DNA from: a virus | IMG/VR virus record: IMGVR_UViG_3300049740_002562 | Location: 1 to 26,175 of that record | Direction: 5' to 3' (one strand) | DNA: 26,175 nt | The notes under the pieces: model-generated | Seen by the model: only the letters and a program-made list of their open reading frames with translations | The model's database searches: none | Told to the model about the DNA's origin: nothing | Shown here: positions 1 to 26,175 of the stretch, one piece after another | How the letters are laid out: each line of letters begins with the position of its first letter | How positions within the stretch are numbered: position 1 is the stretch's first letter | Position numbers and translations under genes: made by a program

Positions 1-1067
1 CTGAGGCGATTAATGCAGAATTTATTCAAAAACGAGGAAATATTGGCGAAGAGTTATTCTACACTCCGAATAACCAAACTCCTTTCACAGGGTGGGTAAA
101 GAGTATGTACGACAATGGGCAGGTTGAATCTTTATATCAACTTAAAGACGGAAAAAAGGATGGGCTTTTGACTGAGTGGTACGAGAATGGGCAGGTTAAA
201 AGTTTGAACCCATATAAAGGCGGGAAAGAAGATGGGCTTTTGACTGAGTGGTACGAGAACGGGCAGAAAAGTTCGGAAGTAAACTACAAAGACGGAAAGC
301 TAGATGGTTTTGTTCAAACTTGGCACGAGAATGGACAGAAGTGGTCGGAAGGAAACTTTAAGGACGACAAATCAGATGGGCTATCGATAACATGGAACCA
401 GTATGGGCAGAAAATCTGGGAAAAAAATTTCAAGGACGGCAAAGAGGAGGGGCTTGAGACTCAATGGGACAAGTATGGGCAGAAGACGAGGGAACGCACC
501 TACAAAGACGGAAAAAAGCATGGGCTTTGGACTGAATTGAACGAGAACGGGAAGAAAGAAGAAGTGAATTACAAGGACGGGAAAGAACATGGGCTATCGA
601 TAACATGGAACCAGTATGGGAAGAAAGAAGAAGTGAATTACAAGGACGGGAAAGAACATGGGCTATCGATAACATGGAACCAGTATGGGTGGAAGTTTGA
701 GGGAAACTACAAGGAAGGTAAGCGGGACGGGTTATGGACAAGCTTGCACCCGAATTTGGGGAAGGAAAAAAGTAACTACAAAGACGGAATAAAGGAGGGA
801 CTTGAAACTTTGTTTTATAATGACGGACAGAAGTATGTTGAAGGAAACTTTAAGGACGGAAGGAAGGACGGGCTTTGGGTTAAGTGGCACCAGAATGGGC
901 AGAAGTCTCAGGAAGCAAACTACAAGAACGGAGAACTAAATGGGATTTTGACAAAGTGGCGCGAGAATGGGTATAAGCAAACAGTAACTTACAAAGACGG
1001 AAAAGAAGTATTATACATCGACGGAAAAGAAGTATTTTACATCGACGGAAAACTAGTCGAAGACTAA
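1..1067 (+). CDS. YwqK/MORN_2-type repeat protein, 5' end outside window
   Basis: The reading frame is open from base 3, before the first ATG at 105, so the gene starts left of the window and 354 residues are visible. The protein is almost entirely a tandem repeat of about 23 residues with consensus YKDGKxxGLxTxWxENGQ, roughly 13 copies. This matches the MORN_2/YwqK antitoxin-like family. The residues before the repeats (ELFYTPNNQTPFTGWVKS) resemble the usual family lead-in. YwqK-type proteins are usually predicted secreted or surface repeat proteins of unknown biochemical role; any signal peptide would lie outside the window. It is convergent with the phage late operon, with only 6 bp between the two stop codons. 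Two repeat units are identical at DNA level, which indicates recent expansion. It could be a phage accessory gene or host sequence at a prophage edge. The family call is firm, the function is unknown. Confidence 0.8.
   Translation, partial: EAINAEFIQKRGNIGEELFYTPNNQTPFTGWVKSMYDNGQVESLYQLKDGKKDGLLTEWYENGQVKSLNPYKGGKEDGLLTEWYENGQKSSEVNYKDGKLDGFVQTWHENGQKWSEGNFKDDKSDGLSITWNQYGQKIWEKNFKDGKEEGLETQWDKYGQKTRERTYKDGKKHGLWTELNENGKKEEVNYKDGKEHGLSITWNQYGKKEEVNYKDGKEHGLSITWNQYGWKFEGNYKEGKRDGLWTSLHPNLGKEKSNYKDGIKEGLETLFYNDGQKYVEGNFKDGRKDGLWVKWHQNGQKSQEANYKNGELNGILTKWRENGYKQTVTYKDGKEVLYIDGKEVFYIDGKLVED
552..689 (+). repeat. perfect 69-bp tandem duplication in the repeat gene
   Basis: Bases 552-620 and 621-689 are identical, a 69-bp (23-codon) unit equal to one protein repeat. 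A third stretch around 377-406 shares about 30 identical bases (gggctatcgataacatggaa and onward) with both copies. Identity at silent positions points to recent unequal recombination or slippage. Confidence 0.9.
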
Positions 1068-1073
1068 CACTCG

Positions 1074-1280
1074 TCAGTCCTGCTCATTGGTAAAAGACTT
1101 TATAATGCGGTCTACTGAAGCGATCTCTCCACCTAATCGGGCTAATGCTTGTGGATTTTCCAATATCTCAGGTGAATGAAAATCATTAATTAGTGCTTCT
1201 CGATCTTTACTAAGAGCTTCGAGAATTACCTTCCATTCAGTATTATGCTCAAGGGCTTTAATTGCTTCACTTAGAGTCAT
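1074..1280 (-). CDS. small helical phage protein, unknown function (68 aa)
   Basis: The protein is 68 aa, acidic and predicted all-helical (MTLSEAIKALEHNTEWKV at the start, then LARLGGEIASVDRIIKSF). Its ATG at 1280 overlaps the TGA of the upstream 51 aa gene as ATGA, so the two are translationally coupled. The register of charged and hydrophobic residues suits a short coiled coil. I recall similar 70-residue proteins after portal genes in phages but cannot name a family. It is the last gene of the minus-strand late operon before the convergent repeat gene. A minor virion or assembly role is an inference from position. Confidence 0.65.
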   Translation of the reverse strand: MTLSEAIKALEHNTEWKVILEALSKDREALINDFHSPEILENPQALARLGGEIASVDRIIKSFTNEQD

Positions 1281-1432
1281 CTTTTTTTCGCAGTTTTAGC
1301 AGACTTCCTAAAAGCCTTTGCTGTGGGTGAGCCTTTACTTCCCACTTTCCTCATCTTTTCACCTGATCCGGCTTTGATGCGTTTCCTCTTTGCGTGAATG
1401 TTAGCGTATAATCCTTTTTTCTTCTTTGGCAT
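1277..1432 (-). CDS. conserved small basic phage protein (51 aa)
   Basis: This short gene begins at ATG 1432 and ends in TGA at 1277-1279, overlapping the next gene's ATG by four bases. It starts with PKKKKGLYANIHAKRKRIK and continues AGSGEKMRKVGSKGSPTAKAF. Nearly the same pattern (GLxxNIHAKRKRIxAGSGExMRKPGSKGAPT) is familiar from small proteins next to portal and structural genes in many marine podovirus-like phages. It is extremely basic (about one third Lys/Arg), so nucleic-acid or scaffold binding is plausible, but the function is unknown. Position directly after the portal and the coupled start support a real gene. Confidence 0.8.
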   Translation of the reverse strand: MPKKKKGLYANIHAKRKRIKAGSGEKMRKVGSKGSPTAKAFRKSAKTAKKR

Positions 1433-1436
1433 ATTG

Positions 1437-3518
1437 CTACATAGCAACAGATGCTGGAATATTGCCGGGAGTAGTTCCTATAGCTCCAATTCTAGCATTC
1501 TCTTGCTGTTGAATTTGAAAGGTTAATTGATCAGAGTATTTTTCAAGCCTAGCTCTAAACTTTTCATCTTGTTGTAATCTAGCCTGAATGTCCTCGCCTC
1601 CTATATCTTCAGTACCTTGAAGATATTGCTGAATTACTTGCAATCTAAGCTGAGGATTTATTCCTTGCTGGGGTGCATTGACCACCTGACCACTTGAGAT
1701 TTTCGCTAGATCATTGCTAGTTTCGATTATCTCTTTAGTCGAAGCTTCTTGCTGTGGAATCAATAATTGATCCGACAAATTCGGATCAATTGCATCTATA
1801 AAAACTCTAAGGTACTGGTCGAACCTACTCACTCCGCTTCTATCAAACTGCCCCATGATCTTACCGATCATTTCAAGCTTTTGTACGACTTTCTCCTCGT
1901 CGTTGTTCATCGAATTAAAGGTAAGATTGAAATCATAAGTAGATGCCATTTCATCCATAATGATATTTTGACCACGAGAATTGGAGGTCACTCTGAACCA
2001 GACATCCGTATTGTAAGCTCGATCTAATGCCCACATCTTTGAAAGCACTTGGCTAAATCCTTGTAGAAAATTGTTTATCAAAGATTGGCGTATCAAGTTT
2101 GCCTCTACTGCATCATTTGGATCAGTAGCTCTGCCAGTTAATTTATCAGCTAACTGCCTAATTTGCATTTCCACCTGAAGGTTTTCGTTTGCATTACCTC
2201 TAGGTACTTCCATGAACCCGATGTCCCCTCTCCTCCTCACGCTGACTTGTGCGCCAGCTCCCAATTTTTCGGGTCTTGATCCAATCCGAAATTCAACTGG
2301 TGGACAAGTAGTCAAAGATTCGCGGTCTTTTCGTGCGTCCATGCAACTCTTCACAGCTTGTTGATAGGAGCGAAGCATTTCAGGGTATCCACGGCTATCC
2401 AGTAGTCTTCTTGATAGATGCTCGCGAGTAATTGCTACAAATGGATATTTTCCTGCATCTACTGACATAGTGTAGGTTTTTGCATAGCCTTCAGCTTGTT
2501 CGCTAAAACAAGTGTAGGTGCAGACAGGAATGCCATCCTCGTCAATTTCCTTGCGGTAACAGCTTATTAAACGAACCAAGCCATCATAATGATCAGGTGC
2601 ATCATGCTGTCCTGACATAACAGCCTCAGAGTAACCATCGTATTTATGATCATAGTCACCAGTTGTGTTAGTTATTACTTCATCTACGAAATCTTGGTCA
2701 AAACCTTCAGTTTTAACCTTCTCCTTTAATTGTTCAGGAGAGTAGTAATTGACTGTGTATACAGCTCTTGCTGATTGTAAATCGAGAATATTGCTATCAA
2801 TAATTAGATCACGACCCAGCTCGTAAGCTCGAATCATAGGTCGATTAGTAATGACCTTTTCCTGTGGTATTTCAGTCACTCCTTTCGACTTCAATTCACG
2901 ATACATTTTATTAATTCGTTTCTTAGAAAGATTAGGGAAGGCATTTTGGAATATCTCCAAAATGCCCCCCTTCATTTCATCGTCAGATATAGCAGAACCT
3001 ATGTCAGGAGAGAGAGCTGAAATCTCCTGAAGGGTGATGGGCTGAAGAACCCTAGTCACCTCACGACGAAAATGTACTCCTAAAAAGCAAAAACCTTGCT
3101 CTAGTAAATAGTTCGCTGCCACTCCAACTTCACGAGGAAGTTCCTCCATGGTAGACATCCTCCATCTCATAAATTGAGTAACAATGGCTGATGTAGTTAT
3201 GTCATTAGATTCAACTGGAGAAGCAATCAAATTGCCTCGATTTACTGCACTCTTGATGAGTGCAATATCACCATCAATAAGCGGAGTTACAAGGTTCGGC
3301 TCTAAGTCAGATGCTCCTTGCCAAGGGAAAGCGTCAGGGTCTTCCTTACGACCTGTTTTACTTTTCCCAGCCCATACATTTCTGCGAATGTCCCTAGCCT
3401 CTTCGGCTAGGTCTAGGTAGTAAGAAAGGTTGTGCCGACATCTATCAAAATCACTTTTAAGAAAGTCAATGTCCGGCTTAGTTTCATGTTCATAAAGCTC
3501 ATTTTCCTGTTCTGCCAT
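1437..3518 (-). CDS. phage portal protein (head-tail connector)
   Basis: The protein is 693 aa, a typical length for the large P22-like class of portals. The dodecameric portal ring sits at one capsid vertex and is the channel through which TerL pumps DNA. The N-terminal part has ARDIRRNVWAGKSKTGRKED then PFPWQGASDLEPNLVTPLI-like sequence (here DAFPWQGASDLEPNLVTPLI). That 'PWxGASD' signature before a helix-rich region is one I associate with phage portals. The C-terminus is Gln-rich and disordered-looking, as in many portals. The ATG at 3518 has only a weak purine stretch upstream. It lies a few bases downstream of a small HTH gene and 4 bp upstream of the 51 aa gene. No catalytic motif is expected in this family. 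The call rests on length, signature and context with TerL. Confidence 0.8.
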   Translation of the reverse strand: MAEQENELYEHETKPDIDFLKSDFDRCRHNLSYYLDLAEEARDIRRNVWAGKSKTGRKEDPDAFPWQGASDLEPNLVTPLIDGDIALIKSAVNRGNLIASPVESNDITTSAIVTQFMRWRMSTMEELPREVGVAANYLLEQGFCFLGVHFRREVTRVLQPITLQEISALSPDIGSAISDDEMKGGILEIFQNAFPNLSKKRINKMYRELKSKGVTEIPQEKVITNRPMIRAYELGRDLIIDSNILDLQSARAVYTVNYYSPEQLKEKVKTEGFDQDFVDEVITNTTGDYDHKYDGYSEAVMSGQHDAPDHYDGLVRLISCYRKEIDEDGIPVCTYTCFSEQAEGYAKTYTMSVDAGKYPFVAITREHLSRRLLDSRGYPEMLRSYQQAVKSCMDARKDRESLTTCPPVEFRIGSRPEKLGAGAQVSVRRRGDIGFMEVPRGNANENLQVEMQIRQLADKLTGRATDPNDAVEANLIRQSLINNFLQGFSQVLSKMWALDRAYNTDVWFRVTSNSRGQNIIMDEMASTYDFNLTFNSMNNDEEKVVQKLEMIGKIMGQFDRSGVSRFDQYLRVFIDAIDPNLSDQLLIPQQEASTKEIIETSNDLAKISSGQVVNAPQQGINPQLRLQVIQQYLQGTEDIGGEDIQARLQQDEKFRARLEKYSDQLTFQIQQQENARIGAIGTTPGNIPASVAM

Positions 3519-3526
3519 TTTTCTTA

Positions 3527-3757
3527 TTATGTCAACAGCTCCCTAGCCTTGCTCAAGGCACTCTCCTGAAGTCGTCTGATATGGTCTTTTGAACATCCAC
3601 AAAAGTTTGCTATCTCACGCTGTGTAAATACCGGGAGTGGTTCATTTCTCCGCATTGCATATAAGGTTGCTTCGACAAACATACACTTGAGCATGGCATT
3701 TATACGATCATTTCGCTCCTGCATAGATTCTTCAAACTTGTCGGTATAATTCTTCAT
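3527..3757 (-). CDS. small HTH protein resembling sigma-70 region 4 (76 aa)
   Basis: The protein is 76 aa. Its C-terminal half reads FTQREIANFCGCSKDHIRRL followed by QESALSKARELL, which matches the sigma-70 region 4 helix-turn-helix pattern (LTxxEIAxxxGxSxxxVxxIExxALxKLR). There is no region 2, so alone it cannot be a full sigma factor. A DNA-binding regulator, or an anti- or co-sigma acting at -35 elements, is an inference. It starts at ATG 3757, overlapping the upstream HTH gene by 26 bp, and sits directly before the portal gene. Such mini region-4 proteins are common in phages with unclear roles. Confidence 0.65.
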   Translation of the reverse strand: MKNYTDKFEESMQERNDRINAMLKCMFVEATLYAMRRNEPLPVFTQREIANFCGCSKDHIRRLQESALSKARELLT

Positions 3758-4055
3758 CAGTTGTTTCTACTTTCTTCACTTGTAGAGGCTTGCCGGGAAC
3801 ATTAAACAACCCAGCTTTGACCACACATTTTGCCCACTTTTCTTTGTTACCGAAATGAATCAGGATGATTCTAGGATTTGGGCAAATCTTGTATACCCAT
3901 GCATCTTGAGCTTGTGGCTGAATTGCTTCCTCATTCTTGATTATTTTAATCACCGATGTTCGGCTGACCTTTACTTCTTTTGATATTTTGTCATAGGACA
4001 GACCTTCCTCTCTCAGCATCAAAATTCTTTTTTTCTTACCATCTGAAATCTTCAT
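3732..4055 (-). CDS. small HTH DNA-binding protein (107 aa)
   Basis: A resolvase- or homeodomain-like helix-turn-helix occupies about residues 9-38 (RILMLREEGLSYDKISKEVK then VSRTSVIKIIKN). The C-terminal 60 residues form a small domain of unknown type. I choose ATG 4055 because it overlaps the methyltransferase TGA as ATGA, the same coupling used across this operon. An upstream ATG at 4091 would give 119 aa with a 40-bp overlap. It lies between the methyltransferase and the region-4-like gene. A transcriptional regulator or a DNA-binding packaging accessory are both possible. Confidence 0.6.
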   Translation of the reverse strand: MKISDGKKKRILMLREEGLSYDKISKEVKVSRTSVIKIIKNEEAIQPQAQDAWVYKICPNPRIILIHFGNKEKWAKCVVKAGLFNVPGKPLQVKKVETTDEELYRQV

Positions 4056-5392
4056 ATCTTCGTTACTAAACTGATCCTCCTTGCTATCCATTCCATCACA
4101 TGAGCGGTGATGCCATTTCCCAGCATTTTATATCTTGGCGCATCTTTTACCTCGATGACCTTACCTTTCTTTATCCAGCGGTTTCCTACTAGTTCCAAGT
4201 CCTCGCGGTATTTTGTAAAATTGTCAGTTAAACCTTGGAGACGCTCAGCCTCTAGTGGTGTAATTCTGCGAACGAGTAAATCATGTGCTACAGCGTTTTT
4301 ATCTGCTGAAGTTAAGGTGTATTGAACACCTTCATCACTTACCCCAAGACCATTAGAGTCAGACCTTTTGTTTCGTCCAATAGACTTACCAGCCAAGGCT
4401 ACTGCATGAGCTACACCTATTCCTTCTCCACCTTGCTGTGAGCGAAGTGTTAAGCATACATCCTCTTTACCCTTTGGTGTTATGTCACCATTCCAGCAAC
4501 AGACCTTTGCTCCAGTTGCGTTACTTATACCGGTAGCAGTAGTTATTGTCGGAGCTACATCTCCTGTGACTACTCCAGCATAAACATTGCAACCAGCTAC
4601 CAGCGGTAAATTATTTCCTCCTGTCCCTGCCTTTTGTGTAATTGTCGGGCAAAGGTCTCCACAATCTTTTATTCTAGAGTCTTGTCCGTGGTTTTCATAG
4701 CAGACAACTCTAACGCTTTTCTCAGCATCAGAGGCAACGATTCCAGCTTCCCTCTTTTTTCTGCCCTCCTTAAAATGCCCTGACACGCGGTGCTTGAAAG
4801 AGAATATTTCTTCAATGGCTTCTGCTCCAAGATCGACGAGAGTCCCAAGTACAAACACTCGCATCCTCCGCTGAGGGACGGCTCTCCTAACTCCTCGTTT
4901 GTCGCCCCCTCGATCCTGTGGAAAACTGAAGGCGACGTGTTGACTGTCCAAGTGCGTCCATCCGACTTCACGATGCCCGACTTCGGATAAGTCTTTGATG
5001 AGCCTAGCAAAGTCGTCTTTATCTCCGCTGGACATAAGTCCTGCAACGTTTTCGGCAAGCGAGAGGATAAGCCCACGCTCTTTAAGGTCGGAAATAATTC
5101 TGATTGCTTCTCCATATAAATTGCTCCTTTCACCATCTATGCCTTTACGCTTCCCGGCTAAAGAAAGGTCTTGGCATGGGAATGAATATAAAACTCCGTC
5201 TGCATCGGGTAGATCAGATGCTTCTACTTTTTCGATGTCTGAAAACAATGGGACATCAGGAAAGTTGTATGCAAAGACTCCTGCTGATTGTTTGTCGTTT
5301 TCGATACCAGCGACAATTTCGTGTCTTGCTCTATGAAGCCCAAGGTCACCACACCCTGCTCCGCTGAACATTGAAATCCAGCGAAATGCCAC
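4052..5392 (-). CDS. phage C5-cytosine DNA methyltransferase (Dcm family)
   Basis: It transfers a methyl group from S-adenosylmethionine to cytosine C5 in a specific DNA site, probably to protect phage DNA from host restriction. Motifs in order: motif I FSGAGCGDLGL (residues 9-19), motif IV FPCQDLSLAG with catalytic Cys73, motif VI ENV (114-116), motif VIII QRRMRVFVLG (174-183), a long target-recognition region with TITTATGISNATGA-type repeats, motif IX RRITPLEAERLQG (about 375) and motif X MLGNGITAHVMEW (about 423). All key residues are present, so it should be active. The start is GTG 5392, overlapping the preceding TAG as TAGTG; an internal ATG lies at 5371. No restriction enzyme gene is nearby, so it is an orphan enzyme. 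About a dozen extra residues (DRGGDKRGVRRA) precede motif VIII. A second frame is nested inside. Confidence 0.92.
   Translation of the reverse strand: MAFRWISMFSGAGCGDLGLHRARHEIVAGIENDKQSAGVFAYNFPDVPLFSDIEKVEASDLPDADGVLYSFPCQDLSLAGKRKGIDGERSNLYGEAIRIISDLKERGLILSLAENVAGLMSSGDKDDFARLIKDLSEVGHREVGWTHLDSQHVAFSFPQDRGGDKRGVRRAVPQRRMRVFVLGTLVDLGAEAIEEIFSFKHRVSGHFKEGRKKREAGIVASDAEKSVRVVCYENHGQDSRIKDCGDLCPTITQKAGTGGNNLPLVAGCNVYAGVVTGDVAPTITTATGISNATGAKVCCWNGDITPKGKEDVCLTLRSQQGGEGIGVAHAVALAGKSIGRNKRSDSNGLGVSDEGVQYTLTSADKNAVAHDLLVRRITPLEAERLQGLTDNFTKYREDLELVGNRWIKKGKVIEVKDAPRYKMLGNGITAHVMEWIARRISLVTKI
4669..5115 (-). CDS. out-of-frame ORF nested in the methyltransferase gene (148 aa)
   Basis: A same-strand, different-frame ORF lies wholly inside the methyltransferase. 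ATG 5115 is preceded by AAAGGAG at 5130-5124 with an 8-nt spacer, a better ribosome site than most late genes here have. The C-terminal half reads LSSILEQKPLKKYSLSSTAC then QGILRRAEKRGK and LPLMLRKALE. I recall this pattern (SLSDILE...YYLSxxACxGILRRAEKRGKxLPxxLxxAL) in phage proteins found with cytosine methyltransferases. The overlapped methyltransferase stretch (RVSGHFKEGRKKREAG) corresponds to a motif I also recall as conserved there. Both frames therefore look constrained. The role is unknown; a partner or modifier of the methyltransferase is only a guess. An earlier start at 5136 is possible. Confidence 0.6.
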   Translation of the reverse strand: MEKQSELFPTLKSVGLSSRLPKTLQDLCPAEIKTTLLGSSKTYPKSGIVKSDGRTWTVNTSPSVFHRIEGATNEELGEPSLSGGCECLYLGLSSILEQKPLKKYSLSSTACQGILRRAEKRGKLESLPLMLRKALELSAMKTTDKTLE

Positions 5393-5616
5393 TAGTCGAT
5401 TCTCCTCCCATTAATGACATCCTGCTCCATTGCATATAAGTAAAACCAAAGGTCAATTACCTCTTCTTTACACGCATCTATTTTCTGCAATAGATGCATT
5501 CGTGACAGACCCTTATCTCCGTTGGGGTTGTGTTCCAAAATCCCTTTACGAAATTTTGCTTTCGCTTCGCTTTGAAATTTGGTCAAAGCATCCTCCATTA
5601 ATTCTTCATCCTTCAT
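5392..5616 (-). CDS. small helical protein, possibly MazG-like (74 aa)
   Basis: ATG 5616 overlaps the end of the preceding gene by 11 bp; a TTG at 5646 would give 84 aa. The protein is helical with a KIDACKEEVIDLWFYLYAME segment. An EExxDL-type helix followed by an aromatic-rich helix is reminiscent of all-alpha NTP pyrophosphatases such as MazG, which cleave dNTPs. The domain would be short and the second metal-binding motif is not clear, so this is a weak suggestion. Its stop overlaps the methyltransferase GTG start, so the two are coupled and could act together on the nucleotide pool or DNA modification. Confidence 0.55.
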   Translation of the reverse strand: MKDEELMEDALTKFQSEAKAKFRKGILEHNPNGDKGLSRMHLLQKIDACKEEVIDLWFYLYAMEQDVINGRRID

Positions 5617-5953
5617 TGGCTTTTCTTTCACGAATTGCCTTAGCAATGTCCTCTAAGGCTTGGGCTGTCTGTAAATCAGCCTCTCCTAAATAAATTTGTA
5701 TTCTCTGCCACTTACTCGCTCTGCGATCTAAGATTCTTGCATTGGCTCCATAAACTTGGGCGATTAGCTCGTCTCCGTATTTGTGCTGATCCTGAGCTAG
5801 GGTAAGAGAAACCTTTCCATCTAAATGCATTTTCTTGTCAGCATAAGTGGCTTCTCCACGGCAATCTTTCATCTGACGCTCCCACATTTTGAATGTGATT
5901 CCATGAGCCATGTCGCCATGTCGAGTGTCCTCTCTATGTTCCCACTTCGACAT
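5606..5953 (-). CDS. phage protein of unknown function downstream of TerL (115 aa)
   Basis: The ATG at 5953 overlaps the TerL stop as TGATG, showing tight coupling. The protein is soluble, charged and mixed alpha/beta at the start (HGDMAHGITFKMWERQMKD) with a helical C-terminus (ADLQTAQALEDIAKAIRERK). I recognise no family. Its position directly after TerL would suit a packaging accessory protein, but nothing in the sequence proves that. Confidence 0.6.
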   Translation of the reverse strand: MSKWEHREDTRHGDMAHGITFKMWERQMKDCRGEATYADKKMHLDGKVSLTLAQDQHKYGDELIAQVYGANARILDRRASKWQRIQIYLGEADLQTAQALEDIAKAIRERKANEG

Positions 5954-7587
5954 CAATATCCACCAGTCGCAGTCACGCCTAGTTCGTGATCTTCAAAATA
6001 CCTGTAATTGCCAATCGCGACATATCTCAAGCAATCAGGAGGGTCTTTGGTCACAGCTTTTGGCCCATGATCAACCTGATAGTTTTGACAGCAATGAATA
6101 GTATTACCGCACTTATCGCTGAATATAAGCTTGGAGTGATTGTCGAAGCCAATGGGCTTCGACGTATCGTATGCTAAAAGTGAATTAATAGCCTGGAGTC
6201 CTGTTTCAATATCCAAGCCGTCTGCTGGATTAACAAAGATGCCTTCATCAGCAAGATCGCTGATAATATTGGAAGTACCCTCTGCCTTCTGATAGCTCGC
6301 AGAACCAAGGCGAGGGTCGATGATCATATCGACATTCTCCAAGCCTTTGGTCATCTCTTTGATGATTTCGGCATAGTCTTTTATGCCATAGCCATTTGGC
6401 TGACAGGCTTCTCCTGCGACTCCGTGATTACCTTTTTCTAAGTCTGCCCAAGCTCCGTAGGATGGGTCAGGAAATTCATCGATGACATAGTGAATGTCAT
6501 TAGATGCAATGGCTACAAGTATCATGAACCAAGGTTTTGCTCCTGCTGGATCAATACTGAGAACATAGGTGCATGGATTGTCCTGCGGATTCTTAATCAC
6601 AGGAATCTCACTATGTTTCATTATCACCTTGTCGTCCAAGTTTCTGAAGACAGTTCCTGCTGGTTTTGTCGGAACTCCGTAGGCTCTCGTCAAAATTTCA
6701 TCACGGCTTGAACCTTTGAGCTGATTTTTCGTAGCTGTCCAAGAATTGTATGGATTGTCCTGAGTGTGGAAGTAAACGATCCGAGCATTCCTTATGCTCT
6801 GCTGTAATACAGGAACTTCATCGTTATCGAGAAGCACCGCTGGACGAGAATCCAAGGTTCTTGCTCCTGATAAATACTGGCTAACCACATTTGTCCAACC
6901 TGAGACAGTTGTGAAGCTACTGATAATACGAGCAGGGATTCCTTTGGAATCCGCTCTCGTTAAAACGCGAAAACGAAGAGTGGAGATTAGGTTGGCACTA
7001 TATTCCTCATCCAGCCAAATTCCCCAAGATTGTGTTCCTTCAACAGGATCACCTAAAAGCCCACATTCACCGCCCTCAATGGTTTTTACATCTTGTTGAA
7101 AGTTCCTGAATACACAGGTGCTACCATTGGGGAGAATAAAAGAACTGGAGGTAAAGCCATTCTTGGAGCTATAGCTCACATAATAGGTTCGGGATCGCCC
7201 TAGTTTCTTAAATTCCTTTGGCAGATATTTGTAAATAAGAGCCTGTTGAAAAGCTATGCTGTTCTGTGATGAAGTCGTGAAACACCAAATAACCGCACCG
7301 GGATTTTTTACCAAGGTCTGCACAACTCTTTTCGCACAGTATTCGCTCTTTCCTGATCTGTTTCCTCCAAGGATTAGCAATTCGCTGTGATCCGCGAGTT
7401 GTTCGTCTGCAAGCTTCCAATGCGGAAGTTCCGTTCCATAGCGATAAGGGTCGTCCTGCTCTCTTTGAATAGCACCTTCTCTGCTTTCCCAGTATTGAAG
7501 AAGCCTTTCCGCACCCATCGCAATTTGTTCCCTTCGAGAAGGGATTTCCAAGATTGGATGATGTGTCCAAGTTAAGCTCACACCCAT
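5953..7587 (-). CDS. terminase large subunit (TerL), DNA-packaging ATPase/nuclease
   Basis: It is the motor that pumps DNA through the portal into the prohead and cuts the concatemer. The ATPase domain has Walker A LGGNRSGKSE (residues 73-82) and Walker B SWGIWLDEEYS with the catalytic Glu near 194. The RNase H-like nuclease domain has acidic residues in VLSIDPAGAKPW (D346), MIIDPRLGSA (D424) and KDPPDCLRYV (D518). At 544 aa it is full length. Start ATG 7587 has no visible Shine-Dalgarno site. It is the first gene of the minus-strand late operon and faces a divergent intergenic region. No small terminase lies immediately upstream on the same strand, which is unusual. The 9147-9650 HTH protein is one candidate. 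Confidence 0.92.
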   Translation of the reverse strand: MGVSLTWTHHPILEIPSRREQIAMGAERLLQYWESREGAIQREQDDPYRYGTELPHWKLADEQLADHSELLILGGNRSGKSEYCAKRVVQTLVKNPGAVIWCFTTSSQNSIAFQQALIYKYLPKEFKKLGRSRTYYVSYSSKNGFTSSSFILPNGSTCVFRNFQQDVKTIEGGECGLLGDPVEGTQSWGIWLDEEYSANLISTLRFRVLTRADSKGIPARIISSFTTVSGWTNVVSQYLSGARTLDSRPAVLLDNDEVPVLQQSIRNARIVYFHTQDNPYNSWTATKNQLKGSSRDEILTRAYGVPTKPAGTVFRNLDDKVIMKHSEIPVIKNPQDNPCTYVLSIDPAGAKPWFMILVAIASNDIHYVIDEFPDPSYGAWADLEKGNHGVAGEACQPNGYGIKDYAEIIKEMTKGLENVDMIIDPRLGSASYQKAEGTSNIISDLADEGIFVNPADGLDIETGLQAINSLLAYDTSKPIGFDNHSKLIFSDKCGNTIHCCQNYQVDHGPKAVTKDPPDCLRYVAIGNYRYFEDHELGVTATGGY

Positions 7588-7880
7588 AGTGGTGTAACCG
7601 CTTTTTCAAATCCTAAGTTAGAAATTGAAAAATATTTTTTATGTGAGGGAACTGGTCGGAAAAATCTAGCCACCCACAACCTAGACCCCCTCCCCCCTTG
7701 TGTTGCCACGAACACAAGGCAGCAAAATTATTTTACCAATACAAAACCCCTCTAGAATCAGGGTTACAAGCGATAGAGCGGTAGATTTATAGTCTACTTT
7801 AAAAATAATTACTTAGGATATTTCAGCTAGGTAACAGCACTAACTATTGAAAACTTTCAGGCACTTGCACCTATAATTTT
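7588..7880. promoter_or_regulatory. divergent intergenic region between TerL and the 110 aa gene
   Basis: These 293 bp separate two divergently read genes, so they must hold promoters for both the late operon (-) and the rightward genes (+). I see a C-rich strand run at about 7685-7697, an inverted repeat at 7696-7719 and AT-rich stretches near 7620-7650 and 7795-7830. No clear sigma-70 promoter can be named. A packaging (cos/pac) signal is possible because such sites often lie beside terminase genes. Confidence 0.4.
7696..7719. repeat. 9-bp inverted repeat next to a poly-C tract
   Basis: The arms ccttgtgtt (7696-7704) and aacacaagg (7711-7719) are perfectly complementary around a 6-nt loop, gccacg. 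A run of C residues precedes it. There is no T tract, so a classical terminator is unlikely; a protein-binding or packaging-related site is possible. Confidence 0.5.
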
Positions 7881-8213
7881 ATGAGTAAACCAATAGTTAA
7901 ATATAAGAAGCTTCCTAAGCTTATTAAACATCAATGTCAGGGCTATGATTATAGTCTTATTAAACGTAAGGGCGACATAGCTTGGTACGAGGCTCGCTAC
8001 CTTAATGGTAGCGAGACCAAGGGCTGGATAGTCGTTAAGATTAGAAAGGTTAAAGATAAGCCCTTACCGAATGGCAAAATAGCTGAGGCTAGGGAAATCT
8101 TACCAGCACCCAAGGATTATGGGACGGATGGATGGTTTTATATGCCCAAGTCTAGGGTGATGGCTAAAAACCACTTTGAAGAACTAGTTGCCGGAAGAAA
8201 GAGAGGTAAATAA
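7881..8213 (+). CDS. small basic phage protein, unknown (110 aa)
   Basis: A soluble, basic protein with mixed beta/alpha character: an N-terminal YDYSLIKRKGDIAWYEARY strand pair, a central GWIVVKIRKV strand and a DYGTDGWFYMPKS segment near residue 90. I do not recognise the family, although the order 'W-E-V-strand, PxREILPxxxDYGxxGW' recalls short hypothetical proteins of other phages. It is two bases upstream of the 145 aa gene and probably co-transcribed with it. Confidence 0.6.
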   Translation: MSKPIVKYKKLPKLIKHQCQGYDYSLIKRKGDIAWYEARYLNGSETKGWIVVKIRKVKDKPLPNGKIAEAREILPAPKDYGTDGWFYMPKSRVMAKNHFEELVAGRKRGK

Positions 8214-8215
8214 TC

Positions 8216-8653
8216 ATGGAAGCTAACATATCAATTGGTCAATACCCTGACATGGAGTTCATGCAGGAGTTTGTAAACAAGCAAGGGTTTGAAAAGTGGT
8301 TAAAGGATGACTCAGCTCCACCTTTTGGATCATTCACACACCTTGAGTCGCTTGTGAACCCTGATGACACTTTCGATGAATGTGTAGAATACGAGTTCCG
8401 TGTTCATGTGATAATGCCTCTTAGCTACATAGATATGTTCTGCGAAGGAATGGAGAACAGAGGTTGGCTTCAATATAAACCTGATCCAAAGCCTATTATG
8501 ATCAAAGGTGGAAACAGGAGCGGAAAGAGTTCTATGAATCTTCCAGCTTTGGTTAAACAATTCGAGAGAACCTTCACCGCAAGCTATCGGTACATCAATG
8601 TAGTGAGTGACCCTGAGCTTCGATCAGAGCTTCAACAACGAATGAAAGGTTAA
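8216..8653 (+). CDS. protein with a lone C-terminal Walker A motif (145 aa)
   Basis: The last third carries PIMIKGGNRSGKSSMNLPAL (about residues 93-112), a perfect P-loop almost identical to the TerL Walker A (LILGGNRSGKSE). The protein stops only about 37 residues later and no Walker B or arginine finger is visible. It could be a fragment of a terminase- or AAA-like ATPase, or a small phosphate-binding protein. Downstream on the + strand there is no continuation before the convergent gene at 8655. A GAGAGG stretch 8-13 bp before ATG 8216 suits a ribosome site, so it is probably expressed. Confidence 0.6.
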   Translation: MEANISIGQYPDMEFMQEFVNKQGFEKWLKDDSAPPFGSFTHLESLVNPDDTFDECVEYEFRVHVIMPLSYIDMFCEGMENRGWLQYKPDPKPIMIKGGNRSGKSSMNLPALVKQFERTFTASYRYINVVSDPELRSELQQRMKG

Positions 8654-8654
8654 G

Positions 8655-8867
8655 TTATGATTTCTTGCGAAAAATGAGAATTATCAGGTTTACCAAGAGA
8701 CCAACAACACAACCTAGCAAGTATGCTCCTATTGCCATGCCAGCTACAAATCCTATGCCTTTTTGCCAGTCTGTACTCAATACTTCCCACCACTTGGGAA
8801 ACTGCCAAATGAGGCAAATGATTGTGATCGTACCAGCGATCATAGACATCCTTCTGAAATTACTCAT
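8655..8867 (-). CDS. small membrane protein, two predicted TM helices (70 aa)
   Basis: Two hydrophobic segments (MIAGTITIICLIWQF and VAGMAIGAYLLGCVVGLLV) with a basic C-terminus (IFRKKS). I choose ATG 8867 because AAAGGTGAGG lies just upstream; it overlaps the preceding gene's stop by 8 bp. An upstream GTG at 8876 is an alternative. It is coupled to the 8860-9120 gene. The size and topology fit a class II holin, but such topology is not specific. Confidence 0.55.
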   Translation of the reverse strand: MSNFRRMSMIAGTITIICLIWQFPKWWEVLSTDWQKGIGFVAGMAIGAYLLGCVVGLLVNLIILIFRKKS

Positions 8868-9120
8868 CAACCTCACCTTTCTGAAATACCCAATTAATTA
8901 TCTTATGCAAAGCATATGTTATTGCGAAAATAACTAGCCCAAAAACAGGAAAAACAAGTACCCACCACCACTCTGGAAAGTCCTTATTAACCTCGACTAG
9001 CCCTATAAGAGCCAAAAAAGCATAACCTCCTAGTCCCATACCGACTATGCCGTAGCAACCACCAAATATCCAAAGGCAGACAACAATCAGTCTCCGTATC
9101 ATTTCAATAACTTTATTCAC
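8860..9120 (-). CDS. small membrane protein, two to three TM helices (86 aa)
   Basis: Hydrophobic stretches are LIVVCLWIFGGCYGIVGMGL, the following AFLALIGL, and WWWVLVFPVFGLVIFAITYA. The start is uncertain: GTG 9120 sits six bases after AGAGGA, TTG 9126 is too close to it and ATG 9102 has no clear site. It is first in a two-gene minus-strand unit with the 70 aa membrane protein and is divergent from the HTH gene at 9147. A holin or envelope-modifying role is possible but not shown. Confidence 0.55.
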   Translation of the reverse strand: MNKVIEMIRRLIVVCLWIFGGCYGIVGMGLGGYAFLALIGLVEVNKDFPEWWWVLVFPVFGLVIFAITYALHKIINWVFQKGEVDE

Positions 9121-9146
9121 TCTCAATCCTCTAACTCATAACTCCC

Positions 9147-9650
9147 ATGCCAACCAAGAAAAAACGAATCAACATCATACCTGACAACCTTCCAGCTGTG
9201 ACAACACCTGAAGAGACTTGTCCAAGTTTGTTTACTGGTCAAAAGCTTGCAGAGAAAGACCCTGAGAAATATGCAAGGATCGTTCAAAGCCTGGGCGAAG
9301 GAAAGCCTCTCTCGCGGATCGCCAAAAGCGAGAGGGTCGCTCCTGAAACTGTCTCAGCTATTCTGAAGAGAGAGAACAAAAGTGTGGATGCGGTGCAAAC
9401 CCTGACCGCTGGTCTTACGAGCTATGCTTCTCAAGCTTGTGTGATGAAGATCATCGAGAAGTTGGAGAAAGATGAAATACCAGCCGGGGTTTTACCGATT
9501 ACCTTTGGTATTCTTCGCGACAAAGAGAAGAATGACCTTGGTATGGCTACCAGCGTGATCGAGCATAAGGCATCGGTCAGCATTGAGGATGTCCGTAAGG
9601 AATTAGCAGAGATGAAGCAGAATGCTATCGATGCTGAGACAGCAGAATAA
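9147..9650 (+). CDS. HTH DNA-binding protein, candidate small terminase (167 aa)
   Basis: Residues about 45-75 form a helix-turn-helix (GEGKPLSRIAKSERVAPETV then SAILKRE). The region after it (GLTSYASQACVMKIIEKLEK, then PAGVLPITFGILRDKEKN) resembles segments I recall from phage HTH proteins encoded near terminases. The C-terminus is an acidic helix. Small terminases are HTH proteins that bind the packaging start site, which would fit the lack of another TerS near TerL. Its orientation opposite to TerL and 1.5 kb distance weaken the idea. A transcriptional regulator is the alternative. No Shine-Dalgarno site is seen. Confidence 0.6.
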   Translation: MPTKKKRINIIPDNLPAVTTPEETCPSLFTGQKLAEKDPEKYARIVQSLGEGKPLSRIAKSERVAPETVSAILKRENKSVDAVQTLTAGLTSYASQACVMKIIEKLEKDEIPAGVLPITFGILRDKEKNDLGMATSVIEHKASVSIEDVRKELAEMKQNAIDAETAE

Positions 9651-9673
9651 GACAGACCTTTGCCTTGCTTTAC

Positions 9674-9691
9674 ATGGCAAAATTTTGCCAT
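9674..9691. promoter_or_regulatory. 18-bp perfect palindrome, operator-like
   Basis: The sequence atggcaaaattttgccat is a perfect 18-bp palindrome located three bases before ATG 9695 and inside the short gap after the HTH gene. A dimeric repressor site or a translation-blocking hairpin are both plausible. The palindrome itself contains an in-frame ATG (9674) for the downstream gene. Confidence 0.5.
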
Positions 9692-9694
9692 AAA

Positions 9695-10231
9695 ATGGAG
9701 GTGCAAAAAAAGAATAATATCTTTTCTGAAATACAGAACAAAGAAACTGCTGAAGGTTACAAATCATTTACAAAAGGTATTTTCGTATTTTGGTTACTTT
9801 TCTTCACATATCTGCTTTGGGATAGAGGTTACTACCTTATTGACTCGTTTGAGGAGAAAACAGGATGGTTTATTGGTCTAACCATGCTCTACATTCCAGG
9901 TAGAGTCTATCAAAGCTTTCGAAAGCTATCATTTACTCGGTATGATTATAAATGGATAGGTGTAATCATAGCCTATCTAGTCTCAGTTTACTGCTACGAC
10001 TTGTATGATGAATATCAGTATAGAAATTATGCTATTGGCTCAGGACATGGTGCTTATGTAGAAATTAAAGATATAGTTGCTATTGAAGACTATTCTGAAA
10101 GGAGAGACACATTACATTTATCTTTAGTGAATGGAGATAAAATTGAAATTGAAGACCCCTATTTTATATCAAGGAAATATTCTAGGAGTAGATTTTATGT
10201 AGAAAGGTTACGAAATGAGCTTCAGGACTGA
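9695..10231 (+). CDS. membrane protein with C-terminal soluble domain (178 aa)
   Basis: Three hydrophobic segments (GIFVFWLLFFTYLLW, WFIGLTMLYIPG, WIGVIIAYLVSVYCY) are followed by a charged cytosolic-looking domain (EIKDIVAIEDYSERRDTLHL) of beta character. ATG 9695 is chosen because the in-frame ATG at 9674 lies in the palindrome; the open frame begins at TTG 9665. The overall shape recalls small bacterial sensor-like membrane proteins with a PH-like tail, but I recognise no named family. It is convergent with the next gene, whose stop follows immediately at 10232. A lysogeny or superinfection-exclusion role would be a guess. Confidence 0.55.
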   Translation: MEVQKKNNIFSEIQNKETAEGYKSFTKGIFVFWLLFFTYLLWDRGYYLIDSFEEKTGWFIGLTMLYIPGRVYQSFRKLSFTRYDYKWIGVIIAYLVSVYCYDLYDEYQYRNYAIGSGHGAYVEIKDIVAIEDYSERRDTLHLSLVNGDKIEIEDPYFISRKYSRSRFYVERLRNELQD

Positions 10232-10594
10232 TTAGAACCAATTGAAGCCAAGAATTTCATCAAAGAGTAAAATCAGAAAAACATAAATCGATACAACTGC
10301 GATGAAACCAAAGAAAATCAAAACAACAATCTTGGTAGGATCATCAGCAATTTCCTTACCCAAGAGTTGAGCTTCTTTTTTTTCAGTTATGGTTTTGTAG
10401 ACTGCACTACAAAATAAACCTGGAACAAGTAAGCAAAAAGGTAAGGAAAAAATCTTTATAAGAAACATTAAGGTTTCCATTCCCCATGCCCAGCCATCAA
10501 CTAGATCATTAATTATGAATACTACTGTTGGTAGTATAAACAAAAAGAAAATGCCAAATGCATCTGTCTTATTTTCTTTAATCCATTTTAACAT
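10232..10594 (-). CDS. small integral membrane protein, three TM segments (120 aa)
   Basis: Hydrophobic stretches are AFGIFFLFILPTVVFII, FSLPFCLLVPGLFCSAVY and IVVLIFFGFIAVVSIYVFLI. A short charged loop (KTITEKKEAQLLGKEIADDP) lies between the second and third. ATG 10594 starts a monocistronic minus-strand gene convergent with the previous one. No family recognised. With its neighbours it makes a run of four small membrane proteins between the terminase region and the tRNA. Confidence 0.55.
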   Translation of the reverse strand: MLKWIKENKTDAFGIFFLFILPTVVFIINDLVDGWAWGMETLMFLIKIFSLPFCLLVPGLFCSAVYKTITEKKEAQLLGKEIADDPTKIVVLIFFGFIAVVSIYVFLILLFDEILGFNWF

Positions 10595-10718
10595 CGTTGA
10601 GCAAAATAATACACTACTACACTAGAGTAGATTACATTCAAAGTGAAGAAACTTTGTCTCTTCCGTGATAATAATAATGGTTGAAATATGATTCAGTTTT
10701 GCTAAGTTCGTAATCGTT

Positions 10719-10794
<76 letters not shown>

Positions 10795-10800
10795 TCTTTT

Positions 10801-10830
10801 AGAAGCCTATCTCGAAAGGGATAGGCTTCT
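10801..10830 (+). terminator. hairpin terminator of tRNA-Thr
   Basis: A 13-bp stem (agaagcctatctc with gggataggcttct, one T-G pair) closes on a GAAA tetraloop six bases after the tRNA. The T tract after it is weak, but the flanking TCTTTT and TTAGTTT support rho-independent termination. Its AAGCCTA arm is shared with the terminator at 12365-12394. Confidence 0.8.
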
Positions 10831-10959
10831 TAGTTTCCCTAAATTCCAATAAGGCAATAAGGACATAAGAATTGCTACCCTTGAATCTATTTCCTGCAAA
10901 AATAGATACAAATTCTAATGGTATTTGACGAGACTTGTCTGTAATGGTTTTTTTTAATT

Positions 10960-11520
10960 ATGGGAGCATTAAAAGTTAAGTTAGCAGAACGAAAAATAGT
11001 TGAACACCTTCAATTAGGGGGTCAAATAAATGATACAATAGGAAAAGAACTGGTTCAGTCTTTTACGCAAAAAGTCTTTCAAGAAGCTAATATTAAAAAA
11101 ATTTGTGATGAAAATAAATTCACTCCTGCGGAGGTTGAATCTATCATTTACTTTATGACTCAAGAATTGATGCCAAAACCTGCGATTAATTCAGGCGGGC
11201 TTCTTCTTGTAACCACTTTGATGTTTATGGAAGTACAAAGGCTAGAGGAGCTATTTGTTCGTATAAATCACAAAGTAGAAAATGATACCGCTCTAAGTGA
11301 CGACCCAATTACTAATAAAATGATGTACATTGCCTCTGAATCAAAAGAAACTGCAAAGATTGTTTGGGATACCCATGCTATGCATAGAGGCGAGCAACCT
11401 TTCCCAATTCAAAATGTTGGTGGACTTAAGACAGCAAGTGGAGGGTGTGCATCAATGCTTATTTTAGGTAGCGGAACAATTCTTCTAGTTGAGCGTATTA
11501 TAAATACGCTAATCCTTTAA
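10960..11520 (+). CDS. tail-anchored protein of unknown function (186 aa)
   Basis: A soluble, helical N-terminal 155 residues (VKLAERKIVEHLQLGGQIND start) is followed by one hydrophobic C-terminal segment, CASMLILGSGTILLVERII. I do not recognise the family. It is the first gene of a three-gene plus-strand operon (gaps of 9 and overlap of 11 bp) that starts 130 bp after the tRNA terminator. Codon use looks more AT-rich than the replication genes. The operon looks like an accessory or cargo unit rather than core phage genes. Confidence 0.65.
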   Translation: MGALKVKLAERKIVEHLQLGGQINDTIGKELVQSFTQKVFQEANIKKICDENKFTPAEVESIIYFMTQELMPKPAINSGGLLLVTTLMFMEVQRLEELFVRINHKVENDTALSDDPITNKMMYIASESKETAKIVWDTHAMHRGEQPFPIQNVGGLKTASGGCASMLILGSGTILLVERIINTLIL

Positions 11521-11529
11521 ATTCATCTT

Positions 11530-12024
11530 ATGAACTTTCTTTACATAAATTTGATTTTCATGGTTACATCGTGGGTAGGACTAATGGTGTTTTCACTAGG
11601 ATTAGTAGCCTCAATGCTTCCTTTATTACCTTTTGTAAAAAGTGAAAAACCACCAACTATAGTCATGGTTTTTGCGATTTTTCTTATGGCAGTATTTCAA
11701 ATTTATTTTTGGGGTTTATGGTCAGCATATTGCGTCGCCCTTGTTATGAAGTACACCCAAATGGAAGGCGTAACAATGAATTGGCTTTATTGGGTCTGTG
11801 GATTTTTATGGTGTACAGCACTTATAGGGTGGCTCTCTTCAAAAGAACAGCATGGACAGTCTTTTGAAAAGACAAAGGACATACAAAAAGGTACTGCTTT
11901 CTACAAACTTACTGCAATTGTTGGATACTTGATTTTTGCTTTTTCCCCTAATCTAGCTTTTTACCCATATGGGTGGTTTATGAAAATCACGGGTTTATCA
12001 AAATACATTTTTGATGCAATCTGA
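11530..12024 (+). CDS. integral membrane protein, about four TM helices (164 aa)
   Basis: Hydrophobic stretches are FMVTSWVGLMVFSLGLVASM, VMVFAIFLMAVFQIYFWGLW, WLYWVCGFLWCTALIGWL and LTAIVGYLIFAFSPNLAFY. The hydrophilic loops are short, so no enzymatic domain is evident. ATG 11530 follows the 186 aa gene by nine bases and the end overlaps the next gene. No family recognised; the tight operon suggests a membrane complex with its two neighbours. Confidence 0.65.
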   Translation: MNFLYINLIFMVTSWVGLMVFSLGLVASMLPLLPFVKSEKPPTIVMVFAIFLMAVFQIYFWGLWSAYCVALVMKYTQMEGVTMNWLYWVCGFLWCTALIGWLSSKEQHGQSFEKTKDIQKGTAFYKLTAIVGYLIFAFSPNLAFYPYGWFMKITGLSKYIFDAI

Positions 12025-12334
12025 CGAACAGCTTTACGAACTATCAGCCAAAGAATTGGCTGAGTCACCTAGGCAAGGTTTGCTGATTAAGTGTATGGCG
12101 AAGTCAGAGGGCGATGAAAATAAGGGCAAAGCTCTCTACATTGAGACTCGCGTCGAGGAGATGAAAGAAGAAATTCGTGAAGGTATACAAAGGAAGGAAG
12201 CTGAAGAAAAAGAAATTTTAAAAAAAGCCATGCAGGAAGCAGTTGCTAAAGGTGAAGTAATGTCAACTTACACAATTGCGTTTTATGCTGTAGTTGCATT
12301 TGGTGTGTTTTTACTTTTTTTCTTACTCAACTAA
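12014..12334 (+). CDS. helical tail-anchored protein (106 aa)
   Basis: The N-terminal part (LYELSAKELAESPRQGLLIK then CMAKSEGDENKGKALYIETR) fits a short motif (GLxxKxxAxxxGDexkAkalYI) common in small bacterial proteins, often before a membrane segment. A long charged helix (MKEEIREGIQRKEAEEKEIL) follows, then a C-terminal TM segment IAFYAVVAFGVFLLFFLL. ATG 12014 is preferred over TTG 12011. It overlaps the previous stop by 11 bp and closes the operon, whose terminator lies 30 bp later. Confidence 0.65.
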   Translation: MQSDEQLYELSAKELAESPRQGLLIKCMAKSEGDENKGKALYIETRVEEMKEEIREGIQRKEAEEKEILKKAMQEAVAKGEVMSTYTIAFYAVVAFGVFLLFFLLN

Positions 12335-12364
12335 AAGCACACCCTTATAATAAACCTTTACACG

Positions 12365-12394
12365 AAGAAGCCTACTCTAAGGAGTAGGCTTCTT
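12365..12394. terminator. 13-bp hairpin terminator closing the membrane operon
   Basis: Arms aagaagcctactc (12365-12377) and gagtaggcttctt (12382-12394) form a perfect 13-bp stem with a 4-nt loop. The A-rich 5' side and T-rich 3' side would let it work in both directions, so it could also stop the minus-strand integrase transcript. Confidence 0.8.
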
Positions 12395-12397
12395 AAT

Positions 12398-12444
12398 AGC
12401 TTTAAAGCTGTTAGGCGACAAACCGCATATTCGTTAGTGTCGCC
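12398..12444. repeat. palindrome and inverted repeat between terminator and gene
   Basis: A 12-bp palindrome agctttaaagct (12398-12409) is followed by a 7-bp inverted repeat ggcgaca/tgtcgcc (12414-12420 and 12438-12444) around a 17-nt AT-rich loop. They lie in the 133-bp gap between the operon end and the membrane-anchored gene. Integrase core-site or regulatory use is possible; nothing further supports either. Confidence 0.35.
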
Positions 12445-12467
12445 ACTTAGATGTCTTGGCTCAGAAA

Positions 12468-12773
12468 TTAGTCCTCTAAATATTTAACTAATAGAGATAA
12501 ATCTTTTTCACGTTCTCTACCCATAGTACGACCCTCTCGATTAATAAAACTGTAAAAGGCTACATACTCACTTCTAGTTCCATCCTTTAACCTAAGATAT
12601 CTGTCACTCACTCCTGATATTTGAGATAATCGATAGTGTTCTTTTTTTTGTGAAATTGTCGTGTAACGTACCAATTTAACCGCCACAGGTATTTTAGTCA
12701 TGTAGTAATCATAACCGAAATATCCGGCAGTACCTAGAACGAGAACTAATCCAATAATAATCTTATTTTTCAT
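12468..12773 (-). CDS. small membrane-anchored protein next to integrase (101 aa)
   Basis: An N-terminal hydrophobic segment (IIIGLVLVLGTAGYFGYDYY) after MKNK looks like a signal anchor; no lipobox cysteine is visible. The remaining 75 residues are basic and beta-rich (RYLRLKDGTRSEYVAFYSF). ATG 12773 is two bases after the integrase stop, so the two are co-transcribed. Small exported proteins co-expressed with an integrase in the lysogen are often exclusion or lysogenic-conversion factors, but this is inference only. Confidence 0.6.
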   Translation of the reverse strand: MKNKIIIGLVLVLGTAGYFGYDYYMTKIPVAVKLVRYTTISQKKEHYRLSQISGVSDRYLRLKDGTRSEYVAFYSFINREGRTMGREREKDLSLLVKYLED

Positions 12774-12775
12774 AA

Positions 12776-14044
12776 TTAAGCAGACTTCTCAAAGATAGTC
12801 TCTTCTGGTGGGAGAATCGAGTAAAACTTCTCAGTCATCTCGTCGTCCAAACCGCGAACTGCAAGATAGTGACGATGAATAATCTGAGGAGAATTGCCAG
12901 CCCATATAGCAGTCTTATCTACATTCTGATCGAGCTTCTGAACCATGAAGGTGATACCGGTATGACGCATAACATTCTTAGGGAAGCTTGGACGGCTTTT
13001 GTCAGAAGCGTTTTTGCACTCCTCATCATATCCAAAAAAGCAAACAGAACCCATACGAGCTGAATGAACGCGGTATCCAGCACAAGCCTTCAATACATCC
13101 CAATATTTGACATGATTGCTATGCCTTACCCTACCCTCTGACTTTGCATAACGAGTAAGCCATACCCTAGCATTTTCAGGAATAATAACTGGTCGCTCGC
13201 GGTAGTTTTTACCATCTACCCGAATCACTCCTTTAGAAAGATTAACATCTTTCCAATCGAGTCTCATGATTTCCTCATTCCTCATTCCGCAAAAAATAGA
13301 GAAGACAAGATAAGGAACCATTGCTCCGTCTTTAATATTAAGTGCGATCTCGAAAAGCTTCTCGACCTGTTCAGGCTCAAGAATCTCTACCCTCTTTCTC
13401 TCGACTCTTCGCTTTTGGATCCTGGAGACTGGATTGTCCTCTACCCACTCTTGGTTGTAGCAGTAGTTAAAGAATACATGAAGGTGGAGATAGCATAAGT
13501 TGAAGCTAGTCGCACTTAGTCCCTCGGTAAATTTCTCCATCCACCTTTCAATCTCAACTTTCTTAAAAGAGCTTACAACTTTCCGAGGAAATGCTTTCGC
13601 CAAATTCAAAAGCACTCGCTTCACGGCTTTCTTATGTCGCTCTGAGTTTTCCTGAAACTTCAAGGTTTCAGTAAAACTTTTTCCAGCTTCCTCAATCTTA
13701 ACCATTGGTCTCTCCGTGCTTATATTTGCGACATAAGAAACAGCCATCTCGTAAATCGAAATATCACGACCATGAGCTTGCAAATGTTTGATGGCAGCAA
13801 TGGCATCAGCTTCCTCTTTTGCGGTGAGGTGACTGACTCGATTCATACCCTGCAAAATGTAAAGCTCACCCTTGTCCTGCATGGCTTGTAAATGTGCCTC
13901 GGCTTCGGCTCTTGTGGTGAAACGATTACGGACTCTTATGTGCCGATTATTTTTATCGCGATGAGGTAACATTCCCTCGACCTTATAGTAGTCTCCATCG
14001 ACTTTTATTTTTATGCTATTTTTACTCCAACGATTATTGATCAT
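12776..14044 (-). CDS. tyrosine-recombinase phage integrase
   Basis: It catalyses site-specific integration and excision between attP and attB. An N-terminal arm-binding region and a SAM-like core-binding domain (about residues 110-220) precede the catalytic domain. Catalytic residues: Arg in FCGMRNEEIMRLDW (R255), Lys in RVDGKNYRERPV (K279), Arg in NVMRHTGITF (R360) and nucleophile Tyr in IIHRHYLAV (Y393). The two accessory His positions (HxxR and GH) are Asn here (NVMR and AGN), a variation I recall in PVC-bacterial integrases. I choose ATG 14044 (422 aa) because the 16 upstream residues (HNCSIFIIYKRAN) do not fit the family; no strong ribosome site is seen. Its promoter lies in the 14045-14365 region. 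Confidence 0.88.
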   Translation of the reverse strand: MINNRWSKNSIKIKVDGDYYKVEGMLPHRDKNNRHIRVRNRFTTRAEAEAHLQAMQDKGELYILQGMNRVSHLTAKEEADAIAAIKHLQAHGRDISIYEMAVSYVANISTERPMVKIEEAGKSFTETLKFQENSERHKKAVKRVLLNLAKAFPRKVVSSFKKVEIERWMEKFTEGLSATSFNLCYLHLHVFFNYCYNQEWVEDNPVSRIQKRRVERKRVEILEPEQVEKLFEIALNIKDGAMVPYLVFSIFCGMRNEEIMRLDWKDVNLSKGVIRVDGKNYRERPVIIPENARVWLTRYAKSEGRVRHSNHVKYWDVLKACAGYRVHSARMGSVCFFGYDEECKNASDKSRPSFPKNVMRHTGITFMVQKLDQNVDKTAIWAGNSPQIIHRHYLAVRGLDDEMTEKFYSILPPEETIFEKSA

Positions 14045-14365
14045 GATATTTGCGCGTTTATAGATTATGAAAATAGAGCAGTTGTGTACCACCCTTTCGT
14101 TACCATATTATTGTGACGCCTCTGAATCGCGGGCCAAGTAGTTTTTGCAAATATCTGTAAAAAAGTGACTTACGGAAATAGAGCAGAGAAATTTGTAACC
14201 TCATCTCAAACACTTAATAAACAAGCACTTGCGACATAAATACTAGTATTGGCAGAAAAACGCGGAGACATGAAGGGACAAGAAAACCCCGAATGTGGCA
14301 ACGATGTGGTAACGGATTTAAGGATGGGGATTTGCCAACCAAATGCCATAAATCACATAAATTGT
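14045..14365. promoter_or_regulatory. noncoding region upstream of integrase, possible attP or operators
   Basis: These 321 bp contain no convincing gene. They hold a 13-bp direct repeat, gaaaatagagcag (14069-14081) and ggaaatagagcag (14174-14186), 105 bp apart. The first lies 25 bp before the integrase start. Such short repeats could be integrase arm sites or repressor operators. The right end carries an inverted repeat that crosses the stop of the next gene. I cannot place a core site. Confidence 0.4.
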
Positions 14366-14376
14366 TTATGTGATTT
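14350..14376. repeat. 27-nt inverted repeat across the 642 aa gene stop
   Basis: Arms aaatcacataaa (14350-14361) and tttatgtgattt (14365-14376) are perfectly complementary with a 3-nt centre. The gene's TAA (14368-14366) lies inside the right arm. No T tract follows on either strand. It may stabilise the mRNA end, terminate weakly or bind a dimeric regulator (TCACA/TGTGA half sites are visible). Confidence 0.6.
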
Positions 14377-16294
14377 CTGACGCCACAGATACGGAAGTAT
14401 TACTTGGTGCATTAGGTTTTGTTAAAGGCTTACCCTTCATTTTTCTTAACTCCCTTTTTAAATGGTAGGCAGTATCTTCAGGCAAATATGTAAATAGCCA
14501 CTTTGCCACATCGTCTGAAAAAGCTCCTTTCTTTGCATTACCTACAAGCTTGTATCCAATATGCTTACCGCTCTTCACACTTTTACGGCTTTTCGGTGGA
14601 AACATTAGACAAAATTCCTTCCAATAAGGATGAGCATTTTCAACTATCTCTCCCTTATATGTCACAGCTAAATCAGGGTAGTCTTCATTGATTTGTTTTC
14701 GTATATCAGCAGGGTCAGGTTGTTTCTTCGCCATACAAGGAAAAGAGTAGACTTCCCCTTCTTCTCTTTTGGCATAATCAGGGTTAGTAAAATCCGTTAC
14801 CTTTTCACCCATTTTCCGCTTCTCAGAACTTCCTCTCTTTGTAGTTTCACCACCCAAAAACATTAGAATGGCAGGGCATTTGATTTCATCTCCATCATTT
14901 GAAAGCTCAAGTAAGTGAACAAGCTGGTTGATTTGCTCATCAATATCTTCTTCTTTTTCTTCAGGTACTTTAACCTCAAGAAATTTATCCAAGATTTCAG
15001 CAGTAACTGGTGTACTAGCTGTACTTGATGCATTTCTTAGATGCTCAATGCTTTTGTCGTCATGAATCCATTCAGCAACTTTTCGTGACAAATACAAAAA
15101 CTTGCCAATAAGTTCTTGTCCAATTTCTTCTGCTGTAGAATTTGGTTCTGCGTTCATTAAGCCGACAGAATGAATTTGATCGTAACAATAATATTGTGCC
15201 GTCAAAACTTCTTCTAGCTCTTCTAAACGATTAGTCCATAGAAGAAGTTGTTCAGATTCCATGGAGTCTTTTGCTGACTCAAACCATCCCTTGACTTCAT
15301 TTATGTCGATCAGATTTAAATTACATTGAAAGATGTCTAACTGCTGTTGTAGGTCTTCGATACTGATGTCACGCAAGTACCTAGTAAATTCTCCAGTAGG
15401 CATTATCTGCCCTTCCTGTGGATCATAGCGTAAGGTTTCCTTTTCACCTAAGAGTTTGGTATTCGACCAAAGAGATACACTTCTGACCATCGGGTCTTCG
15501 ATATATTTTAATTCAGATGCTCTGTTTATTACCGGATTGTGGGTGATCGGATATTCTGTGATTGGACTACATACATCGCTTATCGCTTGTACAGCTGGTC
15601 TTAGCATACCTGAACATATGATAAAGACTTCGTCATTATTCATTAGCCAATTAAGAGCATCTTGTGCGTGTTTCTGCACTCTGCTTTTGTTCAGCTCAAC
15701 ATCATTATAGGCATAGATGTCGAAATAAAAAGATGCCAAAAGATTGCTTTCCTTTGCCCGATCTGAAATGTAACGCCCAAGATATGTTTGCACCTTCGCC
15801 CAAGCCATTACTCCAATTGATAGGTAGAGCCTTAATGCTTCACTAAGATCATCCTCTCCACTAGTGATGCATCCTCTTAAGTATCCATTCAATAGAGGAT
15901 TTTTTCGAATCATTTCAATAAACTGCTTGTCTACAATTTTCTTATCAATCGCAGATGCAATCACTAGCTCTAATTTGTTAACATAAAACTTCAAATCGCC
16001 TAAAAAATCCCGACAATTTAGGTGTGTTGAGCTAAAAGCAGTTTCTTTAGGATAATCTGGGTTCCTGACATTGTAGCAAATCCTAAACCTTTTAGCATTT
16101 TCAATATGCCTACTCAAAGATTGAAAATAGTCACGACAGGGATCAGGAATCAATGGGTCTGCTGATGAGCCAAACCTGTAAGTATTCAAGTCGCCATTTA
16201 GATTGGCTCTCTCATTCCTAAGCTTCAAAGGCTTTTGTTTTTTTGTCCGTGAATACTTTTGACCCATAAAAAGATTCTTCATTTTGGAGACCAT
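14366..16294 (-). CDS. large protein of unknown function (642 aa)
   Basis: A soluble, mostly helical protein with no signal peptide, TM segment or motif I recognise. The N-terminus is strongly basic (NLFMGQKYSRTKKQKPLKLR), the middle helical and acidic (SIEDLQQQLDIFQCNLNLID; VPEEKEEDIDEQINQLVHLL), and the C-terminus basic (RELRKMKGKPLTKP). The C-terminal 130 residues (ADIRKQINEDYPDLAVTYKG, later SKSGKHIG-like basic loops) may be a separate domain. Start: ATG 16294; alternatives are TTG 16303 and ATG 16282. It is alone on the minus strand between integrase and replication genes, divergent from the RuvC-like gene by about 70 bp. That is a usual place for repressors, exclusion or defence genes, but its size excludes a simple repressor. 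Confidence 0.65.
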   Translation of the reverse strand: MVSKMKNLFMGQKYSRTKKQKPLKLRNERANLNGDLNTYRFGSSADPLIPDPCRDYFQSLSRHIENAKRFRICYNVRNPDYPKETAFSSTHLNCRDFLGDLKFYVNKLELVIASAIDKKIVDKQFIEMIRKNPLLNGYLRGCITSGEDDLSEALRLYLSIGVMAWAKVQTYLGRYISDRAKESNLLASFYFDIYAYNDVELNKSRVQKHAQDALNWLMNNDEVFIICSGMLRPAVQAISDVCSPITEYPITHNPVINRASELKYIEDPMVRSVSLWSNTKLLGEKETLRYDPQEGQIMPTGEFTRYLRDISIEDLQQQLDIFQCNLNLIDINEVKGWFESAKDSMESEQLLLWTNRLEELEEVLTAQYYCYDQIHSVGLMNAEPNSTAEEIGQELIGKFLYLSRKVAEWIHDDKSIEHLRNASSTASTPVTAEILDKFLEVKVPEEKEEDIDEQINQLVHLLELSNDGDEIKCPAILMFLGGETTKRGSSEKRKMGEKVTDFTNPDYAKREEGEVYSFPCMAKKQPDPADIRKQINEDYPDLAVTYKGEIVENAHPYWKEFCLMFPPKSRKSVKSGKHIGYKLVGNAKKGAFSDDVAKWLFTYLPEDTAYHLKRELRKMKGKPLTKPNAPSNTSVSVASEIT

Positions 16295-16365
16295 TTGCGT
16301 CAAGTCACAAAAAAAATGAATTAATTACTTAGGTTCTTCATCAGAGGCAGAACTACACCTTAACG

Positions 16366-16842
16366 ATGAAGCACGACCAACTTATAACACTTGTATTCGA
16401 TCCTGGTTCTTCAGGTGGATATGCAGTTTGTTTTGGAGGATTAAATGCAATTACCCTTCATAACCTTCTTAGCCCTAGTGATCTTATTGATCATATCTTA
16501 GAGCTTGAAGAAATCCATAAAGGATTTCTTCGCGCTGTCTTAGAAGATGTACCGCCTTACGCTGGCAAAAACATACCCAGCTATACCTCATTTAAGCTAG
16601 GACGCTCCTGTGGTTTCCTAGAGGGCTTATTACGAGGAAGACAGATACCAGTTGAGTTTCTCAGTCCGAAGAAGTGGCAAAAGCCACTAGGCGGACTCAA
16701 AGGACTTACAGGAACAAAAAGGAAAGCAGTCCTTCGCGATCACGCTTGTCGGTTGTACCCATTGCTCAAGCCCACCCTGAAGACCTGTGATGCCCTTTTA
16801 ATGGCTCACTACCACTTTTCATTAACAAGTAACCAAAAATAA
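16366..16842 (+). CDS. RuvC-like Holliday-junction resolvase, phage type
   Basis: An RNase H-fold nuclease that would cut four-way DNA junctions formed by recombination and before packaging. The acidic residues expected for RuvC are visible: D12 in LVFDPGSSGGYAV, E60 in AVLEDVPPYAG, and D142 in TCDALLMAHYHF. The KLGRSCGFLEGLL helix and PKKWQKPLGG loop also fit the family. Length (158 aa) is normal. It is the first gene of the plus-strand early operon and lies two bases upstream of the next gene. Confidence 0.85.
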   Translation: MKHDQLITLVFDPGSSGGYAVCFGGLNAITLHNLLSPSDLIDHILELEEIHKGFLRAVLEDVPPYAGKNIPSYTSFKLGRSCGFLEGLLRGRQIPVEFLSPKKWQKPLGGLKGLTGTKRKAVLRDHACRLYPLLKPTLKTCDALLMAHYHFSLTSNQK

Positions 16843-16844
16843 TT

Positions 16845-17372
16845 ATGGCTAAAATATCACAATCAATCAGCTACGAGGATACTCGTGGCTTCGTAATCGA
16901 AACGCATGGCCCTACTGGCTCTTATCCAGCTCGGCTCATCGATGTGGAAGACAATTTCCAAGTCGATGTTCCTAAATATGGTGAGCTTGGGGTAACTGAA
17001 AAGAAGGACGTAACTGAGTTCTTATTTGCATACAATGCAGATGGAGTAACTCACCTTGTCCGCTCTTGGGAAATGACCCAATCGGGCGGTGAGCGTTCTA
17101 CTCTTTTCAAGTTGCTCAGAGACATGAAGGGAGAAGCTCCAAAATTCGATGGTAATTACGATTATTGCGATGAGATCGGGCAAACTTGCCAGCTCACTAT
17201 CGCTTCCAAGACAAGTAAGAAAGGTAAGACATACAACTATATTGCCTCGATTGCCCCTCTACTTTCTGAGCTTCAGGAAAAAGCTCCAAAGCTTGAGAGT
17301 GTGGAAGTGCCAGGTGGTCGTCGCATCAAATTACCTACTGCTGAAAACGATCCCTTCCAAGTAGAATCCTGA
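16845..17372 (+). CDS. phage replication-associated protein, probable OB-fold ssDNA-binding type
   Basis: The protein matches a phage family often labelled 'replication initiation protein, NGO0469-like'. Characteristic stretches are SWEMTQSGGERSTLFKLLRD and GQTCQLTIASKTSKKGKTYN (about residues 75-95 and 119-138). The beta-rich layout with Lys/aromatic pairs fits a single-strand DNA-binding protein. It sits between a junction resolvase and a RecB-type nuclease, and its stop overlaps the nuclease ATG (TGATG). Exact biochemical role remains unproven. Confidence 0.7.
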   Translation: MAKISQSISYEDTRGFVIETHGPTGSYPARLIDVEDNFQVDVPKYGELGVTEKKDVTEFLFAYNADGVTHLVRSWEMTQSGGERSTLFKLLRDMKGEAPKFDGNYDYCDEIGQTCQLTIASKTSKKGKTYNYIASIAPLLSELQEKAPKLESVEVPGGRRIKLPTAENDPFQVES

Positions 17373-18166
17373 TGGCTGGGTATCAACGCACTTGCCACGC
17401 CTATGATGTGGACGCCAATCCTATCTTCAGTCTGACGCTGAGTCAGGCGAAGAAGGAAGGGTTGTTCTTATCGGTGACGACTATGCAAAGTGTTCTCGGT
17501 AAACCAGCCTTGGAGTTTTGGAAGCTAAACGAGCATCTGAAGACTGCACACAAACATCCTCCCCGAAATGGGGAGGATGAGCAGTCATTCGTTAAAAGGA
17601 TCAAGGGTCATACATGGAAGAATACAGGAGGTGCTGCCGAATTAGGAACTGCCATCCATGCTGGAATCGAATCCGTGCTCTTGGAAGAAAAAGATGTAGA
17701 CGACCTTGATGTTGACCTTCGCAAATATGTCGCTCCAGCGATCCGCTATTTTCGGGATAAGAAGTTCGAGATAACAGCAGTTGAAAAGACAATCGTGAAT
17801 CTTGAAGAAGGATATGGTGGAACTGCTGACGCAGTTGGACTTACTTCATGCGGTAAGAAATTCATCCTCGATTGGAAATCCCGGAAGTTTAATGGCAAGA
17901 AAGCCAAGCCATATGATGGGCAACCGGAACAAGTTTCTGCCTATGGTGCTGGATTCTTTGGAGTTGATTCTATCAACAACGAAGAAGTTTGGGGACTGAA
18001 TGCATTCATTGCCACGGATCAATTTACAGCCGATGGCGAAGCAGAGTTCTCTGTAACGAGCTATAGCCCTCTAGAAATGAAATATAACTACGAAACATTC
18101 TGCCATACCTGTGAGCTATGGAGACGGATGGAGAACTATGACCCTAGAAAGGAGTGTGCCAAGTGA
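17372..18166 (+). CDS. PD-(D/E)XK nuclease, Cas4/RecB-type phage exonuclease
   Basis: It would resect or process DNA ends during phage recombination and replication. Motifs: GTAIHAGIE with His96, GYGGTADAVG with Asp153, ILDWKSRK with Asp167 and Lys169, and QPEQVSAYGAGF with Gln187 and Tyr191. This is the ordered RecB-nuclease core. Length (264 aa) is typical for phage members. There is no Cys cluster for a Cas4 iron-sulphur site. Its ATG overlaps the preceding stop, and its TGA overlaps the next gene's GTG. Confidence 0.82.
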   Translation: MAGYQRTCHAYDVDANPIFSLTLSQAKKEGLFLSVTTMQSVLGKPALEFWKLNEHLKTAHKHPPRNGEDEQSFVKRIKGHTWKNTGGAAELGTAIHAGIESVLLEEKDVDDLDVDLRKYVAPAIRYFRDKKFEITAVEKTIVNLEEGYGGTADAVGLTSCGKKFILDWKSRKFNGKKAKPYDGQPEQVSAYGAGFFGVDSINNEEVWGLNAFIATDQFTADGEAEFSVTSYSPLEMKYNYETFCHTCELWRRMENYDPRKECAK

Positions 18167-18342
18167 CACAAACACGAAATCAACCCAAAGAACCTAAATC
18201 CACCCTACAATCACGCCTAAGAGACCTCGGCTTCAAATTAGGCAATGCGGAACGTCATGACTGGTATGGTCAGCCTGAGAAATACGAAAGAATGCGAAAG
18301 GCTCATGAAGCAATGCTTAGGAGACAATACAACTTAGTATGA
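18163..18342 (+). CDS. small basic protein, unknown (59 aa)
   Basis: The start GTG 18163 overlaps the nuclease TGA as GTGA and has AAGGAG about ten bases upstream, so I prefer it over GTG 18154. The protein is basic and helical (LQSRLRDLGFKLGNAERHDW then EKYERMRKAHEAMLRRQYN). No family recognised. Coupling in the replication operon suggests an accessory DNA-binding role. Confidence 0.6.
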   Translation: MTQTRNQPKEPKSTLQSRLRDLGFKLGNAERHDWYGQPEKYERMRKAHEAMLRRQYNLV

Positions 18343-18404
18343 TGATCGCTCTAAACTTACTTGCGCAAAAACTTTTCCAACACAGGTTGAAATATGCTTC
18401 GTAA
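18339..18404 (+). CDS. possible 21-codon coupling ORF
   Basis: ATG 18339 overlaps the previous stop (ATGA) and the stop at 18402-18404 overlaps the next gene's ATG at 18394. It encodes a short amphipathic peptide (ALNLLAQKLFQHRLKY). It may simply keep ribosomes moving between two genes; chance cannot be excluded. Confidence 0.3.
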   Translation: MMIALNLLAQKLFQHRLKYAS

Positions 18405-18651
18405 TAAAACCAAGCCACCTGAGCAGGATCGCTCGATAATCGTTGTTAAAGATGGCGATGGTTATGAGTTGCGAGTTTGGAACCGCTTATTAGGCGACGC
18501 ACCAATAGGTGCGCGCCTTGCAAGAAAGGATGGTATGCCAAGCCTCCCAACAAAAGTTGCAACATTTCAGACTGCATTAGGTTTAGTTGAAGGCTGGCAA
18601 AAATGGTTGGATGCACAACCAATTACAGGTCGTGGGAAAGGTAGAAAATGA
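18394..18651 (+). CDS. small phage protein, unknown (85 aa)
   Basis: A soluble protein with a short beta hairpin start (RSIIVVKDGDGYELRVWN) and a helix near the end (FQTALGLVEGWQKWLDAQ), then a basic tail (GRGKGRK). I do not recognise it. It follows the nuclease cluster in the same direction and is followed by about 240 bp with at most one tiny ORF. Confidence 0.5.
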   Translation: MLRNKTKPPEQDRSIIVVKDGDGYELRVWNRLLGDAPIGARLARKDGMPSLPTKVATFQTALGLVEGWQKWLDAQPITGRGKGRK

Positions 18652-18890
18652 AAAAGCTGTACAGAACTGTAGTAAGCTGTAGTGATCTCCACCTTTCTGT
18701 AATTAGCTATATATTAAGCACTTATGATGTCACAATCCCTTGTTTTTGGATATTAACAGATGTAAATTAATTTTATGCAAGCGAACCAATTTAAAATTAT
18801 CTCAAACGACCCTGCTTCAGCAACAGGTTCTAAATTAATAACCGCTGATTCCACCCTAGTCTTGGCATGGAAGTAAAAGGAGCGACCAAC
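18652..18890 (+). promoter_or_regulatory. intergenic region, likely internal promoter of the early operon
   Basis: The gap interrupts an otherwise overlapping operon. It has three spaced ctgta repeats (about 18657-18682), an AT-rich stretch (TAGCTATATATTAAG near 18700-18720) and TTGTTTTTGGATATTAACAG further on. A promoter for the downstream regulatory genes is plausible, but I cannot fix -35 and -10 boxes. A 33-codon ORF lies at its end. Confidence 0.35.
18775..18876 (+). CDS. possible 33-codon leader ORF
   Basis: ATG 18775 to TAA 18874-18876 encodes MQANQFKIISNDPASATG and 15 more residues. Its stop codon touches the AAAGGAG of the next gene, so translation of the leader could influence that start. 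No ribosome site is visible in front of it. Chance is possible. Confidence 0.3.
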   Translation: MQANQFKIISNDPASATGSKLITADSTLVLAWK

Positions 18891-19214
18891 ATGGTACACT
18901 CAAACTCAATATCCTCTTACGAGGAAATAACACCTAAACTTTCCGGGCGTCGAAAAGATGTATATAATGTAATCCATCGGTCAGGTAAAAAGATGACCGA
19001 TAGAGAAGTGAAGGAAACACTTGGTGTTTCCGATATGAACTATGTTCGCCCACGTATAACTGAGCTATTAAAGCTTGGTCACATTGTTGAAGTGGACGAT
19101 GTAAAATGCCATCTCACGAACAAAACAGTTCGTAGGGTAGCCACGATTAATAATGTAAATAATGCGTTGGATTGCTTTTTGGTGCAAAATAATGGAGGGC
19201 AAAATCATGGATGA
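18891..19214 (+). CDS. winged-helix DNA-binding protein (107 aa)
   Basis: Residues about 15-75 form a winged helix-turn-helix: SGRRKDVYNVIHRSGKKMTD, REVKETLGVSDMNYVRPRIT, ELLKLGHIVEVDDVKCH. I choose ATG 18891 because AAAGGAG is eight bases upstream; ATG 18867 would precede that site. Likely a regulator of early genes or a replication accessory. The end overlaps the next gene by eight bases. Confidence 0.7.
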   Translation: MVHSNSISSYEEITPKLSGRRKDVYNVIHRSGKKMTDREVKETLGVSDMNYVRPRITELLKLGHIVEVDDVKCHLTNKTVRRVATINNVNNALDCFLVQNNGGQNHG

Positions 19215-19515
19215 ATGGGACGCATTAGAAGCTTTTTTGAAGAAAACCAAGCATTACTGGCATCCTAAATATAGAGCTAGTTACAAAAGCCATGAGCTTC
19301 CAAAATGGAATCCTGATGCTTTTATGGAATCAATTGGTCAGCCTAATTGTAGCCAACAGCAACTCGTTGACGAAGTTGAAGCTGGATATGCTGATTTTTG
19401 GGAGAAACGCGGTCGAGGTGACGATGCCTATGATCCGCAAGTGAAGAAATACGTGAAAAAATTCTTTGATCAGTATGAGGCAGAACCCATTGAAACGAAG
19501 GCAGAAGAAGATTGA
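19207..19515 (+). CDS. acidic phage protein, unknown (102 aa)
   Basis: ATG 19207 has GGAGG about eight bases upstream and overlaps the previous stop. The protein is acidic and helical (MDEWDALEAFLKKTKHYWH; CSQQQLVDEVEAGYADFWEK; KKYVKKFFDQYEAEP). No family recognised. It is coupled to its neighbours, the next start being TTG 19512 overlapping its TGA. Confidence 0.6.
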   Translation: MDEWDALEAFLKKTKHYWHPKYRASYKSHELPKWNPDAFMESIGQPNCSQQQLVDEVEAGYADFWEKRGRGDDAYDPQVKKYVKKFFDQYEAEPIETKAEED

Positions 19516-19808
19516 AATTAATTCCGTGTAGAGAAGAGATCGTTGACTGGTATGTTCATACCCAAAGTGGTGGAATGAACTATTTGTTTATACCGCAAGG
19601 TCATTCAAATGCGTTTATTGGAGTAGTTGCTGGAACCCAAAACCCGACAATAGCTCTTTTAGACTACGACATTGTGGTGAAGAATTTGACGAATCAGGGG
19701 TACGACAAGAATGAGGCAGTCCGCTTTGCGAACTCCAAGTCTGAAGAGCCTTCAGATTATGGGCCCTTTCTTGTTCACAGCTACCCTGATATTCATCCTA
19801 AAGTTTAA
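19512..19808 (+). CDS. small phage protein, unknown (98 aa)
   Basis: TTG 19512 overlaps the preceding TGA as TTGA. The sequence is mixed alpha/beta (MNYLFIPQGHSNAFIGVVAG; ALLDYDIVVKNLTNQGYDKN; FLVHSYPDIHPKV). No family recognised. It ends an overlapping set of three genes before a noncoding stretch with a strong hairpin. Confidence 0.5.
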   Translation: MKLIPCREEIVDWYVHTQSGGMNYLFIPQGHSNAFIGVVAGTQNPTIALLDYDIVVKNLTNQGYDKNEAVRFANSKSEEPSDYGPFLVHSYPDIHPKV

Positions 19809-19909
19809 TAGTGATGACCACTCCCTCCTATAGCTTAGTCTATGGTGTCATCGGAGATCGATGGACGAGCAGGTCGCGCTTATTGAAACAACTAGCATGG
19901 TGGGACTGG

Positions 19910-19943
19910 GCTACCCACGACTTCGAGATAGGTCGTGGGTAGC
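19910..19943 (+). terminator. 12-bp perfect hairpin, terminator or regulatory RNA element
   Basis: Arms gctacccacgac (19910-19921) and gtcgtgggtagc (19932-19943) pair perfectly around a 10-nt loop. No T tract follows, so it may be an attenuator, mRNA stabiliser or part of a structured RNA in the 146-bp gap 19809-19954 rather than a simple terminator. It ends eleven bases before ATG 19955, where it could hinder ribosome entry. Confidence 0.6.
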
Positions 19944-19954
19944 ATTCAATTTCA

Positions 19955-20185
19955 ATGCAAGAAGGAGCAGATAAAAGCGATCACACCGGATCAAACTTTT
20001 GTCATTTCATTGATGGCGAATGCACAAGTTGCAGATCCGATTTGGATGATCAACCAAATGAAGTTCACCAGTTTAGAAGATGCCATCGTATGGATAAAGG
20101 TGAAATCCAATATGACTGGCTGTTCACTTTAGCTTCCATGTGGGACGACCCACAAAAAGATTTTGATATTAACCTCGAACATTAA
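19955..20185 (+). CDS. small Cys-containing acidic protein (76 aa)
   Basis: The protein has FCHFIDGECTSCRSDLDDQP and HQFRRCHRMDKGE, giving four Cys and several His that could bind zinc, although the spacing is not a classical ribbon. It ends two bases before the next ATG, which suggests an operon gene. An overlapping frame (19935-20132, GTG start) is possible but less well connected. No strong ribosome site is present. Moderate doubt remains. Confidence 0.5.
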   Translation: MQEGADKSDHTGSNFCHFIDGECTSCRSDLDDQPNEVHQFRRCHRMDKGEIQYDWLFTLASMWDDPQKDFDINLEH

Positions 20186-20187
20186 TT

Positions 20188-20610
20188 ATGAATATCCAAC
20201 CAAATGCAGTCGATCAAGCTATACGCGAATGGCTTAGATTAAATGACAAACAATTCGCGTTTTATATGGAAAACCGCGAGCAAATCCAAGATTTGCTCCG
20301 CAAGCGTAGAGCTATGCTTGATTCTGACGATGAACTTAAAGGAATCATCAACGATCAAATCAGTCGTATGATGAAGTCGAAGAAGCGTAATTCTATTAAA
20401 ATCTTAGAATGCCAAGCATACCTTCACTATCAGAGTGATAATGGAGGAAGCCTGAAAAAAGTTGAGATCGGTAAACTTGCCGGAACTACTGGTGAGTACA
20501 TCGGAATGTGCGTCTCAGGCGGTATACAAAAGATGCGCCAGCACCCACTTTTAAAAGAAGGTGGTGAATTAAATCGTTACTTCAACAAGGAGAACAAACG
20601 TTGGCTGTAA
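20188..20610 (+). CDS. phage protein with C-terminal HTH-like segment (140 aa)
   Basis: A helical, basic protein. The N-terminal half is a charged helix pair (DKQFAFYMENREQIQDLLRK). The C-terminal part (VEIGKLAGTTGEYIGMCVSG followed by GIQKMRQHPLLKE) resembles the helix-turn-helix of sigma region 4-type proteins. It directly precedes the primase-like gene with a 10-bp overlap, so a replication accessory or regulator role is plausible. Confidence 0.6.
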   Translation: MNIQPNAVDQAIREWLRLNDKQFAFYMENREQIQDLLRKRRAMLDSDDELKGIINDQISRMMKSKKRNSIKILECQAYLHYQSDNGGSLKKVEIGKLAGTTGEYIGMCVSGGIQKMRQHPLLKEGGELNRYFNKENKRWL

Positions 20611-21461
20611 TTAAAACACAATCTTTTGCTGAAAAAGTCGTACACCTTCTAAATCGAGCAAAGAGAGAAGGCATGACCTACAACACCCAAATGGGTGGGA
20701 TAGCTCGTCTTTGTGCAGATTTCAATATTCACCCTCAAGTCGCCTGTGATCATATGTACTTAGCTTCGATGTCTGTTTTACGCAGAAAACCAAGTGCATT
20801 GGAGATAGAAAACTGGATCAAGTGGGCATATACAAAGAAGCAACAAGATGTCAGGACATTGGCTGGTCGTAAAACAAGATCACAAGCTAGACGAAATCCT
20901 GACATCATTGCAGAGTGGGCTAAGAAAGGATCGCTCCAGGATCTTATAAATCGTTCTGAACCTATTCCGCAGAAAGCTAGTGAAATACTGGAAAGTCTTT
21001 ATCAGGATGATGACCTACTGCATATCAGTCCAAATAAGTTCCGTAAAGACGTCAAAAGCCGAGACGAGTGGCTACAAGATGACCTTACGCGTATGCAGTT
21101 TTTTTGTCCCTGCATTTTCAAAGATGTTGAAACTGGAAGGCTGGCTGAAAATGTAGCACAAAGGAAGTATATAGTATTTGAGACCGACGACTTGCCAAAA
21201 GATTGGGATGCTCAAAGTGGTCTAATCATTAGGTTGTCGCAGGAACAGAAGCTGGTTCTCGTAGTGAACAGCTCTAATAAATCTTTGCACGCAGTATTTA
21301 AGGCTCCTGAGACAGAGGAAGCTACAAATAAGTTTACAGACCTAGCCATTACATTAGGTGCTGACCGGGCGGTCTTACGCCCAAGCCAAATGGCACGATT
21401 CCCTTGGGGAACAAACGAAAAAACAGGAAAGATACAGGAGGTATTATTTTATGGAAGATGA
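20601..21461 (+). CDS. primase-like protein, AEP-type C-terminal domain (286 aa)
   Basis: The start is TTG 20601 with AAGGAG upstream, overlapping the preceding TAA. The C-terminal 110 residues fit phage primase-like proteins: KYIVFETDDLPKDWDAQ (acidic pair D196-D197), LVLVVNSSNKSLHAVFKAP (motif with His230), then LGADRAVLRPSQMARFPWGT (D255, R260, R266). This is the hDhD, S-x-H and Arg order of archaeo-eukaryotic-type primases. The N-terminal half is helical and basic (RRKPSALEIENWIKWAY; GRKTRSQARRNPDI) and may contact DNA or the helicase. The next gene is a RepA-type ATPase, a usual partner. Synthesis of primers for phage replication is the likely role. The third catalytic position is not certain. 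Confidence 0.7.
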   Translation: MAVIKTQSFAEKVVHLLNRAKREGMTYNTQMGGIARLCADFNIHPQVACDHMYLASMSVLRRKPSALEIENWIKWAYTKKQQDVRTLAGRKTRSQARRNPDIIAEWAKKGSLQDLINRSEPIPQKASEILESLYQDDDLLHISPNKFRKDVKSRDEWLQDDLTRMQFFCPCIFKDVETGRLAENVAQRKYIVFETDDLPKDWDAQSGLIIRLSQEQKLVLVVNSSNKSLHAVFKAPETEEATNKFTDLAITLGADRAVLRPSQMARFPWGTNEKTGKIQEVLFYGR

Positions 21462-22581
21462 CTCAACTAACTTCGTTAAATACTTCACCGATAAAGATGT
21501 GCTGGAAAAGCTAGGTGTCGGTGAATATCAACCCGAAAGCCGAAGAGAGGCTGTAGCCAAGGAAGCAGACGCTTCCTTGAAAAAGCCGAAGGCAGGATTG
21601 CCACCTATTGTAAGCGGTAAAGATTTCCCTCCCTTATGGGAGCTTGAGATAAGACCATTCCTAATCGATGGTATGCTCCAGCGTGGGGACACTTGCCTTC
21701 TTACAAGTCGCCCAAAGCTAGGGAAATCCTTTTTACTTGGAAATGTAGGTATCAGCTTGGCATCAGGAACTCCCTTTATTGGTAAACAGACTACTCAATC
21801 AAATGTGCTGATGATTGATCTTGAGCTTCGTCGAGATGTAGCGATGGAAAGACTGATCCACATAGCTAATGCGAAAGGGTTCGATAAAGTTCCTGACAAT
21901 TTATTTCTATGGAGTCTTGCTCGCCATACATATGACTTAGATACGATTGTTGAAGTTCTCCGATCTAAATTGGAGGAACTACCTCAGCTCGATCTTGTCT
22001 GTGTTGATCCAATTTTTGTACTAGACCGAGGAGATTCATTTGACGAAAACTCAGCTCATTCAGTAACTCGACTTCTTACCGCATTGGAGCAACTGACTAT
22101 CGAACAAGATAGTGCCTTGATGTTGGTACACCATACCCGAAAAGGTAACTTAAATAATGCTGACTCAATGGATCGAGCTTCCGGTTCCTCAGCCTTCTCG
22201 CGGTATCCTAGTGTAATCATGAACCTCAGTCCTCACGAAATGCAGGATTGTGCTATCATTGAATTTACTACTCGTAACTTTAAAACACCAAATGCTCTTT
22301 GTTATCAATTGGATGCTCCTTTAGTAAAAGAGCGACCTGACCTTGATCCAACCAAATACCGCAAGTATGGGGAGCATGGCAGAAGCGAGTGCTATGGTGC
22401 TGACGATGTAATGAACCAATTGCCAAATCATCCTGTTTCTAAGCAAGAATGGTTTTCACGATGCCGATCAGCAGGGATTGAGGAATCAGTATTCCTCAAT
22501 CACTTAGAGACACTACTCTCAAGCGGTTTAGTTCAAGCTCAAGGTGATGACTTTATTCGAAACAAAGGTGCAGGAGTATGA
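21451..22581 (+). CDS. RepA/RecA-type replicative ATPase, probable helicase (376 aa)
   Basis: A P-loop ATPase of the AAA_25/RepA group. Walker A LLTSRPKLGKSF (residues 84-94), a segment VLMIDLELRRDVAMERL with the conserved acidic turn, Walker B LDLVCVDPIF (180-189) and sensor-like MLVHHTRKGN (224-233). A short C-terminal HTH-like tail (NQLPNHPVSKQEWFSRCRSA) follows. ATG 21451 is chosen because AGGAGG is nine bases upstream and the residues encoded before it read like the end of the primase frame; it overlaps the primase stop by 11 bp. Hexameric helicase loading or unwinding at the phage origin is the likely role. Confidence 0.82.
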   Translation: MEDDSTNFVKYFTDKDVLEKLGVGEYQPESRREAVAKEADASLKKPKAGLPPIVSGKDFPPLWELEIRPFLIDGMLQRGDTCLLTSRPKLGKSFLLGNVGISLASGTPFIGKQTTQSNVLMIDLELRRDVAMERLIHIANAKGFDKVPDNLFLWSLARHTYDLDTIVEVLRSKLEELPQLDLVCVDPIFVLDRGDSFDENSAHSVTRLLTALEQLTIEQDSALMLVHHTRKGNLNNADSMDRASGSSAFSRYPSVIMNLSPHEMQDCAIIEFTTRNFKTPNALCYQLDAPLVKERPDLDPTKYRKYGEHGRSECYGADDVMNQLPNHPVSKQEWFSRCRSAGIEESVFLNHLETLLSSGLVQAQGDDFIRNKGAGV

Positions 22582-22778
22582 GTGATATTGAACCATTACT
22601 TACGAGAAAGGAAGTGGCTAAGCTACTTCAGGTATCGACCAAAACCATTTTAAGACTGGAAAGGCAGGGCAAGATTGCACGCGTACAGATTGGCGACAAT
22701 GGAGTCAGGTTTAAGCCATCAACAATCCGTGCGTTCATCGATGGAAGGGAAATATTTAGTAACAATATTGAAAGATAA
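22578..22778 (+). CDS. excisionase-like / MerR-type HTH protein (66 aa)
   Basis: A single winged helix of the HTH_17 type: LLTRKEVAKLLQVSTKTILR, LERQGKIARVQIGDNGVRFK, STIRAFID. Such proteins act as recombination directionality factors (Xis) or small regulators. ATG 22578 overlaps the helicase TGA (ATGA) and its TAA overlaps the sigma gene ATG (TAATG). Given the integrase in the window, Xis is a reasonable guess, though it lies 8.5 kb away. Confidence 0.75.
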   Translation: MSDIEPLLTRKEVAKLLQVSTKTILRLERQGKIARVQIGDNGVRFKPSTIRAFIDGREIFSNNIER

Positions 22779-23677
22779 TGGATAAGATAGATGAAAAACA
22801 ACAAGTCGGTCTCATTCGACAATATAAACGCCTGGAATCTGAGATAGCTCAGACCAAAGACGAGAAAAAGGCTCGTATGCTCGAAAGAGAAGCTGAGGAT
22901 ATCAAGAGTCGCGTTATTGAAGCCAACTTAGATTTGATCTACAAGATGGCGAAGAGTCATGCAGAGGATGATACCCAATATGCTGAATCTTTAAGTGATG
23001 CTCAGTATCGTAGCATTCAATGCTTTTACTCCTACGACCCGGATAAAACAGATATGAATTTCCGATTTTATTTAGCAATGGAGTTAAAGCGGTATTTGCA
23101 AAAAAAGAAAGTAAACCTTGGGATTAACACCCCAGTTTCATTTCATGAAGTCTGCAATAAAGTAAACATTGTCTACAACCAGCTATGCCGAGAGAGAAAA
23201 AGGTATGTTACAAAAAATGAGGTTGCTGAAGCCTTGAAAATTGATGTCTCAAAGGTTCAGAGTGTGCTATTAAGTAAAAACATTCAGCTAAACTTAGAAG
23301 ATAAGGTAAACTCTGATGGTTTTGATGGCGAGAGCGACTGGCATGGAATCCTTACAGATGAAAGCTCTGATACATTTGATAATGTGAATGCTCACGAACT
23401 TGCAAAAATTATGCCTATATTGTGTGAAAACCTGAAAGATGCTCAACGAATTGCAATGAGTATGTCGTTCTACAGCCCTTATCTTTGTCGTAACAATCTA
23501 GATAGAATCACTAAAGAGCATAGTGAAGTAGCCAAACGTGTTAAAGTAGTTGAAAAAGAACTTCTCTCTGAAGGCATAAATCCGGATGAGATCAAGACAT
23601 TTGAAAGCTTCTTTGATTCATGCCGTAATTCGGCTGACAATCCTATGCCTCAAATCCTGCTTGACCAAGGATTCTAA
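22778..23677 (+). CDS. phage-encoded sigma-70-like factor (299 aa)
   Basis: Region 2 spans about residues 43-110: VIEANLDLIYKMAKSHAED, then SDAQYRSIQCFYSYDPDK and FRFYLAMELKRYLQKK, the core-binding and -10 recognition helices. Region 3 follows (TPVSFHEVCNKVNIVYNQL, YVTKNEVAEALKIDVSKVQS). A degenerate region 4 may lie in NLDRITKEHSEVAKRVKVVE (about 245-270). Acidic residues at region 2.2 and the aromatic cluster support a real sigma. It is next to last in the early operon, so it could redirect host RNA polymerase to phage late promoters. The C-terminus (LLDQGF) overlaps the duplicated element at 23663-23713. Confidence 0.75.
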   Translation: MDKIDEKQQVGLIRQYKRLESEIAQTKDEKKARMLEREAEDIKSRVIEANLDLIYKMAKSHAEDDTQYAESLSDAQYRSIQCFYSYDPDKTDMNFRFYLAMELKRYLQKKKVNLGINTPVSFHEVCNKVNIVYNQLCRERKRYVTKNEVAEALKIDVSKVQSVLLSKNIQLNLEDKVNSDGFDGESDWHGILTDESSDTFDNVNAHELAKIMPILCENLKDAQRIAMSMSFYSPYLCRNNLDRITKEHSEVAKRVKVVEKELLSEGINPDEIKTFESFFDSCRNSADNPMPQILLDQGF

Positions 23678-23713
23678 CGCACAAACCGATCAAGCTGTTC
23701 TGTGGTCGCCATT
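23663..23713. repeat. duplicated 51-nt element, copy 1, with minus-strand mini-ORF
   Basis: It aligns to 24166-24216 with 44 of 51 identical bases. All seven differences fall at every third base. It spans the sigma gene stop. On the minus strand it encodes MATTEQLDRFVR plus TAG (23712-23674), the same peptide as in copy 2. Confidence 0.75.
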
Positions 23714-23757
23714 ACTTAAAAAATCCCTTGGCATCTGTGATTTGGATGGGTTATTAG

Positions 23758-24147
23758 ATGGGGATGAGATATAAAGTTTATTGGAAAAGTCAGTCACAAA
23801 AAGATGCAGTCATTTTTGAGTGTGGGAATGAAGAACAAGCAAAAGCTATGTTCTTGCAAGATAATGAAGAAAGGGAAGAGCCTTTAATTATCGAATATGA
23901 CGATAAGGTTATCGACAAAGAATACATTGAACCAGTCAAAACAGAGCAATCGTCACCAAGTCATTCTGATGGGCATAAAGGAAAATCCGCATCTACTTCT
24001 AACGAATCAAAACAACAAGTCTCTGGAAGTATAGAGGACAAGCTAGACAGGCTTTACGATGTTATGAATCACATTCGCTGGATTGGGTTAGGCATTGGTG
24101 GTATGTTTGCAATCACTTTCATCCTGCCTCAATGCACGGGCGGTTAA
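23758..24147 (+). CDS. C-terminally membrane-anchored small protein (129 aa)
   Basis: An N-terminal compact beta/alpha part (MRYKVYWKSQSQKDAVIFEC; EEQAKAMFLQDNEEREEP) is followed by a polar Ser/Lys/Gln linker, a short coiled helix (SIEDKLDRLYDVMNHI) and a C-terminal TM segment (WIGLGIGGMFAITFILPQC). I do not recognise the family. ATG 23758 has no ideal ribosome site; ATG 23764 is an alternative. The gene is flanked on both sides by the 51-nt duplicated element, so it may have been inserted as a unit after the sigma gene. Confidence 0.6.
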   Translation: MGMRYKVYWKSQSQKDAVIFECGNEEQAKAMFLQDNEEREEPLIIEYDDKVIDKEYIEPVKTEQSSPSHSDGHKGKSASTSNESKQQVSGSIEDKLDRLYDVMNHIRWIGLGIGGMFAITFILPQCTGG

Positions 24148-24165
24148 GGGGTTTGGGTAACGACA

Positions 24166-24216
24166 GATCAGGGCTTTTAACGAACAAACCGATCAAGCTG
24201 TTCTGTGGTTGCCATC
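24166..24216. repeat. duplicated 51-nt element, copy 2, with minus-strand mini-ORF
   Basis: Second copy of the element, 503 bp after copy 1. The minus strand again reads MATTEQLDRFVR then TAA (24215-24177). Here the minus frame is open further upstream and could start at ATG 24227 (MTRT...) or 24254. It lies in the noncoding gap between convergent genes. Confidence 0.75.
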
Positions 24217-24255
24217 GTTCTAGTCATAGCTGGTCTCGTAAATCGACTAGATGGC
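24211..24255. terminator. bulged hairpin between convergent genes
   Basis: gccat (24211-24215) and ctagtc (24220-24225) pair with gactag (24245-24250) and atggc (24251-24255), an 11-bp stem with one 4-nt bulge and a 19-nt loop. Position between convergent operons suggests a bidirectional terminator, but there is no clear T tract. Confidence 0.4.
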
Positions 24256-24278
24256 ATCTCTATCGGGTAAGAACTGAT

Positions 24279-24545
24279 TTATTTCGTTTGGGTTTTGTCA
24301 TTGGCTTTCAATTTAGAATGTCGAAACTTTTCATATTCTAAGTCTTTTTTCCGACCTTCCTTTACCTGTTTAAGGGCTTCAGCAGAAGTAAGCCTTGGCT
24401 GTTTAGCAATTTTAGACATATCCTTTAACTCATTCAGCTTCAGATCAAACTCCTTCATCAAGCGTTCCATCGCCTTGTCTCCTACTTCCTGAATTAGCTC
24501 TAAGTTTGGTGATGTATCTTTTGGTGTATCCTGAGATTGTTTCAT
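24279..24545 (-). CDS. small coiled-coil phage protein (88 aa)
   Basis: A charged, helical protein (QEVGDKAMERLMKEFDLKLN; TSAEALKQVKEGRKKDLEYE) with heptad-like spacing and a polar N-terminus. ATG 24545 has AGGAG nine bases upstream, so the start is well supported although it lies 101 bp inside the preceding large gene in another frame. No family recognised. As the last gene of a virion-side transcript it may be a minor structural or scaffold-like protein. Confidence 0.65.
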   Translation of the reverse strand: MKQSQDTPKDTSPNLELIQEVGDKAMERLMKEFDLKLNELKDMSKIAKQPRLTSAEALKQVKEGRKKDLEYEKFRHSKLKANDKTQTK

Positions 24546-26175
24546 TTGTTGATGCTCCTGAGTATCCTAATTTCTTTGCTGTATCTATCATATAAAACCA
24601 ACGGATCGCTTGCAACGCGCTAGTTGGCATTTTGTCACCTGTCTTCTTTTCAAACTCCTCCTGAAAGATTTCGGTGAAACGTGTAAATAATGCGTGTTCA
24701 TCGACATTAGCTGGAAGACCTGTATTTTTCTTAAACATACCCTTGAAGTAGCTCCTGATAAACCTAGCCTCCCAAACATCAATGGTATTGTAATTGTGAT
24801 TACCTACCGCATTTAAAGTGTAAGCTCCAACTTTTGGCCCGAAGATAAACATTCTTGGAATAAGCTCATCCTGCCCGGTAGCTTGTTTAACGATTCTCCT
24901 AATGTCTCCCGGCTTAGCAACATTGCCAGCATAGCCCATTTGCTTGTTAAACTGATGAAGCTTTTTTATTGGAACACCTTCCTCAAGGAAGTCGATTGCA
25001 TCTCTAACGCTACCAAGCTCTTTGCGAAGGCTGTCTACGATAAGAAGTGACCGGGCTTTAGTTGGAGCGGTTGTTCCTGAAATCTTAAATGGAGATGAAG
25101 CGATGACAGGATTACCCTTCTCACTCGTTCCCATTTTGATGTCATCAAGATTACCCTTCTCCTTGTAGAGATTGAAGATATTAACTCCATCTCCAACATT
25201 TGATGGAAGCTTAGTGCCTGGAGATGTTAGTCCAAGCATTGTTCGATAGAAGAGGAAATCATCATCGCTTACATTGCCATAGCCTTGATCTAGCTCATTA
25301 CGAGTAGCTTCCATGTCCTTGTTGTAATAATCAGCAAACTGCGGATTATCTCGCAGGAATGGAGTCACATCCTCGATTGCTCTTCTAGTAGCCTCGCGGA
25401 TATTGCGAACACTTGGTTTGAGCTGTCCTCCAGTTTTGCGAAGAAGCTTTGGTAGCATAGCTCCAAAGAATACATCTTCCGCGTTCTCCGCTACCCTGCC
25501 CTTTTCTGCCACAATAGATTTAGCATCTTCCAAGGCTGGCATGAACATCGGTTCATCACTCTGCCTGAACGGATTGTAGTTATTACGGATATTGTCGTAA
25601 TTGAAAGTGAAAGCTTTTCTGCGACCTCTTCCAACACCAGCCAAAGCCTCTACATCGTAGGAGCGAAATGATTTCTTAAGCTTTCCGCTTTCCAGTAGTT
25701 CTTTGATTCCTTCACTACGAATATTCTCTGCTGACTCTTTTAGCCCAAATACAGCTGTCATGAGGGTATTCTCAGCACCACCATCAGGATTGATTCTGCC
25801 TTCAGGGTCAGCAAGGGCTTTCTGCCCTTGCTGTGCTAGTTGACGCTCAAAGTCCTTAATGTCTTTAATATAACCATTTTCGACTAGCACTTGGATATTA
25901 TGCCTTACTACTGCTTGATCGTAACCTAGTACTTTAAGAGAATTACCGGATACTTCCCATGCATAGATAGCAACATCTCTAATTTTAAATGGATTCTGAT
26001 ATTTACCTTTTGTTCCTGATCTGTAGCCAAAAATAATGCCAATCCCCTGATCAATTGCTTGTTGAAGAGCATCAATGATAGTGGCGACATTCTGAAATGG
26101 ATCGTTACGCGTGAAAATTGTACGAAGATCAGAAGTTAATTGTTTGCCGATTAACTTTCCTCTTCTAACTGACCA
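24445..26175 (-). CDS. C-terminal part of a very large phage protein (polyvalent type), 5' end outside window
   Basis: The frame is open without a stop from 24445 to the last base of the window (576 codons), so the protein begins to the right; the GTG at 25890 is not a real start. The sequence is soluble and helical. Near the C-terminus IFGPKVGAYTLNAVGNHNYN, TIDVWEARFIRSYFKG and SALQAIRWFYMIDTAKKLGY match a segment I recall at the end of giant phage 'large polyvalent' proteins (GPKxGxFxxNLxG...TxDxWxAR...QAxLWxxEKxLYxxLG). Such proteins are carried in or ejected from virions and combine many enzymatic domains. No catalytic motif can be named in the visible part. It shares its last 101 bp with the 88 aa gene. 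Confidence 0.65.
   Translation of the reverse strand, partial: WSVRRGKLIGKQLTSDLRTIFTRNDPFQNVATIIDALQQAIDQGIGIIFGYRSGTKGKYQNPFKIRDVAIYAWEVSGNSLKVLGYDQAVVRHNIQVLVENGYIKDIKDFERQLAQQGQKALADPEGRINPDGGAENTLMTAVFGLKESAENIRSEGIKELLESGKLKKSFRSYDVEALAGVGRGRRKAFTFNYDNIRNNYNPFRQSDEPMFMPALEDAKSIVAEKGRVAENAEDVFFGAMLPKLLRKTGGQLKPSVRNIREATRRAIEDVTPFLRDNPQFADYYNKDMEATRNELDQGYGNVSDDDFLFYRTMLGLTSPGTKLPSNVGDGVNIFNLYKEKGNLDDIKMGTSEKGNPVIASSPFKISGTTAPTKARSLLIVDSLRKELGSVRDAIDFLEEGVPIKKLHQFNKQMGYAGNVAKPGDIRRIVKQATGQDELIPRMFIFGPKVGAYTLNAVGNHNYNTIDVWEARFIRSYFKGMFKKNTGLPANVDEHALFTRFTEIFQEEFEKKTGDKMPTSALQAIRWFYMIDTAKKLGYSGASTNETISGYTKRYITKLRANSGSRRQGDGTLDEGV

Follow-up and report, generated by a model that had tools for sequence, protein, structure and literature searches.

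A cytosine-5 DNA methyltransferase (MTase) gene in the viral DNA analysed here (the window: the whole stretch of 26,175 nt) almost certainly contains a second, overlapping protein-coding gene, as judged from the way its sequence varies among relatives. The nested gene lies on the same strand, in the +1 frame of the MTase (Table 1). We consider it highly probable that this one stretch of DNA yields two proteins, the nested one by internal initiation. The "two-in-one gene" proposed in the initial annotation is thus supported on three grounds: (i) the open frame, (ii) the codon phase of sequence variation, and (iii) a drop in synonymous change across the overlap. More broadly, the nested frame probably represents an unrecognised protein family, encoded solely by the +1 frame of orphan cytosine MTases of phages across many bacterial phyla (phage P1 included). 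It would have originated by overprinting and be obligately linked to the enzyme, with a role perhaps in controlling it or in countering methylation-dependent restriction.

Table 1. Features of the MTase gene and its nested frame (window coordinates).
Feature	Position	Strand	Details
Cytosine-5 DNA MTase gene	4052..5392	-	446 aa, GTG start; PF00145 (E 2.2e-41); TIGR00675 (dcm); phrog_116
Nested overlapping gene (likely start ATG 5115)	4669..5115	-	148 aa; inside the MTase gene, +1 frame
Alternative start ATG 5136	4669..5136	-	155 aa ORF; start not conserved
AAAGGAG, Shine-Dalgarno-like	5124..5130	-	8 nt before ATG 5115; from MTase GERS codons
Nested N-terminal ~91 residues	4843..5115	-	over MTase motifs VI-VIII; predicted disordered, pLDDT about 44
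Nested C-terminal domain, residues 92-145	4681..4842	-	three predicted helices; core pLDDT 83-96
Near-invariant core of the nested protein, ACQGILRRAEKRGK	4747..4788	-	MTase frame reads SGHFKEGRKKREA
MTase motif VIII (PQRRMRVF)	4853..4877	-	MTase frame, within the overlap
MTase motif IX (RRITPLEAERLQGL)	4230..4271	-	MTase frame only, downstream of the overlap

Both frames are under selection in close relatives

The host gene is laid out as motifs I-VIII, variable target-recognition modules, and motifs IX and X. Its class is given by frame 0, which matches PF00145 and TIGR00675 and holds motifs IV (PCQ), VI (ENV), VIII (QRRxR), IX and X in a single chain. Inside this gene, the minus-strand ORF at 4669-5136 that the initial annotation placed in another frame is present at an offset of +1, and synonymous shuffling of the window MTase puts its openness beyond chance: 10.3 stops are expected in the overlap, and none of 20,000 shuffles was free of them. 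The longest +1 run in the window MTase is 155 codons, compared with a shuffled mean of 60 and a 99th percentile of 108.

Four viral contigs (L001, L002, L003 and L005), which together with the window we call the window family, were aligned with it by codon. Their identity to the window is 73-86% for the MTase and 83-94% for the nested frame. The initial annotation had suggested checking close homologues for stops in the alternate frame and the overlap for reduced synonymous change. None of the four contigs interrupts the nested frame, and MTase pS, which is 0.50 upstream and 0.68 downstream, falls about five- to seven-fold to 0.10 across the overlap; MTase pN is flat across all three regions, at about 0.06-0.09. 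The fastest-changing nucleotide position in the overlap is MTase position 1, which is the nested wobble position (0.146 vs 0.059 and 0.067). An OLGenie-style count, in our own implementation written for this analysis, gives a nested-frame dN/dS of 0.15-0.32 in the overlap, with N- and C-terminal parts alike, compared with 0.67-1.47 for the same pseudo-frame outside the overlap. Purifying selection acts on both frames. After the overlap, the variable region of the MTase (window positions 4300-4700, minus strand) is modular: the four contigs have different numbers and kinds of modules, which resemble swappable target-recognition modules.

The nested frame accompanies the MTase in distant phages

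A tblastn search with the window's nested protein returned 129 phage records (E up to 1), and one with the version from Enterobacter phage CobraSix returned 151 (E up to 0.001). Eight phage records were opened. In seven (P1, CobraSix, MA11, JK004, Pan4, DMCA and NatCom_28274) the motif lies at +1 to the annotated MTase; in the eighth, Mycobacterium phage Thibault, the nested frame is annotated as a gene of its own, gp104. The same +1 frame encodes the peptide pattern LSxILE..YxLSxxACxGILRRAxxRGKxLPxxLxxAL in distant phages, and the C-terminal pattern that the initial annotation had matched to phage proteins associated with Dcm enzymes turns out to be the near-invariant core across phage loci. 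Pattern scans yielded at least 591 confirmed stretches in viral contigs and at least 579 in bacterial genomes, while a second viral scan yielded at least 577 that may share loci with the other scans; all such locus counts are lower bounds, and include close relatives unless dereplicated.

The MTase frame is open at the same offset in 177 of 177 loci, 176 of which have motif VIII. In a further set it is open in 79 of 80; the lone exception, L254, has an interrupted MTase and an intact nested frame. The association was also approached from the enzyme's side, with 80 viral MTases gathered by the MTase N-terminus alone, upstream of the overlap and blind to the motif: 78 of these carry the +1 motif. 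The negative control, K-12 dcm, has no motif, and its +1 frame contains 14 stops. Carriers include phage P1 as well as phages of gut, soil and marine origin, and most of the related enzymes examined keep the nested frame. Of 5426 complete E. coli genomes, 493 (about 9%) have the P1-type ORF, with 487 of its 497 places on plasmids. That annotation misses the nested frame, as had been anticipated, is borne out by the E. coli matches listed, 15 of 15 of which name only a Dam-family methyltransferase; among the eight phage records opened, Thibault gp104 is the annotated case.

No free-standing copy of the nested protein was found among about 340 loci. Two candidates were rejected: L254, where the N-half of the MTase overlaps at +1, and Thibault gp104, which is an alternate-frame piece of an interrupted MTase locus. 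Matches to independent proteins, which the initial annotation had also raised, were therefore obtained only in part: other phage sequences do match, but in the same overlapping frame, and no copy stands free. Because three loci (L272, L323 and L334) have an open MTase frame and a truncated or degraded nested motif, the nested frame is not indispensable and can be lost; these are apparent losses of the nested gene.

Insertions occur in some MTase loci. The Thibault methylase locus (L018:1320-3450) is broken by annotated HNH genes, with gp104 lying between them in the nested frame. The MTase of L254 is split into two ORFs (1549-2571 and 2715-3839), with an intein-like insertion in the N-half and the nested frame intact. 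In dmt of one phage P1 isolate (L011:838-3879) and of several relatives, an intein-like insertion sits directly after the PC of the catalytic motif.

Start site of the nested gene

In the window, the AAAGGAG noted by the initial annotation lies exactly 8 nt upstream of ATG 5115 and, as claimed, is built from the codons of the MTase GERS motif. In the codon alignment it is copied exactly in L001, reads AAAGAAG in L002, and is absent from L003 and L005. ATG 5115 is the likely start on comparative grounds, because all five members of the window family (the window, L001, L002, L003 and L005) have it, L003 and L005 lack ATG 5136, and MTase synonymous change in the family begins to drop at around ATG 5115. 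Of the two positions given initially, ATG 5115 is thus retained, but the ORF edge at 5136 is not.

A start codon is conserved in P1-type genes too, of which 31 distinct sequences were compared. At the start site, the MTase codon is AAT in 22 of 22 cases of Asn, GAT in 8 of 8 of Asp, and CAT in the single case of His, giving a +1 ATG in 31 of 31; background Asn codons are AAT in 292 cases and AAC in 367. The Val codon before the start is GTG in 30 of 31, and most have GTGGA(A/G) about 8 nt upstream. Across 127 dereplicated loci, no other column is as enriched in +1 ATG as this one (49 vs 23 expected). A conserved start codon of its own is hence seen for the nested frame in both groups (31/31 P1-type, 5/5 window family). 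The start site does not share a single column across all clades, and the Shine-Dalgarno sequence is not conserved across the window family.

A programmed ribosomal frameshift close to motif VIII, producing a shortened MTase that ends in the conserved helical tail, would account for two features of the data: the conserved part of the nested protein is C-terminal, and in distant phages the strongest nested constraint begins around motif VIII. We regard it as improbable, although it is the best placed of the alternatives. A shift there has no need of an open +1 frame further upstream, yet in 95% of the 127 dereplicated loci the nested frame is open for at least 77 codons ahead of motif VIII. In a set of 62 dereplicated loci, 61 keep it open over the interval from -80 to -8 codons relative to the conserved LSxxLE, where 17 would be expected to (log10 p -43.7, if dereplicated loci are taken as independent). 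The window's AAAAAAG run, the one such run compared in the codon alignment, is not kept in close relatives. Internal initiation is favoured because the upstream frame is open, P1-type genes conserve the +1 ATG, and the start column is the most enriched. Under internal initiation, reading of frame 0 would give the MTase, while some ribosomes would start at the internal ATG directly after the MTase GxRS motif and read the +1 frame. This would produce a distinct protein, about 145 aa long, whose end lies a little beyond the motif VIII region. The sequence data suggest that the nested protein is made in cells in this manner.

Comparison with known systems

The second chain of the cytosine-5 MTase M.EcoHK31I is read from another frame of the gene for the large chain. 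Both M.AquI and M.EcoHK31I consist of two chains, the second carrying motif IX or motifs IX and X (PMC3404938). The window resembles these enzymes in having a second polypeptide tied to a cytosine-5 MTase, and the nested frame might accordingly be the recognition-half subunit, or a remnant, of a split MTase. A few loci look the part: in L129, L237 and L253 the MTase frame stops and the +1 ORF continues into the MTase C-half with motifs IX and X, and in L251/L252 the +1 ORF continues for about 230 residues. The fused cases, however, resemble single-base indels downstream of the motif. In the window and most loci, motifs VIII and IX occupy one MTase ORF; the window's MTase frame holds both IX and X, and the nested ORF stops with neither. 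A split MTase is therefore a very unlikely reading. Owing to the appearance of their junctions, the L129, L237 and L253 fusions were also set aside as evidence of translation.

These joined arrangements (L129:2656-3933, L237:2261-3559 and L253:2246-4036) illustrate a possible route to split methyltransferases. In L251/L252 (2279-3370), the nested ORF is 364 aa long and the MTase is in two frame-0 ORFs, with IX and X in the second.

Other known cases differ in kind. ShiLan is an out-of-frame HNH endonuclease in actinophage methylases, a mobile insertion with a patchy presence (PMC11855218). The nested ORF is likewise out of frame in a phage DNA methylase and unseen by annotation. It differs in that the nested protein has no HNH match in Pfam or NCBIfam, and in that its motif occurs in 78 of 80 motif-blind MTases rather than patchily. 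Phage P1 Dmt and related orphan phage MTases (phrog_116) are of the same kind as the window MTase, and P1 dmt has the +1 ORF with its conserved ATG. It is annotated only as a methyltransferase, and among the open-access papers found on overlapping genes in Dcm or P1 dmt, none describes the nested frame or a second product. Another parallel is with viral overlapping genes that arise by overprinting (reviewed in PMC8227390), in which a newer frame is imposed on an older gene; overprinting on an older MTase is the most likely origin of the nested gene. Unlike those examples, it would be a new family, situated on an enzyme gene of double-stranded DNA tailed phages with a very wide host range.

Conservation follows the nested frame after motif VIII

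In 80 dereplicated loci, nested codon positions 1 and 2 show near-zero diversity and position 3 shows about 0.5. Most of the residues A, C, G, I, L, R, R, A, L, P, L, A and L of the nested protein are near-fixed, and the MTase residues opposite fixed nested residues after motif VIII are variable. Over motif VIII the pattern is reversed, with the MTase frame conserved and the nested frame not. The motif-blind MTase set gives the same codon-phase picture. The MTase-frame stretch that the initial annotation described as recurring (GHFKEGRKKREAG) does recur, but after motif VIII the nested reading is the better conserved of the two, so the stretch is mostly a side effect of the +1 frame. Comparison of P1-like genes in pairs gives an MTase pS of 0.53-0.57 ahead of the nested ORF; the value is 0.32-0.40 once the nested ORF has begun, 0.09-0.22 within the nested core and 0.48-0.65 past the nested ORF. 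In all clades sampled, it is the C-terminal ~50 residues of the nested protein that drive conservation.

The window family shows a stretch of about 380 nt with suppressed synonymous sites, as might be expected if a DNA or RNA element (e.g., a recombination site or RNA structure) rather than a protein lay behind the constraint. Such an element would not follow the nested codon phase, and since positions 1 and 2 are fixed, position 3 is free, and nested dN/dS is low, we hold this to be very improbable indeed. Least credible of all is a chance open frame or a shadow of conserved MTase peptide: much of the nested N-terminus outside the window family is a +1 reading of conserved MTase motifs, but the shuffles exclude chance openness, and the codon phase of variation refutes this reading, since past motif VIII the nested residues are fixed where those of the MTase vary.

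Possible roles and significance

Since the nested protein was never found apart from the MTase, we tentatively favour a role as an accessory or regulatory partner of the enzyme, though this is rather less than an even prospect. Ranked second, and more doubtful, is a counter-restriction factor that would protect the methylating phage.

Orphan phage cytosine MTases are common and handled as single-product genes. If a second protein is made by most of one large subfamily, knockouts, cloning and annotation (including those of P1 dmt) will have mixed two genes, and tailed phages would have a same-strand nested gene that is both widespread and deeply conserved. The case illustrates how annotation rules hide nested genes, and phage P1 offers a standard laboratory system for testing this one.

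Predicted structure and database matches

AlphaFold2 was applied to the 148 aa nested protein with 39 sequences in the alignment. In the model, the first ~90 residues are disordered, and the helices at residues 92-145 are confident over the last two; the C-terminal 64 aa modelled alone give the same helical fold. The N-terminus is under strong constraint in the window family (dN/dS 0.16-0.30) and mild constraint outside it. The C-terminal three-helix basic domain is the probable working part of the nested protein. Foldseek and VIA-align searches of the PDB, run on both the complete model and the C-terminal domain, found no significant relative; the domain is small. No Pfam or NCBIfam family matches the nested protein. 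The sole match of the nested frame in PHROGs is phrog_16143, a 139-column family labelled "DNA methyltransferase", a label that perhaps arises from phage genes called in the nested frame.

Follow-up and report, generated by a model that had tools for sequence, protein, structure and literature searches.

A duplicated convergent gene junction around a cargo gene in a phage genome: probable scars of passenger-gene insertion

The window, that is the whole stretch of 26,175 nt analysed here (IMG/VR virus record IMGVR_UViG_3300049740_002562), carries two copies of a 51-nt repeat which, to judge from the sequence, is the convergent junction formed by the ends of two real phage genes and not a tiny gene. 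The history that we favour, with a probability of about three in four, is that this junction received a cargo gene (a "moron") along with a second copy of itself, through general recombination between related phages. The features of the locus are collected in Table 1.

Table 1. Features of the repeat-flanked junction in the window.
Feature	Coordinates	Strand	Description
Sigma-factor-like gene	22778..23677	+	299 aa, ends with DQGF and stop; Pfam Sigma70_r3, E=9.9e-6, above cut-off
Repeat copy B	23663..23713	+	3' end of the sigma-like gene (ORF 22778-23677): final four codons, DQGF, and stop
Repeat copy B	23663..23713	-	spare giant-gene end (final 12 codons and TAG); equals the C-terminus of the L003 and L023 giant proteins
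Cargo gene	23758..24147	+	129 aa; co-oriented with the sigma-like gene; absent from the empty-site relatives L023 and L019
Repeat copy A	24166..24216	-	end of the giant gene's tail ORF, stop TAA
Repeat copy A	24166..24216	+	spare DQGF and stop of the sigma-like gene; four codons all synonymously different from copy B
Orphaned giant-gene tail	24177..24257	-	MPSSRFTRPAMTRTMATTEQLDRFVR and stop; homologous to the ends of the L003 and L023 giant proteins
Small gene	24279..24545	-	88 aa; overlaps the giant gene 3' end in another frame; conserved in L023 and L019
Giant multidomain gene, 3' part	24445..26175	-	continues off the record; ends at TGA

The original prediction rightly described two copies of the element and a single gene bracketed by them. 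The copies are identical at 44 of 51 positions, and their seven differences (offsets 2, 5, 8, 11, 17, 44 and 50) are all congruent modulo 3; when copy A is aligned with copy B the similarity breaks off abruptly at either end, and the likeness of copy A to the sigma-like gene stops at a GAT codon. By chance, seven differences out of seven would fall in one unspecified register with a probability of 3 x (1/3)^7 = 0.0014, and the 26-nt core of the repeat has 0 expected matches at up to three mismatches in shuffled windows. The 26-kb record contains two copies only. An Rfam scan of positions 23300-24700 gave no match, and comparison of the locus with phage and plasmid collections at the DNA level revealed no similarity.

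On the plus strand, the predicted DQGF-stop reading was confirmed and represents, in copy B, the true end of the sigma-like gene, whose product has sigma-70 region 3 above the Pfam cut-off, with regions 2 and 4 not detected; a relative matches the sigma factor family phrog_351. Used alone as a query against viral contigs, the window gene gave no matches; alignment placed homologues at the equivalent position in L003, L023 and L019. On the minus strand, MATTEQLDRFVR followed by a stop closes a 1052-aa protein of L003, a viral contig that has the repeat core as well, and a 2148-aa protein of L023, a contig of an uncultured Verrucomicrobia genome assembly (isolate AG-908-P09). The L003 protein ends with MPSSRFMRPAMTRTMATTEQLDRFVR, and its 26-aa tail was found in the window apart from the giant gene. 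The predicted minus-strand peptide and its stop are present, although at copy A they close a longer ORF and do not constitute a 12-codon gene. A signature of the form RF-x-x-P-A...RF(V)R before the stop also closes the homologous giant proteins of L019, L005, L034, L039 and L040, being found in most relatives with a readable gene end; by this comparison, the tail is a conserved C-terminal signature of the giant protein family. Sampling of Verrucomicrobia genomes more widely (phylum and order draws) yielded no copy of the giant gene other than that in G003.

The window giant gene stops at the TGA at 24445 where that of L023 reads on (GVRSEAERAKG in L023, GV-stop-SEAE-stop-VKG in the window), so that the tail is no longer fused to the giant gene. 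The small gene that overlaps this 3' end has counterparts in L023, from position 13722, and in L019; when the window is compared with L023, 5 of 5 differences within 1663-1744 (reverse coordinates) are third positions of the 88-aa frame, while upstream of this segment 35 of 38 fall on giant-gene third positions, a pattern which indicates that the small gene frame is under selection in the overlap.

The restriction of the differences to third positions follows from the geometry of the junction. The stops of the two convergent genes overlap by 4 nt, which puts the third positions of both on the same coordinates modulo 3, and all seven differences thus share one register; ordinary coding selection is, on this reading, what accounts for the pattern. 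The original prediction was then correct in invoking protein-level selection, but the target is, or was, the 3' ends of two full-length convergent genes. Between the window copies there are four synonymous differences in DQGF and three in the giant-gene tail (two codons and the stop), the two counts overlapping at one base that is common to the last DQGF codon and the minus-strand stop, while another of the seven sites is the last base of the repeat, just outside the ATG. Each copy has the appearance of a junction in which both gene ends were functional while it evolved. Since the spare halves differ only synonymously, they would have been functional gene ends until recently, and their simplest source may be insertion from a related phage.

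Comparison with close relatives revealed both empty and filled sites. In L023 and L019, the giant and sigma-like genes lie tail to tail, with a 4-nt stop overlap (TTAG) and no cargo. Either side of the junction, identity between L003 and L023 is 93-96%, the swapped C-terminal domain of L003 left out, and L003 corresponds to L023 plus 442 nt inserted precisely at the junction; the extra sequence holds a cargo ORF of 124 codons and another junction copy, 36 nt long. The contigs of L020, L022 and L046 end before they reach the junction. Copy A of L003 matches L023 exactly over 36 nt, whereas copy B, which adjoins the sigma-like gene, carries four codon changes (ATG>GGG, GAA>GAC, CGG>GGG and CGT>TGT), all non-synonymous. 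At both filled sites, in the window and in L003, the stop is TAA in copy A and TAG in copy B; TAG is found also in the empty L023. The cargo gene of the window differs from that at the equivalent place in L003; its product shows an apparent hydrophobic segment close to the C-terminus, as read from the sequence, has no Pfam family and gave only weak matches to two PHROGs of unknown function. No match was found among phage proteins, and no donor phage for this cargo. The giant proteins of the window and L003 are 89% identical as far as PMFMP, after which the C-terminal domain is swapped and the tail is shared again; as the swapped domain of L003 adjoins the tail, a single event may have brought both the cargo and the new domain.

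In the favoured history, a sigma-like gene on the plus strand and a giant polyvalent-type gene on the minus strand would ancestrally have had stops overlapping by 4 nt, and a cargo gene would have entered this junction together with a second copy of it; both flanking genes would keep intact ends, and each copy would bear one spare gene end as a scar. The insertion would have occurred by recombination with a related phage in which the gene ends had drifted synonymously, presumably of the general kind, homologous or illegitimate, at a gene end that is conserved; afterwards, the repeat would permit swapping or precise deletion of the cargo. Four observations speak against this history: the scars are of similar length, which is not obviously expected from random joining and might be given by a site-specific system; no donor phage for the window cargo was found; the tail of window copy A is itself orphaned, yet still clean; and in L003 a swapped domain adjoins the tail.

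Tail copies recur in other relatives. L005, a more distant phage, contains four, with cargo genes between them: the giant gene end, MELPERFR before the stop, is found three more times, the last copy falling within a tyrosine recombinase gene, at its 3' end. Differences in the MELPERFR codons are synonymous except in the last codon of copy 4, and the copy nearest to the giant gene is the most similar to its end; based on 24-28 nt, these features are suggestive of an array built by serial insertion. In L037, a new C-terminus and a small gene stand in place of the old end, leaving an orphan 33-nt tail; homology with L040 begins again 33 nt short of where the old stop ends. Within L037 14024-14388, the alternative C-terminus is L045-like at the DNA level, and the sequence past the orphan tail is L040-like, which suggests that two lineages recombined within the tail. 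Overall, tail scars of similar length, about 28-39 nt, occur in three lineages.

A gene-end scar around cargo is a known kind of event, of which L005 has a serial-array variant. In the mycobacteriophage Island3, gene 67 also carries the last ~50-60 bp of gene 68, of which Brujita has one copy only, and general recombination was proposed (PMC3029335); with this close precedent, general recombination would be the simplest agent here too. As at the present locus, one of two close phages has an extra gene, and the 3' gene-end sequence lies on both sides of the insert, Brujita having one recombinant copy; unlike here, no convergent arrangement with overlapping stops is described for the flanking genes of Island3, and neither a serial array nor synonymous-only divergence is reported (PMC3029335). 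The locus also shares with phage morons (PMC3029335) a gene that intervenes where close relatives have its two neighbours side by side (L003 versus L023 and L019) and a short homologous sequence at both borders, here the 36-51 nt repeats. Unlike in moron boundaries, this border is the coding end of two genes and not an intergenic linker. As to a promoter and terminator of its own, a scan of the cargo locus detected no terminator and only promoter-like matches at chance level on the other strand, with the proviso that the promoters of the host may differ.

Among the alternatives, the one that survives best, though unlikely, is a dedicated site-specific system in which the attachment site recognised by a recombinase is the giant gene's final 9-12 codons, and small cargo circles with a replacement 3' end are inserted to give integron-like arrays. 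The likeness of scar length in three lineages would fit such a system, as would the precision of the L003 insertion relative to L023, the common direction of all identified cargo genes relative to the giant gene, and the termination of the multi-cargo L005 array inside a tyrosine recombinase gene; tyrosine recombinases are encoded in the window, L003 and L005 records. The coincidence in length is, however, weak, because events within one lineage are not independent, and the att-like tRNA sequences of relatives lie elsewhere. The recombinase of the window (12776-14092) is a phage integrase matching phrog_1, lies ~9.6 kb from the repeats and has no repeat copy nearby, and its own attP was not located; the L005 integrase has on its other side a tRNA-Leu 5' fragment (about 10886-10927, read by eye), a likely attachment site (attP), and the L027 integrase adjoins an intact tRNA-Gly (11883-11956), likely an attachment site as well. 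The integrase attachment site was thus rejected as the main explanation, and a phage integrase is an unlikely agent. Integron cassette arrays and attC clusters in phages (PMC9892861) resemble L005 in their small cargo, in the repeats between the genes and in the consistent orientation; unlike these, the repeats here are protein-coding gene ends, and the integrases adjoin tRNA-like sites instead of an IntI-type integrase standing beside the array. The strong imperfect hairpin typical of attC was not found in the repeats of the window and L003 (z-scores 0.1 to 0.8), which accordingly do not fold as attC sites; L005 copy 1 is the only repeat that folds strongly. Somewhat less probable still is the more specific proposal of a dedicated, polarised capture site at the last 9-12 codons of the giant gene, whose product is probably ejected; there a recombinase would add cargo serially, leaving a spare end each time, and, if true, the array would be an ordered record of past acquisitions.

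Transposon target-site duplication, or plain tandem duplication, followed by drift would leave a small insert between direct repeats, as is seen here, and would agree with the clean insertion in L003 relative to L023; it is improbable, because a neutral copy would not gain seven of seven third-position changes, four of them in four consecutive codons, each site has its own cargo, the inserts gave no match to a transposase family and L005 would require at least three successive duplications at one spot. The weakest alternative, and hardly a credible one, is a functional peptide present in duplicate, MATTEQLDRFVR or RTNRSSCSVVAI, encoded by a tiny ORF or a read-through extension: the differences are indeed confined to third positions in the window, and nearly so among the L005 copies, but the same peptide ends proteins of more than 1000 aa in relatives, an in-frame stop and one codon stand just before it in window copy B, the plus-strand "read-through" reading is no more than the opposite strand of the tail, read in the third-position phase that the two genes share, and in L003 copy B the peptide has lost its ATG with the other three changes. 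Selection on a 12-codon ORF or on a read-through product, and the conservation of such an ORF, as originally proposed, hence found no support; differences spread over all codon positions, which the original prediction had named as evidence against itself, are present in the L003 spare copy, whose free decay refutes selection on the mini-ORF.

The giant proteins recall the polyvalent proteins of phages, which are likewise giant and multidomain, with swappable domains such as RadC/JAB, as given in the available part of their description (PMC5512222); in the same part, unlike here, a conserved tail that outlives domain swaps and leaves orphan copies was not found described. RadC/JAB was identified in L003 and DUF7178 in L005, with no Pfam domain in L023 or L040, and a domain swap is visible in the alignment of the window with L003. 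A (L/M/Q)F(M/L)P motif recurs at apparent domain borders (PMFMP, KLFMPA, QFLP and QFMPD, in L022 6556-13143, L023, L019 and window 24445-26175), and these motifs are possibly processing sites or domain linkers. In L023, the gene directly upstream of the giant gene (6351-7559) matches phrog_2534, "released from the phage upon host infection", which suggests possible ejection of the giant protein along with the DNA. Elsewhere in the window, a tRNA-Thr gene (10719-10794, plus strand) is located about 2 kb from the integrase gene, and a plus-strand gene at 105-1067 consists of about a dozen 69-72-nt repeats, resembling MORN units.

Where convergent genes overlap in this way, their third positions share one phase, and spare gene ends can then mimic selected small ORFs, a trap of general relevance. 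Read as gene-end scars, a puzzling "mini-ORF" becomes the record of a passenger-gene insertion that spared neighbours with overlapping stops, and the conserved tail of a giant, probably virion-associated protein becomes a fixed border for the exchange of domains and cargo; the repeat would thus reveal passenger-gene gain and swap in Verrucomicrobia-linked phages.
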